Shown here piece after piece: positions 1-64,000 of a DNA stretch of 64,000 nt. The stretch comes from Chloroflexota bacterium (GTDB lineage Bacteria > Chloroflexota > Anaerolineae > B4-G1 > SLSP01): the NCBI GenBank assembly GCA_019873645.1, contig JAIOAX010000016.1, positions 39,928 through 103,927 on the forward strand, in the 5' to 3' direction. Under the pieces are notes generated by a model, which made no database searches, was not told the origin of the DNA, and saw nothing but the letters and a program-made list of their open reading frames with translations. Every line of letters starts with the position of its first letter. Positions within the stretch are counted from its first letter, which is position 1. The translations under genes were made by a program, and so were the position numbers.

Positions 1-356
1 ACCGCGGACGGTTGATTCAAGTGCTCACCAACCTGGTCAGCAACGCCAACAAATACACGCCTGCTGGCGGGACCATTGTGGTTAGCGCTGATGTGTGGAG
101 CAGCAATGGGAAGGATTACGTACGCTGGAGTGTGAAAGACAATGGCATTGGCATGAAGCCAGAAGAACTCAATCGCCTGTTCACCAAGTACTTCCGCGCC
201 AACAATACGGCCGTGCGAAGTGTCCAGGGAACGGGATTAGGGTTGGTGATTACCCGCAGCATCGTCGAGATGCACGGTGGACAAGTCATGGTAGAAAGCG
301 AATATCAAAAGGGAAGCACCTTCAGTTTCATTATTCCCATCCCGGTCGCGGCTTAA
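1..356 (+). CDS. Sensor histidine kinase, C-terminal HATPase_c part (5' truncated by window edge)
   Basis: LTNLVSNANKYTPAGG (N box), DNGIGM (G1), GTGLGLVITRSIVEMHGG (G2) motifs. Confidence 0.93.
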   Translation, partial: RGRLIQVLTNLVSNANKYTPAGGTIVVSADVWSSNGKDYVRWSVKDNGIGMKPEELNRLFTKYFRANNTAVRSVQGTGLGLVITRSIVEMHGGQVMVESEYQKGSTFSFIIPIPVAA

Positions 357-394
357 CACCGCCACTCGCTATTCGTTATTTTCAGGGGGTAGCC

Positions 395-1468
395 ATGCCA
401 AAATATCGCATCCTGGTCATCGAAGACGACGACGACGCGCGGATGATGTACAACATCATGCTGCGCAGTTGGGGCCACGAAGTCGCGGAAGCCACAACCG
501 GCAGAGAAGGTTTGCGCATCGCGCAACAATTGAAGCCCGATTTGATCTTACTGGACATCATGATGCCCGATATTGACGGCTATGAAGTCTGCCGCCAGTT
601 GCGTTCCGATCCGCACTTCAGCACCGTTCCGATCATTTTCTTCAGCGCCCTCGACGCTGTAGACGACCGAATCAAAGGCTATACCATCGGCGGGGACGAT
701 TTCATCACCAAAGGACAGATCGAACATCAAGAACTAGGGGCACGCATCCAGGCGGCGCTGAACCGCGTCCAACGCCTCAAGCTCGAAGCGCACACCCCCC
801 AGGCGGAAAAAGGGAGCGTTTTTGGGTTGTTGTCGCTGCGCGGCGGCGTCGGCGTCAGCACGTTGGCGCTCAACCTGGCCCGGCACGCTGCCCAATGGCG
901 CAACCGCCCGACGATCTTGCTCGATCTGGCCTTTCCGGTCGGCAGCATCGGCCTGTGGAGCGGAATCGAAGGCGCACGCCATAGTCTGGAACTGTTATCG
1001 CGTAGTGCTGCCGACATCACTTTGACGCTGATCCAGAGTTTCAGCCTGCAAGATGTCCACGGCTTCTCCTTCATCCCTACCCCTTCGGTGGTTATGGACC
1101 TCAGCAGTATCCGAATGGAGACGGTACACAGGACAATTGGCATCTTGCGCGAAGCCGGGTATTTCGTTATTATGGATTTGGGGCGAGGCACACTCCCCCT
1201 GATGTGGCACATTCAATCGCAGTGTGATCGGTTAGCCGTCGTAACCTCAGCCGAAACAACCTCGCGCCTCCTGGCAGGCGTCGCATTGAACACCCTGCCC
1301 GGCAAACAAAGGTTGCTCATCTTCAACGATGCCACCAATGCCAAGCCGGTGGATGTTTCGCTGGGGCTGCCGCATACCCCGGATGTGTTTATTCCCTACA
1401 CGCAAAGTTTCCAGGATATGCGCGAACCATCGCCCCTATCACAACTGCTGTCCATTGTCACCGCATGA
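395..1468 (+). CDS. CheY-like receiver fused to a CpaE/MinD-like P-loop domain
   Basis: Receiver motifs (VIEDDDDARMMY, LILLDIMMPDIDGYEVCRQLR) then LRGGVGVSTLALNLARHAAQ deviant Walker A; ATG at 395 preferred over the 95 ORF start. Confidence 0.8.
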   Translation: MPKYRILVIEDDDDARMMYNIMLRSWGHEVAEATTGREGLRIAQQLKPDLILLDIMMPDIDGYEVCRQLRSDPHFSTVPIIFFSALDAVDDRIKGYTIGGDDFITKGQIEHQELGARIQAALNRVQRLKLEAHTPQAEKGSVFGLLSLRGGVGVSTLALNLARHAAQWRNRPTILLDLAFPVGSIGLWSGIEGARHSLELLSRSAADITLTLIQSFSLQDVHGFSFIPTPSVVMDLSSIRMETVHRTIGILREAGYFVIMDLGRGTLPLMWHIQSQCDRLAVVTSAETTSRLLAGVALNTLPGKQRLLIFNDATNAKPVDVSLGLPHTPDVFIPYTQSFQDMREPSPLSQLLSIVTA

Positions 1469-1478
1469 CATGACAGTC

Positions 1479-1592
1479 GTTACGCAGTGCGTTTTTTTAG
1501 ACAGGATTGACAGGATGAAAAAGCCCTTACAAGGCCTTCTTTAATCCTGAAAATCCTGTCAATCCCTGTCAGAAAATAGCAAAGTGCGTAAC
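1479..1592. repeat. Large imperfect palindrome (GTTACGCA...GACAGGATTGACAGGAT...ATCCTGTCAATCCCTGTC...GTGCGTAAC)
   Basis: Inverted arms read directly; right half duplicated at 2033-2072. Confidence 0.8.
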
Positions 1593-1626
1593 TCCTATAT
1601 TTAACTTTCAAGGAGGATAAATAATC

Positions 1627-2025
1627 ATGAGTCATCATACAACCGATCTGCGTTATCAGGAAACCCACGAATGGGCGCGCCGGGAAGACAACGACATCGT
1701 TGTGGGGATCACCGATTACGCCCAAAGCACCCTTTCTGACATCGTCTATGTAGAGTTACCCGAAGTCGGCGCAACTCTTGCCAAAGGCGAGCAATTCGCC
1801 GTCGTCGAGTCGGTCAAGGCCGCCGCCGATGTATATATGCCGATGAGTGGCAAAGTGATCGCTGTAAACAAGGAACTCGAAGACACCCCGGAACTGATCA
1901 ATCAAGATGCCTTCGGCAAGGGATGGATGATCCGCATCAGCCCCACGAACATGGCCGAATGGGATGAGCTTCTCGACCTCGATGGTTACCAAAAGGTTCT
2001 CGAGGAAGAAGAGGCCGCCCACTAA
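1627..2025 (+). CDS. gcvH: Glycine cleavage system H protein
   Basis: Lipoyl-domain motif VESVKAAADVYMPMSGKV; SD AAGGAGG upstream; followed by gcvPA/gcvPB. Confidence 0.96.
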   Translation: MSHHTTDLRYQETHEWARREDNDIVVGITDYAQSTLSDIVYVELPEVGATLAKGEQFAVVESVKAAADVYMPMSGKVIAVNKELEDTPELINQDAFGKGWMIRISPTNMAEWDELLDLDGYQKVLEEEEAAH

Positions 2026-2143
2026 ACATTTTAATCCCTGGCAGAAAATAGCGCAGTGCGTAACTCCTAATATTATTTTCAGCAAATATCAGACAATGTG
2101 CTGATTTGCCGATTTGCTGATTTCATATTTGAGGAGCACCATT

Positions 2144-3517
2144 ATGGTCTATGTACCGCATACGGATGCCGAGCGTCAGGAAATGTTAGCCGCGGTCGGG
2201 GTCAACAAACTGGACGATCTATTCCAGGACATCCCCACAAAATACCGCTATCCCCATCTCGATCTCCCGGAGCCTTTAGCAGAGCTGGAGATCATGCAGG
2301 AACTGCAATTCCTTGCCGCAATGAACGTCAATGCGAACGTTGTCCCTACCTTTCTGGGTGCAGGTGCCTATCGGCATTGGGTGCCCAGCGTGGTGGATTA
2401 CGTCATCAGCCGCGGGGAATTCTACACCGCCTATACCCCCTATCAGGCCGAGGTCAGCCAGGGCACGCTGCAAGCCATCTTTGAATACGAGAGCATGATC
2501 TGCGACCTCACCGGCATGGAGGTTGCCAATGCCAGCCACTACGACGGCGCGACCGCCACTGCCGAAGCGGTGATTCAAGCTTACAACGTCTTTCGCAAAA
2601 AACGCTCCAAGATCGTGATCGCGCCCACCGTCCATCCCCACTACCGGCAAGTCGTCCACACCTACACACAAGGGATGGGATTGAGTATTGTCGGAGGCAA
2701 CGAGCCTACCACCACCCTTGAACAGCTTATCGCGTCGGTAGATGAGAACACGGCCTGCCTGATCCTGCAAACGCCGGACTTTCTGGGCCGGCTGGTCAAC
2801 CTGGAAGGCGTCGCCGAGCAAGTCCACGCACGCGGCAAGGGGACCTTGCTGGCCGTCGTCGTCAACCCCATCAGCCTGGGGCTGCTCAAACCGCCCGGCG
2901 AGTATGGGGCCGACATCGTCCTCGGCGAGGGACAACCGCTGGGGTTGGGACTTAACTTCGGCGGGCCGTATCTGGGCTTCTACGCCACGCGGAATGAATA
3001 CGTTCGCCAAATGGCCGGGCGGCTGGTCGGCAAAACGGTAGATGTCGAAGGCAGAGACGGTTACGTGATGACTCTCACCACCCGCGAACAGCACATCCGC
3101 CGCGACAAAGCCACCTCCAATATTTGCAGCAACGAAGGCTTGATGGCCCTCGCCGCAACCGTCTATATGGCGGCCCTGGGCAAGCACGGCCTGCGCAAGA
3201 TTGCCGAGCTGAACTATCACAAGGCGCACTATGCAGCCGAGGTCATTGACAAGGTACCGGGCTTCTCAGTGGTCAAGACGCATCCCTTCTTCAACGAATT
3301 CGTCGTCCGCTGTCCCGCGCCGGTCGCCGACATCAACCACTTCCTGCTCAACGACATCGAGGAGGTGGAAATCATCGGCGGCTATGATCTGGGACGCGAT
3401 TACCCGGCGCTGCAACAGCACATGTTGGTGGCCGTGACCGAAATGAATTCGCGCCACGAAATTGACCTGTTCGCCGAAGCGCTGCGGGCGTTCCCCGGTG
3501 AAACCCAGGAGGCATAA
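2144..3517 (+). CDS. gcvPA: Glycine dehydrogenase (decarboxylating) subunit 1
   Basis: VPHTDAERQEMLAAVGV start, FLGAGAYRHWVPSVVDYVISRGEFYTAYTPYQAEVSQGTLQ; start chosen after GAGGAG SD. Confidence 0.95.
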   Translation: MVYVPHTDAERQEMLAAVGVNKLDDLFQDIPTKYRYPHLDLPEPLAELEIMQELQFLAAMNVNANVVPTFLGAGAYRHWVPSVVDYVISRGEFYTAYTPYQAEVSQGTLQAIFEYESMICDLTGMEVANASHYDGATATAEAVIQAYNVFRKKRSKIVIAPTVHPHYRQVVHTYTQGMGLSIVGGNEPTTTLEQLIASVDENTACLILQTPDFLGRLVNLEGVAEQVHARGKGTLLAVVVNPISLGLLKPPGEYGADIVLGEGQPLGLGLNFGGPYLGFYATRNEYVRQMAGRLVGKTVDVEGRDGYVMTLTTREQHIRRDKATSNICSNEGLMALAATVYMAALGKHGLRKIAELNYHKAHYAAEVIDKVPGFSVVKTHPFFNEFVVRCPAPVADINHFLLNDIEEVEIIGGYDLGRDYPALQQHMLVAVTEMNSRHEIDLFAEALRAFPGETQEA

Positions 3518-3520
3518 CCC

Positions 3521-4972
3521 ATGAGCGAACCCTTAATCTACGAACTTTCAGCATCAGGACGCGAAGGCGTCAAACCGCCACAACTGGATGTTCCCGAAAG
3601 CCCGCTTCCCAAGACCATGCTACGCGAGGCACTGCCGCTGCCTGAAGTCAGCGAAGTGGATGTGGTGCGGCACTACCTGCGGCTGTCACAACTGAACTAC
3701 GCCATTGATAAGGGCATGTACCCGCTAGGGTCTTGCACGATGAAGTTCAACCCCAAGGTCAACGAAGTTGCCGCACGGCTGGGCGGCTTTACCGGCGTCC
3801 ACCCGTGGCTCGACCCCGAAGCGGCACAGGGCGCGCTGTACATCATGTACTCCGTCCAGGAATACCTCAAGGAAATCGGCGGTTTTGCCGCCGTCTCGCT
3901 GCAACCCGCCGCTGGCGCGCACGGCGAGTTGACAGGCGTGCTCATCATGCGCAAATATCACCTGGATCGCGGCGATACCGCCCGCGATACCATCCTGGTT
4001 CCCGATTCAGCCCATGGGACGAATCCGGCCTCGTCAAGTATGAGCGGCCTGCGCGTGGTGGAAATCCCCTCCGATGCACGCGGCAACATTGACCTGCAGG
4101 CGTTGCGCGCGCAGGTGTGTGAGCGTGTTGTCGGCTTGATGTTCACCAATCCCAACACATTGGGGCTTTTTGAAGAACACACCGAAGAGGTCGCGGACAT
4201 CGTCCACAGTTGCGGTGGACTGGTCTATGGGGACGGTGCGAACATGAACGCGCTGGCCGGTATCATGCGCCCTGGCGATGCCGGAATTGACGTGATGCAC
4301 TTCAACCTGCACAAGACTTTCAGCACGCCGCACGGCGGCGGCGGGCCGGGAAGTGGGCCGGTAGGCGTGGCGGCGCATTTGGCGGACTACCTCCCCGCGC
4401 CCATCGTGGCCCTTGACCCGGATTCATCTCCCGATGAAGACCCCTTCTTTATCTTCTACGATCCGCCAAAATCCATCGGGCGGGTCAAGGCCTTCTGGGG
4501 ACAGTTCGGCGTCATCGTGCGCGCTTACACGTACATGCGCATGTTGGGTGAAACAGGTCTGCGGCAGGCTGCCGAACATGCGGTCCTCAACGCCAACTAC
4601 CTGCTCAGCCGTATCAAGGGCGTGTATCCCCTGCCTTACGACCGCATCTGCAAACACGAGTTTGTCGTCGAAGGCCGCTTCAAGGACGCGCCCGACGTCC
4701 ACGCCCTCGACATCGCCAAGCGTCTCATTGATTACGGCGTCCATCCTCCCACGAACTACTTCCCGCTCATCGTGCCCGAGGCACTGATGATCGAACCGAC
4801 CGAGACCGAGAGCAAGCAATCGCTGGACAACTACGCCGACATCCTGCTCAAAATCGCCGCCGAAGCACGTGAGAACCCGCAACTGCTGCATGAAGCGCCA
4901 CACAACGCGCCCGTGCGGCGGCTGGATGAGGTCAGGGCAGCCCGCAACCCGGTGCTGCGCTACGCGCATTAG
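3521..4972 (+). CDS. gcvPB: Glycine dehydrogenase (decarboxylating) subunit 2
   Basis: PLGSCTMKFNPKVNE, DGANMNALAGIMRPGDAGIDVMHFNLHKTFSTPHGGGGPGSGPVGV PLP-lysine region. Confidence 0.96.
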   Translation: MSEPLIYELSASGREGVKPPQLDVPESPLPKTMLREALPLPEVSEVDVVRHYLRLSQLNYAIDKGMYPLGSCTMKFNPKVNEVAARLGGFTGVHPWLDPEAAQGALYIMYSVQEYLKEIGGFAAVSLQPAAGAHGELTGVLIMRKYHLDRGDTARDTILVPDSAHGTNPASSSMSGLRVVEIPSDARGNIDLQALRAQVCERVVGLMFTNPNTLGLFEEHTEEVADIVHSCGGLVYGDGANMNALAGIMRPGDAGIDVMHFNLHKTFSTPHGGGGPGSGPVGVAAHLADYLPAPIVALDPDSSPDEDPFFIFYDPPKSIGRVKAFWGQFGVIVRAYTYMRMLGETGLRQAAEHAVLNANYLLSRIKGVYPLPYDRICKHEFVVEGRFKDAPDVHALDIAKRLIDYGVHPPTNYFPLIVPEALMIEPTETESKQSLDNYADILLKIAAEARENPQLLHEAPHNAPVRRLDEVRAARNPVLRYAH

Positions 4973-5040
4973 CAGGTGCGGTGCCACTCAAGGCGTTTTT
5001 AGCCTGCGCCCCCGCCTTTGAGGATGAAAGAGCATATAGC

Positions 5041-5077
5041 GGGGGATTTTGGGCGGCTTCGCCGCCCAAAATCCCCC
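5041..5077. repeat. Dispersed hairpin repeat GGGGGATTTTGGGCGGC-TTC-GCCGCCCAAAATCCCCC (copy 1)
   Basis: Perfect inverted repeat; copies at 33908 and 40728. Confidence 0.85.
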
Positions 5078-5166
5078 TTTGAGAAATTCCCCTGATGCCA
5101 AAGTCACGCGGATTTGTTCTTCCCCTCCGGTCATGGTATAATTGAGCGCAGTTTTGCGGAGGGGAG

Positions 5167-5955
5167 ATGAGCGAATCGGAGGATACCGATAACCGCACAC
5201 CGGACGTCGAAGCCATCCTAAACGAAGCGCAGCGCCGTATTCAAGAACGGATGCAGCAAGAGATTCCGCCGGGGCAACGCGCATGGGTAGATACGTTAAA
5301 CCGCTTCGTTTTCTGGTTGGCGCGTCACTGGCTGGCTCTGTTCAACACCCTGACGGCTTTGTTCCTCGGCGGGGCGGTACTGGCGCCGGTGGCGTTCCAA
5401 ATCGGCCTGCCCGGTCTGGCAAACCTGTTGTACGCTTTTTACCGTCCGCTATGTCATCAATACCCTTTCCGCTCCTGGTTTCTCTTCGGGCCGCAGCTTG
5501 CCTATCCACTCCTGGAACCCGTCAGCGTAGCCGAAATGAACGCGCTGCGTCTGTTTACAGGCGATGTATCCACGGGCTACAAGATCGCGCTGTGCCAGCG
5601 CGATGTCGCCATTTACGGATGCATGCTCCTGGGCGGACTGGCCTACGCCATACTGCGGGATAAACGGGAAATACGCCCCTGGCCAATGTGGCGTTACTTT
5701 ATCTTTGGCATCCTGCCGATGCTGCTTGACGGCGGTATCCAATGGCTTTCCTATGTCGTATGGGTGCTGCTTCCCGGTCTTATCCCCACCCCCTTCGAGA
5801 CGACGCCTTTGATGCGCACCCTCACCGGTGCGCTGTTCGGAGCAGGGCTTGTCGCCATCGCCTATCCCCACCTGAATGCCTATTTCGAGGATGTGTATCA
5901 TACGCTGGAACGCAAACTCGACACAACAAACTTATCTCTGGAGGCTACTGTATGA
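5167..5955 (+). CDS. DUF2085-type integral membrane protein
   Basis: Multi-TM; LLYAFYRPLCHQYPFRSWFLFG motif typical of DUF2085. Confidence 0.75.
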   Translation: MSESEDTDNRTPDVEAILNEAQRRIQERMQQEIPPGQRAWVDTLNRFVFWLARHWLALFNTLTALFLGGAVLAPVAFQIGLPGLANLLYAFYRPLCHQYPFRSWFLFGPQLAYPLLEPVSVAEMNALRLFTGDVSTGYKIALCQRDVAIYGCMLLGGLAYAILRDKREIRPWPMWRYFIFGILPMLLDGGIQWLSYVVWVLLPGLIPTPFETTPLMRTLTGALFGAGLVAIAYPHLNAYFEDVYHTLERKLDTTNLSLEATV

Positions 5956-6782
5956 CACCACCTGTTGGTCCAATCCTGTTCCAAATCGGTCCGATTGGCG
6001 TGCACTGGTACGGCGTCCTGATCGTCACCGGCATCATCCTGGGCGCAAACGTTGCCGCGTACCTGGCAAAGCGCGCCGATCAAGACCCGGAGATTATCTG
6101 GGACATGCTGGTCATCGTCGTGCTGCTGGCAATCATCGGCGCGCGCGTCTACCACGTGTTCTCGCAACCCAGCGACGGCTTACTCGGCTGGAACTACTAC
6201 AAAGAGCATCCACTGGAGGCGCTCTACATCTGGAATGGCGGGCTGGGCATCTACGGCGCCGTCATCGGCGGGGCGCTCGGCGTGATCCTCTTCTGCTTGA
6301 AGCGCGGCCTGCGCCCCCTCGAATGGCTCGACTTCGCCGCGCCAGGGGCGGCGATCGGGCAATCCATCGGCCGATGGGGCAATTTCGTCAACATCGAGCT
6401 GTATGGCCCACCCACGACCCTGCCCTGGGGACTACGCGTCCCGGCATCGCAGCGCATTCCACCTTACACAAATTTGATTCAGTACCCGGAGACAACGCTC
6501 TTCCATCCCACCTTCCTGTACGAATCGCTGGCGGCGCTGGCCTTGTGTCTGCTGCTGATGTGGATTGCCACGCGCTTCCGCACCAGACTGCTGGAAGGCG
6601 ATCTGCTGATAGCCTATTTGATGGGCTATGCCGTCATCCGTTTCTTCACCGAGATGCTGCGCCCCGACGCCTGGATGATCGGCAACATAGCTACGGCGCA
6701 ATTGATTGCGATCATCTTCTTCATCGCCGGCGCGGCTTTCCTGCTGGTGCGCCACCTGTGGCTGCCGCGCAAAACAGCATAG
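5952..6782 (+). CDS. lgt: Prolipoprotein diacylglyceryl transferase
   Basis: Signature IGRWGNFVNIELYG; ATGA overlap with the upstream gene. Confidence 0.95.
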   Translation: MTPPVGPILFQIGPIGVHWYGVLIVTGIILGANVAAYLAKRADQDPEIIWDMLVIVVLLAIIGARVYHVFSQPSDGLLGWNYYKEHPLEALYIWNGGLGIYGAVIGGALGVILFCLKRGLRPLEWLDFAAPGAAIGQSIGRWGNFVNIELYGPPTTLPWGLRVPASQRIPPYTNLIQYPETTLFHPTFLYESLAALALCLLLMWIATRFRTRLLEGDLLIAYLMGYAVIRFFTEMLRPDAWMIGNIATAQLIAIIFFIAGAAFLLVRHLWLPRKTA

Positions 6783-6863
6783 TTACGAAGGACTTGCTGC
6801 TTGCGCGAAGGTGGGCTGCCAACTTATCCCCCAAGCGCTGCAGCAATTACAAGAAAAACTCTT

Positions 6864-6931
6864 ACCACGAATCCTCATGAATCTACACCAATTTTGCTGT
6901 CCATTCGTGAAGATTTGTGTAGATTCGTGGT
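6864..6931. repeat. CCACGAAT...ATTCGTGG dispersed palindromic repeat (copy 1)
   Basis: ACCACGAATCC...TAGATTCGTGGT; related copies at 32412-32476 and 61117-61181. Confidence 0.85.
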
Positions 6932-6952
6932 TTATTTTCCTGGGGAGGTGGA

Positions 6953-7654
6953 GTGGACATGCCCTGGACAGACGCGCTGTTACGCTTTCAAGAGATTGAC
7001 CTGGAATTGCAACAGATCAACCGCCGACTGACCGAGATCGCGGCCCGCCTCCACGACGAATCCGAACTTTCACAGGCACGCCAGCGCGCCGAACAAACGG
7101 CCCAGCAAGCCCGCACGGCCGGAAAAACGCAGAAAGACATCGAGTTTGAGCTGCAGAGGGTGCAGGCCGACCTGCAACAAACCGAGCAGCGTCTCTACAA
7201 TGGCAGCGTCACCAATCCCCGGCAACTGGAAGATTTGCAGGCCAAGTCGCAATCCTTGCGCCGCCGCATCGCCAAACTTGAGGACGACCTGCTCGAAGCC
7301 ATGGTGGCCCGTGAAGAAGCCGACACTGACGCGGAGGCCGCCGCAACGCATCTGCAAGAGGTCAGCGCCCGGCGGGCAACGCTCTGTCAGGCGCTCACCG
7401 CCGAACGAGACACTTTGCAAACGCGCGAACAGGGGCTGCACCAGGAAGCCCAACACGTCCAGGAACGCATCCCGCCTAACATTCTCGATACCTATCACTA
7501 CCTGCGCAGCCGCACCGGCGGCATCCCCGTAGCGCGCTTGAACGGCGAAATCTGTGGCATGTGCGGGGTAGAAGTCCTGAAGCCCACACAGCGCAAGGTT
7601 AAGAATGGAGAAGAGGCTTATTGTGATGGCTGCCGACGCTTGCTGGTTGCATAA
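6953..7654 (+). CDS. Coiled-coil zinc-ribbon protein (DUF164/CT398-like)
   Basis: Long coiled coil, C-terminal CGMCG...YCDGCRRLL zinc ribbon. Confidence 0.8.
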   Translation: MDMPWTDALLRFQEIDLELQQINRRLTEIAARLHDESELSQARQRAEQTAQQARTAGKTQKDIEFELQRVQADLQQTEQRLYNGSVTNPRQLEDLQAKSQSLRRRIAKLEDDLLEAMVAREEADTDAEAAATHLQEVSARRATLCQALTAERDTLQTREQGLHQEAQHVQERIPPNILDTYHYLRSRTGGIPVARLNGEICGMCGVEVLKPTQRKVKNGEEAYCDGCRRLLVA

Positions 7655-7666
7655 GTTGCCATAAAC

Positions 7667-7698
7667 AGAGACACGCCCCTGGGCAGGGGCGTGTCTCT
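7667..7698. terminator. Strong 15-bp stem AGAGACACGCCCCTG/CAGGGGCGTGTCTCT
   Basis: Perfect inverted repeat just after a stop codon; no T-tract, so possibly a REP-like element rather than an intrinsic terminator. Confidence 0.5.
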
Positions 7699-7846
7699 AC
7701 GAAAGGAGGGTAACCAATCTCATTTAGCAAGGAGGGCGGGGCTCCTTACTAAATGTTAACCATATTATACATTCTTACCAAATTCTAGCAATAGGAAAAA
7801 AGTACTATTTCTTCCGTATCATTTGTCATACCGTCGTGAACCGAAA

Positions 7847-9376
7847 ATGAAAACCGGGGTACGGTCACATATTCCCCATATTTCCATCGAACATCTCTGG
7901 GGACTGGTAGTCATTGCGGGTATCTTCATCTTCGTGAACACCCACCCTATCCGCCCGCATGATTTCTGGTGGCACATCGCCGCCGGGCGCGAACTGGCGC
8001 GTACCGGACAGATTCCCCAGGTAGATCGTTACTCGCAAATGCTGACCGGCACGCCCTACCCGGCTTACCAGACCTTTTGGCTACCGGAATGGCTATTATA
8101 TCAGCTTTACAGACTCGGCGGCGTGCCGCTCGTCATCTGCTTTCAAAGTATCCTGGTGACCACCACCTACGCCTTAATCCTGGGGCTGGCGCTACGCTGT
8201 TCCGGCAGTTGGCGCGCCGCGGCCTTCGGAACGCTTTTCGCTGCCGCGCTGGGTATCAACGACTGGAATGTACGGCCTCAGACCATTGCTTTCCTCATTG
8301 CGGCTTTGTTCCTGAACGCTATGGATGCCTATCGCCGCCGCCCGCGTGCCTGGTTGCTGTTGATCTTCCCCCTCAGCATGGCGATCTGGGTCAACAGTCA
8401 CGGCACCTTTCCCCTGGGACTGACACTCATCGGATTATGGGGCGCGGAGGAAGCCTGGAACGCCTGGCATACCCGTCGGTGGCGGCCCTTGTGTGCACCG
8501 GTCGTCGCCGCATGCGCCGCAACGCTGGCATGTCTGCTCAACCCACGCGGCATTGGGATAGTGCACTATGTTACTTCGATGACCACCAACCCGGTGATCC
8601 AGAATCTGGTGGTGGAGTGGGCCGCCCCCACCTTTAACACGCTCGGCGGGACGCTGTTCCTGGGAGGCTTGCTGCTCAGCGCCGCCGTTTTGGCGCTCTC
8701 CCCCAAGCGCCCCACCCCCTTCCAGATGCTGGTCTTTCTAATTTTTGGCGCCCTGGGATTGAAAACACTGCGCGGCGCAATCTGGTTTGGCCTGGCACTG
8801 GGTCCGACACTGGCGGAGCATGGGAAAAGAATCGGCGAATGGGTGAATCAGCGAATCGGCGAGTCAGCAAATCTCCCTACTCCCTACTCCCTACTCCCTA
8901 CTCCTTACTCCTTACTCAACGTGCTGCTGGCCAGCATGGTGGTGCTGGGAGCATTGCTGTCCCTACCATGGTTCAAACCCTGGTGGCCACTACCGCCGGA
9001 GAAAGCGGGCTGGCTCTCGGCAGAGACACCCGTCGCCGCAACCGAATTTCTACTCCGAGAACACGTGCCGGGACCGTTATTTCATGATATGGGGTTTGGC
9101 AGTTACCTCATCTGGGCGGCGCAACCGCAGTATCCGGTCTTCGTGGACCCGCGCATTGAACTCTATCCCGCCGAGATGTGGCTGGATTACCTGCGCATTT
9201 CCGCCGCCGCGCCCGGCTGGGAAGAGCGGCTTGAAAGATACGAAATCCGCACGCTGATGCTCAGTTTGCAAGAACAAGCGGGGTTAGTCGCGGCGGCGCG
9301 CGCGTCTGGAGAGTGGAGAGAGGTCTATCGTGACGCCACAAGCATCATCCTGACCTATGCGGGGCTGCCCGATTAA
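7847..9376 (+). CDS. Multi-TM membrane protein (paralogue of the 16766-18337 protein)
   Basis: PHDFWWHIAAGRELARTGQIP shared with PHDLWWHLKIGELIYTTGKIP of the paralogue; C-terminal VFVDPRIELYPAEMWLDYLRIS matches VFIDPRVELYPYAQWQDYLRIS. Confidence 0.75.
   Translation: MKTGVRSHIPHISIEHLWGLVVIAGIFIFVNTHPIRPHDFWWHIAAGRELARTGQIPQVDRYSQMLTGTPYPAYQTFWLPEWLLYQLYRLGGVPLVICFQSILVTTTYALILGLALRCSGSWRAAAFGTLFAAALGINDWNVRPQTIAFLIAALFLNAMDAYRRRPRAWLLLIFPLSMAIWVNSHGTFPLGLTLIGLWGAEEAWNAWHTRRWRPLCAPVVAACAATLACLLNPRGIGIVHYVTSMTTNPVIQNLVVEWAAPTFNTLGGTLFLGGLLLSAAVLALSPKRPTPFQMLVFLIFGALGLKTLRGAIWFGLALGPTLAEHGKRIGEWVNQRIGESANLPTPYSLLPTPYSLLNVLLASMVVLGALLSLPWFKPWWPLPPEKAGWLSAETPVAATEFLLREHVPGPLFHDMGFGSYLIWAAQPQYPVFVDPRIELYPAEMWLDYLRISAAAPGWEERLERYEIRTLMLSLQEQAGLVAAARASGEWREVYRDATSIILTYAGLPD
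8874..8915 (+). repeat. Six heptanucleotide units (TCCCTAC x4, TCCTTAC x2) inside a CDS
   Basis: Direct reading; encodes the 7-aa repeat LPTPYSL-LPTPYSL in frame. Confidence 0.95.
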
Positions 9377-9407
9377 CAACAATCAAGCTACTTTCAACAA
9401 GGAGGCT

Positions 9408-10337
9408 ATGGTGGAGACTATAGTGGATGTCCAGATTCAAGACACCATGATGACCGGCGTATCAGTGGTAGTCCCCGCCTACAATGAAGAATTGGGGATT
9501 GGGCCGGTGCTGGAACAGTTGCGTAACGTGTTGACAAACGCGCCGTTCGCCCACGAAATCATCGTCGTAGATGATGGCTCGCAAGATAACACCGCAGCAG
9601 TCGTCCGCCAGTATCCCGATGTACGCCTGCTCACCCACAAACGCAACCTGGGCTACGGCGCAGCGTTGAAAACGGCCATTCGTCATGCGCACTACGGCCT
9701 CATCTGCATTACTGACGCCGACGGTACTTATCCCAATGCGCGCATCCCTGAACTTGTAAACCAACTCGCCAACAACGACTACGATATGGTTGTCGGTGCA
9801 CGGAAAGGCACCGAGGTCGTCATACCCTGGATACGCAAACCGGCCAAGTGGATTATCGGGAAGCTTGCCGAACTAATCGCCGGGCAGCCTATTCCCGACA
9901 TCAACTCCGGGCTACGGGTTTTCAAACGTGCCGTTGCGCTACGGTTTTTCAGCATGCTCCCCGACGGATTCTCCTTCACGACCACGCTCACGTTGGGGAT
10001 GCTGACCAACGGCTATGCTGTCACCTATATGCCCATCAACTATATGGCGCGAACCGGGAAATCGAAGATCAAGCCGGTACGCGACACGCTGAACTTTGTC
10101 AATCTGATTCTGCGGATGGCGTTGTACTTTGCGCCGCTTAAAATTTTCCTGCCGTTGAGCGGGTTCCTGTTGTTACTGGGATTGCTATGGGGCATTTTCA
10201 GTTGGGCGGTGTTGAAACGTCTGGCCGATGTGAGCACCGTGGTCATCATTATGGCGGCCGTTCAAATCGCAGCGGTAGGGATGCTCGCGGAACTCATTGA
10301 TCGGCGGCTGCCGAATTATTACCGGGAGGAAGAATGA
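9408..10337 (+). CDS. Family 2 glycosyltransferase (DPM1-like)
   Basis: SVVVPAYNEELGIGPVLEQL, IIVVDDGSQDNT, DADGTYP; C-terminal TM segments. Confidence 0.9.
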   Translation: MVETIVDVQIQDTMMTGVSVVVPAYNEELGIGPVLEQLRNVLTNAPFAHEIIVVDDGSQDNTAAVVRQYPDVRLLTHKRNLGYGAALKTAIRHAHYGLICITDADGTYPNARIPELVNQLANNDYDMVVGARKGTEVVIPWIRKPAKWIIGKLAELIAGQPIPDINSGLRVFKRAVALRFFSMLPDGFSFTTTLTLGMLTNGYAVTYMPINYMARTGKSKIKPVRDTLNFVNLILRMALYFAPLKIFLPLSGFLLLLGLLWGIFSWAVLKRLADVSTVVIIMAAVQIAAVGMLAELIDRRLPNYYREEE

Positions 10338-11002
10338 CGACGGGCGTCTACGATATTGATTATTTTGAAGGCCGCCGCCACAAACGACAGTTTATCTATC
10401 GCTTGCGCCGCCGCACCGACGAAGTAGAACGCGTACTGCGCCGCTATCACCACAGACCTTTGCGCGTGATCGTGGATGTCGGTACAGCAGATGGATTGAT
10501 GCTGGCCGACTTGCGCAAACGCCTGGGACCGTTGACCTTCCTGGGCATTGATTACAGCCTGCCGCTCCTGCGTGCCGTGGTTCTTGAAGGCGTGTACAAA
10601 GGACAGGGAGATGCCCTGGCCTTGCCGGTGCGTAGCCAGGCGGCAGATGCCGTCATCGCCACGGCGGTCATCGAACATGTCCCCAACGCAGACGCCTTAC
10701 TGGGCGAATGCTGGCGGATACTACGGCCCGGCGGATTACTGGTGTTGACGACCCCCAATCCGTTGATGGACTGTCTCGCTGCAATCCTGGGGATCTTGAA
10801 GGACGCCCAACACAGCCAAACTTTTACCCTCAAGGAACTCTCCACACGCGTGACAAAGCATGGTTTCGAGATTGTAGAAGCGCGTAAGTTTATGTTGTCC
10901 CCCATCGGTTTTCCGGCAGAAAAAACCATCGAGCGGGTCTTTGGGCCATTGGGACTTCAGTTCATGATGGCGAATCAACTGGTCGTTGGACGCAAAAGCT
11001 GA
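10334..11002 (+). CDS. Class I SAM-dependent methyltransferase
   Basis: VIVDVGTADGLML...ALALPVRSQAADAVIATAVIEHVPNADALLGECWRILRPGGLLVLTTPN. Confidence 0.88.
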   Translation: MTTGVYDIDYFEGRRHKRQFIYRLRRRTDEVERVLRRYHHRPLRVIVDVGTADGLMLADLRKRLGPLTFLGIDYSLPLLRAVVLEGVYKGQGDALALPVRSQAADAVIATAVIEHVPNADALLGECWRILRPGGLLVLTTPNPLMDCLAAILGILKDAQHSQTFTLKELSTRVTKHGFEIVEARKFMLSPIGFPAEKTIERVFGPLGLQFMMANQLVVGRKS

Positions 11003-11052
11003 AGTATTCCCATACCCGTTATGAACACAATGACATACAGAGGAGAGAGGAA

Positions 11053-12471
11053 ATGAAAGTTCTGTTAATCAATCCACCGAGCGAACAAGAACTTATCGGC
11101 AACAACCCGGCCATCATAGAAGAGGAACGGGGATACAATCCGCCTCTGGGACTCCTATACGTGGCGGCATACCTGGAATCCCATGCGGCGCGTGAACATG
11201 AAGTCACCGTCATTGATGCCCAGGTGGAAGAACTATCATACACACAACTCGCCGAACGGATCAAACAGATTGCTCCCGATGTCGTTGGATTGACAGCGAT
11301 GACTTTTACGCTGCTGGACGTTATCCATACCATCCAGGTGGTGAAAGCCCATGCCCCCCAGGCGCGAGTGGTAGTAGGCGGGCCGCATGCGCATTTGTTC
11401 CCCGCAGAAACGCTCAGTCTGCCCGGCGTTGATTTTGTCGTTATAGGTGAAGGAGAAGAAGCCTTCTACCAGTTGGTACAACACCTGGACACTCCAGAGC
11501 AACTGGCACAGATTCGCGGACTGGTGTTCCGTCACGCTGGTCAGATTGTAAAAACCGGGGCCGCCGCGATGATTCAAGACCTGGACAGTCTACCGTTTCC
11601 CGCGCGGCACCTGACGCCGTATCAAAAATACTCCTCTCTACTGGCACGTCGCAACCCCATCACGACCATGTTTACCAGCCGCGGCTGCCCGTTCCGTTGC
11701 GCCTTTTGCGACCGCCCGCACCTCGGCAAACGCTTCCGTGCGCGCTCTCCCCAAAACGTCGTGGATGAAATGGCGGCCTGCGTCAATCTGGGCATTTATG
11801 AATTCCTCATTTACGATGATACGTTTACGGTAGATCGCAAGCGCGTCTTGGGCATCTGCGAGGAAATCCGGCAGCGAAAACTGGATATCGGCTGGGACAT
11901 TCGCGCGCGGGTAGATACAGTGGATGAGTCTCTGCTCGCAGCACTCCGCGCCGCCGGCTGTGAACGCATCCACTATGGCGTAGAAGCCGGTACTGAAAAA
12001 ATCCTCAAAGTCCTCAACAAGGGCATCACCCTGCCCCAAGTGCAAAATGCGTTCAAATGGACCAAGAAAGCCGGTATAGAGACATTGGCCTACTTTATGA
12101 TCGGCTCTCCTACAGAAACGCGAGAAGACATTTTGCAAACGATCAGGTTTGCCGAGCGTCTCGATCCGGACTATGTGCACATCACGATTTTGACGCCTTT
12201 TCCGGGCACCCAGATATACTTCGATGGCCTGGCTCAGGGGGTCTTTACCGAAGATTTCTGGCAAAAGTTTGCCGCCGATCCAACACCCAATTTTGTGCCC
12301 CGTTACTGGGAACAAGAACTTTCAACCGCTGAACTCATCACTATGTTGAACCAGGCATACAAACGGTTTTATCTGCGCCCGCGCTATATCTGGAAACGTC
12401 TCACACGGGTTCGTTCCCTGAGGGAATTAGCGCGCAAGGCCCATGCCGGTATCAAAGTATTACGTCTGTAG
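11053..12471 (+). CDS. B12-binding radical SAM protein
   Basis: N-terminal cobalamin-binding-like fold; TSRGCPFRCAFCDRP (CxxxCxxC). Confidence 0.92.
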   Translation: MKVLLINPPSEQELIGNNPAIIEEERGYNPPLGLLYVAAYLESHAAREHEVTVIDAQVEELSYTQLAERIKQIAPDVVGLTAMTFTLLDVIHTIQVVKAHAPQARVVVGGPHAHLFPAETLSLPGVDFVVIGEGEEAFYQLVQHLDTPEQLAQIRGLVFRHAGQIVKTGAAAMIQDLDSLPFPARHLTPYQKYSSLLARRNPITTMFTSRGCPFRCAFCDRPHLGKRFRARSPQNVVDEMAACVNLGIYEFLIYDDTFTVDRKRVLGICEEIRQRKLDIGWDIRARVDTVDESLLAALRAAGCERIHYGVEAGTEKILKVLNKGITLPQVQNAFKWTKKAGIETLAYFMIGSPTETREDILQTIRFAERLDPDYVHITILTPFPGTQIYFDGLAQGVFTEDFWQKFAADPTPNFVPRYWEQELSTAELITMLNQAYKRFYLRPRYIWKRLTRVRSLRELARKAHAGIKVLRL

Positions 12472-12495
12472 CTTTCCAGTGTTTTAAGGAAACCT

Positions 12496-13773
12496 ATGTC
12501 TGAGTCCAATCAAATCACACAACACCCTCTACTCCGCTGGCTGACGCCCTTGCTGACACCGCGCCGTATGAACTATGCCAAATGGCTCGGCGGCGCGCTG
12601 TGGGCAGCGTGGCTGATAAGCCTGCTCCTGGGGCCGGGGAACTTCGATTTGGCCGGGCAGGTCATCGGCACCGATTTCCTGCAATACTACACCGCCGGCT
12701 ACATCGTGCGCTACGGTGATCCCACACGCCTCTACGATATCCAGTATCAGGCAGACCTGGAAATTCAGCTTGTGGGGCCAGAGGTATCCGGCTTCTACGG
12801 TTTTATCCTGCCACCCTTTATGGCCTGGTTCTTCTGGCCCTTCGCCCGGTTGCCCTACGTCTGGAGTTTTGCCCTGTGGAGTCTGCTGGGACTGTTACTG
12901 TTGTGGCTAAGCCTGAAATGGCTGCTTCTCCCGGCCACTCACCCGCGACCGGTATTCGTTTGGTGTCTCACCTGGTTTCCGGTCTTCGCGGCGATGGCAT
13001 TCGGACAAAACTCTCTGCTGAGCCTGTTTCTGTTTGCCCTGACCTATCGGCTATGGTCGCGGGAGCGACCATTCTGGGCCGGGATGACAGCCAGTTTGCT
13101 GGCCTACAAACCACAACTGTTGTTAGGGTTGGGCCTCCTGTGGCTGTTGCGCTGGCGCAAAGATTGGCGCACGCTGTTGGGAATGGGCATAGGGGGAAGT
13201 GTCCTGGTGGCACTATGCTTTGTGACGTTGCCCGAAGCCAGCCGCGCTTACATTGATTTTGCGCTTACCGTCATTCCCAACATTCCCAACTGGCCGGGAC
13301 GACAACTCTGGCACATGCAAACGTTTTATGAGTTCTGGTTGCTTTTGCTGCCGGGATTGCCGGTCGTAGCCACCATAGCGCGCTGGATTTTTATCGGCAT
13401 CGGCGGGATAGCCTTTGTGCGTTTTGTACGCCGCTACCAGACAGACAAACACCTGCTCTACGCCGGGATGATGTGTCTGCTCATCTGGATTACGCCCCAC
13501 GCCAACATCTACGAAATGAGCCTCCTGCTCATTCCCGCGCTGCTGTTATGGGAACATCGCCCGGAACTGCGACTGGGATGGCGGCGGCTCTTTGTCCTGT
13601 TGTGGCTGGCGTTTTTGTTCGGCGGGCCGCTGGTTTACGCGCAACTGGAAGTCCTGCACCTGCCCTTTGCGGTGCAGATCGGCGTACCGCTGTGGATGAT
13701 GGCGTTCTATCTGGCTTACACGTGGCTCATGATGCCGGAACAGGAAGCCACTGGGGCAGTTTCCCTGATGTAA
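12496..13773 (+). CDS. GT87/DUF2029-like integral membrane glycosyltransferase
   Basis: Multi-TM, GTDFLQYYTAGYIVRYGDPTRLYD motif. Confidence 0.75.
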   Translation: MSESNQITQHPLLRWLTPLLTPRRMNYAKWLGGALWAAWLISLLLGPGNFDLAGQVIGTDFLQYYTAGYIVRYGDPTRLYDIQYQADLEIQLVGPEVSGFYGFILPPFMAWFFWPFARLPYVWSFALWSLLGLLLLWLSLKWLLLPATHPRPVFVWCLTWFPVFAAMAFGQNSLLSLFLFALTYRLWSRERPFWAGMTASLLAYKPQLLLGLGLLWLLRWRKDWRTLLGMGIGGSVLVALCFVTLPEASRAYIDFALTVIPNIPNWPGRQLWHMQTFYEFWLLLLPGLPVVATIARWIFIGIGGIAFVRFVRRYQTDKHLLYAGMMCLLIWITPHANIYEMSLLLIPALLLWEHRPELRLGWRRLFVLLWLAFLFGGPLVYAQLEVLHLPFAVQIGVPLWMMAFYLAYTWLMMPEQEATGAVSLM

Positions 13774-13778
13774 CTCGA

Positions 13779-14771
13779 CTACGCCATCGAAAGCCGGTCA
13801 GGCGCTTCAGGCGTTTCCAACCATTGCTTGGTCCGTCGCAGCCCCGTGAGCAAGGTCACCTGCGGCACCCAGCGCAATACGCGGCGCGCTTTCTCGATAT
13901 TCACCACCCGCCGGCGAATATTATCAATGTCGCGGCGATCAATGTAAATCGGTGCGGACTCCAATCCATACAAGTCCAGCACGGCACGGGCCAATGCTTC
14001 GATGCTGGTTTCTACGCCGGTGCCCACATTGAAAACTTCCCCTTCGGATTTTGGCGACAGCGCCGCCAGTAAGGTCGCTTCGACCGCATCTTCGACAAAA
14101 GTGAAATCGCGCGTCTGTTGACCGTCGCCGTGAATCGCCGGAGGCTGCCCGAGTTGCGCGCGCTGCATGAACTTCGCCACCACACCACAATAGGGATTTT
14201 GAGGGTCTTGCCACAACCCGTAAACATTGGAATAGCGCACTACCACCACCGGCACGTCATAGCTTTCATAAAATGCCTGACAGTATCCCTCACCGCTAAA
14301 TTTGCTGACCGCATAAGGCGTCAATAAACTGATCCGGTCATCCTCATTGATGGGCAAATAACGCGGATTGCCATAAACCGAAACCGAAGACGTATAAACC
14401 ACCCGTTGTGGGTGAAAATCACGGGCGGCCAACAGCACATTCAACGTCCCCCCGATATTGGTCTCAAAATCCTCGTAAGGATTACGAGTCGAGGCAATAA
14501 TATTACGTGCGGCCAAATGAAAAACCAATTCCGCCTGCGAGACCAGTTCTCGCACTAAGCCAGCATCGGTGACACTACCTCGCACCAGATGGTAGTGGGC
14601 AGAATCAATCCCGCGCAAGTTCTCGACACGCCCGGTGAAGAAGTCGTCCAATACCGTGACTTCCGCGCCTTCGCCAATCAGCCGGCGCACCAGATTCGAG
14701 CCGATAAAACCTGCACCGCCGGTCACCAGCACCCGCCGACCGCTCAGTTCGCTTTTCACCGCATAATTCAC
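13779..14771 (-). CDS. NAD-dependent epimerase/dehydratase (extended SDR)
   Basis: VLVTGGAGFIGSNLVRRLI; YAVSKFSGE; likely GTG start overlapping the upstream TGA. Confidence 0.9.
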   Translation of the reverse strand: MNYAVKSELSGRRVLVTGGAGFIGSNLVRRLIGEGAEVTVLDDFFTGRVENLRGIDSAHYHLVRGSVTDAGLVRELVSQAELVFHLAARNIIASTRNPYEDFETNIGGTLNVLLAARDFHPQRVVYTSSVSVYGNPRYLPINEDDRISLLTPYAVSKFSGEGYCQAFYESYDVPVVVVRYSNVYGLWQDPQNPYCGVVAKFMQRAQLGQPPAIHGDGQQTRDFTFVEDAVEATLLAALSPKSEGEVFNVGTGVETSIEALARAVLDLYGLESAPIYIDRRDIDNIRRRVVNIEKARRVLRWVPQVTLLTGLRRTKQWLETPEAPDRLSMA

Positions 14772-15493
14772 TTTTTCACCCCCAACGTCAAATAAATCAT
14801 CGGACGCAAAATCCGCCACCAATCACGCACTGGTTTCATCTTGGTCGTACCGCCGGTATGATAGATAACTTTCATGGGCGCCTCAGTCACTTTATAGCCC
14901 TCGCGCACCGCTTTGTAAAACAAATACGGCTCTAACTCGTATGTGTTTAACCAGTCTTGCCAGAGATTGATCTTGCCGTCGGCAAAAATCCGCACGTGAA
15001 ACGCCCGTCCGCCGTTGGTCGCGTCGGTGCAGGCAAAACCGGTCAATAAACGAAAGGTCGCCGCATAGACCCAGGTGAAGAAACGACGAAACCAGTTGAT
15101 GTTGGGCGATTGCAAGCCACGGAAACGGCGTGACCCTTGAACAAAATCATAGCCTTCTTCAAGGATCGGGCGCAGCAAGCCGGGCAATTCTGTGGGATCG
15201 TGTTGATCGTCCCCGGAAAGGATCGCTACCACCGAGAAATCATGCGCCAGCGCGTAATCAATGCCGGTGCGGATTGCCGCACCCACGCCGGCATTGCGCT
15301 CATGACGCACGACCCAGGCGCCAGCCGCCGCCGCTTCAGCCGCAGTATCGTCCCGCGAGCCGTCATCTACCACTACAATGCCGTCCACGGCCTGTGTCAA
15401 GGCCTTCCGCACCACCCGCCCGATTTTTCCTTGTTCATTATAGGCCGGAATGACCACTAAAACCCGTGGTTTTTGCGTTTCTTGAGCTACCAT
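14768..15493 (-). CDS. Family 2 glycosyltransferase
   Basis: VLVVIPAYNEQGKIGRVVRKAL, GIVVVDDGSRDDT, ILSGDDQHDP. Confidence 0.9.
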   Translation of the reverse strand: MVAQETQKPRVLVVIPAYNEQGKIGRVVRKALTQAVDGIVVVDDGSRDDTAAEAAAAGAWVVRHERNAGVGAAIRTGIDYALAHDFSVVAILSGDDQHDPTELPGLLRPILEEGYDFVQGSRRFRGLQSPNINWFRRFFTWVYAATFRLLTGFACTDATNGGRAFHVRIFADGKINLWQDWLNTYELEPYLFYKAVREGYKVTEAPMKVIYHTGGTTKMKPVRDWWRILRPMIYLTLGVKK

Positions 15494-15524
15494 TGGCCCC
15501 TTTCCCTCCCCTAAGTCTGCTCTC

Positions 15525-16769
15525 CTACGGTACCCAGGTCTCCAACACAAACAACACAGTTAAAAAACACATCCCCACGGCTCCGCTCCCCACCAGCAAC
15601 AGACGCTGCCAGGAACGTCGTATCAGTGGCGCCAGCCCGATGAATACCGGGAAGGCCAGGAACAAATGTCGCGGCAGTCCCATATACGGATGCGCCATCC
15701 CTGTATGGTAACTCAGGCTGATCCCCACGACCGTCAGTCCATAGAGGCGATAAGAGGGGCGTAGACGTGGCCAGGCCAGGACAAATGCTATCAAAAACAT
15801 CGCCCCCAACACCAGATTCACAATCAAGTCAGTATCTGGTGTGCGCCACAGGCGAATGAGCGCCAGTTCCGCCGCTTTCCAGGGCCAGGTCAACACATGC
15901 GCCGCGCCTACCTTGCCGGCGCTCGGCGAGATCATCAACGAATAGATCAATCTGAAAGGAGAACTGAAATCGAGCTGCGGTCCACCAATCACGAAAACCC
16001 GATAGAGCGTCCACAACAACAACCCCAGGGGAAGCAACCCAAGCGCCAACCACTCCCGCCAGGCACGCAGCAGAGCGCGGATTGAGCCTTTGTGGGACGT
16101 CCACAGTTCCCATGCCAGCGGCATCATCAAGAAAAGCCCCTGCTGGCGGGTCAACACAGCCAGCGCGCCGGCGGCGCCTGCCAACCACCAGCGCCGCCGT
16201 CTGGCCCACCATAGCGTCAAGGCCGCCCACAGCATAAACAGGCTTTCATTGTAAGGGGCAAAAAAGATAAAAGCCACCGGGAAAAAGAACACCAGGTAAA
16301 ACGCCGTTGAAATCTGCGTCGGAGACAAATCCAGGGCCGCCAACCGCTCAAACACATATATAAAGGCGCTGAGCGCGGCCAATGTCACCAGCGATAAAGC
16401 CACCAGCGGCTCTACGCCGATGCGGGTCAATGGCCACGCTAACCAGGCATACAGCGGATGAAACGCATCGGTGCCATTGCCAAAGCGGTATCCCTCGGTG
16501 AGGATCCGCACATACCAGACGGCATCCCAGCGCTCCCAAGGCGCCAGCCAGACCCGCTGCAACCATTGCCTTAACGGCACAGAAGGTGGCCACAAGGCCA
16601 CAGATTGCTCCAACGGCGTCAAAGGACGTAAGGGGGAAACCCAGGCCGCACAGATACCGGTGATCAAGCGCAAAATAAGGCACAACACAACCCACTGCCA
16701 GAAAAATCGCGGCGCATTGTGGCGCGATGACTCAGACGTAGCCGTTGCTATTGCGGATGAATGATTCAT
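15525..16769 (-). CDS. PIG-V/ArnT-like mannosyltransferase family membrane protein
   Basis: Multi-TM; WERWDAVWYVRILTEGY; ATGA overlap with the upstream gene. Confidence 0.7.
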   Translation of the reverse strand: MNHSSAIATATSESSRHNAPRFFWQWVVLCLILRLITGICAAWVSPLRPLTPLEQSVALWPPSVPLRQWLQRVWLAPWERWDAVWYVRILTEGYRFGNGTDAFHPLYAWLAWPLTRIGVEPLVALSLVTLAALSAFIYVFERLAALDLSPTQISTAFYLVFFFPVAFIFFAPYNESLFMLWAALTLWWARRRRWWLAGAAGALAVLTRQQGLFLMMPLAWELWTSHKGSIRALLRAWREWLALGLLPLGLLLWTLYRVFVIGGPQLDFSSPFRLIYSLMISPSAGKVGAAHVLTWPWKAAELALIRLWRTPDTDLIVNLVLGAMFLIAFVLAWPRLRPSYRLYGLTVVGISLSYHTGMAHPYMGLPRHLFLAFPVFIGLAPLIRRSWQRLLLVGSGAVGMCFLTVLFVLETWVP

Positions 16770-18337
16770 AAAGGCCGCCGCCGCCACAGTTGAGTCTGAG
16801 GATCAGCGTATTCCTGTTCCCATAAGGGATCGTTTTTCAAGGATTCCAACAGCTCACGTTGCTCTGTCACATCTATTAACAACCGGTCGGCCCCGTAGGC
16901 AGACAAAATCTCATTATATCGTGTCCCATGGCTAATTCTGAGATAATCCTGCCACTGTGCGTAGGGATACAATTCCACCCGCGGGTCAATAAAAACCTGT
17001 TGCTCAGGCAACGCCCAGATGAGATAACTACCATAGCCCATAGCATTAAAAAGATGCCCTCCGGGATGTGCCTTGAGATACGCCACCGCCTTGAGTGGCG
17101 TCAGCGTAGACAAAAGCGGACCTTCGGGGACATCGCGCCAGACCTGTGCCCAGTACCCCGCCGGCAGTGGCAGAGTCTCGACGAACCATGGCTGCGCCAG
17201 CAACACCGGTATAAACAGCAAGACCGCCAGCACGAGGTTGAGCAAATTACGTTGCGGCGCAAAGGCAGGCCAACGCAACGGTAGTTCCTTCAATGCGCGG
17301 GCCAACAATGGCATCATGGTCATGCCAAACCAGACCACATAACGCTGCCCGCTCCAGGCCAGCCACAGAAAACCCACCAGCAACAATGCCTCCGTCGGCG
17401 TGGGGCGGTAGCGAGTATAGGTCAACACCAGCAACAGCACGAGAATGCCGATGTAGAACGCCATATTGGCGATGCCGTTCGGTGTGGGCGATTGCCATTC
17501 CACCACAAGCTGCTGGCTAGGGGGATTGGTCATCAGCCCAATCACATAGTTGACGATGCCCACAAAGCGCGGATTAACCAGGGTTGCCAGCGCCGTCAAC
17601 CCGCCGACCAGTACCAGCCATCCCACCTCACGCCAACTGCGCGCGCCATCGAGCTTGAACCATGTCCGCAGCGCCTCGCCGGTGGTGAAAATCCCCAACA
17701 AGACCAATCCCAGGATAAAAGCACCATGGGCATTGACCCAAAAAACCATCAGCGGCGGGCAGAGAAGCAGCCAGCGTGCGCGCAACGCACCATCGGCATA
17801 GCGGCACAACAAAATGAAGTAGAACACAAAGGGCAGCCATGACCAGATTTGTGGACGAACGATGAGGTTATTGAAAGCCATCAAAGATGCGAAGGTCAGA
17901 GGCAGCGCGGCCAGCCGCCACGACGCCGACCGACGTTTAGCTTCCACACCAAGCAGGCCAAACGCGACCAGGGCCATCGCCGTGCGGATAAACAGCAACA
18001 GCGCCACACCACCCCATCGGTATATCCCATACAGCAGCCACTGTCCCAACCATGCGCCATAGAAAAATGGCGCGTCTTCCGGCAGTGTCCAGGCAAACAG
18101 ATTCGTCGTAGGGATTTTTCCGGTGGTATAGATCAACTCACCGATTTTGAGGTGCCACCACAAATCATGGGGTGGCTGCGGCACAAGAGAGACATAGAAA
18201 CCAAAGCTCGCCAATACCACCAGAAACCACAATGCGGCTGTGGGCAGAGCAAACCACGTCCAGGAGAAAGGTCGGTTTTGTTCCCTATGAGACATTGCGC
18301 TGCGTGCCTCAGTTTTCCAGTTCTGTTCAAATTGCAC
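16766..18337 (-). CDS. Multi-TM membrane protein (paralogue of 7847-9376)
   Basis: Same conserved N- and C-terminal blocks as the 7847-9376 protein. Confidence 0.75.
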   Translation of the reverse strand: MQFEQNWKTEARSAMSHREQNRPFSWTWFALPTAALWFLVVLASFGFYVSLVPQPPHDLWWHLKIGELIYTTGKIPTTNLFAWTLPEDAPFFYGAWLGQWLLYGIYRWGGVALLLFIRTAMALVAFGLLGVEAKRRSASWRLAALPLTFASLMAFNNLIVRPQIWSWLPFVFYFILLCRYADGALRARWLLLCPPLMVFWVNAHGAFILGLVLLGIFTTGEALRTWFKLDGARSWREVGWLVLVGGLTALATLVNPRFVGIVNYVIGLMTNPPSQQLVVEWQSPTPNGIANMAFYIGILVLLLVLTYTRYRPTPTEALLLVGFLWLAWSGQRYVVWFGMTMMPLLARALKELPLRWPAFAPQRNLLNLVLAVLLFIPVLLAQPWFVETLPLPAGYWAQVWRDVPEGPLLSTLTPLKAVAYLKAHPGGHLFNAMGYGSYLIWALPEQQVFIDPRVELYPYAQWQDYLRISHGTRYNEILSAYGADRLLIDVTEQRELLESLKNDPLWEQEYADPQTQLWRRRPL

Positions 18338-18387
18338 ATTATCGGCTTAAACAAATAGAGGTCAAACCATCTCAAACCGGATATAAA

Positions 18388-18420
18388 AAAGTCCCGCGCT
18401 TGCGCGCGGGACTTTTTTGT
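18388..18420. terminator. Bidirectional intrinsic terminator (AAAAAAGTCCCGCGC...GCGCGGGACTTTTTT)
   Basis: GC-rich stem flanked by A- and T-tracts. Confidence 0.9.
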
Positions 18421-18435
18421 GCGACATTCTTACGC

Positions 18436-18588
18436 TTAGCCGCCCAGACCGCTGGTAATCTGGCTGAAGATGGTCGAAATCTGTGACCCCAACAGTGTCA
18501 GGACAACGATCACGACGATAGCAATCAGCACCAGAATCAGCGCATACTCGACCAGGCCCTGGCCTTCCTCACGTGGTAGATACAACAT
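18436..18588 (-). CDS. Flp/Fap-type pilin, 50 aa (absent from ORF track)
   Basis: MLYLPREEGQGLVEYALILVLIAIVVIVVLTLLGSQISTIFSQITSGLGG; G/QGLVEYALIL pilin signature; ATAGGAGGTGTTGCAATG start context; terminator downstream. Confidence 0.92.
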   Translation of the reverse strand: MLYLPREEGQGLVEYALILVLIAIVVIVVLTLLGSQISTIFSQITSGLGG

Positions 18589-18816
18589 TGCAACACCTCC
18601 TATATTAAGATTTAAGTTTGTAAAGAGTTATTTTTTCAACCTGCCTATATATTATCCTATCTCAAGAGAGAACGCAATAGGAAATTAGTACTGTCATAAC
18701 CAAAATTTGACCTTAGCCGGCTTGAGTCCAGAAAATACCTGGCGTACAGAAGTTTATGGCCTTCCGAGCATCCCTACACCCCTTTACCATCTCCGCAAAA
18801 CCGCTATAATCGCCTT

Positions 18817-19467
18817 ATGCATATGGAACTGGTATTGGCTTCCCAATCGCCCCGGCGACGCGAAATGATCGCCTGGCTCGGCCTGCCTGTAAGCCTGGCT
18901 GGCGCGGACGTCGTCGAAGAACCGCTGGAAGCCGAGGGACCCTTGACGATGACGATCCGGCTGGCGCGCGCCAAAGCTTACACTGTCGCGGCAAACGTGC
19001 GTGGCGCCTGGATCCTGGCAGCCGATACGGTCGTGGACCTGGATAACGTGCCGCTCGGCAAACCGCGCGACCCGACGGAAGCGCGTGCGATGTTGTGCTC
19101 CTTGCGAGGGCGATCCCATGCCGTCCATACCGCCGTCATCCTCTACCATCCACGCATACAACAGGAGCTAGGACGCTGCGTCACTACCCAAGTGCTTATG
19201 CGCCCTTATACAGACGCAGAGATCGCAGCCTATGTCGCCAGCCGCGATCCACTGGACAAAGCCGGAGCCTACGCCATTCAAAACGCTACATTCCGGCCGG
19301 TTGCGCGTGTGGAGCGCTGTTATGCCAACGTCGTCGGTCTGCCATTGTGCGCCGTCGCCGCGCTGCTGGCCGAGTGGGGGCTATCACTGCCGGTGAACAT
19401 TCCCGATCTCTGTCTAACGCATTTCAACTATATCTGTCCTGGCCCGGATACAGGAGCAAGTTTATGA
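18817..19467 (+). CDS. maf: Maf-like nucleotide pyrophosphatase
   Basis: LVLASQSPRRREMIAWLGLP; AADTVVDLDN. Confidence 0.93.
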   Translation: MHMELVLASQSPRRREMIAWLGLPVSLAGADVVEEPLEAEGPLTMTIRLARAKAYTVAANVRGAWILAADTVVDLDNVPLGKPRDPTEARAMLCSLRGRSHAVHTAVILYHPRIQQELGRCVTTQVLMRPYTDAEIAAYVASRDPLDKAGAYAIQNATFRPVARVERCYANVVGLPLCAVAALLAEWGLSLPVNIPDLCLTHFNYICPGPDTGASL

Positions 19468-21653
19468 GAAAATATATGTATGCGTGCGCCAGATGGGGTA
19501 TGTTCATTTACCTTACCCTCACGGTGTTGCTGAGCGGGTGCAACGGTACACCGACGCCCCTGCCGCCCTCTCCCGCCGCCTCGGCTACCCTGCCGCCATC
19601 CCCTACCCCAACGCCGACATCCACACCGGATGTTGCCACGCCGGAATCCGTGGGCCGGGGTTTCCTGAACGCTTGGGAAGCGGCCGATTATGCCGCGATG
19701 TACGCCCTGCTCCTGCCCTCGTTGCGCGCCGGCCTGGCACAGACCGACTTTGAAAAGGCCTACCGCAACGCGCTGGATGTCACAACCACCATCAGCGTCA
19801 CGCTCATCCCGCAAACACTGACGCTTGAAAAAGGCAAAGCCTGGATCAGCTTCACCGAGATCTGGCATACTGGCCTGTTCGGCGACCTGCAAGCGGACAA
19901 TCAACTGAGCCTGGTTATGGAAGGCCCTCAATGGGGCGTTGACTGGCACAGGGATACCATCTGGCCGGATCTGGTGGGCGGGAATACTTTCGCCGTCGAA
20001 TATCAACTTCCGCCGCGCGCCAACATCTACGACCGTAACGGGGCGGGATTGGCCGTCCCTAGCAGCATCGTCACCGTCGGCGTGATCCCCCAAGAAATCC
20101 AGGATGAGGGTGCCGTCCTCAACGCACTGGCGCAGGCGCTGGGGCTGGCCGTCGAAAAGATTCAGGCAGCCTACGCCGGGCAGCCGGCAAACTGGTACAT
20201 TCCCATCGCCGACATCACCGGCGAAGAGAGCCTGACGTACAACGACTTGCTCAGCCTGCCCGGCATCCAGCGCCGCGAGCGCACCGGGCGGCTCTACCCT
20301 CTTGATGGCGTGGCCTCCACCGTCATCGGTTGGGTCTCGCCGATTCCGGCGGAAAGCTATGCCGCCTATCGGCAACGCGGCTATCGCGGCGACGAACTGG
20401 TGGGCATTTCGGGATTAGAAGCATGGGGAGAGTCCGTTCTGGCCGGTAGGAACGGAGGCCGCCTTGCGATTGTCAATGCCGAAGGGAAGCTCGTCAAGAC
20501 GCTCAGCGAACGTCGGCCGGAACGTGGACGCGCGATCTACACGACGCTGGATCGCGCCCTGCAACACAGCGCCGAACAAGCCCTGGGGGCGCGACGCGGC
20601 GCCATCGTGGCGCTGGATATCCGCACCGGCGCCGTTTTGGCGATGGCCAGTGGCCCGCACTTCGACAACAATGTGTTCATCCGCCTGACGGATACCTGGT
20701 CGCGCCAGCTTGTCCTGAACAACCCCGACCTGCCGCTACTCAATCGCGCAGTCCAGGGTTTGTATCCTACCGGCTCGGTCTTCAAAATCGTCACGCTGGC
20801 GGCGGCGCTGGAAGCCGGCGGCATGACGGCCCAAAGCAGCTTCACCTGTCCCGGTTATTGGGATGGCCTGGGCGAAGTCAACCGTAAAAAGTGTTGGTTG
20901 GAGACCGGCCATGGCATCATCACTCTCAAAGACGGGCTTTCGGCTTCCTGCAATGTTACCTTCTACGAGGTCGGTAAAACGCTGGACGGCATCGCGCCGG
21001 AGACTTTGCCGACTTATGGACGCGCTTTTGGGTTTGGCGCCAAAACCGGCATTCCCGAATTTACGGAGGCCGCGGGGTTAATGCCCGATCCCGAATGGAA
21101 GCTGACTACCTATCACGTGAACTGGGGGACCGGTGATACCGTCAACCTCGCCATTGGGCAGGGGTACTTGCTGGCAACGCCCCTTCAGGTGGTGCGGATG
21201 ATGGCTGCCATTGCCAACGGCGGCACCCTCTATCGCCCTTACGTCGTGGAGCGGTTTATGGACAGCGCCGGCAACACCGAGCAGGTCGCGCGTATTCAAG
21301 CCACCGGTCGGCTGCCTGTTTCGCAGGAACATCTGAACGTCATTCAAGAAGCCCTCTATGGTGTCACGACGGCGTCCTTTGGGACGGCCACGCACCGCTT
21401 CCGGGGCCTCGGCATCCCGGTCGCCGGGAAGACCGGCACCGCCGAACCCGCGAACAAAGACGATTTGCCGCATGCGTGGTTCGCCGGCTATTTTCCGGCG
21501 GACGATCCTCAAATTGCGATGGTCGTGGTCGTTGAGAACGCCGGAGAAGGCTCGACCGTCGCGGCACCACTGTTCCGCCAGGTCATCGAGGGCTATTATG
21601 GCTTGCCCATCACGCCACTGCCGACCCCTGCGGCAACCCGGGAGGGCGATTGA
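19464..21653 (+). CDS. Lipoprotein penicillin-binding protein (MecA-type N-terminal domain plus transpeptidase)
   Basis: Lipobox LLSGC; YPTGSVFKIVT (SxxK), SCN, GKTGTAE (KTG) motifs; ATGA overlap with maf. Confidence 0.9.
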   Translation: MRKYMYACARWGMFIYLTLTVLLSGCNGTPTPLPPSPAASATLPPSPTPTPTSTPDVATPESVGRGFLNAWEAADYAAMYALLLPSLRAGLAQTDFEKAYRNALDVTTTISVTLIPQTLTLEKGKAWISFTEIWHTGLFGDLQADNQLSLVMEGPQWGVDWHRDTIWPDLVGGNTFAVEYQLPPRANIYDRNGAGLAVPSSIVTVGVIPQEIQDEGAVLNALAQALGLAVEKIQAAYAGQPANWYIPIADITGEESLTYNDLLSLPGIQRRERTGRLYPLDGVASTVIGWVSPIPAESYAAYRQRGYRGDELVGISGLEAWGESVLAGRNGGRLAIVNAEGKLVKTLSERRPERGRAIYTTLDRALQHSAEQALGARRGAIVALDIRTGAVLAMASGPHFDNNVFIRLTDTWSRQLVLNNPDLPLLNRAVQGLYPTGSVFKIVTLAAALEAGGMTAQSSFTCPGYWDGLGEVNRKKCWLETGHGIITLKDGLSASCNVTFYEVGKTLDGIAPETLPTYGRAFGFGAKTGIPEFTEAAGLMPDPEWKLTTYHVNWGTGDTVNLAIGQGYLLATPLQVVRMMAAIANGGTLYRPYVVERFMDSAGNTEQVARIQATGRLPVSQEHLNVIQEALYGVTTASFGTATHRFRGLGIPVAGKTGTAEPANKDDLPHAWFAGYFPADDPQIAMVVVVENAGEGSTVAAPLFRQVIEGYYGLPITPLPTPAATREGD

Positions 21654-21733
21654 CGAATTACGAATTACGAATTGCGGGTTATGTCTGGATTTGTTTGATT
21701 ATGTACGATTATGCACGATTTTTGTCCATTTGA

Positions 21734-21762
21734 TTGACAGAGCGTGCATCCCATGCTATAGT
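21734..21762 (+). promoter_or_regulatory. Sigma70-like promoter TTGACA-17-TATAGT
   Basis: Direct match upstream of the DeoR-family gene. Confidence 0.75.
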
Positions 21763-21782
21763 AAAACCGTTGGGCCAGGGCT

Positions 21783-22532
21783 ATGTTCAAAAACGAGCGG
21801 CAAAGCCTGATTGTGCAGCAACTCCAGGCGACCGGCAGTGTTTCCGTCGCCGAACTGGCCCGCACTTTCAATGTAGACCCGGTCACCATCCGCCGCGATC
21901 TGGCCTGGCTGGAGCAAACAGGGCGATTGCACCGTGTCCACGGCGGCGCGCTACTCCGCCTGGGCGATGCCCCAGAACCTCAAACGACAGGCGCGGACGC
22001 AGGCCACAGTATTGAACGCCGGATTGCCGAAGCCGCAGCGCGTTTTGTCCCCGATCAAAGTGTGGTTTTTCTGGGACCAGGGCCATTGACGGCAGAGATG
22101 GTGCCTTTTCTCGGCCAACACACGCACCTGACCATCATCACGAACGCGCTGAACGTCGCGTGGCGCGTGGCCCGGCAACACCGGCACACCTTGCACCTCA
22201 TCGGCGGGCAGGCGGCCGCAGACGACGGTCTCTACGGCGATGACGAGGCGCTACGACGGGTACGCGCCGATATGGTGGTTTTTGAAGCCGGCGGGCTGGA
22301 CGCTGAACGCGGCCTGACCCACGAGCGCCGCGACTACGCGGCGATGGCGCGCGCGCTCTTTACCCTTAGCTCACAAATGGTGGCGCTTGTGCCACCAGAA
22401 CGCCTGGGGCGCGTGGGAGCCATTTTTATCGCCCCGGCCGGCGAAGTGGATGTCGTGATCACCGGACGCGAGGCCCCCAACCCACCGCTCTGGGATTTGA
22501 GCGAACTGGGTGTGCGGATTGTGCTGACCTGA
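21783..22532 (+). CDS. DeoR-family transcriptional regulator
   Basis: N-terminal ERQSLIVQQLQATGSVSVAELARTFNVDPVTIRRDLAWLEQTGRLHRVHGGA. Confidence 0.93.
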   Translation: MFKNERQSLIVQQLQATGSVSVAELARTFNVDPVTIRRDLAWLEQTGRLHRVHGGALLRLGDAPEPQTTGADAGHSIERRIAEAAARFVPDQSVVFLGPGPLTAEMVPFLGQHTHLTIITNALNVAWRVARQHRHTLHLIGGQAAADDGLYGDDEALRRVRADMVVFEAGGLDAERGLTHERRDYAAMARALFTLSSQMVALVPPERLGRVGAIFIAPAGEVDVVITGREAPNPPLWDLSELGVRIVLT

Positions 22533-22588
22533 TGGGGCAGCAGATTGAGCAGATTTAACACCATCTTCACTGAAAGGAGATTTTTTCT

Positions 22589-23689
22589 ATGGCAAGTGTT
22601 ACCTACAAAAACGTCACCAAGCGTTTCGGCGATGTGGTCGCGGTCTCGAACCTCAATATCGAGATTCCCGACAAAGAATTCCTGGTCTTCGTCGGTCCTT
22701 CCGGCTGCGGAAAAAGCACCAGCTTGCGCATGCTGGCCGGCCTGGAAGAAGTGACCGAAGGCGAAATTTACATCGGCGATCGCTTGGTCAACGATGTGCC
22801 GCCCAAAGACCGCGACATCGCCATGGTCTTCCAGTCCTACGCCCTCTACCCGCACATGACCGTCTACGACAACATGGCTTTCGGCCTGAAGCTGCGCAAG
22901 GTTCCCAAGCAGGAGATTGATCGCCGGGTGAAAGAGGCCGCTGCCATCCTGGGCATCGAGCACCTGCTGGATCGCAAACCCAAGCAGCTTTCCGGTGGTC
23001 AACGCCAGCGTGTGGCGGTAGGACGCGCTATCGTCCGCGAGCCGAACGTGTTCTTGATGGACGAGCCGCTCTCCAACCTCGACGCGAAACTGCGCGTGCA
23101 GGCGCGCGGCGAAATCTCCAAGTTGCACATGCGCCTGGGCACCACCTTCATCTATGTAACCCACGACCAGACCGAAGCCATGACGATGGGGACACGCATT
23201 GCCGTGCTCAAGGACGGCATCTTACAGCAGGTAGACACGCCGCAAACCCTGTATGATCTGCCCGGCAACGTCTTTGTTGCCGGCTTCATCGGTAGTCCGG
23301 CAATGAACTTCTTCGACGCCACCCTCATTGAGGAGAACGGCGTTATGTACGCCGATTGCCGGGACTTCCGGGTGGCCATCCCCGAGGAACGCCGCGCCAC
23401 CTACCGCCCCTACCTGGGCAAAGAAGTCATCTTCGGCATCCGCCCGGAGCACGTCCACGATCCCGACTACGCGCCGCCCGGCATCCTGCCGGCCCTGGTC
23501 GAAGGGCGCGTGGATGTGACGGAATTGATGGGGAATGAAGTGCTGGCGTATTTCACGCTGCCGCACGGGGAATTCATCGGGCGTTTCGATCCGCGCACCA
23601 AGACCTCTGTCGGTTCAACAAAGGCCGCAGCCTTCGATATGAGCCGCATGCATCTCTTCGACAAGCAGACCGAGAACGCTATCCGCTAG
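22589..23689 (+). CDS. ABC transporter ATPase, MalK/UgpC type
   Basis: [57 protein letters not shown]-terminal TOBE region. Confidence 0.95.
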
Positions 23690-23709
23690 AAACTCAATAT
23701 CGTCTGGAA

Positions 23710-23914
23710 GATAACCGCGAATCTCGCCAAAAATTTCACCGCAGAGTCGCAGAGGGCGCAAAGATATTTACGCCGAATTCAATAAGATTGAGTCTTTCAC
23801 ATTCAAACACCAATTTTATTGATTTAAACTTTCCTCTGCGTTCTTTGTGTCTCTGCGGTGAATTGAACCTCTTTCAAGAGAGCCAGTAAAGATTGGTGTG
23901 ATTTGCGGTTAATC
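23710..23914. repeat. Nested palindromic repeat (outer GATAACCGC...GCGGTTAATC, inner TTCACCGCAGAG...CTCTGCGGTGAA)
   Basis: Two nested sets of inverted arms. Confidence 0.8.
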
Positions 23915-25355
23915 ATTCTTTGACTTTGGCGAGCGTCACCACCGAGAGCAAAAACAGCAGTCCGTAAATGGCAAAGAGCACCACATAGCCCAGACCGGGG
24001 ACATCCGGTGTGGCGCGCGTGAAGAAATCCGCCACCGGCCCGCCGATGTAGGCCCCCACCGCGCCGGCGCCTGCTCCCGCCAAATTGGAAATCCCCAGAT
24101 AGCGTCCGGCTTCCCCTTCCGGCACAAGGCTGGTACCCAACGCCCAACTGGCCGTGTAAAAGACGCCCGTGGCTGCCCCGATGACACATGCGCCGATCAG
24201 TACGGCCGTCAGATTGACGGCGAACAGGGTAATCGCCGTCCCCAGCGCGGCAACGATGCCGCTCCATGCCACAATTTTTTTCCGCCCCACCCGGTCCGCC
24301 AACCAGCCGGCAGGCAACGCCGCGATCAGAATGAAGACGCCCACCAGCAGCATCATCTGGCCGGCCGGGCCGGCCGCCGACTCGCGCGTGAAACCCAGAC
24401 GCGCCTGAAGAAAATACAAGGTGAAGCCGCCCAGATTCGTCACGCTGACCAGAAAAGCCAGACGGCTGATGACCCACCAGGCGAAGGAAGCAACAGCGCG
24501 GCTCTTTGCGGCCCCAACGGACACGCGGAAGCTGCTCCCCACCCCGCCCACGATAGCAACGGTCATCGCGGCAAAGCCGACCGTCCCCATCACCCCGCAG
24601 AGCACGACGGGCGATGCAATGCCTGCCAACAAGTGGCCGGTCAGCGTCACCCCCTCACCCATAAGCAGAATCGTCACCGTGAACAGGCCGGTCATCAATA
24701 GCAACCGCAAGAAAGGCTGCCAGTCCAGAGGTGGCGGGGCCGCAGCCAACGGTTTTTCCGCGACCAGCATCGTCAGCAGCATGGTGACAAGCATCACGGC
24801 CATCAAGACGAACAGCCCGCCCCACAGGTTGCCGGCACCGACCAGGCGCGCGATGGTAAAGGAAACCAGCACCACCGGCATGGGCACCTCGAACAACGCC
24901 TTGACGGCGGAGAAACGGCCGCGTTTTTCTTCCGGCACCAGGTCAGGGATAAGACTCTGTTGGGCACTCTGCGCCGTATTCGCGAAACATTGCAGGAGCA
25001 CGTAGAGCACAAAAAGCATCGTGTACCCGGCCAGACCGTTCATGTGAGCACAGAAACCGATGGCGACGAGAACGGCCAGGTCCAGCAACGTTCCGGTAAA
25101 GATGAAGGGACGGCGCCGCCCCCACCGCGATGTGGAGCGATCCGAAAGCATGCCCATCAACGCCTGCGTCAGCAATGCCGCCATCAAGGCCCACAGGCGC
25201 AGGCGTCCGTAGTAAGCGCCCTGTCGCGCCTCTCCCACAAACTGTTGTACCAGCAGCGGCAACACCAGAGGGACCATGGTTTGCGTTAGCGTGGTGAGGC
25301 CCAGGTAGAAGATATTTATGGTAATGATGGTGTGCCAGCGCAGGGATTTGGTCAT
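23913..25355 (-). CDS. MFS transporter
   Basis: 12-TM pattern; LLTQALMGMLSDRSTSRWGRRRPFI (MFS loop 2-3); GWLADRVGRKK. Confidence 0.88.
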   Translation of the reverse strand: MTKSLRWHTIITINIFYLGLTTLTQTMVPLVLPLLVQQFVGEARQGAYYGRLRLWALMAALLTQALMGMLSDRSTSRWGRRRPFIFTGTLLDLAVLVAIGFCAHMNGLAGYTMLFVLYVLLQCFANTAQSAQQSLIPDLVPEEKRGRFSAVKALFEVPMPVVLVSFTIARLVGAGNLWGGLFVLMAVMLVTMLLTMLVAEKPLAAAPPPLDWQPFLRLLLMTGLFTVTILLMGEGVTLTGHLLAGIASPVVLCGVMGTVGFAAMTVAIVGGVGSSFRVSVGAAKSRAVASFAWWVISRLAFLVSVTNLGGFTLYFLQARLGFTRESAAGPAGQMMLLVGVFILIAALPAGWLADRVGRKKIVAWSGIVAALGTAITLFAVNLTAVLIGACVIGAATGVFYTASWALGTSLVPEGEAGRYLGISNLAGAGAGAVGAYIGGPVADFFTRATPDVPGLGYVVLFAIYGLLFLLSVVTLAKVKE

Positions 25356-25412
25356 GGAGTCAAGTAGTCCTTAGTCAGGTAGTCTTTAGTCAAATAGTCG
25401 CGTTGGGCATTT

Positions 25413-26063
25413 TCAATTGAGGGAGATAAGTTCATGGGATGGCGTCGCTTTCGGGGGGGTCTTTGCCAGCCGTTCGGTCAAAGGGACGTAAACACGCATA
25501 TAGTTCAGCACCTCAGAGACCAGAACCTTGGCGGTCGGTATCTCCAGCAAACGCTGTTTTTCCGCAGCCGGCAGGGGCAATAACGCCGCGCCGAGGACGC
25601 CCAGCGTGGAGACGCCCGGCGGCAACACTTCCGGCAGCAAGGCCGCCGGCAAAGTGCGGGAGAGCGCCTGTACGTAACGGTGCAGATAACGTCCCAGTAG
25701 CTCGATGGACAGCCAACCGGGACGCGGCTCCTCAAGCCAGGGCCAGAGCTGAACCGTAGCTTCCAGATAGACCTGGTCTTGATGAATTTGCAGGATTTGA
25801 AAACGATATTGCCCTACCACAACGGTATTGGAGAATTCCGCCAGCCTTTGGGGAACGTCGTCCAGTAAATAGGCCAGCGTGCCTACCGTGGCAAGGGTAT
25901 GCCCATAGGCATCCGGCACAAAAACTATCCCCAGCGGCAGGTTCTGTTCGCGGCATGCCTGCAATAGCCAATCCACACGCCCTGGCTCGGCAAAGATGGG
26001 GAAGAGCTGACCCGGAAAGACGACGTCGGCGCTTGGATAGATGGGAACCCGCAACGTCTTCAT
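25413..26063 (-). CDS. LON N-terminal (substrate-binding) domain protein
   Basis: VPIYPSADVVFPGQLFPIFAEP...GTLAYLLDDVPQ; no protease domain. Confidence 0.7.
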   Translation of the reverse strand: MKTLRVPIYPSADVVFPGQLFPIFAEPGRVDWLLQACREQNLPLGIVFVPDAYGHTLATVGTLAYLLDDVPQRLAEFSNTVVVGQYRFQILQIHQDQVYLEATVQLWPWLEEPRPGWLSIELLGRYLHRYVQALSRTLPAALLPEVLPPGVSTLGVLGAALLPLPAAEKQRLLEIPTAKVLVSEVLNYMRVYVPLTERLAKTPPKATPSHELISLN

Positions 26064-26336
26064 ACCGGTATTGTAGTCAAGCTGCCTATCCTGACAAGGG
26101 CGGGCCGGTAGTTGTTAGTCTAATACAGCGTAGCGGAAATCTTACATGAGTTAGTGGTGCTTGAAGTGGTGCTTGAAGCGGATCGCCAGATCCGCGGTTT
26201 TGGGGTGTGATGCCGGGCGCTGGACCGCACGGGGAACTGACGTTCCCTTTTGAGCGATGGGAGAGCGATTTAACCAGGAAGTGATTTGTACCACGTGGTA
26301 CTACGGGTTGTTAGTCTAAATAGCAGGCAGTGATAC

Positions 26337-26370
26337 AAAAGGCCGACTCTTGAGACAGTCGGCCTTTTCT
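26337..26370 (-). terminator. Intrinsic terminator (AAAAGGCCGACT...AGTCGGCCTTTT) downstream of tRNA
   Basis: Perfect 12-bp stem with T-tract on minus strand. Confidence 0.85.
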
Positions 26371-26380
26371 CTATCTTCAG

Positions 26381-26455
26381 TCGGGGCGGACGGATTTGAA
26401 CCGTCGACCTCTACAACCCCATTGTAGCGCCCTAGCCAAGCTGGGCTACGCCCCG
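26381..26455 (-). tRNA. tRNA-Pro (anticodon GGG)
   Basis: Minus strand CGGGGCGTAGCCCAGC...CTACA-ATGGGGT-TGTAG...CGACGGTTCAAATCCGTC..CGCCCCGA; acceptor, anticodon and T arms all pair. Confidence 0.95.
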
Positions 26456-26545
26456 TTGACGGGGAAGATAATACCATAGTTAAAGAGATTGTCAAACCCG
26501 GCGGTGGCACAGTCAGAGGCCAGCCACGGCAAAGTTCACCAGCCG

Positions 26546-29500
26546 TCAGACAGCCGCAGGAGCAGCCAGGGCCTGCGCCAATGCCTCAGACAATGCTTGC
26601 AGGTCAGGAGGTTTCTGCACCCATCCGACGATGCCGGCCGCCCGCAGCGACTCTACTTCCGTCCCCAACGGGTGTCCGCTCATCACCACAAGACGGATGT
26701 GGGGGGTCTGTTGACGTAAGGTCGCCGCCAACGCCTTACCACCCATCTCTGGCATGACCAGGTCGCTCAAGATCAAAGCAATTTCATCAGAATGCTGCGT
26801 CACAATGTCCAGCGCCTCTTTGCCGTTGGCGGCTTCCAGGGGATGGTATTGCAACATCTCCAGGGCAGCCACAATCGCTGCGCGGGCCGTCGGGTTGTCC
26901 TCCACCACCAAAATCGTCTCGCCGTGGCCGAAAGCCAAAGCTTCCGACTCCAAAACCGGTGCAGCAGGCTCAATCTGCAGCGCCGGCAAATAAATCGAGA
27001 AGGTCGTCCCCGCGCCGACCTGAGTTTTGACGTCAATGTGCCCATCGTGCGACAAAACAATGCCGTATACCTGCGCCAATCCCATGCCGCTGCCCTTGCC
27101 GGGTTCTTTGGTGGTGAAGAACGGATCGTAGATGTGCGGCAAAATTTCTTCGGGGATGCCCGTGCCGGTATCGCTCACCTCCACACGTATCCACTCGCCG
27201 GGCGGCTCTACGTCGGCAAGGTACCGCCGCTCCAGGTTAATGCGCAATTCACCGCCCTCCGGCATGGCATCGCGTGCGTTCAGCGCCAGGTTCATAAACA
27301 TCTGCTGCATGCGTGTCTGGTCGGCGTTGACAGAGTAAGCCTCCGCGCCATACGTCAGGGTGATCCGAATCGTCTCCGGGAACGTGCGCTCCCACAGTTT
27401 CACCTGCTCAGTCAACAAGGCTGCCAGGTCTACGGGTTGCCGATCCAGCACGGCCTGGCGACCAAAATCCAAAATCTGATCAACCAGGTCGGCCGCACGA
27501 TGTGCCTGCTCGACGATCACATTCAAGCGTTCACGGAGTTGCGGGGACAAATTGAGCATCCGCAGCGACAACTGGCTGTACAGGACAATACTGGCAAGGA
27601 TGTTGTTGAAGTCGTGGGCGATGCCGGCCGCCAGTTGCCCCAAACTGGCCAGGCGTTCCTGACGTTCAAGTTGTTGACGCGCAGCGCGTTCCTGGGTGGC
27701 CTCGTGAATGACCAATACCCATTGTTCCGGTTCGGGGCCGTTGGCAATCGGTCGGGCGATAATCTCAAAGATACGCTCATCCACCATCGCCTCGTGGCGC
27801 AATCCTTGAGGCGGAGAAGTGAACAATTCGGTCAAAGAGCGATTGCCAAAATGCGTCAATTGCGCATTGATATCCATCCCCAAAGACTCAAACAGGGATT
27901 CGGCGACCGGATTAGCCAGCAGGATCCACCCCCGCGCACTCAAGAGCAACACCCCTTCGGGGACGGTGTCTATGATGTCCTGCACCTGACGGGCCTGCGC
28001 CTGGATTTGGGACAACAGTTGCTCCGTCGCCGTAAGCGCCACGCGCAACCGTTCCTCACTCTTCCGCAACGCTTCCTCCGCCCGCGCCCGCTCATCCGCC
28101 TCAAGGCAGAAGGAGATGTAGGTTGCCAGAGTCAACGCCAGTTGCTCTTCTTCAGGTAGCCAGCGACGCTTTTCGCCAACGTGTTCAAAGCTCAACAAAG
28201 CGGTCAAGCGTCCCCGCATCCAGACCGGCGAGTCCAGGAGCGAATGGATATCATAAGCCTCATAGTAAGCGGCGGGAATCTCGCAAGTGCGTGGGTCGGT
28301 GCGCACATCATAAGCGGCGATCACGCTGCCGACTTTATGGCTGGCCGTGTAGGTGGGGAACTCGGCAGCGTACAGCTTCTCACCTGAGCTAAAGGAATCT
28401 GTACTCAGAGTGTACAGGCAACGACATTCGATTTCGGTATAATCCTGACTATAGACCCAGATGCTGGTCCTTTCGGTGCCCATCACATGAGCAGAGAGCC
28501 GGGCAATCATTTGCAGATTCTCACCCAACGTCCCCTTAAAAAATTGTCCTCCGCCGATCAATTCCCCCAATAGCCCGGCATAACGGCGATGACGTTGCTC
28601 ATTCTCCCTAAGCAACGCCTCGGCATGTTTGCGTTCGGTGATGTCGTGGACAATCGAATACAACAGCGCGCGCCCCTGGATGGAAATCGGCCCGCTGAAA
28701 ACTTCTACGTCGCGGATCGTACCGTCGGCCCGGCGGTGACGGAAGTAGAATTGATTGCGCTGCTGATTGCGCGCCAGGTTCATCTCGGCCTGCACTTCCT
28801 CCGGCGTGAGAATATTGATCTCACTGATTTTCTTCTGCCGGAGTTCCTCCTGCGTCCAGCCATAGTATTTTGTGGCCGCCGGATTGGCGTCCACAATCGC
28901 GCCACCGTCAGGGTCAATGAGCAGCATCACGGCATGGTTATTGTTGAACAAGCTGCGATAGCGCGCCTCGCTCTCGCGCAGCGCATCCTCGGCCTGTTTA
29001 CGTTCGGTAATGTCGCGGGTAATGGAGAGGATATGAGGAACGCCTTGAAGCATGATGACCCTGGCCGACATCAACCCGATACGCACATCACCGTTTTTGG
29101 AGCGAAAGCGCGCTTCCAGATTTTCATAATAACCGCGCGCTTTCAAACCTTCCACCAACTTCTGCCGGTCTGCAGGATCGTACCAGATTTGGAGGTCCAG
29201 GGAACTTTTGCCGATGACGTCCTCGCGGGTGTAGCCGGTGAGCGCCGTAAAGCCCTCGTTGATATCCACGTACACGCCGTCAACCAGGCGATTGATGTTA
29301 ATGGCGTCCGGGCTGGTATGGAAGGCTACACGGAAACGTTCTTCGGTTTCGCGCAATGTCGCATCTGTCTGCGCCAGACGTTGGGTGCGCAGACGCGCCT
29401 GACGATGTAGCCACCAGAGAGCGACCAACGCTCCAAGCAACAGCCCACCGACAATCCCGATTCCCCAACGCAGATACAGCAAAGAGCGAGAGGCGGCCGA

Positions 29501-30352
29501 CTGACCTGTCCAGCGGCTCAATGTCTTGTAATAAAAAGAATTGGGCGTCTTCTGCCAGCTTTCCAGATAGCGGTCAATGGCTTCTAAGAGGTCCTGATTC
29601 CTCCCTTCCGCCGTAGCATAGTACAGGGTGGTAGCATTGAACACAAGCGGGGTCTTACGTAGACCATATTGTTCATAGAAGTAATCGCCAAAGAAAACAT
29701 TGCTGATCGCCGCATCGGCTTTACCGCTGGCTGCCAGCTCAAACGCTGCTTCAAGGGAATCGGTCGCCACGATCTCAACTTCAAACCCAAATCCGCGCAT
29801 CATTTGTTCAAAGGCCGTCTGTTGAATCGAATCGCGCAGTACCGCAACGCGCCGGCCGGCCAGATCGGGAAGCCGGTAGATCGGCAAACGCGGCTGTGCG
29901 TACACTTGCGACCAGCTCTGAACGACCGGCGTGCGGTGAAAATCGTATCGCGCGTCACGTTCAAAGGAATAAGCAACATCCGGCATCAGATCAATCTTTC
30001 CGGCTTCGAGCGCCGCCAGGCAATCGGCCCACGCACAAGGGACGTAAACCAACTGCCAGCCTTCTTGTGCAGCGATCTCCTCTAAAAGTTCGATGAACAA
30101 CCCGGAGGCGCGTCCCTGTTCGTCCATAAACACTTTGGGCTTATTCTGATAGACCCCCACCTGCACGGTGCGCCCCGCGTCAACCAGGCAGGCAAGCCTT
30201 AAAATAACCAGCAGCGTCAGAAGCACGCCGGCAATGCGCGCTCGTTGCTTCGGCCTGCCCATCCGCGTGCGCCGACAATCCGACCTGCGGATAGCTTTCC
30301 CAATGCCCATTGCCCCCTCCCTTACACCCCTATTGCGGAGACCACAGGACAC
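26546..30352 (-). CDS. Hybrid sensor histidine kinase/response regulator: SBP_bac_3 domain, TM, PAS/PAC repeats, GAF, HisKA, HATPase, receiver
   Basis: GRTVQVGVYQNKPKVFMDEQGRASGLFIELLEEIA; PAS blocks; GQLAAGIAHDFNNILASI; GKGSGMGLAQVYGIV; receiver ILVVEDNPTARA. Confidence 0.9.
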   Translation of the reverse strand: MSCGLRNRGVREGAMGIGKAIRRSDCRRTRMGRPKQRARIAGVLLTLLVILRLACLVDAGRTVQVGVYQNKPKVFMDEQGRASGLFIELLEEIAAQEGWQLVYVPCAWADCLAALEAGKIDLMPDVAYSFERDARYDFHRTPVVQSWSQVYAQPRLPIYRLPDLAGRRVAVLRDSIQQTAFEQMMRGFGFEVEIVATDSLEAAFELAASGKADAAISNVFFGDYFYEQYGLRKTPLVFNATTLYYATAEGRNQDLLEAIDRYLESWQKTPNSFYYKTLSRWTGQSAASRSLLYLRWGIGIVGGLLLGALVALWWLHRQARLRTQRLAQTDATLRETEERFRVAFHTSPDAININRLVDGVYVDINEGFTALTGYTREDVIGKSSLDLQIWYDPADRQKLVEGLKARGYYENLEARFRSKNGDVRIGLMSARVIMLQGVPHILSITRDITERKQAEDALRESEARYRSLFNNNHAVMLLIDPDGGAIVDANPAATKYYGWTQEELRQKKISEINILTPEEVQAEMNLARNQQRNQFYFRHRRADGTIRDVEVFSGPISIQGRALLYSIVHDITERKHAEALLRENEQRHRRYAGLLGELIGGGQFFKGTLGENLQMIARLSAHVMGTERTSIWVYSQDYTEIECRCLYTLSTDSFSSGEKLYAAEFPTYTASHKVGSVIAAYDVRTDPRTCEIPAAYYEAYDIHSLLDSPVWMRGRLTALLSFEHVGEKRRWLPEEEQLALTLATYISFCLEADERARAEEALRKSEERLRVALTATEQLLSQIQAQARQVQDIIDTVPEGVLLLSARGWILLANPVAESLFESLGMDINAQLTHFGNRSLTELFTSPPQGLRHEAMVDERIFEIIARPIANGPEPEQWVLVIHEATQERAARQQLERQERLASLGQLAAGIAHDFNNILASIVLYSQLSLRMLNLSPQLRERLNVIVEQAHRAADLVDQILDFGRQAVLDRQPVDLAALLTEQVKLWERTFPETIRITLTYGAEAYSVNADQTRMQQMFMNLALNARDAMPEGGELRINLERRYLADVEPPGEWIRVEVSDTGTGIPEEILPHIYDPFFTTKEPGKGSGMGLAQVYGIVLSHDGHIDVKTQVGAGTTFSIYLPALQIEPAAPVLESEALAFGHGETILVVEDNPTARAAIVAALEMLQYHPLEAANGKEALDIVTQHSDEIALILSDLVMPEMGGKALAATLRQQTPHIRLVVMSGHPLGTEVESLRAAGIVGWVQKPPDLQALSEALAQALAAPAAV

Positions 30353-30376
30353 CCTATCCAGTAACGTTCTAATGCG

Positions 30377-31207
30377 CTAACGTTCCCATGTTTCAACGGT
30401 CCGCCGCCAAAACACCACGCGTTTTTCCAACGCGACAACACCTGCATACAGCCCTACACTCATCGAAGCAGAACAGAAGATGGCGGCAAAGAGCATCGGC
30501 AGATTCAGGTTGGTGTAAGCCAGCCACATCGCCCGTCCCAGTCCCACGGACGCGCCGGCCCACTCGGCGACGACGGCCCCCGTCACGGCGAGCGGCGCGA
30601 CGACCTTCAGCGCGGCAAACAGGTACGGCAACGCCGCCGGCCAGCGTGCGTGCCGGAACACCTCCCACTGCCCGGCGTGCAGTGAATGAAAGAGGGCCAA
30701 CACCGCGTCATCTACGGCATGCAGGCCGCTGTGGACGTTGATGAGCACCGGGAAGAAGGTCAACAGGGCGGTGATGATGACCTTGGGCAGCGGGCCAAAA
30801 CCGAACCAGATCATCAACAGCGGTGCAATGGCGACCATCGGTGTGGCCTTGACGAGGATGGAGAGCGCCAGCACGCCGCGTTCCAGGTGAGTCCAGAAGG
30901 TGATGAGCACTGCAACGGCAATGCCGACCGTCAGGCCAAGCAGCAGCCCGCCGAACGCCTCGCCGAGCGTGACCCAGGCGGCTTCAAACAAATAGCCGGC
31001 ATTGTGCCAGAGTTTACCCACAATTGTCGAAGGAGGTGGCAGGAGGTAAACCGGGGTGTGGTTGAACCGCACTGCGGTTTCCCAGGCCAGCAATGCCGAC
31101 CCAATGATGACGGCAACAGAAACCACCTCTCGTTTCGTGGCAGACGCAATCCCGTTATGCACATCGCGCCTCTGGAAATGACTGCAATGGACCGAACTCA
31201 GCGGCAA
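30377..31207 (-). CDS. ABC transporter permease (SsuC/ThiX/TauC type)
   Basis: EAFGGLLLGLTVGIAVAVLI...ALKVVAPLAVTGAVVAEWAGASVGLGRAMWLA. Confidence 0.9.
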   Translation of the reverse strand: MPLSSVHCSHFQRRDVHNGIASATKREVVSVAVIIGSALLAWETAVRFNHTPVYLLPPPSTIVGKLWHNAGYLFEAAWVTLGEAFGGLLLGLTVGIAVAVLITFWTHLERGVLALSILVKATPMVAIAPLLMIWFGFGPLPKVIITALLTFFPVLINVHSGLHAVDDAVLALFHSLHAGQWEVFRHARWPAALPYLFAALKVVAPLAVTGAVVAEWAGASVGLGRAMWLAYTNLNLPMLFAAIFCSASMSVGLYAGVVALEKRVVFWRRTVETWER

Positions 31208-31334
31208 GTTTTCCGCGCAGCTTATGAAACTATAGTATCATAAGTCGGCGACGAGCGCAAATAACATGCAAAGACGGGACGTACTTTTTGAAAGTGCGTC
31301 CCGCTTTAGTTTTGCAAGGTGGAATGCAATCACC

Positions 31335-32390
31335 TTATGTCAACGGTTTGCGAAAGGCCGTATCCTCTTTCACCGGACTGAAACCCATACTCTTGTAAAG
31401 TTGCAGCGCACCATTGGGATTGAGTGCATCCACGCCGAGTGCGGCCTCGGTCATCCCCTGCGCCTTAAGCACGGCGAGGCTGCGGGCGAGCAACGCGCGC
31501 GCCAGGCCGCGCCGCCGCCAGGGACGGCGCACACAGATGTTCTCCGTATAGCCGCGTTTACGGTTGTAGGCTACGTTTTCCTGCGCATCAATGTAGTTCA
31601 ACACCATACCGGCGACTTCATCACCATCCCAGGCAACCTGCCATAGCTCCGGCGTAAAGGTATGGCTCTCCTGCCAGTTCCGCAGATTCGTCTCATCCCA
31701 TTCATCCTCAGTATAGCCCCAGTGATCACGGAAAGCCTCTTTGGAGGCATACCAGATCGTCAAATAATCCTCTGGACGTACCGGGCGTATTTCTAGCCCG
31801 GTGGGAAGCGGTAGATCAGGGATGTTTTCCAAGTCGGGCCGCACCATGAGATAACCGTAGCGCACAGGGGTGTAGCCTTCTTCGGTCAACAACGTGCGCC
31901 AGTCGGTCTCCGTCTTGCTGGCCCAGCACTCAAAATATCGGCCAGCGCAGTCATGCCCATTGCTGCCGGCATGACCGGCTGCGATCTCGCGCAGCCGGCG
32001 CTCGTTGTACCGCAGCATGGCACGGCGGATGCCCAGGCCGCGCCATGCCGGCAGAAGCTGCGCGAAGTGCCCGTAGGTGTACGTGCCATCGTCCAGTTTG
32101 AACCAGTACACACGGCCATAGCCGATGACCTCGCCATGCACCTCTACGAAAAGCATGTCCCGGTAGGGATCGCTGTTGATCAAGTGATTGTAGTCCCGGG
32201 CGATGTCTTCTACCGTCACTGCACGCTCAAGTTGGTCGGCTTCTTTGCAGCCTTCGATGATGGCGACCATCGCCGGATAGTCTTCCGACCCACGGAAGCC
32301 GCGAAAGACCAGCCCCTCAATCGTCGGTGTCTCGATATACATAGTCATGCGCGAATCCGCGCGCTTTGTCATTTCCAGATAAGCGTTCAT
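31335..32390 (-). CDS. GNAT-family acetyltransferase (two GNAT-like halves)
   Basis: ENICVRRPWRRRGLARALLARSLAVLKAQGMTEAALGVDALNPNGALQLYKSMGF. Confidence 0.88.
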   Translation of the reverse strand: MNAYLEMTKRADSRMTMYIETPTIEGLVFRGFRGSEDYPAMVAIIEGCKEADQLERAVTVEDIARDYNHLINSDPYRDMLFVEVHGEVIGYGRVYWFKLDDGTYTYGHFAQLLPAWRGLGIRRAMLRYNERRLREIAAGHAGSNGHDCAGRYFECWASKTETDWRTLLTEEGYTPVRYGYLMVRPDLENIPDLPLPTGLEIRPVRPEDYLTIWYASKEAFRDHWGYTEDEWDETNLRNWQESHTFTPELWQVAWDGDEVAGMVLNYIDAQENVAYNRKRGYTENICVRRPWRRRGLARALLARSLAVLKAQGMTEAALGVDALNPNGALQLYKSMGFSPVKEDTAFRKPLT

Positions 32391-32411
32391 TGTAAGTATC
32401 TCCTCAAAATC

Positions 32412-32476
32412 AACCACGAACGACCACGAATGACCACAAATGGAAAATTAGTGTAGATTTGTGAAGATTCGTGGTT
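32412..32476. repeat. CCACGAAT...ATTCGTGG dispersed palindromic repeat (copy 2)
   Basis: AACCACGAACGACCACGAATG...GTGAAGATTCGTGGTT. Confidence 0.85.
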
Positions 32477-32483
32477 CAGATTG

Positions 32484-33497
32484 TTATTTCTGATGCTCTA
32501 AAGTTTGTGTACTTAATTCAATGCCGGGGCGCAGCTCCTTCTCAAAGCTGGCGTATTGACGTATCGGATGCATGCCGGCCTTTTTGTACAGGCTCAACGC
32601 GCCGGTTAGACTTTCTGCATCCACCCCCAATCCCACACGGCGTTTCCCGCGCCGGTAGAATTCCCCAAAGCTGTGATGCAGCAACGCCAGGGCCACCCCG
32701 CGACGGCGCCAGGGCCGCAGGACGCCAAGCGTGCCAACCCAGCCCATGTCCGGGTCCTCGGCGACCTTGGGTGAACAGAGCGACATCCCGACGATCCGGT
32801 CGTCCGCCACGGCGACGAACCACAACGACGGATCGAAATCCGGGTCGCTATCAATCCAGTGCATCCAGCGGGCGAACTCCTCCTCAAAAGGCTGTTCGAC
32901 ACACCCCCAGTGATCCTTGAACGCTGCGCGCTGCGCTTCGATAAGCGCGCGTTCTTCTCCCCGAATGAAAGGACGAATGGTTATGCCTTCGGGCAAAACC
33001 GGCGCGGGTGGAGATGTATCCAGTTCAATTGCCATGCGGAAGAAGTAACGCACACGGCGGTAGCCCTGTTCACGCAAGAGCGACTGCGCGACTTCATCAT
33101 GCGCGAGGGTCTCCTGCAGCAACACCACCCGTGCGCCTGCGGGTGCTTTAGGGATGGATTCCCTGGCGCGTGCTTCCAGCCATTGCGCGAGGTGTGTGCC
33201 GATGCCGTTGCATCGGTAATCGGGATGGACGCGCGCCCAGCCGAAAAGGCGGACATGCGGCTCGACATCCCATAGATCCGCATAGCCAACCGGTGTACCA
33301 TCGGGCGTGAGCACCACATGGGTATCGGCTTCCAGGTTGAATCCCGGCGACTGCCACCAGGAGCGGTTGTCTTCCACGAGAAACTGCGCCGCGCCGATGT
33401 CCTTCAAGGAGCACAGATTGAACAGCTCGGTCACAGATTCCGCGTCTTCCATACGCGCTGGACGATAGACATAGTTTTGATACGCTTGTGCAGACAT
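32484..33497 (-). CDS. GNAT-family acetyltransferase (paralogue of the downstream GNAT)
   Basis: GWVGTLGVLRPWRRRGVALALLHHSFGEFYRRGKRRVGLGVDAESLTGALSLYKKAGM; start MSAQAYQNY after AAGGAGG. Confidence 0.88.
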   Translation of the reverse strand: MSAQAYQNYVYRPARMEDAESVTELFNLCSLKDIGAAQFLVEDNRSWWQSPGFNLEADTHVVLTPDGTPVGYADLWDVEPHVRLFGWARVHPDYRCNGIGTHLAQWLEARARESIPKAPAGARVVLLQETLAHDEVAQSLLREQGYRRVRYFFRMAIELDTSPPAPVLPEGITIRPFIRGEERALIEAQRAAFKDHWGCVEQPFEEEFARWMHWIDSDPDFDPSLWFVAVADDRIVGMSLCSPKVAEDPDMGWVGTLGVLRPWRRRGVALALLHHSFGEFYRRGKRRVGLGVDAESLTGALSLYKKAGMHPIRQYASFEKELRPGIELSTQTLEHQK

Positions 33498-33524
33498 AGT
33501 TTTTTTCCTCCTTCGATTATGCCA

Positions 33525-33557
33525 ACAAAAAAGGCCGGTGGTGGGGTCCCCGGCCTT
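33525..33557 (-). terminator. Terminator-like hairpin T2 (AAGGCCGG...CCGGCCTTTTTT)
   Basis: 8-bp stem plus T-tract on minus strand, ~30 nt before the GNAT start codon. Confidence 0.75.
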
Positions 33558-33581
33558 CGACGCGCGAAAAGCGCACAACAA

Positions 33582-33621
33582 CAAAAAGAAGGCCGTGGAT
33601 GTCGCAGACGCCCACGGCCTT
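33582..33621 (-). terminator. Terminator-like hairpin T1 (AAGGCCGTGG...CCACGGCCTTCTTTTTG)
   Basis: 10-bp perfect stem followed by a T-rich run on minus strand. Confidence 0.8.
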
Positions 33622-33639
33622 TTGTGTTTTACGGTTAGA

Positions 33640-33738
33640 TTATTTTAACCTTCCGAGAGGCACACTGCGACAAGGCAAGACACCCATATCGCCTGCGGGC
33701 ATTTGCGCATTGCAGATGAAATACTTGAACTTGTCCAC
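33640..33738 (-). CDS. Small 32-aa protein (GTG start), not in ORF track
   Basis: VDKFKYFICNAQMPAGDMGVLPCRSVPLGRLK; AGGAGG 7 nt before GTG; promoter upstream, terminators downstream. Confidence 0.6.
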   Translation of the reverse strand: MDKFKYFICNAQMPAGDMGVLPCRSVPLGRLK

Positions 33739-33767
33739 AGCATAGCCTCCTGAGAATTACACCCCCA

Positions 33768-33795
33768 TTGTAAGGTAAGAACGTTTTTTGTCAAG
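33768..33795 (-). promoter_or_regulatory. Sigma70-like promoter TTGACA-16-TACAAT
   Basis: Minus-strand TTGACAAAAAACGTTCTTACCTTACAATG upstream of the 32-aa ORF. Confidence 0.7.
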
Positions 33796-33907
33796 CCAAT
33801 CGCTGCTGAAGATGCATTTCAGGACAGGGACAGGTTTTTGAGTTTTCCCCTCTCACCCCCTGCCCCCGCTCTCCCCGCGTGCGGGGAAAGCGGGAGAATT
33901 TCTCAAA

Positions 33908-33944
33908 GGGGGATTTTTGGCGGCTTCGCCGCCAAAAATCCCCC
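33908..33944. repeat. GGGGGATTTTTGGCGGC-TTC-GCCGCC... hairpin repeat (copy 2)
   Basis: Perfect palindrome, extended similarity to 40728 copy in inverse orientation. Confidence 0.85.
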
Positions 33945-34005
33945 CTATTCAAAAGTGCACTTCAGAATGGGGACAGGTTTATGGATGATTTTCCGGGAAA
34001 GGGTA

Positions 34006-34033
34006 TTGACAAAATTAAGTAATATGTTATAAT
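34006..34033 (+). promoter_or_regulatory. Consensus sigma70 promoter TTGACA-16-TATAAT
   Basis: Exact hexamers upstream of the DUF2089 gene. Confidence 0.85.
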
Positions 34034-34071
34034 TCTCAATATAAGAGTTAATAATCTAAAGGAGATATGAC

Positions 34072-34485
34072 ATGTACGCTGTGCCGTCTGAATGTCCGGT
34101 CTGTCACGATGATTTACACGTCAGTCAATTGATCTGCCGCACCTGCGGCACCGAAATACGCGGGCGATTTGAAATGGATCGCCTCTCGCGGCTCATCCCG
34201 GAGCAGCGCGCCTTCGTGGAAGTCTTTCTGCTCTGCGAGGGCAAGCTCAATTGTGTGCAGGAGGAACTCGGCATCTCCTATCCCACCGTGCGCAGCCGCC
34301 TGGATGAGATCATCCGCGCGCTGAAGCGCGAGCGCGTCGTACCGGCAGTGGCTGCGCCGATGACGCCGGCCGTTCCAGCCACGCCACCGGTGGCAGACAC
34401 AGTGCGCCATCAGGAAATTTTGGATCGTCTGGCGCGCAAGGAAATCGGTCTCGAAGAAGCACTACAGCTTCTCGAAGAAATCTAA
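34072..34485 (+). CDS. DUF2089-type zinc-ribbon/HTH regulator
   Basis: CPVCHDDLHVSQLICRTCGTEIRGRFEMDRLSRL...EEALQLLEEI. Confidence 0.85.
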   Translation: MYAVPSECPVCHDDLHVSQLICRTCGTEIRGRFEMDRLSRLIPEQRAFVEVFLLCEGKLNCVQEELGISYPTVRSRLDEIIRALKRERVVPAVAAPMTPAVPATPPVADTVRHQEILDRLARKEIGLEEALQLLEEI

Positions 34486-34501
34486 AAAGGGAGAAAAGGC
34501 A

Positions 34502-35800
34502 ATGGCTACACAAACGTTTGAAATCACGGAAAAGGCCCAGCTCACCATCGTTGAATGTCTGGGGAACCTCACGCTCAAGGGGGATGATACAAAGGTCGTC
34601 ACCATCAAGACGGCCGGCGAACCCGCCGAACTCAGCGTAAGCCAGGAAGGCGACCGGTTGACCGTCCGTGCGCGGACCGATTGCCAGATCGTGTGTCCCC
34701 CCGATGCTGTGGTGCACATCGAGACCGTCCGCGGCGATCTCAAGGTGCGCGATCTGCACGGCGATCTCACCGTCACCAGTGTCAGCGGTGACGCTTCGTT
34801 GCGCGAAGTCGGCCCTACGACCATCCAGAGCGTCGCGGGTGACCTGCGCGCGCGAAACGTCAGCGGCAACCTCAGTGTGCAATCTGTCGCCGGCGATGCG
34901 CGCATTGACGTCGTCTCCGGCGAGACGACTCTCGCCAGCGTCGGCAGTGACCTCAAGGCCGAAGGGTTGAGCCAGGGATTAACTGCCAGGAGCGTCGGCT
35001 CCGATGTGCGCCTGGAACCGCCCTTCACGGCGGGTATGGAGTACACCGTGCGCGCGGGCAGCGATCTCGTCATCCGCCTGCCCGAAGAGGCTAACGTGCG
35101 CTTTGAACTGCGGGCCGGCGGCGGCGTGCGCACCACTATCGCCGATCTGGAACTGCATCAGGAAGGTGGTATGTTCACCGGCGTGCTAGGCGAGGGCGAA
35201 GCTCTCATCGAAGCGCAGGTTGGCGGGCGGGTACTTATCAAGCGCTACGGCGTTGAAGGCGATTATGACCAGGACTTCGACTTCGATTTCAACATTGACC
35301 TCAGCTTCCTCGATGCCCTGAACGACCTCGGCCCGATGATCGAAGCGCGCGTCGCTCAGGCGATGGCCGGATTGGAAGCCGGTTTGCAAGAGGGCCTGCG
35401 CTACATTGATGGCGACCGCATCCGCATGCACATCGAGCGCGCTGCTGAACACGCGCAACGTGCCGCCGAACGGGTCGCCGAAGAGGCACGGCGAGCTGCT
35501 GAACGCGAGGCCGAGCATGCCCGTCGTGTTGCCGAGCGTGAGGCCGAACGCGCCCGTATGCGCGCCGAACATGCCGAGCGTCGCTGGCAGCGCGCCAGCG
35601 GGTATCCTACCCCGCCGACTCCGCCCACGCCGCCGATGCCGCCGACGTCACCAACACCGCCCACGCCGCCCGAAGCGCCGGCCGTGCCTGCTCCCACAGC
35701 CGATGAGTTGCGCGAGGAACGCTTACACGTCTTGCGGATGGTTCAGGAAGGCACGCTGACGCCCGAAGACGCCGCCAAACTTCTTGCCGCCCTGCACTAG
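34502..35800 (+). CDS. DUF4097-like beta-repeat putative adhesin with alanine/glutamate-rich coiled coil and PTPP tail
   Basis: Repeated VRGDLKVRDLHGDLTVTSVSGDASL pattern; SHOCT-like LRMVQEGTLTPEDAAKLLAAL end; 17 nt after the DUF2089 gene. Confidence 0.75.
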   Translation: MATQTFEITEKAQLTIVECLGNLTLKGDDTKVVTIKTAGEPAELSVSQEGDRLTVRARTDCQIVCPPDAVVHIETVRGDLKVRDLHGDLTVTSVSGDASLREVGPTTIQSVAGDLRARNVSGNLSVQSVAGDARIDVVSGETTLASVGSDLKAEGLSQGLTARSVGSDVRLEPPFTAGMEYTVRAGSDLVIRLPEEANVRFELRAGGGVRTTIADLELHQEGGMFTGVLGEGEALIEAQVGGRVLIKRYGVEGDYDQDFDFDFNIDLSFLDALNDLGPMIEARVAQAMAGLEAGLQEGLRYIDGDRIRMHIERAAEHAQRAAERVAEEARRAAEREAEHARRVAEREAERARMRAEHAERRWQRASGYPTPPTPPTPPMPPTSPTPPTPPEAPAVPAPTADELREERLHVLRMVQEGTLTPEDAAKLLAALH

Positions 35801-35956
35801 CGCGGGCTACTCGCCGGCGGTTGGGGAAAACTTTGTCAACGGGAAAACTTTGTCAACGGATTAAACGGATTTTAACGGATTTTCGACTTGTGCTACCCAA
35901 AACATTCTAACGTTCACACGTTTGAACGTTCCAACACTCTTCCAGAGGAGGTCAGT

Positions 35957-36154
35957 ATGGAAAACCTGGGACTGAACATAGACATCTTACAAAAAATAGC
36001 GATGTTACAACACCAAGACGCGCTCAAACAGGCGGAAACGCAACGCTTGCTGCGCAGTGTGCAGGCCGGGCAACCATACCTTTCCGACCTCACACACCGT
36101 CAGCCCAAACGCCGCTGGCAATGGTTCAAGCAGCGTACTGTACAGACAGCGTAA
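35957..36154 (+). CDS. Small uncharacterised protein (65 aa)
   Basis: MENLGLNIDILQKIAMLQHQDALKQAETQRLLRSVQ...; GAGGAGG SD; hairpin downstream. Confidence 0.6.
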   Translation: MENLGLNIDILQKIAMLQHQDALKQAETQRLLRSVQAGQPYLSDLTHRQPKRRWQWFKQRTVQTA

Positions 36155-36172
36155 TCAGCACTCCCTCTATAC

Positions 36173-36203
36173 CGAACACCCCGGGAACCCTCCGGGGTGT
36201 TCG
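36173..36203. terminator. Hairpin CGAACACCCCGG-GAACCCT-CCGGGGTGTTCG
   Basis: 12-bp perfect stem after the 65-aa ORF; weak T-tract. Confidence 0.6.
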
Positions 36204-36240
36204 TGTGTAACCCTCCATTTGCACACCAGGGTTGTATAAT

Positions 36241-36319
36241 GACAGTAGATAGTAAACGGTAGACAGTAGACAGGGTTTTTGCCCCAACCCCGTCTACCGT
36301 CTACGGTCTACTGTCTACC
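36241..36319. repeat. Palindrome of GTAGACA-type heptamers and their reverse complement
   Basis: ggtagacagtagacagg...ccgtctaccgtctacggtctactgtctacc. Confidence 0.85.
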
Positions 36320-36337
36320 AACATTACGGAGGAGACA

Positions 36338-38866
36338 ATGCACAACACAATTACGATCAAAGGCGCGCGGCTGCACAACTTGAAAAATGTCACGGTGAGC
36401 ATTCCCAAGAACCAACTGGTGGTGCTGACCGGGCTTTCCGGCTCCGGCAAATCCACGCTGGCGTTCGACATTCTGTACCAGGAAGGACAACGGCAGTATA
36501 TGGAGTCGCTGGGGATGGTGGAATATTTTAGCAAGCCGCCAATGGACGGCATCACGGGATTGTCGCCGTCTATCAGCGTGGAACAGCGCAACACCAACCG
36601 CAGTCCACGCTCCACCGTCGGCACCGTCACCGAAGTCTATACCTACCTGCGTGTGCTCTTTGCGCGCATGGGACGCCGCCCCTGTCCGCACTGCGGCAAG
36701 GAGGTACCGCCATCTACCTCCGAGGGGTGGGAAAATGAGGCGAACGGAGGGCTGGAAGACGCCGGCGACACACTCGACCTGAGCGAGACCTATCCTTGCC
36801 CGCACTGTGGCGCACCTGTGCCGGAACTCGGCATGGCGCACTTCTCCTTCAACAAACCGGCCGGCGCGTGTCCCATGTGTACCGGCTTGGGGACGGTGCG
36901 CCGGCCCGATCTGAGCCAATTGCTCGATCCACAACGCAGCGTCGTCGAAGGCGGTGTGTTGATCTGGAACAAAGCGCAAGCACAGTATTATGGACAAACG
37001 CTGCAAAACGCCGGGCGTTACTACGGCTTTGACTTCGACCTGCACGCGCCCATCGCAACACTCGGCGCGGTGCAACGTGATTTATTGCTCTACGGAACCT
37101 ACGGTGAAGCGTTCCGACAGCACTTCCCCGACATCAAGCCGCCGATGACCGTAGGTCAGGGCAACTTCGAGGGCCTCGTCACCGGCCTGCTGCGCCGCTA
37201 CGCCGACCATGCACGCACTCCTGAAAGCCGCGACGATCTGGAGCATTTCTTCATTACCCAGACTTGCCCGGATTGTGCGGGCGACCGGCTGCGCCCCGAA
37301 AGTCGCGCCGTCAAGGTTGCCGGGCAGACCATTCTCGACCTCTCGCGGCTCCCGCTCACCGGGCTGGCGACGTGGCTGGAACACCTGCCTGCCCTCGTAA
37401 CGCCGGAAGAACAGCCCATCATCACGCCGCTCCTCGATGACCTGCGCGCGCGTGTGCGCCGTCTGATTGACGTGGGCGCGGGCTACCTCACGCTCCTGCG
37501 CGCTTCCCCCACGCTCTCCGCAGGTGAAGCGCAACGGCTGCGGCTGGCCTCGCTGCTCGGCTCCGGGCTGACCGGCGTGCTCTACGTCCTCGACGAACCG
37601 ACCATCGGCCTGCACCAGCGCGACACGCACCGCCTGATCCGCGTGCTGCGCCAACTGCGCGATCTGGGTAACACCGTCCTGGTCATCGAGCACGACCTGG
37701 ATATGGTGCGCGCTGCCGATTACGTGATTGATATGGGGCCGGGCGCCGGGAAATTCGGTGGGGAAATCGTTGCCGCAGGGACGCCGGACGAAATAGCGGC
37801 GGCCGACACGGCGACCGGACGCTGGCTCTCCGGGCGTGAGATGCTTCCCGCACGGACGCGGCGGCGCGGGAACGGCAAACAGCTCGTCATCCACGGCGCG
37901 CGCGAGCACAACCTCAAGAACATCACCGTCGCGCTGCCGCTCGGCCTGCTCATCGCCGTAACGGGCGTCTCCGGTTCCGGCAAGTCATCGCTGCTGTTCG
38001 ACATTCTCGACCGCGCCGCGCGTCAACGCTTCTACGGCGCGGGCGACCCGCCGGGCGAACACCTCGGCATCAGCGGCTGGGAACACCTGGACAAAGTCAT
38101 CACCCTGGATCAGTCGGCCATCGGGCGCACTACGCGCTCTAACGCGGCGACGTACACCGACAGCTTCACCCCCATCCGCCAGACCTTCGCCGAGACGGCG
38201 GAGGCGCAAGCGCGCGGGCTGACGGCGGCGCATTTCTCGTTCAACACGCCGGGCGGCCGCTGCGAGCGCTGCCAGGGTGCAGGGACATTGACGGTCAACA
38301 TGCACTTTCTCCCCGATGTGGAGGTGCGTTGTCCGGCATGCCACGGCAGACGCTTCAAACGCGAGGTGCTGGACGTGACCTATCGCGGCTACACGATCAG
38401 TGATGTGCTGGAGATGTCCATCGCCGAGGCCGCCGAGTTATTCGCCGACGTCCCGGCAGCCTACAGCCGCCTCGCGCTGATGACGGACGTGGGGCTGGGC
38501 TACCTCAAACTCGGCCAGCCGGCGACGACGCTGAGTGGCGGGGAAGCGCAGCGCGTCAAGCTGGCGAAGGAGTTGAGCCGCAAAGCCACCGGGTGCACGC
38601 TCTACCTGCTCGACGAACCGACCACCGGTCTGCACGCAGCGGACGTGGCGCAGTTGCTCAAAGTGCTGCACGGGCTGGTAGATGTGGGGAACACCGTCGT
38701 CGTCATCGAGCACAACCTGGATGTGATCCGCGACGCCGACTGGGTCATTGACCTGGGGCCGGAAGGCGGCGACGCGGGCGGCTACATCATCGCTGCGGGG
38801 ACGCCGGAGGATGTGGCGCGCGTGGCGGAAAGTTACACGGGGCAGTTTTTGCGGGCGATGCTGTAG
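36338..38866 (+). CDS. UvrA-family excinuclease ATPase (short, UvrA2-like)
   Basis: GLSGSGKSTLAFDILYQEGQRQYMESL; LSGGEAQRVKLAKELSRKATGCTLYLLDEPTTGLH; CPHCG zinc motifs; ~842 aa. Confidence 0.88.
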   Translation: MHNTITIKGARLHNLKNVTVSIPKNQLVVLTGLSGSGKSTLAFDILYQEGQRQYMESLGMVEYFSKPPMDGITGLSPSISVEQRNTNRSPRSTVGTVTEVYTYLRVLFARMGRRPCPHCGKEVPPSTSEGWENEANGGLEDAGDTLDLSETYPCPHCGAPVPELGMAHFSFNKPAGACPMCTGLGTVRRPDLSQLLDPQRSVVEGGVLIWNKAQAQYYGQTLQNAGRYYGFDFDLHAPIATLGAVQRDLLLYGTYGEAFRQHFPDIKPPMTVGQGNFEGLVTGLLRRYADHARTPESRDDLEHFFITQTCPDCAGDRLRPESRAVKVAGQTILDLSRLPLTGLATWLEHLPALVTPEEQPIITPLLDDLRARVRRLIDVGAGYLTLLRASPTLSAGEAQRLRLASLLGSGLTGVLYVLDEPTIGLHQRDTHRLIRVLRQLRDLGNTVLVIEHDLDMVRAADYVIDMGPGAGKFGGEIVAAGTPDEIAAADTATGRWLSGREMLPARTRRRGNGKQLVIHGAREHNLKNITVALPLGLLIAVTGVSGSGKSSLLFDILDRAARQRFYGAGDPPGEHLGISGWEHLDKVITLDQSAIGRTTRSNAATYTDSFTPIRQTFAETAEAQARGLTAAHFSFNTPGGRCERCQGAGTLTVNMHFLPDVEVRCPACHGRRFKREVLDVTYRGYTISDVLEMSIAEAAELFADVPAAYSRLALMTDVGLGYLKLGQPATTLSGGEAQRVKLAKELSRKATGCTLYLLDEPTTGLHAADVAQLLKVLHGLVDVGNTVVVIEHNLDVIRDADWVIDLGPEGGDAGGYIIAAGTPEDVARVAESYTGQFLRAML

Positions 38867-38886
38867 GGCGAACCGGCCGCCCTACA

Positions 38887-39225
38887 TCAAACAACAGCCG
38901 TAGAACCAGACGGCTCAAGCCGCCGGAAACGTTTCGAGCGGGAGGTCCGCGATTGTGCCTCCTGCTCGAAGCGGATTGGCTTGCCAGTTACCTGACTGTA
39001 TAACACGTCGGGGCACAAATCTACACCATTGGGCCAGACTAACGTGCCGGCTTCTTCATCAACTTGCACTTGCTTGAAGAACTCCACATCTTCCAAAGGC
39101 GCAAACATTCCCCCGCGCCCGACCACCCGTTCTCGGAAGTCAAGCTCGCCCGTGACGCCATCCGTGAAGCCTAACTCCAGGCGATAATCGCCAAGATGGC
39201 GAACCTGTTTGACTCTGGGAAACAT
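38887..39225 (-). CDS. DUF2442-type protein
   Basis: MFPRVKQVRHLGDYRLELGFTDGVTGELDFRE...LVWPNGVDLCPDVLY. Confidence 0.8.
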   Translation of the reverse strand: MFPRVKQVRHLGDYRLELGFTDGVTGELDFRERVVGRGGMFAPLEDVEFFKQVQVDEEAGTLVWPNGVDLCPDVLYSQVTGKPIRFEQEAQSRTSRSKRFRRLEPSGSTAVV

Positions 39226-39569
39226 AGTTCCTCCTACTCCAACGGCTCGATCTGCACGACCGAGCGACTGACTTCGGGCATATCTATTATGCTCCTCACC
39301 TTTTGTCTCTATCATATCATAATCCGAGATCAGCAACAAGCAGGAAAATGGAGGTGGATGCATTTCAGGATGGGGGCAATTTATCAGCTACGGCAACTAG
39401 ACGCTGCTCAGGCCGGTCTCCAGACCGCGCCTGCGCAGCGTCTGATCCAGCAGTGGCACGGTCAGAGACCTGCCACAGCAAGATTTGCCCCGAAGTTGAA
39501 ATACGCTCAATGGCAGTTCCCACAGTCGCCTTGGAGCGTCTGGAATCTATGCTACAATCCCCGAAGATC

Positions 39570-39603
39570 ACACCTGACAGGTCTCAGAAGACCTGTCAGG
39601 TGT
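39570..39603. repeat. 34-bp palindrome (15-4-15) ACACCTGACAGGTCT-CAGA-AGACCTGTCAGGTGT
   Basis: Perfect inverted repeat; family members at 49574, 49727 and 51027. Confidence 0.9.
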
Positions 39604-39650
39604 ACGAATCCGTTTCATCCGTTAAATCCGTTGACGTAAGGAGGGCAATT

Positions 39651-40535
39651 ATGTTACGCTTACACCGCGTCGGCGACAGGCCGATTATGACCCCGCGCCA
39701 GGATGTTCCCTGGGAAAAAAGCGCCGTCCTCAATGCGGCGGCGATCCACGACGGTGGGAAGTTCCACCTGCTGTACCGCGCCGTGGCCCACAATCCCGGC
39801 GATCCCAACCGCTCGTGCATCGGCTACGCCGTCAGCGACGACGGCATCCACTTTACGCGGCTGGACGAGCCGGTGCTCGCCTCCGATGTCGTCCCCGAAG
39901 AGGCGCAGGGCGTCGAAGACCCGCGCGTGACCAGGATCGGCGATACGTTCTACATGCTCTACACCGCCTATGACGGGAAACGTACTCAGGTCGCCCTGGC
40001 GACGTCCGCCGACCTCATCCACTGGCAGCGACAGGGCGTCGTGATCCCGGATACGCTGTTCGGCAACAATAAGGACGCTGCGCTCTTCCCGGAGAAGATC
40101 GGTGGACGCTACTGCATGCTACACCGGCCTGCTCCGAACATCTACCTGGCGTTCTCCGACGATCTGTTGCACTGGACGGATCACGTCTGCATTATGCAGC
40201 CGGAGTTCGAGTGGGAAGCAGAGAAGATCGGCGCGGGCGCGCAGCCGATCAAAACGGAGAAAGGCTGGCTGCTCATCTACCACGGCGTGGATAAGCAGCT
40301 GTGGTATCGTCTCGGCGTGGCGCTGCTCGACCTGGATGATCCTACCAAAGTCATCGCCCGCCAGCCGGAATGGATTTTGCAGCCGGAGGCCGAATGGGAG
40401 ATCGTCGGCGACGTGAACAACGTCGTCTTTACCTGCGGTGCAGTCCTGTTGGGACGCGAACTGTGGGTGTATTACGGCGCGGCAGATACCGTCATCGGAC
40501 TGGCGAAGGGCAAGCTGGATGATTTTGGATTTTAG
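39651..40535 (+). CDS. GH130-like glycoside phosphorylase/hydrolase
   Basis: HDGGKFHLLYRAV...SCIGYAVSDDGIHFTRLDEPVL...GVEDPRVTRIGDTFYMLYTAY. Confidence 0.85.
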   Translation: MLRLHRVGDRPIMTPRQDVPWEKSAVLNAAAIHDGGKFHLLYRAVAHNPGDPNRSCIGYAVSDDGIHFTRLDEPVLASDVVPEEAQGVEDPRVTRIGDTFYMLYTAYDGKRTQVALATSADLIHWQRQGVVIPDTLFGNNKDAALFPEKIGGRYCMLHRPAPNIYLAFSDDLLHWTDHVCIMQPEFEWEAEKIGAGAQPIKTEKGWLLIYHGVDKQLWYRLGVALLDLDDPTKVIARQPEWILQPEAEWEIVGDVNNVVFTCGAVLLGRELWVYYGAADTVIGLAKGKLDDFGF

Positions 40536-40727
40536 ATTTGCAGATTTTGGATTTTGGGATTGAGTGCATTTCAGCTCGGGGTAAAAAGTCAGATAAACTT
40601 CTGAAATAATGCACTTAGATTGGTTATAAATCTCCCTCAGAACCCACAATGAGGCTAAGGGCTAACATTGCACTTTTGCGCCCCCACCCCCGGCCCCGCC
40701 CCCTTTGGGGCGGGGAGGTAAATAGGG

Positions 40728-40764
40728 GGGGGATTTTGGGCGGCTTCGCCGCCCAAAATCCCCC
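40728..40764. repeat. GGGGGATTTTGGGCGGC-TTC-GCCGCCC... hairpin repeat (copy 3)
   Basis: Identical core to 5041 copy; extended flank matches 33841-33905 in reverse complement. Confidence 0.85.
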
Positions 40765-40878
40765 TTTGAGAAATCCCCCGCTCTCCCCGCGTGCGGGGAG
40801 AGCGGGGGCAGGGGGTGAGAGGGGAAAACTCAAAAAGACTGCTCCCGTCCTGAAATGCACCCCTTGGGATCAGGGTAC

Positions 40879-40906
40879 TTGTTACATAATCGCAGTGTGG
40901 TAAAAT
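40879..40906 (+). promoter_or_regulatory. Putative promoter TTGTTA-16-TAAAAT
   Basis: Upstream of the 33-aa ORF. Confidence 0.5.
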
Positions 40907-40951
40907 AAAGGTAATCATGGGTAAATTGGAGAAAGGAGTGTACAGGTATTT

Positions 40952-41053
40952 ATGGAGAAGGAATACGAGGCCCCGTGCATCATCTACGAAGGCGACCTGG
41001 AAATCCAGGCCGGTAGCCCATTGGGCGTGATTAACGAGTTTGAAGACTTCTGA
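40952..41053 (+). CDS. 33-aa RiPP/lasso-precursor-like peptide, not in ORF track
   Basis: MEKEYEAPCIIYEGDLEIQAGSPLGVINEFEDF; Y-x2-P-x-I-x3-G leader spacing; AAAGGAG upstream; terminator right after. Confidence 0.65.
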   Translation: MEKEYEAPCIIYEGDLEIQAGSPLGVINEFEDF

Positions 41054-41073
41054 ACCTGCACAACTCCATACTT

Positions 41074-41115
41074 AACACACAGCCCCCGACATCGTCGGGG
41101 GCTGTGTGTTTTATT
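41074..41115. terminator. Intrinsic terminator AACACACAGCCCCCGAC-ATC-GTCGGGGGCTGTGTGTT-TTATT
   Basis: 17-bp perfect stem, 3-nt loop, T-rich tail. Confidence 0.9.
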
Positions 41116-41135
41116 CCGGTCGTGGGGCCTGTCCC

Positions 41136-42089
41136 CTAAGCGTACAAATAACACTTGACCAGCGTATCATCCACCAGAACATCGGTGGGCGCTTGCTCAA
41201 GACATTTGTTCATCACGCGGGGACACCGACCGGCAAACTTGCAGCCGGTGCGCAGATATTCCTGTTGTTCCAGTTCGGTCAAAGAGATTTTGGTGGCCCA
41301 ACGTTTTCGCGGGTCGGCCTCGGGGATGGATTCACGCAACAGTTGGGTATAAGGGTGTTTGGGCTCCATTAACACCTGCTCCACCGGCCCCATTTCAATG
41401 ATGTTGCCTCTGAACATAATCGCAATGCGCTCACTGACGTAATAAGCCGTCGCCAAATCGTGGGTGATGTAGAGCACACTGACCCCCAGTTCATCGCAAA
41501 GCTGCTTGAACAGGTTGACGATAGACATACGCAGAGAAGCGTCTACCATCGAAACCGGTTCGTCGGCGATGAGCAGCGTCGGGTTGGTCAACAGCGCCCT
41601 GGCGATAGAAATGCGCTGCAACTGCCCCCCGGAAAACTCATTCGGATATTTATCGGCAAATTCTTCGTAAGAAAGCCCCACCGACCTGAGCTTGCGGTCA
41701 ATCCAGTCAATCGCCTCTGCCCGGCTTTGTACCAGCTTATAATTGTGCAGCGTCTCGAAGAAATAACGATCCACCGTCCGCAGCGGATTAAATGTGCCAA
41801 AAGGGTCCTGAAAGATCGCCTGCGTCCTCTGCGTCAGCCACACCTTTTCGTGCCTGCCAGAGGGTTTGCCGTTATGGATGATGGTGCCTGACGTGGGTTC
41901 CTCAAACCCCATGATCATTTTCGCCGTCGTGGACTTCCCACAACCGCTCTCACCGGCCAGACAAAAGATTTCAGCCGGGCGAACGTGAAAGGACACCCGA
42001 TCCACCGCCGTAATTCTGACCCGCGACAAGAGGCTTCCGATGGTAAAAACTTTGGTCAGTTCAACAATGTCAAGCACCTTTTCTTCCAT
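41136..42089 (-). CDS. Oligopeptide-type ABC transporter ATPase (OppF/DppF)
   Basis: LAGESGCGKSTTAKMIMGFEEP; FSGGQLQRISIARALLTNPTLLIADEPVSMVDAS; C-terminal Opp-type Cys motif. Confidence 0.93.
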   Translation of the reverse strand: MEEKVLDIVELTKVFTIGSLLSRVRITAVDRVSFHVRPAEIFCLAGESGCGKSTTAKMIMGFEEPTSGTIIHNGKPSGRHEKVWLTQRTQAIFQDPFGTFNPLRTVDRYFFETLHNYKLVQSRAEAIDWIDRKLRSVGLSYEEFADKYPNEFSGGQLQRISIARALLTNPTLLIADEPVSMVDASLRMSIVNLFKQLCDELGVSVLYITHDLATAYYVSERIAIMFRGNIIEMGPVEQVLMEPKHPYTQLLRESIPEADPRKRWATKISLTELEQQEYLRTGCKFAGRCPRVMNKCLEQAPTDVLVDDTLVKCYLYA

Positions 42090-43083
42090 ACTTTTCTTCT
42101 CCCACCAGCCAGCAGGCCACACGATGTTGATCGTCCAGATAGAGATAAGCGGGCATTTGCTCCATACAGACCGTTAAAGCATAAGGGCAACGCGGATGGA
42201 AAGGACACCCGCTGGGCACATTCGCCAGCGAAGGCGGACTGCCGGGCACACTCTGACGCGGCGACTTATCGCCGAAACGCGGCAGAGAATTGATCAAGTA
42301 CTGAGTGTAGGGATGCAGAGGATTTCCAAAGATCGTCTCCGTGGTACCCTCTTCAACGATCTTACCGGCGTACATAATGCCAATCCGGTCGGCGATGTTG
42401 GCGTGAACCCCCATGTCATGCGTCACCAGCACGATGGTGTTCTGTAACTTTTGCTGGATGTCCTTCAAAAGTTGCACCACGCCGCGTTGCACCACCACAT
42501 CCAGCGCCGTCGTCGGCTCATCGCTGATGATGAGGCGCGGCTTGAGCAACGTCGCCAGCGCGATGGTGACTCGTTGGCGCATCCCGCCGGACAATTGGTG
42601 GGGATAGGCGTCCAAAATGCCGGGCGGCAGTCCTAACTCGGCGATATATCCCCTGGCAATAGTAAAAATTTCCTCGCGTGTCCGCCCCTCCACATGGCTC
42701 GAAATGAAATCACGAAACGTTTCCTTAACCTTGATGACCGGATTGAGCACACTCATCGAACCCTGCGGTACATAAGAAATATGCTCCCAACGCAGGCGGC
42801 GCTTGGCTTCGGGGTCAAGTGTCGTCATATCAATCGCTCGACCATCCGCATAGTAGAAAATATACCCATCCATAATCCGCAAGGGCGGCTCTACGGCGGC
42901 TACCAGCGCCTTCAGTAGCGTGGTTTTCCCACAGCCGCTCTCGCCGGCGATCCCGTAAACTTCATTCTCACGGATGTTCAAGTCTATTTCATTGACCGCC
43001 TGAACGATTTTCTGGGTGCCGAGAACATCGAGAATATAGAAGGCCTTCAATTTTTCGGTGCGCAAGATGGTATCGTTCATCAT
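42070..43083 (-). CDS. Oligopeptide-type ABC transporter ATPase (OppD/DppD)
   Basis: IAGESGCGKTTLLKALVAAVEPP; LSGGMRQRVTIALATLLKPRLIISDEPTTALDVVVQ. Confidence 0.93.
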   Translation of the reverse strand: MMNDTILRTEKLKAFYILDVLGTQKIVQAVNEIDLNIRENEVYGIAGESGCGKTTLLKALVAAVEPPLRIMDGYIFYYADGRAIDMTTLDPEAKRRLRWEHISYVPQGSMSVLNPVIKVKETFRDFISSHVEGRTREEIFTIARGYIAELGLPPGILDAYPHQLSGGMRQRVTIALATLLKPRLIISDEPTTALDVVVQRGVVQLLKDIQQKLQNTIVLVTHDMGVHANIADRIGIMYAGKIVEEGTTETIFGNPLHPYTQYLINSLPRFGDKSPRQSVPGSPPSLANVPSGCPFHPRCPYALTVCMEQMPAYLYLDDQHRVACWLVGEEKYGRKGA

Positions 43084-43090
43084 GGCCTCC

Positions 43091-43948
43091 CTATGCGCCC
43101 ACCCGCTGTACGCGCGTACGTGGATCCAGATATTCGCTGATACTGACCGAGAGCCAATAGAGCGCGATAAACAAGCAAAGCGATAAGACCACCGGCGTCA
43201 AAATCCACCACCAGCGCCCCAGCAGAATGGATTGATAGAAAAGCGCCCAGTTCAACATCGTCCCCAGGGTAGGGATATTGAGATTGACCAATCCGAGGAT
43301 AGCCAGGGTGATTTCCAGCCCGATCGCCCAGGCGATGTTGTTGATCAACGTTGAGAAGATCAAGGGCATCGTAAAGGGCATATATTCGTTAAGCACCAGC
43401 TTGACCGTTCCCGTCCCTGAGAGAATGGCCGTCTTGGTGAAGTCGCGCTCGCGCAGACTCAAAATCATCGAACGGATCAAGCGCGCATCCCAGGCCCACC
43501 CAAAAGCCGAGAGCATCAGGCCCAGGACTGCCAGATTCATATGCTGTCGCACCAGCATGGCTAACATGACCATAATCAAAAAGAGCGGGATGACCAGTAA
43601 ACTGTCGCCGATAAACATCAACACCCGATCAACAGCGCCGCCCTGGTATCCGGCAACCATACCGACCAGGATGGCAATCACTCTTGAGACCAGGCCGGCA
43701 ATCAGCGAGATGATCAAGGAATTGCGCACCGCAAAGGTCGCCTGCCAGAAAATATCCTGGCCGTTCGCATCCGTGCCCAGCCAGTGTTCCGCTGACGGTT
43801 TTAGATCTTTCGGTACCACATTCCATAAAGTAGGATCGTAAGGCGAAAAGATGGACATAAAGGCCAGGAACACGATGATCACCAGGACGCCGAAACTGAC
43901 GCAGAAGCGGTAATCTCTGAATAAATCTCTGAGGATTTTCACTTGCAT
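43091..43948 (-). CDS. ABC permease (OppC/DppC)
   Basis: HWLGTDANGQDIFWQATFAVRNSL; GLEITLAILGLVNLNIPTLGTMLNWA. Confidence 0.92.
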   Translation of the reverse strand: MQVKILRDLFRDYRFCVSFGVLVIIVFLAFMSIFSPYDPTLWNVVPKDLKPSAEHWLGTDANGQDIFWQATFAVRNSLIISLIAGLVSRVIAILVGMVAGYQGGAVDRVLMFIGDSLLVIPLFLIMVMLAMLVRQHMNLAVLGLMLSAFGWAWDARLIRSMILSLRERDFTKTAILSGTGTVKLVLNEYMPFTMPLIFSTLINNIAWAIGLEITLAILGLVNLNIPTLGTMLNWALFYQSILLGRWWWILTPVVLSLCLFIALYWLSVSISEYLDPRTRVQRVGA

Positions 43949-43955
43949 GACCTCC

Positions 43956-44963
43956 TTAGTAGTATCTCACCCGTGGGTCAAACAAGGGGTACGTCAAATC
44001 AACGAGCAGAATTGCCGTGGTAATGCCAACGATAGAAAAGATCGTGATGCCCATGATGAGATTGTAATCTCCATTGACGATAGCTCTATAAAGTAACATA
44101 CCTAAGCCCGGGTAACCATAGACAATCTCGGTAATCAACGCTCCGCTGAAGATTTGCCCAAAGGAAAGCGCCAGGCCGGTGATTTGCGGCAGCAAAGCGT
44201 TACGAATCACATACTTGCTCACAATGCGGCTCTCTTTCACACCCCCCAGTTTGGCGTACTGGACGAAGTTCTCCGCATTGATATTTTGCACAATCAGCTT
44301 CATCGTTTGGAAGGTGACCGCGCCTCCCAAAACCATCAACGAGACCGCCGGCAAAGTTGAATGCCAGAGAACGCTTTTGATATACCCCCAGGTGAAAGTC
44401 GGGATAGCCCCCAACGGCGCCCCGCCGGTAATGGGAAACCAGCGGACGACGTAAGCAAAGAGCAACAGCAAAGTGAAGGCAAAAATGTAATAAGGCAGCG
44501 GGCGGACAATCATAGCGACGGCGTCCAGGATCCGCGACCACCCCTTGCGCGAATAGTAACCCGCCACTCCGCCGATGATGTTCCCCAATACCCAGGTAAT
44601 GATGGTGGTGGTCAACAACAGGCCCAAAGTCCAGGGCATAGCGGTAGCAATGAGCTTGTTGACACGGGCGGGAAATTGGAAGAAGGAGACGCCGAAATCA
44701 CCCCGGAACAGCCGCCCCCAAAAGGCCCAGTATTGATCGAGCCAGGAGCCTTCCAGGCCATACATCTCGGTTAAGTCGCGGATGATGCCGTCCATGGCCC
44801 CCGGTTCCAATGTCGAACCGCGGCCCCGCAATTCGCCGACCATACGCATCACCGGGTCATTGGGGGTAATGCGGGGAATGAGAAAAACAACGGTGATCCC
44901 CAACCAGATAACCAGGACATATTGGATCAAACGCGGGATAAGGTATCGTTTTACAAACGCCAC
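43956..44963 (-). CDS. ABC permease (OppB/DppB)
   Basis: LIQYVLVIWLGITVVFLIPRITPNDP; ENFVQYAKLGGVKESRIVSKYVIRNALLPQITGLALSFGQIFSGALITEIVYGYPGLG; GTG start after GAGGTG. Confidence 0.92.
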   Translation of the reverse strand: MAFVKRYLIPRLIQYVLVIWLGITVVFLIPRITPNDPVMRMVGELRGRGSTLEPGAMDGIIRDLTEMYGLEGSWLDQYWAFWGRLFRGDFGVSFFQFPARVNKLIATAMPWTLGLLLTTTIITWVLGNIIGGVAGYYSRKGWSRILDAVAMIVRPLPYYIFAFTLLLLFAYVVRWFPITGGAPLGAIPTFTWGYIKSVLWHSTLPAVSLMVLGGAVTFQTMKLIVQNINAENFVQYAKLGGVKESRIVSKYVIRNALLPQITGLALSFGQIFSGALITEIVYGYPGLGMLLYRAIVNGDYNLIMGITIFSIVGITTAILLVDLTYPLFDPRVRYY

Positions 44964-45038
44964 GGTAATCACCTCGCTTATCAAAAGGGATCCTGGGCGG
45001 GCGCTTCGCCCGCCCAGGATCATTATACCACTGACTGT

Positions 45039-47099
45039 CTATCTGCCGGTGGGTTTCAGGAAAGGCGTCGTGTATTTGAAGTTGGGCCAGTGTGTATACG
45101 GCTCGTTGTAGGCATTTTCGCTGCCGGGCCAGTTGGTCCAGTAGTACTCATCCCAGCCGACAAAGCCGATATACCCATAGGTCGGGATGCCGGGCATGTT
45201 CTTGACGGCTTCCTTGAGGCCTTCGGTGCCGATAGCAATCACTTTCGCGGTGTCGAAGGGGTCTGTCTCGCGCAGGCGCTTGATGATGTCGTCCATGGTA
45301 TCACTCGTCCAGCGCGAGTAATGCCCCTGCGTGCGCTCTCCGACGGGCTTTTTGTAGGCCGAGTTCCAGCGGTCAAGCACGCGGTACAGGTCGGGGCCTG
45401 CACCCCACGGCTCCTGCGCCGGCCAGGCGCCGCTCACATCAAAGTCGCCGGTGGCGCCCAGACCATCGCCATTTTCGGTGTTATACATCTCGGCATCAAT
45501 GCCGAACTTCTTCCACTGCTGCACGGCCGCCGCGGCATTGCGCGCATCGTGGTTAGACAGCACCGTACCGCACATAAAGGAAATCTTCCAGGGCTTGCCA
45601 TCGGGCAGCAGCCACTTGCCGTCGGCGTTCCGCGAGAAGCCGTTCTTCAGCAACAGTTTCTCGGCAATGTCGGGGGCATATTTGTACCAGCCAAGACCGA
45701 AAGCCTGGGCGATGAACTCCGGCGTATCGGGGAAAACATAGCCGCGGCTCTTGGCGTAGGCGGCAACCCGTTTGGACGCATCTGGATCATAAGGCGCAAA
45801 CTTTTCACCGTTGCCGACATCAATCGTAAACGACTTCAGCCAGTCCTGCATAGGTGCAATGTAATCTCGGGGGTAGGGCCCCAGATGCGGAATGTGCACG
45901 GGGCTTAGGGTACCCGAGGAGTCAACGGCGATGCTGGTATACTCGACGATGTCAATTGCCAGCGTCAAGGCCCAGCGGACATCCACGTTATCGAAAGGCG
46001 GCCGCGCCGTGTTGAAGAGGATACCGGTGATGCAGGGGTCATTGTTGACCACGAAGGGGAAGGTCGGCTGGTAAGCGCGGGAAGTCTTGGACTGCGCCAA
46101 CAGGGCCTTGAGGCCATCGGCAGAAAGCTCTGCCACGTCCAGTTGATGCGTCAGTTGCGCCAGAATCTGCGCGCCTTCATCGGCAAAGTACTGGTAGATG
46201 ACGTATTTGGGTTGCGGCTGACCGTACATAATGCCGGTGGGGCTTTTGTCCCAATCCTCGCGTCGCTCCCAGGCCGTCCAGCTCCCCTGCGGGTCAAAGC
46301 TGTGAAGCTTGTAAGGGCCACAGCCAACATACGGATTGAAGGTGAACTGGACCGGGTCCGCCTGCTTCTCGAAGATGTGCTTGGGCATGATGCGAGTGCA
46401 GCCCCAGCGATCGAGGAAGGTGGTGTGGAAGCGCGAGTTGGGCTGCTTCAAAACAAATTTGACGGTGTAGTCGTCCAGCGCCGTCACCGAGGCCACGTTA
46501 TTCACAAAGAAGGTATGGGCATTGAAGCCGGGATATTGCATCAGCAATTCGACCGTGAAAACCACATCGGCAGCAGTAAAGGGTTCACCGTCATTCCAGG
46601 CCACGCCCTTGCGGAGCGGGACCGTACATTCGGTGAAGTCAGCGTTGTATGACGGGTTATCGGCGGCGAGGCCGTTGATGATATTGCCTGTGGCGAAGTC
46701 CACCGTCCAGAGCGGCTCGTCGGCCAGGTTTTGGATGCCGCGGTCTTGCCACTTCCAACCCACCCACAGGTTGAAGTTATCAGGCGTACCGACACGCCCG
46801 GTGAGGATGCGGGCAATCAGGGTTTCGCTGCGGGGGAAGGTCCCCAACACATCGGGGGCTTTTTCTTTAGCCACGGGTTGCGGTGTCGCCGTGACGATCT
46901 TCTCAACCACCTGGGTTTCGATGACTTTCTCCACCACCGGGGTGCCGGCGACGATCTTGGTCACCTCTTTTTCGACTTCGACGGTTTCCTTAATGACCTG
47001 AGGCGTGGGGGTGGCGCAGCCGGTTGCTACCACTGCGGTCGTAAAAATGGCCGCATTGCGCAGAAACTCTCTGCGCGTGAGTTTCTTTCTCTCCTTCAT
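45039..47099 (-). CDS. Family 5 extracellular solute-binding lipoprotein
   Basis: MKERKKLTRREFLRNAAIFTTAVVATGCATP (twin-Arg/lipobox); VAWNDGEPFTAADVVFTVELL. Confidence 0.92.
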   Translation of the reverse strand: MKERKKLTRREFLRNAAIFTTAVVATGCATPTPQVIKETVEVEKEVTKIVAGTPVVEKVIETQVVEKIVTATPQPVAKEKAPDVLGTFPRSETLIARILTGRVGTPDNFNLWVGWKWQDRGIQNLADEPLWTVDFATGNIINGLAADNPSYNADFTECTVPLRKGVAWNDGEPFTAADVVFTVELLMQYPGFNAHTFFVNNVASVTALDDYTVKFVLKQPNSRFHTTFLDRWGCTRIMPKHIFEKQADPVQFTFNPYVGCGPYKLHSFDPQGSWTAWERREDWDKSPTGIMYGQPQPKYVIYQYFADEGAQILAQLTHQLDVAELSADGLKALLAQSKTSRAYQPTFPFVVNNDPCITGILFNTARPPFDNVDVRWALTLAIDIVEYTSIAVDSSGTLSPVHIPHLGPYPRDYIAPMQDWLKSFTIDVGNGEKFAPYDPDASKRVAAYAKSRGYVFPDTPEFIAQAFGLGWYKYAPDIAEKLLLKNGFSRNADGKWLLPDGKPWKISFMCGTVLSNHDARNAAAAVQQWKKFGIDAEMYNTENGDGLGATGDFDVSGAWPAQEPWGAGPDLYRVLDRWNSAYKKPVGERTQGHYSRWTSDTMDDIIKRLRETDPFDTAKVIAIGTEGLKEAVKNMPGIPTYGYIGFVGWDEYYWTNWPGSENAYNEPYTHWPNFKYTTPFLKPTGR

Positions 47100-47265
47100 T
47101 TTTCCCTCCGGATACTTTTGAGTGAATACTGTTGATTGAAACTGACATGGACTTATCAAATACGGGTTAATCGAATGTTTTGGTAATATAGCTTATACGC
47201 ACCTCCTCAGCAAATAGTCATAGTGCACAGGGTATAGGGCAAATTATTGGAAAATGCTCGAGCCT

Positions 47266-47374
47266 CCTACGGTGGCACGATCAGAGACCGGCCACAGCAG
47301 TTCAAGGAAAATTGTCAGCCCCCTACGGTGGCACGGTCAGAGATCGGTCACAGCAGTTCAAGGAAAATTGTCAG
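47266..47374. repeat. Tandem pair of 53-bp units (CCTACGGTGGCACGRTCAGAGAYCGGYCACAGCAGTTCAAGGAAAATTGTCAG)
   Basis: Units 47266-47318 and 47322-47374 differ at 3 positions; related hairpins at 26501-26530 and 39451-39480. Confidence 0.9.
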
Positions 47375-47450
47375 ACGCTCATCGTCCTCTTCCTCAATAA
47401 CCTAACACCTACCCTGGTTTACAGAGGAAACATGAAAATATTCTGTAAGT

Positions 47451-48467
47451 CTAGGCATTGATGGCCCGACAGGAATCCCGGATAATCAATTGTGTTGGGA
47501 CCTTACATAGCGGTTCTTCCAGCGCCTCCCCGTGCATCAGCTTGATGAGCATAGTCGTAGCAATATACCCCATTTCACTGACGAACTGATCCACTGTGGT
47601 TAGACCGGGGACATAAGCGGCGGACTGGGGGATATTGTCAAAGCCAACCACCGATAGATCTTCGGGTACGCGCAAGCCGGCCTCGCGCGCCGCATCCAGC
47701 ACCCCCAGCGCCGATTTGTCGTTGGCGGCAAAAATAGCCGTAGGCGGATTGGGTAAGCGCAATAAGCGTTGAGCACAGTGGAAACCTTTCTGGCGGGTAT
47801 AGTCGCCTTCCTGGATCAACTCAGGATCCAGCGGCAGCCCGGCGCGTTCCAACGCCTCGACATAGCCCCGTTGCCGGCGGCTCGCGCTGACCAGGCCCCG
47901 GCGCCCGGTGATGAAGCCGATGCGCCGATGCCCCAGGCCGATCAGGTATTCCATCGCCGCGATGGCGCCCTCGCGGTTGGTCGAAATGACGGCTGGGAAA
48001 ATATTATGTTCATGTGGATCAATAGCTACCAGGGGGGATACGGGACTGAGGTCTTCGGTGGTCGGCGTCACCACCAGCACCCCATCGGCGAGGCCGCCGC
48101 CCAGGCGCGAGAGATGGCGGCGCTCCCACCCTGGCTGCATATTGGCCGCGACATAGCCGCTGCTATAGACAATCAAGTCATACTCGGTGCCGTGAACGGC
48201 CCGGCCGATGCCTTTGAAAAGTTCCAGGCTGAAAGGATCCCCTAAATCCACCAACAGCACGCCGATGACGTTGGTGCGGCGGCTGCGCATACTCGTTGCG
48301 GCGAGGCTGGAGGTGTAGCCCAATTCAGCAATGACACGCCGCACTTTTTCACAGGTTTCCGGTGCGACATCATCCTTATTGTTCAAAACGCGCGATACGG
48401 TGGAAACCGAAACGCCACAGGCTTCGGCGACATCCCGAATGGTGAGTGATGTTCTGGAACGCTGCAT
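47451..48467 (-). CDS. LacI-family transcriptional regulator
   Basis: [46 protein letters not shown]. Confidence 0.95.
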
Positions 48468-48514
48468 AGCGCCTCAATGATAGGGGAATCCGTTCCGGTA
48501 CTGTTTCCGGCATT

Positions 48515-48526
48515 GATACCGGTATC
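48515..48526. promoter_or_regulatory. Putative LacI-type operator GATACCGGTATC
   Basis: 12-bp perfect palindrome with central CG upstream of lacI-family gene, flanked by further CCGG half-sites. Confidence 0.6.
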
Positions 48527-48576
48527 GTTACCGGAGCACCTATAAATATAACACAGGTTTCGGTCTATGTCAATAG

Positions 48577-48696
48577 GGTGCGAAGACGATTTTTTCAAGA
48601 AACGATTTGCCGATCCTGCGGCGGTTGAGCGGCATCCTGCCGGCGGACGTGTCTACGGACGCTTATCAGGACTATCTGTCTGGTGGAAAAGTATGA
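48577..48696 (+). pseudogene. Antitoxin C-terminal remnant (putative)
   Basis: Open frame GAKTIFSRNDLPILRRLSGILPADVSTDAYQDYLSGGKV* without start codon, ATGA overlap with the PIN ORF. Confidence 0.35.
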
Positions 48697-49064
48697 CCGC
48701 TGAATCCGAACCGAAACTACGGGTGCTGTTCGATCTGAACGTGGTGCTGGATGTGCTGGCGCGCCGCCAACCGCACTATGCGGACGCCGCGCGGCTGTGG
48801 GCTTACGTCGAATCCGGGCAGATAGAAGGTCTGTTGGCGGCGCACAGTGTCACGATGCTGTTCTATGTGCTGCGCCGCCATCTGGGATTGCCTCAAGCGA
48901 AAAGCGCGCTGCACGATGTTTTACAGGTTTTTCGCGTGGCGGCGGTGGATCAGGCCGTCATCAAGGCTGCATTGATTTTGGGTTGGAACGATTTCGAAGA
49001 TGCCGTGCAGGCGACTGCGGTCGCACAGCCCACGCCACACGACATTTCTGGCCAGACGCGAAAA
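48693..49064 (+). pseudogene. PIN-domain toxin, 3'-truncated at the DGR template region
   Basis: KLRVLFDLNVVLDVLARRQPHYADAARLWAYVESGQIEGLLAAHSVTMLFYVL...LGWNDFEDAVQA; then non-PIN sequence antisense to the TR. Confidence 0.7.
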
Positions 49065-49200
49065 TTATGGGACGAACACCCCCACCCGAAACCCCACATT
49101 GTTGTTGGAGTTGTTGGCGGTGTTCCTGTTACGGTTGCCGACGTTGTTACGGTTGTTGTTCCACGCCCCGCCCCGCAAGGTCCTCGACCTGTCCCCACGA
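49065..49200 (-). other. Diversity-generating retroelement template repeat (TR)-like sequence
   Basis: Minus-strand frame SAVRGDRSRTLRGGAWNNNRNNVGNRNRNTANNSNNNVGFRVGVFVP*; 12 AAC + 1 AAT codons in 22; directly downstream of Avd; no start codon. Confidence 0.82.
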
Positions 49201-49206
49201 ACCGCG

Positions 49207-49560
49207 CTATTTGGGCGCGGATTTCGCCTTTGGATTGCGCCAGCCGCCCAAGAGATTGCCGATTTCGGTCACTTGCGCGGCGGCATACTGGTATTGTTCA
49301 GCGGTGAGCCATTGCAAATCGCGCGCCAGGCGTAGATATTTGCGCACTTTGACCAGCCGCACGTCGGCAAGCTGCAACTGCACCTTCTGCTGCCCGCCAT
49401 AGCTCATCGCCGCGTCAATCAATGTTTCATAGAAATCCAGCGTGTGATCCTGCAAGCGTTTGGTGAGGATGAAGCGCCGGCTGCGCGGGAAAGACATCGT
49501 GCAGGGGATCAGCCATTGGATGAAATCGTAAGTGCGCACGAAGATCGGCGATTCGTTCAC
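49207..49560 (-). CDS. avd: DGR accessory Avd-like four-helix-bundle protein
   Basis: FVRTYDFIQWLIPCTMSFPRSRRFILTKRLQDHTLDFYETLIDAA...RKYLRLARDLQWLTAEQYQYAAAQVTEIGNLLGGW. Confidence 0.85.
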   Translation of the reverse strand: MNESPIFVRTYDFIQWLIPCTMSFPRSRRFILTKRLQDHTLDFYETLIDAAMSYGGQQKVQLQLADVRLVKVRKYLRLARDLQWLTAEQYQYAAAQVTEIGNLLGGWRNPKAKSAPK

Positions 49561-49573
49561 GTTACGCTCTTTC

Positions 49574-49607
49574 AGACCTGACAGGTCTCGGAAGACCTGT
49601 CAGGTCT
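49574..49607. repeat. 34-bp perfect palindrome AGACCTGACAGGTCT-CGGA-AGACCTGTCAGGTCT
   Basis: Identical to 49727-49760. Confidence 0.95.
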
Positions 49608-49609
49608 AG

Positions 49610-49726
49610 CGGCGCCCGCAGGATCGCGCGCCGCAGGCCCCAGGTGTCGCCCGTGCGCACGTGGTTGATCCACCCCTGCACCGAGGCGTCCACTTGCGCA
49701 AACGTGAGCTTGCCAGCGGCGAGGTC
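49610..49726 (-). pseudogene. C-terminal fragment of a DGR reverse transcriptase
   Basis: [39 protein letters not shown], lying exactly between the two palindromes; catalytic domain absent. Confidence 0.7.
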
Positions 49727-49760
49727 AGACCTGACAGGTCTCGGAAGACCTGTCAGGTCT
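49727..49760. repeat. 34-bp perfect palindrome, second copy
   Basis: Identical to 49574-49607; supplies the stop codon of the 49753-51015 gene. Confidence 0.95.
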
Positions 49761-51015
49761 GAAAAATGATCACCAGCTTCGCCACCCAGGGGTAGATGAT
49801 CCAGCCTACCGCAAACACCGCCGCCAGCAGCGCCGCAAATCCCAGCGCCACGGGATGCCCAATGACCGCCGCAACGCACGCCAGCAGCACGAGCAGCGCC
49901 ATTCCACCGGCGTAGACCGCCAGCACGACGCGCCCCATCCCCTTATTCGCGTGGAACACACCCGCGACGGGCGGCAGCAGCGCCAGCCCGCCCACCGTCA
50001 ACGCGAGGAAGCCCCAGTTGCGCGCCAGCAGCGCGAGCAGCACTCCCAGTTCGGCGGCGAGGAGACAGACCGCCATCCACGTGGAAGCGACCCTGTCCTC
50101 GTCGGAGAGCGCCAGCCGCCCGAAACGGTCGAAGCGCAGCAGCAAGGCGAAGAGCGGTTTGGCGACCCACGTGAGGAGCGCGAAGGCCTGGTAGAGCAGG
50201 AGCAGCGGCAGGACGACGATCCACAGCGGCGGGAACGCGCGCGCCGCCACGCGCAGCGCCACGCGGATGCCGTGAAAAATACCGATGACGCCCCACTGTT
50301 CGTCTTCGGTGAGGCGCGACATCCACAGGAAGTAGCGCAACAACAGGCGGTAGATGAGATTGCGCGCTTTGAGCGCCTCGACGATGCCCTCGCGCGCCCA
50401 GCTCAGCGTGGGATCGAGCCGCAGCGCCTCACGGAAGGCGGCGAACGCTTCTTTCACTTTGTCGGCGTGGAGCAGCGCCCAGCCGTAGTTGGCGTGGGTG
50501 AGCGCGTTCTCCGGCGCGCGGGCCAGGGCGGTAGCCAGCGCCTCAAGCGCTTCCACCTTGCGCCCCAGACGCACCAGCGCCATCGCCTGCAGGTTGAGGC
50601 AGGTCACGTGCTCCGGGTCGAGCCGCAGGCCGGCTTCGGCGGCGGCCAGCGCGCGCTTCCAGTCCTTCTGGTACAGGTAGACACGCCCGGCGACAACGTG
50701 ATAGGCGACATTGTTGGGGTCAAGGCGCAACGCTTCGTGGATGGCGCGCAAGGCGTCGTCCGGGCGGTTTCGGTCAAGCAAAATCAGCGCATGGACATAG
50801 TGGGCGGAGGCGAACTCGGGCGCCAGGCCAATAGCGGTGCGGACTTCGCGCAGCGCGTCGGCGTTGCGTTCCTGGTAGTAGAGCGCCAGCGCCAGAAGCA
50901 CATGCGCGTCGGCGTCATTTGGGGCGGCGGCAAGCGCACGCCGCAGTGCAGATTCGGCATCTTTATAGCGCCGGGTGTGAAGGAGGAGCTGAGCTTGAGC
51001 GAGGTGTTTGTTCAT
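49753..51015 (-). CDS. TPR-repeat membrane protein
   Basis: Multiple TPRs then 4-6 TM segments; paralogue of 51068-52315. Confidence 0.8.
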
Positions 51016-51026
51016 GAAGCCCCTTC

Positions 51027-51060
51027 AGACCTGACAGGTTTTGGAAAACCTACCAGGTCT
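51027..51060. repeat. 34-bp palindrome, divergent copy AGACCTGACAGGTTT-TGGA-AAACCTACCAGGTCT
   Basis: Arms retain pairing through a co-varied GTTT/AAAC block, one mismatch. Confidence 0.85.
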
Positions 51061-51067
51061 GGATGAA

Positions 51068-52315
51068 CTACTTTAAAGATCCCACGGCATTGGCAATCCA
51101 CGAGTACAGAACCCAGCCCCAGATAAAGACTTCGCTCAACTGCGCCCCCATAACCGACTGGTGCAATTTGAAAATCAGGCTGATCACCGCCAGCAACGCC
51201 AGACCGGCAGTGTAAATGGTGAGGAACAAGCGTGTGTTTCCAGGGGGGAAACTGAACAGCCCGGAGAGCGGCACGATCAACAGCAGGGCGTGCAGAGCCG
51301 CCGACAGAAACGGTAGCTGCCCCAGAAAGATGCCTGCGCCTGCACAGCCGATTGCGGTCACCAGGCAGACCGCTACCCAGTTCGAGGCAGCGATTTGCTC
51401 CTCGGAGAGCGACAGCCGCCCCAGGCGATTGAAGCGCAACAACAGGTTGAACAGCGGCTGCGCCGTCCACGAAAGGAAAGCGAAAAGGGTGTAAAGCAGA
51501 TTCAACAGTATGGCGAACAGCGCCAGGTCGGGATAATGTTGCGCCAGTCCCACGGCGATCCGGTTGACGAAGTAGATGCCGAGGATCAGCGCCCAGCGCG
51601 CCCCCCCGCTCAGGCGCGACATCCACAGGAAGTAACGCAACATCACCCAGTAGATGGGATTACGCGCTTTGAGCGACTCGACGATACCCTCCCGCGCCCA
51701 GCCCAGCGTCGGATCAAGCCGCAGGGCCTCACGGAAGTGCTCCAGGGCCTGCTTATGCCGCCCGGCGTGCAACAGCGCCCAGCCTTGATTGGCATGGGTG
51801 ATCGCATTCTGCGGGTCCAGTGCCAGGGTCGTGTCAAGCGTCTGGCCGGCCTCATCGCGCCGCCCTAGCTTCACCAACGCGATGGTGCGGATGTTGTTGC
51901 ACTGAATGTCCTGGGGGTCGAGATGCAAGCCGAGCTGCGCGGCGTTCAACGCCTCCTGCCATTGACGCTGGCGCAGGTAAATCTCACCCATCACGGCATG
52001 GTAGCGCGGCATGAGGGGGTACAGATGAATGGCGGTACGGATTGCGGAGAGCGCCTCGTCATACTTTCCCATCGCCGTGAGGATAACGGCGCCAGCGTAG
52101 TGCCCACCGGGTTCACGAGGCGCGCAGCGTACTGCCGCATGCGCTTCGAGCAAGGCATCGGTCTCGCGCCGCTGATAGAGCAGCGCGAACGCGAGCAAGG
52201 TATGCGCCTCGGCATCGTCGGGGTTTTCGGCCAGCACGCCACGCAAAAGCGACTCAGCTTCCCTGTAACGTGCGCGTTGGAGCAAAAGTTCAGCTTGGGA
52301 TAAATGGGTATTCAC
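51068..52315 (-). CDS. TPR-repeat membrane protein
   Basis: MNTHLSQAELLLQRARYREAESLLRGVLAENPDDAEAHTLLAFALLYQ; shared block [32 protein letters not shown]. Confidence 0.8.
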   Translation of the reverse strand: MNTHLSQAELLLQRARYREAESLLRGVLAENPDDAEAHTLLAFALLYQRRETDALLEAHAAVRCAPREPGGHYAGAVILTAMGKYDEALSAIRTAIHLYPLMPRYHAVMGEIYLRQRQWQEALNAAQLGLHLDPQDIQCNNIRTIALVKLGRRDEAGQTLDTTLALDPQNAITHANQGWALLHAGRHKQALEHFREALRLDPTLGWAREGIVESLKARNPIYWVMLRYFLWMSRLSGGARWALILGIYFVNRIAVGLAQHYPDLALFAILLNLLYTLFAFLSWTAQPLFNLLLRFNRLGRLSLSEEQIAASNWVAVCLVTAIGCAGAGIFLGQLPFLSAALHALLLIVPLSGLFSFPPGNTRLFLTIYTAGLALLAVISLIFKLHQSVMGAQLSEVFIWGWVLYSWIANAVGSLK

Positions 52316-52329
52316 GGAGTCTCCTCAAA

Positions 52330-52628
52330 GAGCCATCAGCAGTCAGCGGTCAGCCGTCAGCAGTCAGCGATCAGCAGTCAGCGGTCAGCCGTCAGCAGTC
52401 AGCCATCAGCAGTCAGCGATCAGCAGTCAGCCATCAGCAGTCAGCAGTCAGCAGTCAGCCATCAGCAGTCAGCCGTCAGCAGTCAGCCATCAGCAGTCAG
52501 CGATCAGCAGTCAGCCATCAGCAGTCAGCGATCAGCAGTCAGCCGTCAGCGATCAGCCGAAAGCTAAAAGCTGATAGCTGAAAGCTGATAGCTGATAGCT
52601 GAAAGCTGATAGCTGATAGCTGATAGTA
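52330..52628. repeat. ~300-bp heptanucleotide array: (CAGCNGT/CAGCNAT)n then (AGCTGATAG/AGCTGAAAG)n
   Basis: 7-nt period read directly; second segment is the inverse-complement type. Confidence 0.95.
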
Positions 52629-52629
52629 A

Positions 52630-54066
52630 TCACCCGAAGAGTCCTTTACGGCCACCGGTGCCGTTGCCCGGCAATTTAAGATAGGCGAGAATATCATCAT
52701 ACAGGCCGCTCTGGTTAGAATAGATGGCGTAGTTGCGCGCCGTGGCGAACCACTCTTTGGTCGTCGGATGGATGGTCTTGAGCACCTCAAGCAGGTCATT
52801 GGTGCGCAGCGGGGCGAGTGTGCCGCTGCGCATCGCTTCGCGCAGCTTGTTTTCGACGGCCATATCTACCGCGCCGCGCAAATCCGCACCGGAGAAGTCC
52901 TCGGTCTGCCGCGCTAAGCGCAGGTAGTCAATCTTTTCGGTCGGTTTACCGGCCAGTAGAATTTGCAAGATGGCGGCGCGCGCTTCTAAGTCGGGCGGCG
53001 GAACGAAAATGACGCGGTCGAAGCGGCCCGGGCGGCGCAACGCCGCGTCGAGGTGCCACGGGGCATTGGTCGCCGCGAGGATAAGCACACCTTCGTTGGA
53101 AGTGTTCACACCGTCCAGCTCCGAAAGGAACTGGTTGATGACCTGCCGCCCGGCGCTGTAACGCATGTCAGAGCGGCTTGCACCCAGGGCGTCCACTTCG
53201 TCGAAGAAAAGGACGCAAGGCGTATTGGAGCGCGCCAATTCAAAAATAGCGTGCAAGTTGTGTTCGCTCTGCCCCAGGTACATATCCAGCACATCGTGCA
53301 GGCCGATGGCGAGGAAGTGCGCCTTGACCTCGCCGGCGGTCGCCCGCGCCAGATAGGTCTTTCCGCAGCCCGGTGGGCCGTACATCAGGATGCCGCCGCC
53401 GAGCGACTTGCCGTAGGCGCGGTAAATTTCGGGGTGATTGAGCGGGTAGATGATCTTCATGCGAATCTCTTCTTTGAGCTTGTCCATCCCCCCGACATTT
53501 TTGAAGGTCAATTGGGGACGCTCCAGGTCGCCGGAAGGCGGCGGCGCGGCCGGCTCGCCGGCCGTGACGAATACCAGCTCGGCGTCTGATTTGCCCTTGC
53601 TCTCCCCTTTCTCACTCGAGGGTTTATCCGTAGTCCTATCCGCAGTCGCGGTCTTATCCGGGGAAATGGCAAGCTGGCGGGTCAACTCGGCGTCGGCGAG
53701 CGACGGATCGGCGGCCAAGGCTTGTTGATAAACACGCGCGGCGGTAGCCGGCTCGCCGCTTGCCAGGTAGGCGCGTGCGGCAAGCAGGAGCGCGGGAGCC
53801 GACGGCTTCGGCCCCCGCAGCACTTGTTCGAGGATCACCAGCGCCACATCCACCTTGTCCTGGCGGAAGTAGGCTTCGGCCAGCGCCGTCTTGATGCCGT
53901 CGTCATCCGGCGTGAGATCTAAAGCGCGGCGATAAGATTTTGCGGCTTCGGCGTAGTCGCCGTTCGCCATCAACAGATCGGCCAGATGCTTGTGCAGCGG
54001 CGTCGAATCAGGCGCCGCTGCGACTGCGGCCCGCAACGCATGGATCAAGTCATCGTTGTTCGCCAT
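52630..54066 (-). CDS. TPR-AAA+ ATPase (CDC48-like)
   Basis: N-terminal TPRs; ILMYGPPGCGKTYLARATAGE; CVLFFDEVDALG; AATNAPWHLDAALRRPGRFDRVIFVPPPD. Confidence 0.9.
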   Translation of the reverse strand: MANNDDLIHALRAAVAAAPDSTPLHKHLADLLMANGDYAEAAKSYRRALDLTPDDDGIKTALAEAYFRQDKVDVALVILEQVLRGPKPSAPALLLAARAYLASGEPATAARVYQQALAADPSLADAELTRQLAISPDKTATADRTTDKPSSEKGESKGKSDAELVFVTAGEPAAPPPSGDLERPQLTFKNVGGMDKLKEEIRMKIIYPLNHPEIYRAYGKSLGGGILMYGPPGCGKTYLARATAGEVKAHFLAIGLHDVLDMYLGQSEHNLHAIFELARSNTPCVLFFDEVDALGASRSDMRYSAGRQVINQFLSELDGVNTSNEGVLILAATNAPWHLDAALRRPGRFDRVIFVPPPDLEARAAILQILLAGKPTEKIDYLRLARQTEDFSGADLRGAVDMAVENKLREAMRSGTLAPLRTNDLLEVLKTIHPTTKEWFATARNYAIYSNQSGLYDDILAYLKLPGNGTGGRKGLFG

Positions 54067-54069
54067 AGA

Positions 54070-55404
54070 CTACTTTTCGATACGCCACACGCGCAGGTTA
54101 TCCAGGCACACGGTCACATTGCCGTCATCGTAGGTCGAGCCGCCGATACCGACGCGCCCGGTGGGGAAGAGGGTGCTTTCCACCTGCCCTTGCATCACGC
54201 CGTTGACGAAGACCGAGAAATTGCCGCCCACCCGTTCAATGCTCAGGTAATTCCAGCCGGAGGGGACGATGTTCTTGGACTCCGTCCAATCAATGAGTGG
54301 ATCCTGCCACTCGTCGTTCTGAAGCAGGAAGAGCGCGAACATCTGCTCAGCAGGCGAAACCTCGAACCAGTAGAGATTGTCACCATCCGGGCCGAACCCC
54401 AGACCGCAGGTGGCGTCGGTTCCGGCTTCGGGGAGACATGCGACTTCGGCGACAAACTCGGCCGGACGGAAGGGTTCGTACCACTCCCAGGCGGTCAGGT
54501 TGGGGACTTTAATCAAAATGCAGTATTCGCCGTCCTGCGGCGGCATGTAGTGCACATCATCGGTTTCGCGCGTCGCGCCCCAATTGTTGCGGTTGTCACT
54601 GAACTCATCTTCAAAGCGCAATACGGCATTGGTAGGCAGGTCGGTGCGCCCGTAGACGTACCAGGTATACCAGCCGTTCAAAGACACATTGTAGATGCTT
54701 TCGATAGTGTTGCCGTCCGCATCGGTGACTTTGGCGTCATACAATACGGCGTCATCCAGGCCCTCGACCACAAAAGAGCCGCCGTTTTTGAGCGCCGTAC
54801 CGCCGAGCCGGTCCTCGCCCCAATCGTCGCTATCCGACGGCGAAACGTAGAGCGCAGTGATGATATCCTCAGAAGCGTTATAGACTTCCAGCGATGCGCC
54901 ACCGGTCACAGTCCAGGACGTATCTTCGGCGATTTCGGCCTCCCACACGTTCTCGATGACTGCGTTATTCTCATCTTCGGCCTGCAAGTCATACACGCCG
55001 ACGGGAATGCCGGTAATCGTGTAGCTTCCGCCATCGGGAATGACCTCGCCGTTCAGCCAATCTTCGCCCCAATCTTCGGCATCGGTGAGTGAAATGTAGA
55101 TGAAGTGGATGTCGCGCCCGGAGTTATTGATGATTTCCAACGCCACCCCCTCTTCCGCAGTCGCGGCCGGTTCAGGCGTTGCGGCAGGCTTGGGTGTTGC
55201 AACCGGCGCGGAAGTCGCCGTCGGTTCCAGCGTGTCAGTAGGACGCGGAGTAGCGGTCGGTTGTGGTTTGGGTGTCGCGGTGGGAGCTTCGGTCGGCACG
55301 ACGGTGGTAGGTACAGGTTGTGACCCGCCCTTCAAAGCATTACAGGCCAATGATACGCCCATCAACCCTATGACAATCCAGACAATCCAATGTCTATTTC
55401 TCAT
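54070..55404 (-). CDS. Lipoprotein with Pro/Thr/Ala-rich linker and LamG-like C-terminus
   Basis: IVIGLMGVSLACNALKGG lipobox; PTATPKPQPTATPRPTDT linker. Confidence 0.65.
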   Translation of the reverse strand: MRNRHWIVWIVIGLMGVSLACNALKGGSQPVPTTVVPTEAPTATPKPQPTATPRPTDTLEPTATSAPVATPKPAATPEPAATAEEGVALEIINNSGRDIHFIYISLTDAEDWGEDWLNGEVIPDGGSYTITGIPVGVYDLQAEDENNAVIENVWEAEIAEDTSWTVTGGASLEVYNASEDIITALYVSPSDSDDWGEDRLGGTALKNGGSFVVEGLDDAVLYDAKVTDADGNTIESIYNVSLNGWYTWYVYGRTDLPTNAVLRFEDEFSDNRNNWGATRETDDVHYMPPQDGEYCILIKVPNLTAWEWYEPFRPAEFVAEVACLPEAGTDATCGLGFGPDGDNLYWFEVSPAEQMFALFLLQNDEWQDPLIDWTESKNIVPSGWNYLSIERVGGNFSVFVNGVMQGQVESTLFPTGRVGIGGSTYDDGNVTVCLDNLRVWRIEK

Positions 55405-55616
55405 CGCAATATCCTCCCAAAATCAGTTGCAAGTGACAGATCGCAAGTTAGAAATCCGTTCAATCCGTTGACAAATCTACATCTGCTCGGATGATACTTT
55501 CAATAAATATCATAAACGCTTTTGGGTGTCTGTCAAAAGGCGATATAGCTGGATTTTTTGGCTCATTGCGGTAGAATAGTTTGAGAAGTTTGTATCGTCA
55601 ATCGAGGAGGAGAATC

Positions 55617-58600
55617 ATGCCTAACCCCTATAACCCACAAGTCATCGAACCAAAATGGCAGGCACGCTGGGAAGCCGATCAGCTTTACCGGGCGGTGATT
55701 GATCATAGCCGTCCCAAGTTCTACGCGCTGACGATGTTGCCCTATCCCAGCGGCGACATCCACATCGGTCACTGGTACGCTATGGCCCCCAGCGATGTGC
55801 GTGCGCGCTTCAAGCGTATGCAGGGCTACAATGTCCTTTTCCCGATGGGCTTCGACGCCTTCGGCCTGCCCGCCGAAAACGCCGCCATCCAGCGCGGCAT
55901 CCATCCCAAAACGTGGACGCTTGCCAACATCGAACGCGAACGGCAACAACTGCGCTCGATGGGGACGATGATTGACTGGAAGCGCGAGGCCATCTCCTGC
56001 CTGCCGGGGTATTACCGCTGGAGCGAGTGGTTCTTCCTCAAGTTTTACGAGATGGGACTGGCCTACCGCAAGAAAGCGCCGGTGGATTACTGCCCGCACT
56101 GCAAGACCACGCTGGCGCGCGAACAGGTCATCGGTGAGGATCACATCTGCGAACGCTGCGGCACGCCGGTCTTCAAGAAGGACCTGGAGCAGTGGTTCTG
56201 GCGGATCACGAAATACGCCGACGAGCTGTTGGACTTCTCCAAGATTGACTGGCCCGAAAAAATCCGCCTGGCGCAGACCAACTGGATTCAACGCAGCGAA
56301 GGCGCGGAAGTGACGTTTGGGATTAAGGATGAGGGAGTAGGGATTGGAAGTCACGAATCCCCAATCCCCAATCCCCAATCCCCAATCCCCAATCCCTCCA
56401 TCACCGTCTTCACCACCCGGCCCGACACGCTCTGGGGGGCGACGTTTATGGTGCTCTCGCCGGAACATCCGCTGGTGGACCGCATCACCAGGCCGGAGTA
56501 CCGCGAGGCGGTGGAGGCTTACCAAAAACAGGCCGCCCGGCAAACCGAAATCGAGCGCATGAGCACCGAGAAGGAAAAGACCGGCGTCTTCACCGGCGCG
56601 TATGCCATCAACCCGGTCAACGGTGCGCACATCCCCATCTGGATTGCGGACTATGTGTTGATGACCTACGGCACCGGCGCGATCATGGGCGTCCCGGCCC
56701 ACGATGAGCGCGACTTCGCGTTCGCCATCAAGTTCGGCCTGCCGATCATCCCGGTAATTGACCGGGTGGACGGTCGCGCCAAGAGTTTCGTGTTCCCCGG
56801 CTCGGTCCGCGCGGGCTTTGCCGACGCGCTGAAAGAAGCCGGTATCACATTCACCAGCGGGCCGGTCGGCGACCTGGGTGAAGGGCTGTTCGTCACCCTG
56901 CAAGGGACGGCGCAAATTGACCGCTATATCGCGTTGATGCAGGCGCACCTGCTGCCCGGCAACTGGAACGAGGTCATCGGCGCGCGTTGGGCTTTCATCT
57001 TCGACGACGGAGTCCGCGAGTTGGATTCGGTGGAAGCCGACGTGGAAATCCTGGCGCGCTGCAAAGCCATTTATCCGCCGGTCAGCGCGAACCGCACGTG
57101 CATGGAGATGCTCAGCCATCTGCCGTTCTACCAGGACGTGCTCTTCCACGCCGAGTACGGCACAATGATCAACTCCGGCCCGTTTACCGGTACGCCGGGC
57201 GACGTCGCCAAACAGCGCGTCATTGCCTGGCTTGCGGAACAGGGGTACGGCAAAGCAACCGTCAACTACCGTCTGCGCGACTGGCTCATCAGCCGCCAAC
57301 GCTACTGGGGCGCGCCGATCCCCATCATCTACTGCGAGCAATGCGGCATTGTGCCGGTACCCTACGAGGACCTGCCGGTGCTGCTGCCCGACGATGTGGA
57401 CTTCATGCCGACCGGCGAAAGCCCGCTCAAGTACCACGAGGGCTTCCTGCACACCACCTGTCCCAAGTGCGGCGGCCCCGCCACCCGCGAGACCGACACG
57501 ATGGACACCTTTGTCTGCTCATCGTGGTATCAATACGCCTATCTCAGCCCTTACTATAAAGAAGGCGAGCCAGCACACGCCGATTCGATCCCCTGGGATC
57601 CAGAGGAAGCGGCCTACTGGCTGCCGGTGGATACCTACACAGGTGGCGCGGAACACGCCGTCATGCACCTGCTCTACACGCGCTTCTTCACCAAGGCGCT
57701 GCGCGACGCGGGCATCGTCAATTTCGACGAACCGATGCTACAACTGCGCAACCAGGGCGTCATCCTCGGCGAGCCGCGCTGCGGGGATTGCGTGGAAGTC
57801 ACCGGGACATGGGAAGGGGCGGCTTTCAAAGCAGCGGCGATCACCGTCTACAGCTTCCAGGATCGCGCCGCGTGGCCCCCCGCCGAGCGCGGCGCGACGC
57901 GGGTGTGCGGCGAAGTGATAGACCGCGACGATGTGAGCCTCAAAGTACAAACCTCAGAAACGGGCGAGCTGACCGTCGTGCTGGCGGACGCGGATATGCC
58001 GGTCGTCATCCCCGGCAAAGAAGGGCTGGGGGCGGTTAAGGACATTCTCTACCACCTGGACGTGGAGAAGATGTCCAAGAGCAAGAAGAACGTCGTGGCG
58101 CCGGATGAGCTGGTGGAAAAATACGGCGCCGACGTGGTGCGCGCGTACCTGATGTTCGGTTGGCGCTGGGAACAAGGCGGCCCGTGGGACAGCCAGGGCA
58201 TCGAAGGCATCGTGCGCTGGATCAATCGCGTGTGGAACCTGGTCACAGAAGCGCCACAGACGGCCGGCGCGGAGACGCTGCGCGAGCGTGAGGTACGGCG
58301 CGCTATGCACTACACCATCAAGAGCGTCACCGAAGACCTGGAAAACTTCAGCTTCAACACGGCCATTGCGCGGTTGATGGAGTACACCAACGCCCTCAGC
58401 AAAGCCAAAGCGACGTACTACGGCAGCCCACTGTGGGATGAGGCCCTCACTAACCTGCTGCTCCTGCTGGCGCCGGTTGCGCCGCACATGACCGAAGAGC
58501 TGTGGGAATTCCTGGGCAAGCCGTATAGCATCCACCAGCAGACGTGGCCGGCCTGGGACCCGGCGATGCTTGTCGAGGAAGAAATCGAAATCCCCGTACA

Positions 58601-58775
58601 GGTGAACGGCAAAGTGCGCGGGCGCATCACCGTCCCGGCGGACGCGGGCGAGGAGGCGATCAAGGCAGCGGCGCTGGCCGATGCAAACGTCCAGCGGCAC
58701 CTCGAAGGCCAGCAGGTGCTCAAGGTCATCGTGCCGAACAAGAAGCTGGTAAGCATCGTGGTGAAGGGGAAATAG
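55617..58775 (+). CDS. leuS: Leucyl-tRNA synthetase
   Basis: YPSGDIHIGHWYAM (HIGH), VEKMSKSKKNV (KMSKS); start after GAGGAGGAGAATC. Confidence 0.97.
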   Translation: MPNPYNPQVIEPKWQARWEADQLYRAVIDHSRPKFYALTMLPYPSGDIHIGHWYAMAPSDVRARFKRMQGYNVLFPMGFDAFGLPAENAAIQRGIHPKTWTLANIERERQQLRSMGTMIDWKREAISCLPGYYRWSEWFFLKFYEMGLAYRKKAPVDYCPHCKTTLAREQVIGEDHICERCGTPVFKKDLEQWFWRITKYADELLDFSKIDWPEKIRLAQTNWIQRSEGAEVTFGIKDEGVGIGSHESPIPNPQSPIPNPSITVFTTRPDTLWGATFMVLSPEHPLVDRITRPEYREAVEAYQKQAARQTEIERMSTEKEKTGVFTGAYAINPVNGAHIPIWIADYVLMTYGTGAIMGVPAHDERDFAFAIKFGLPIIPVIDRVDGRAKSFVFPGSVRAGFADALKEAGITFTSGPVGDLGEGLFVTLQGTAQIDRYIALMQAHLLPGNWNEVIGARWAFIFDDGVRELDSVEADVEILARCKAIYPPVSANRTCMEMLSHLPFYQDVLFHAEYGTMINSGPFTGTPGDVAKQRVIAWLAEQGYGKATVNYRLRDWLISRQRYWGAPIPIIYCEQCGIVPVPYEDLPVLLPDDVDFMPTGESPLKYHEGFLHTTCPKCGGPATRETDTMDTFVCSSWYQYAYLSPYYKEGEPAHADSIPWDPEEAAYWLPVDTYTGGAEHAVMHLLYTRFFTKALRDAGIVNFDEPMLQLRNQGVILGEPRCGDCVEVTGTWEGAAFKAAAITVYSFQDRAAWPPAERGATRVCGEVIDRDDVSLKVQTSETGELTVVLADADMPVVIPGKEGLGAVKDILYHLDVEKMSKSKKNVVAPDELVEKYGADVVRAYLMFGWRWEQGGPWDSQGIEGIVRWINRVWNLVTEAPQTAGAETLREREVRRAMHYTIKSVTEDLENFSFNTAIARLMEYTNALSKAKATYYGSPLWDEALTNLLLLLAPVAPHMTEELWEFLGKPYSIHQQTWPAWDPAMLVEEEIEIPVQVNGKVRGRITVPADAGEEAIKAAALADANVQRHLEGQQVLKVIVPNKKLVSIVVKGK
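56359..56393 (+). repeat. Five CCCCAAT heptamers inside leuS
   Basis: Exact 5x7 nt; preceded by inverted GGGATTGG. Confidence 0.95.
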
Positions 58776-59042
58776 GGTAACATGGGCGAGAGGCCGGAGG
58801 CAATCCGGCCTCTGGTGATAAGATGGAGTTGAGCGGCAGCAATTGGCTCAAATTTAATGGAACATCGGGTTAGGAAGCGATGGAAAGAATGCATCTTGTG
58901 GATGGGATCTACCAAAACACCCCCTTAGACACATCCGACCTATAGAAGATCGCCTCCAACATTACCTCACCACGCTCTGCAATGCGGCTGAACCCGACCA
59001 TTAAACCACACCCGGGCTATACAAAAAACGAGAGGGGAAAAG

Positions 59043-59714
59043 ATGGAGCAGGATAGCGAGATCAAGGTCTTTATCTCCCACCATGAGGCCATCTGCAGTG
59101 AGTGTGGCGAAAACCTGGGACGCAAAGCCTGGATTACCCTGCGCAAAGATCAAGGCGCCGTATGCTTAGCGTGCGCTGACCTGGATCATCTGGTCTTTCT
59201 GCCTGCCGGCGACGCTGCCCTGACACGGCGAGCAAAGAAACTCTCCAAACTGTCGGCTGTGGTCCTGGAGTGGAGTCGTTCCCGGAAACGCTATGAGCGC
59301 CAGGGTTTACTGGTAGAAGAAGCAGCATTGCAAGCCGCTGAGGTAGAATGTCTGCAAGACAGCGAAGCGCGAGAAAGACGCAGATTGCGGCAAGCCGAGA
59401 GACGCGCCGCGCTGGATCAAGAATACGTGGCGCGCTTTGCGCAGCGGATACGGGAGTTATTCCCGGCGTGCCCCGAGGGCGCAGAACAAGTGATTGCCGA
59501 ACATGCCTGTCTCAAGTACAGTGGACGCATCGGGCGTACAGCGGCCGCCAAAGAACTGGATGCCGAGGCCGTGCGACTGGCCGTCATCGCCCACATCCGC
59601 CATAACGCCACCGCCTATGACGAGCTGTTGGCCCAAGGGTATGAGCGCTGGGAGGCCCGCACTCTCGTCTCCGGCGAGGTGCAGGCAATTTTATCCCAAT
59701 GGGAGTCTTCGTAA
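59043..59714 (+). CDS. DUF2293-like protein
   Basis: CSECGENLGRKAWITL...; C-terminal RIRELFPACPEGAEQVIAEHACLKYSGRIGRTAAAKELD...VIAHIRHNATAYDELL. Confidence 0.75.
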   Translation: MEQDSEIKVFISHHEAICSECGENLGRKAWITLRKDQGAVCLACADLDHLVFLPAGDAALTRRAKKLSKLSAVVLEWSRSRKRYERQGLLVEEAALQAAEVECLQDSEARERRRLRQAERRAALDQEYVARFAQRIRELFPACPEGAEQVIAEHACLKYSGRIGRTAAAKELDAEAVRLAVIAHIRHNATAYDELLAQGYERWEARTLVSGEVQAILSQWESS

Positions 59715-59842
59715 GCCTCCTTGACGATCTGCTGCTGCCCTACACCATTGACCTGTCCATTTTCAGCGACATTAGCGATGCCGACGTCGTCGAGCACATC
59801 CAGCGCGTGGGCGTCACGTTTTACGAAAAAACCTGGCCGTAG
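59699..59842 (+). pseudogene. C-terminal remnant of a minimal nucleotidyltransferase (MNT-type)
   Basis: MGVFVSLLDDLLLPYTIDLSIFSDISDADVVEHIQRVGVTFYEKTWP*; no catalytic GSxxxG/DxD part. Confidence 0.6.
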
Positions 59843-59878
59843 TGCAACTTACACAATCTCGACATACTTTTGAACGAA

Positions 59879-59931
59879 GCAAGATGCAGGAAACAAGATT
59901 GGAAATCCTGCATCTTGCATCCTGCATCTTG
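59879..59931. repeat. GCAAGATGCAGGA...TCCTGCATCTTGC palindrome with extra CATCTTG units
   Basis: Direct reading. Confidence 0.8.
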
Positions 59932-59939
59932 GAGGCGTA

Positions 59940-61118
59940 ATGAAAATCACCGACGTTTCCCTCTTCAAAGTGCGCGGCGCGTACAGCGGGCCATATTTTC
60001 CGCCGGGCGACCGGCAGGCACAGATGATAGACATCTACCCGGAATTCAACGCGCAAACCTGGGTTGCGCGCCGACGCGACGAAGGGCCGGAGATCATCAC
60101 CGAAATCTACGTCGAAATCCTCACCGATGAGGGCGTGAGTGGGCTTTTTGGCCCCATCGAGGATTACCAGGCGTTCATCATCCGCAAATTCCTGCGCCCC
60201 TTCCTCATCGGACGCGACCCGCTGGCGACAGAGGCGCTCTACGATCAGATGCTCCGCATGCACCGGCATGGGCGCTCCGGCATGTTTATGACCGGCGTGA
60301 GCGTGGTAGATTGTGCGCTGTGGGACCTCAAGGGCAAGGCGTGGGATCAACCGCTCTACCGCCTGCTCGGCGGGCCGACGCGCAGCACGGTCCCGGCCTA
60401 CGCGAGTATGCTCGGCTACAGCATCGAACCGGAGGAGGCCGCTAAAATCGCGCTGGAGTTTCGGGATCAGGGTTATGCGGCGCAGAAGTGGTTCTTCCGC
60501 TACGGCCCCGGCGACGGTGAGGCCGGCATGGCGAAAAATGTGGCGCTGGCTTACGCGCTGCGCGAGGCGCTGGGACCGCACTATCCGCTGATGTTTGATG
60601 CCTACATGGGGTGGGATGCACAGTACGCCGCGCAAATGCTGCGCCACCTCAACCTGCTCAACATCACCTGGGTCGAGGAGCCGCTGCCGCCGGAGCGCGT
60701 CGGCAGCTTCACGCGGCTCAGACAGACGGCCAACATCCCCCTGGCGACGGGCGAACACGTCTACACCCGCTGGCAGGTGAAAGAGCTGCTGGTCAGCAAC
60801 GCCATTGATTTCGTGCAGACCGATCCCGATTGGACAGGCGGCGTCACCGAGCTGGTGAAAATCTGCGCGCTGGCCTCGGCCTTTGAGACGCCGGTGGTGC
60901 CGCATGGGCACTCGCTGCTGGCGGCGCTGCATGTCGCAGCAGCGCAATCGCCGGCAGTCGTCCCTTACGTCGAATACCTCGTCCGCCACCAGGCGCGCAA
61001 GCAATTCTTCCACAAGCCGCAGTACACGCCGGCGTACGGTCGTCTCGCTTTGCCGGAGTTGCCGGGGCTGGGCCTGGCGCTGGATGAAGAGAAGATCGAA
61101 GGGCGGGAGACAATTTAA
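59940..61118 (+). CDS. Mandelate racemase/muconate lactonizing enzyme family (enolase superfamily)
   Basis: MTGVSVVDCALWDLKGKAWDQPLYRLLGG; VEEPLPPE; PVVPHGHSLLAALHVAAA. Confidence 0.92.
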   Translation: MKITDVSLFKVRGAYSGPYFPPGDRQAQMIDIYPEFNAQTWVARRRDEGPEIITEIYVEILTDEGVSGLFGPIEDYQAFIIRKFLRPFLIGRDPLATEALYDQMLRMHRHGRSGMFMTGVSVVDCALWDLKGKAWDQPLYRLLGGPTRSTVPAYASMLGYSIEPEEAAKIALEFRDQGYAAQKWFFRYGPGDGEAGMAKNVALAYALREALGPHYPLMFDAYMGWDAQYAAQMLRHLNLLNITWVEEPLPPERVGSFTRLRQTANIPLATGEHVYTRWQVKELLVSNAIDFVQTDPDWTGGVTELVKICALASAFETPVVPHGHSLLAALHVAAAQSPAVVPYVEYLVRHQARKQFFHKPQYTPAYGRLALPELPGLGLALDEEKIEGRETI

Positions 61119-61181
61119 CCACGAATTTCCACGAATCCACACTAATTTTCTATTCGTGAACATTCGTGTGGATTCGTGGTT
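61117..61181. repeat. CCACGAAT...ATTCGTGG dispersed palindromic repeat (copy 3)
   Basis: AACCACGAATTTCCACGAATCCAC...GTGTGGATTCGTGGTT. Confidence 0.85.
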
Positions 61182-61254
61182 GATTTCTTGATTTGACACT
61201 CCAACCCCAATGATGTACAATGATGATGTATACACAGAATGGAGGCGCACAGCG

Positions 61255-61500
61255 ATGATCAGAACACAAGTCTATCTGACCGAAAAAGAACACCTTGCAC
61301 TGCGCACGATTGCCGATGCGCAAGGTGCAACGCAGAGCGAGATCATCCGCGAGGCCATTGATCACTATATCGCCATGCACCAGCAGACCCAGCGTGTGCA
61401 GTTGCTCAGAGAGGCGCGTGGTATTTGGGCGGATCGCGAAGACATCAACGTCGCAGACCTGCGCGCTGAGTGGGATCGGCAATTCGAGGCATCCGTATGA
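61255..61500 (+). CDS. Ribbon-helix-helix (CopG-like) antitoxin
   Basis: MIRTQVYLTEKEHLALRTIADAQGATQSEIIREAIDHYI; ATGA overlap with the PIN gene. Confidence 0.88.
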   Translation: MIRTQVYLTEKEHLALRTIADAQGATQSEIIREAIDHYIAMHQQTQRVQLLREARGIWADREDINVADLRAEWDRQFEASV

Positions 61501-61886
61501 CGCACGCCCCGCACCTGCTGATTGATACCGACGTTATGATCGAATATCTGCGCGGATCGGAACGGGCTGTCGCCTTTCTGGAGACCCTGGAGCGACGGCC
61601 CGCGACTTCTGTGATCTGTATGGCTGAACTATTGGCCGGCGCGCGCGATGAGTCAGAGCGAGAAGCCATTGAGTGTTTTCTGCAGACCTTCGAGATTTTG
61701 CCGGTGGATGAAACCATAGCACGACTCGGCGGGCACTACCGTAAGACCTATGCGAAATCTCACAATACCGGCCTTGCCGACGCGCTTATCGCCGCCACGG
61801 CAACGAACTACAACCTGCAATTGGCGACATTCAACGCCAGGCATTTCCCTATGCTAATCGTGTTCTCGCCATACCCTCGCGGCTAA
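61497..61886 (+). CDS. vapC: PIN-domain toxin (VapC-like)
   Basis: HLLIDTDVMIEYLRGSERAVAFLETLE...ADALIAATATNYNLQLATFNARHFPML. Confidence 0.92.
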   Translation: MTHAPHLLIDTDVMIEYLRGSERAVAFLETLERRPATSVICMAELLAGARDESEREAIECFLQTFEILPVDETIARLGGHYRKTYAKSHNTGLADALIAATATNYNLQLATFNARHFPMLIVFSPYPRG

Positions 61887-62003
61887 ACAAAACGCTCCAT
61901 CAACCTGTGGCAAATTGGCCAGAAGACCAGTTACAATAAACACACTACCTGAGTAACGACTACCAGACTAACGACTACCAGACTATCACCAAAGGAGCAC
62001 CCT

Positions 62004-63881
62004 ATGGCAACCTACAAAGTCGGCATCATCGGCTGTGGACGCCCGTGGAAGTCGGCGGGCGCGACGGGCTTCGGGATGGCCCACCTGCACGCGAAGGGTT
62101 ACGCGGCCTCACCCGATGTGGAGATTGTCGCCGCAGCGGACATCAGCCAGGCAAACCTGGACGCCTTTTGCGCCGAACACCACGTCCCGCGCGGCTACTT
62201 GAGCGCGGACGCGATGTTCGCCAATGAGCAACTGGACATCGTGAGCATCTGCCTCTGGCCGCACCTGCATGCCGAAATGACCATCAAGGCAGCGCAGGCA
62301 GGCGTGAAGGCCATCCATTGCGAAAAGCCCATGGCGCTCACCTTCGGCGAGGCGAAAAAGATGGTCGAAGTGTGCGACGCGCACAACGTCGTGCTCACCT
62401 TCAACCACATGCGGCGCTTCGGCGCGCCCTTCCGCAAGGCGAAAGAGCTGCTCGACAGCGGCGCGATTGGCGCGTTGGAACGTATCGAAGCATTCACCGC
62501 CAACCTCTACGATTGGGGCACGCACTGGTTCGATATGCTGTTTATGTACAACGACGAAACGCCTGTCGAATGGGTCATCGGACAGATTGACGCGCGCGGT
62601 GGGCATCCGATCTTTGGCGCGCCGATTGAAGGGCAGGGTCTCAGTACCTTCAAGTGGAAAAACGGCGTGTTGGGGATGATGATCACAGGCTACGGGACGA
62701 AGAACGTGCTCAGCACCGGTTGCGCGCAGCGGCTCATCGGCAGCGAGGGCATCATCGAAGTCGGCGTGAGCGATACCGTGCGGGTGCGCCTGCGCAACGC
62801 CGCAACCGGCGGCGTGTGGCAAGTCATCCCTGTAGATGGCGGCATCCACGATGAGAACCTGCACGTCAAAGCCATACTCGACTTGATTGACGCACTCAAG
62901 ACCGGGCGCGAACCCGAACTGTCGGGACATCGCGCACTGCAAGCCACCGAGTTGATCTTCGCCACCTACGAATCCAGCCGCCGTCGCACCCGTGTGGATT
63001 TGCCGCTCACCATCGCCGACTCGCCGCTGCTCTCGATGCTCAACAACGGCGACCTCACCACCTGGTACGATGGCTACATCGTCGCCAACGGCATCCGCCA
63101 GCACTACTGGCGCACCGGCGACGGGAGCAAGCCGCCTCTGGTGCTGTGTCACGGTATCACCGACAACGGGCTATGCTGGACGCCCGTGGCGCGTGCGTTG
63201 GAGCACGACTTCGACGTGATCATGGTGGACGCGCGCGGGCACGGCCTCTCCGACGCGCCTGAAACCGGCTACGCCAACGCCGACCGCGCCGCCGACGTGG
63301 CCGCGCTCATCCGGGCGCTGGGCCTGGAGAAACCGGCGCTCCTCGGCCATTCGATGGGCGGCGCGACCGTGGGAGAAGTCGCCGCCACATACCCGGAACT
63401 CGTCGGCAAAGTGCTGCTGGAAGACCCGGCCTGGTTTGAGGAAGACCACCCACGTATGACCATGACCGAGGCCGAACGTGAGACCTTCATTGCCGAGCGC
63501 CGCGCCGAAATTGTCAACCGTGCCAAACTTTCCCGTGAGGCTCTGATCGCCGAAAACCGCCAGAGCTGCCCTACCTGGTCCGAGGAAGAGCGTGGCAACT
63601 GGGCCATTGCCAAACAACAGGTCAGCCCGAACATCGTCAATGCCTACGCCGGGGTGCGCGGTCCCTGGCGCGAGGTAGCGCGCCGATTCCGGTGCCCGGC
63701 CCTGCTCATCACGGCGGACGTGGAGAAAGGCGCCATCGTCACGCCGGCTATGGCCGGGGAAGCGACCACCCTCAACCCCAATATCCGCGTCGTCCATATC
63801 CCCGGTGCCGACCACAACATCCGCCGCGAAGCGTTCCAGGCATATATAGAGGCGGTGAAGGCATTTTTGCGGGGTGAGTAA
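62004..63881 (+). CDS. Fusion: Gfo/Idh/MocA oxidoreductase + alpha/beta hydrolase
   Basis: VGIIGCGRPWKS...HCEKPMALTFGEAKKMVE; then LVLCHGITDNGLCW...LLGHSMGGATVGEVAATYPELV; single open frame. Confidence 0.88.
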   Translation: MATYKVGIIGCGRPWKSAGATGFGMAHLHAKGYAASPDVEIVAAADISQANLDAFCAEHHVPRGYLSADAMFANEQLDIVSICLWPHLHAEMTIKAAQAGVKAIHCEKPMALTFGEAKKMVEVCDAHNVVLTFNHMRRFGAPFRKAKELLDSGAIGALERIEAFTANLYDWGTHWFDMLFMYNDETPVEWVIGQIDARGGHPIFGAPIEGQGLSTFKWKNGVLGMMITGYGTKNVLSTGCAQRLIGSEGIIEVGVSDTVRVRLRNAATGGVWQVIPVDGGIHDENLHVKAILDLIDALKTGREPELSGHRALQATELIFATYESSRRRTRVDLPLTIADSPLLSMLNNGDLTTWYDGYIVANGIRQHYWRTGDGSKPPLVLCHGITDNGLCWTPVARALEHDFDVIMVDARGHGLSDAPETGYANADRAADVAALIRALGLEKPALLGHSMGGATVGEVAATYPELVGKVLLEDPAWFEEDHPRMTMTEAERETFIAERRAEIVNRAKLSREALIAENRQSCPTWSEEERGNWAIAKQQVSPNIVNAYAGVRGPWREVARRFRCPALLITADVEKGAIVTPAMAGEATTLNPNIRVVHIPGADHNIRREAFQAYIEAVKAFLRGE

Positions 63882-63889
63882 TCAGGGAT

Positions 63890-64000
63890 CTAGCCACCGG
63901 ACAGTTTTTCAAAGTAGGGTAGCCAGATAATCTTGAAAGATTCGGCATTCGTCAGATGCCGGTCAATACTATCCAACCCGATGCGGAAAACACTGAGATC
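63890..64000 (-). CDS. C-terminal end of an unidentified CDS truncated by window edge
   Basis: Open to the edge: DLSVFRIGLDSIDRHLTNAESFKIIWLPYFEKLSGG*. Confidence 0.35.
   Translation of the reverse strand, partial: DLSVFRIGLDSIDRHLTNAESFKIIWLPYFEKLSGG

Follow-up and report, generated by a model that had tools for sequence, protein, structure and literature searches.

The locus raises the question whether an asparagine-rich reading frame directly behind a small gene resembling avd, in a Chloroflexota bacterium, is the template repeat (TR) of a diversity-generating retroelement (DGR), and whether such an element could still diversify a target gene. The initial annotation of the window (the whole stretch of 64,000 nucleotides analysed here) read it as a DGR remnant, either dead or served in trans. 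The window very probably carries a decayed Chloroflexota DGR of the NACHT-FGE type, which has lost both of its ends and whose avd gene and TR are unable to act. The remnant reading is supported by an Avd that scores over the cut-offs, by the tail of a reverse transcriptase (RT) and by a TR like those of intact DGRs. Of the two fates, death is favoured and service in trans is unlikely, because the spacer that follows the TR is incomplete and the assembly holds no cognate variable repeat (VR); the DGR is almost certainly dead.

The source genome (G000) is metagenome-assembled, with 4.9 Mb on 73 contigs, a completeness of 95.65% and a contamination of 5.73%. Profile searches of this genome find exactly three Avd genes above cut-off, in the window and on contigs C21 and C27, and two RVT_1 genes, on C21 and C27, with none on the contig of the window. 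No rRNA was found within the 64-kb window. The comparison sample consists of 80 Avd loci from named genomes, mostly Chloroflexota, and an adenine-biased TR/VR pair was recovered at 58 of them. The features of the window are collected in Table 1.

Table 1. Features assigned to the DGR remnant and its borders, in order along the minus strand
Feature	Position	Strand	Remarks
TPR-repeat membrane protein gene	49753..51015	(-)	TPR families; outside the DGR, left border
Dispersed palindrome (REP/MITE-like), copy 1	49730..49757	.	Overlaps 3′ end of TPR gene; left junction of DGR remnant
C-terminal remnant of DGR reverse transcriptase	49607..49741	(-)	~45 codons, equal to residues 275-319 of intact C27 RT; catalytic core absent
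Dispersed palindrome, copy 2	49577..49604	.	Between RT remnant and avd
avd, accessory variability determinant	49207..49560	(-)	117 aa, GTG start, intact ORF
Template repeat (TR)	49068..49195	(-)	AAC-rich core 49095-49163, RGGAW at 49175, GFRV 3′-terminal; outer limits approximate
Start of 3′ spacer RNA	49017..49067	(-)	First ~50 nt, 5′ arm of conserved hairpin only; truncated
Truncated PIN-domain toxin gene and last codons of upstream partner	48604..49020	(+)	Right border of DGR remnant

The avd gene and the template repeat

In profile searches the product of 49207-49560 reaches 94.3 bits against the NCBIfam Avd model (NF033474, cut-off 80) and 65.8 bits against Pfam bAvd (cut-off 40). It stays below the cut-offs of the 23S rRNA intervening-sequence (IVS) models, with 20.5 bits for 23S_rRNA_IVP (PF05635, cut-off 33.8) and 17.1 bits for TIGR02436 (cut-off 24). 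The protein is 43-52% identical to the Avd of intact DGRs. In the tree, the gene forms a long branch (0.76 versus a median of 0.2) and is closest to neither the C21 nor the C27 avd. Since both Avd models exceed their curated cut-offs, the Avd-like assignment of the initial annotation is borne out; IVS proteins, which might have been its sole match, are the ones that fall short. Judged by its profile scores, this 117-residue protein is a true Avd and not a 23S-IVS protein.

The asparagine-rich minus-strand frame is present as originally quoted, directly after the stop of avd. In the best 22-codon windows (49095-49163), 13 codons encode Asn and 12 of these are AAC, as first counted; the runner-up across the 64 kb, read in all six frames, contains 6. 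An in-frame start and a target ORF are both absent, and the ORFs listed over the stretch are out of frame, all of which had been correctly described. In position, length and AAC content the repeat resembles TRs from intact DGRs of G000 and its relatives, and the Asn/AAC block occupies the place taken by the TR in dozens of intact DGRs. In those of the source genome and its relatives, the differences between TR and VR are almost confined to TR adenines. The VRs within FGE genes lack AAC richness, unlike true TRs. From its letters and its placement, the block at 49068..49195 is a template repeat. The choice of TR over VR made at the outset thus finds support in the match to TRs whose VRs prove them, and homologues of the Asn-rich stretch do not always lie inside an FGE ORF, as had been considered.

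The reverse transcriptase remnant and the borders

The initial annotation rightly saw no RT catalytic domain but overlooked the RT tail at 49607-49741. The tail matches the intact C27 RT with a tblastn E-value of 1.5e-8 and 49% identity, and the RT of the congener locus G001:C1 with 84% DNA identity over 57 nt. It lies directly upstream of avd, and the order RT-avd-TR is that of G000:C27, G001:C1, G001:C4, G023 and G038. Both palindrome copies bracket the tail, and its first few aligned residues overlap the palindrome, which is a 28-bp, imperfect, dispersed and intergenic element found in the window, on C21 and C27 and in congeners. The left junction of the remnant falls on this repeat, where misassembly is possible in a metagenome-assembled genome.

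The TPR gene has orthologues in two congeners (83% identical in G001 and 81% in G002), and the palindrome behind it is also present in both (L078 and L079, respectively). Beyond this palindrome, the window continues with the RT tail, G001 with an MFS-like transporter gene and G002 with a two-component system. At the other border, homology of the window DNA to G001 and G003 spans exactly 48604-49020. The PIN gene is intact in these two genomes and truncated in the window, where the PIN_3 profile is covered from 1 to 100 of 115 positions, compared with 1-114 in the intact G001 orthologue. In G001 a single contig carries both the PIN and the TPR orthologue; the 6.2 kb that separates the two is filled by unrelated genes and contains no DGR. 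The segment 48604-49020 looks like a toxin-antitoxin-like pair in fragments: the upstream partner is reduced to its last codons and carries a 4-bp insertion, and the PIN gene is without its C-terminus. A frameshifted PIN gene reaching the end of the TR at about 49065 was considered and dropped, as the spacer model identified 49017-49067 as spacer and the congener PIN homology ends at 49020.

In the G002 orthologue of the C21 DGR (G002:C212, L064:8000-8960), a REP-type transposase and palindromes take the place of avd, the TR and most of the RT, while the RT tail is kept and the target is intact. This palindrome-adjacent transposase matches NF047646 with 46 bits, below the curated cut-off of 80. 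The palindrome is found at several breakpoints and may have caused them.

The spacer RNA 3′ of the template repeat

The 27 spacers of alignment A2 share 11 base pairs, all with compensatory changes, and in this fold 93.8% of cells are paired; the figure is 68.9% for shuffles and does not exceed about 50% when the fold is slid. The hairpin GCCGGAAATGC...GCCGAGGC is strongly covarying and conserved across Chloroflexota, KSB1, Nitrospirota and others (27 Avd loci). No Rfam family matches the spacer RNA at the gathering score. Full-length matches to the covariance model R1 reach 46-92 bits in many intact loci, such as C21 (87 bits), G019 (91.5), G038 (87) and G001:C1 (79). C27, in which a palindrome is inserted near the start of the spacer, scores only 19 bits, and the model misses some lineages, giving weak scores in G001:C4 and G023.

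In the window, the model matches 49017-49049 with 12.7 bits over model positions 25-59 of 142. This match is weak alone, with E-values, rough ones from a home-made model, of 0.0053 in 5 kb and 0.35 in 334 kb; it persuades mainly by lying immediately after the TR on the right strand. The model match reaches 49017 and the congener PIN homology ends at 49020, so the spacer is cut there. A second candidate in the genome (G000:C16:19071-19215, 19 bits) has no avd, RT, TR or target adjoining it (L166) and was treated as chance. In BPP-1 the spacer both brings in RT-Avd and serves to prime cDNA (PMC12875486), and by analogy the spacer here may have the same role. The hairpin of Avd-type DGRs is usable for finding TRs and for telling live from dead loci.

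Other DGRs of the genome and the search for a cognate variable repeat

The DGR-type RT that the initial annotation proposed to look for elsewhere in the genome is found twice, intact on C27 and with an in-frame stop on C21. The C27 DGR has the order target-RT-avd-TR-target, an RT of 340 aa and two NACHT-FGE targets. TR27 differs from VR27a at 11 of 19 adenine sites and 1 of 57 other sites, and from VR27b at 14 of 20 and 2 of 58. A palindrome (L016:9814-9841) lies inside its spacer directly behind the TR, and the TR itself seems to have lost part of its 5′ end. The C27 DGR, the sole one with an intact RT, may be impaired too. The C21 DGR has the order target-avd-TR-RT and a clear TR/VR pair. 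Its RT (L017:7956-8990, (-)) contains a TAA codon (CDVE*FFPAID) at the place of a CAG in the C27 RT (IEQFFPSID). The C21 TR, VR, spacer and avd look intact despite this stop, which marks either a pseudogene or an assembly error.

With the TR/VR pairs of C27 and C21 as positive controls, an adenine-masked pattern of the window TR, allowing up to 3 mismatches, matches only itself in its own genome and 47 relatives (48 genomes of the order). Every VR candidate from the genome and its relatives differs from the window TR at 13 or more non-adenine sites (e.g. 16/70, 19/84 and 21/73). None of the FGE genes of the genome, including the orphans on C17, C45, C3 and C10, matches it as a cognate target; its closest match in the genome as a whole is TR27 (80% over 64 nt). 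This absence is bounded by the completeness of 95.65%, and a VR could sit in the missing 4-5%. The lack of a homologous VR anywhere, which the initial annotation had set against its own reading, did come out, yet it shows an orphaned element and not a sequence other than a TR. The orphan FGE target at G000:C17:6591-7330 (L027/L028) has no adjacent RT, and its VR matches the TR of the congener locus G001:C1, with 17 of 35 adenine sites and 5 of 99 others changed; that TR is missing from G000.

Among the 80 Avd loci, L085, L095, L120, L123, L132, L134 and L140 are RT-deleted, and clean TR/VR pairs are present at L085, L123 and L132. The L123 TR and VR differ at 12 of 28 adenine sites and at none of 93 others. 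In L123 (Anaerolinea thermophila MAG, 5500-6604) the RT consists of its last ~70 residues, the spacer is complete and the genome has no RVT_1 elsewhere. RVT_1 is absent from 3 of the 7 genomes with RT-deleted loci, that of L123 included, though these genomes are possibly incomplete; the trans model is therefore not general.

Decay of the element and alternative explanations

The ancestral cassette would probably have had the order target-RT-avd-TR-spacer, perhaps followed by a second target. An RNA of the end of avd, the TR and the spacer would have been copied by RT and Avd with random bases opposite adenines, and would have served to rewrite the VR of the target gene. Such working is established for intact DGRs and matches the anatomy of the intact DGRs described here. 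At the left end, synteny suggests that a rearrangement at the dispersed palindrome cost the element its target and the whole RT except ~45 codons, and that the remainder became joined to the palindrome behind the TPR gene. At the right end the break is seen directly: the spacer stops ~50 nt past the TR, where the truncated PIN gene adjoins it. The avd gene and the TR are readable yet very probably inert, with no RT in cis, no complete spacer and no cognate VR. The element is very probably a decayed DGR that was eroded at REP/MITE-like repeats. As a counter-point, avd is still an open and well-conserved ORF, so that the loss would be recent or Avd would retain some use.

Such a use is the core of one alternative, in which the cassette is non-autonomous, its Avd and TR RNA being served in trans by the C27 RT, or its Avd aiding another DGR. 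C27 does have an intact RT, the window avd is intact, trans diversification has been reported in Thiohalocapsa PB-PSB1 (PMC10907252), and other RT-deleted Avd loci, such as L123, L085 and L132, have good TR/VR pairs. However, no cognate VR was found in the genome itself or in the 48 genomes of the order, the truncated part is the spacer that recruits RT-Avd and primes cDNA in BPP-1 (PMC12875486), C27 and C21 each carry their own avd, and the window avd sits on its long branch, so service in trans is very unlikely. Just as improbable is the broader proposal that the RT-less avd-TR cassettes (window, L123, L085 and L132) are a class of non-autonomous “satellite” DGRs served by RTs elsewhere; for the window, this presupposes a VR that has stayed hidden and a spacer able to work despite its truncation.

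It is quite possible, if not the likelier course, that the fragment was never complete at this site and that the RT end, avd, TR and spacer start were imported together by palindrome recombination or end joining. The DGR-free interval between the PIN and TPR orthologues of G001 agrees with this, as does the joining of the TPR-gene palindrome to different DNA in G000, G001 and G002; the window avd, however, is closest to neither other DGR of the genome and so is not a copy of those. Import differs from decay in place only by where the loss occurred. That there is no DGR at all, and that a 23S-rRNA-IVS four-helix protein lies beside a degenerate FGE-domain fragment, is hardly credible: Avd and IVS proteins share a fold and weak sub-threshold IVS matches exist, but only the Avd models pass their cut-offs, an RT fragment is adjacent, and the sequence is AAC-rich like true TRs and not like the VRs in FGE genes.

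Comparison with known systems

A decayed DGR in the window provides a mapped example of DGR death in Chloroflexota in which the two breakpoints are located and congeners can be compared. Dispersed palindromes also occur at other DGR losses in the genus, namely G002:C212 and the interrupted C27 spacer. Literature searches for RT-less DGRs yielded little beyond Dore et al. (PMC10907252), who in 2024 described incomplete DGRs of Thiohalocapsa in which MITE-like arrays replace the RT gene (DGR 4 and 5) or the TR (DGR 7), some of these incomplete DGRs being active in trans (PMC10907252).

The 28-bp dispersed palindrome resembles REP/RAYT or MITE-like palindromes, and the G002 DGR locus holds a palindrome-flanked REP-associated tyrosine transposase; unlike in REP/RAYT systems, the transposase match is below the cut-off and mobilisation of the palindrome is only putative. 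The window shares with BPP-1 (Bordetella phage, avd-TR-brt; PMC12875486) a TR immediately after avd and a structured spacer 3′ of the TR. It differs from BPP-1 in that all that is left of the RT is a tail upstream of avd, the spacer is truncated, there is no VR, and its Avd of 117 aa has phage Avd relatives that are only ~26-30% identical. The closest likeness is to the NACHT-FGE Avd-type DGRs of multicellular bacteria (PMC10907252), with which it shares the Avd/RT type of neighbourhood, incomplete loci and, in its intact relatives, C-type-lectin-like FGE domains on NACHT targets. Unlike the Thiohalocapsa DGRs, it lies in Chloroflexota, keeps the last ~45 codons of its RT, has its spacer cut as well and has no VR left. 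The window is a further, more degraded case of the decay already published for Thiohalocapsa.
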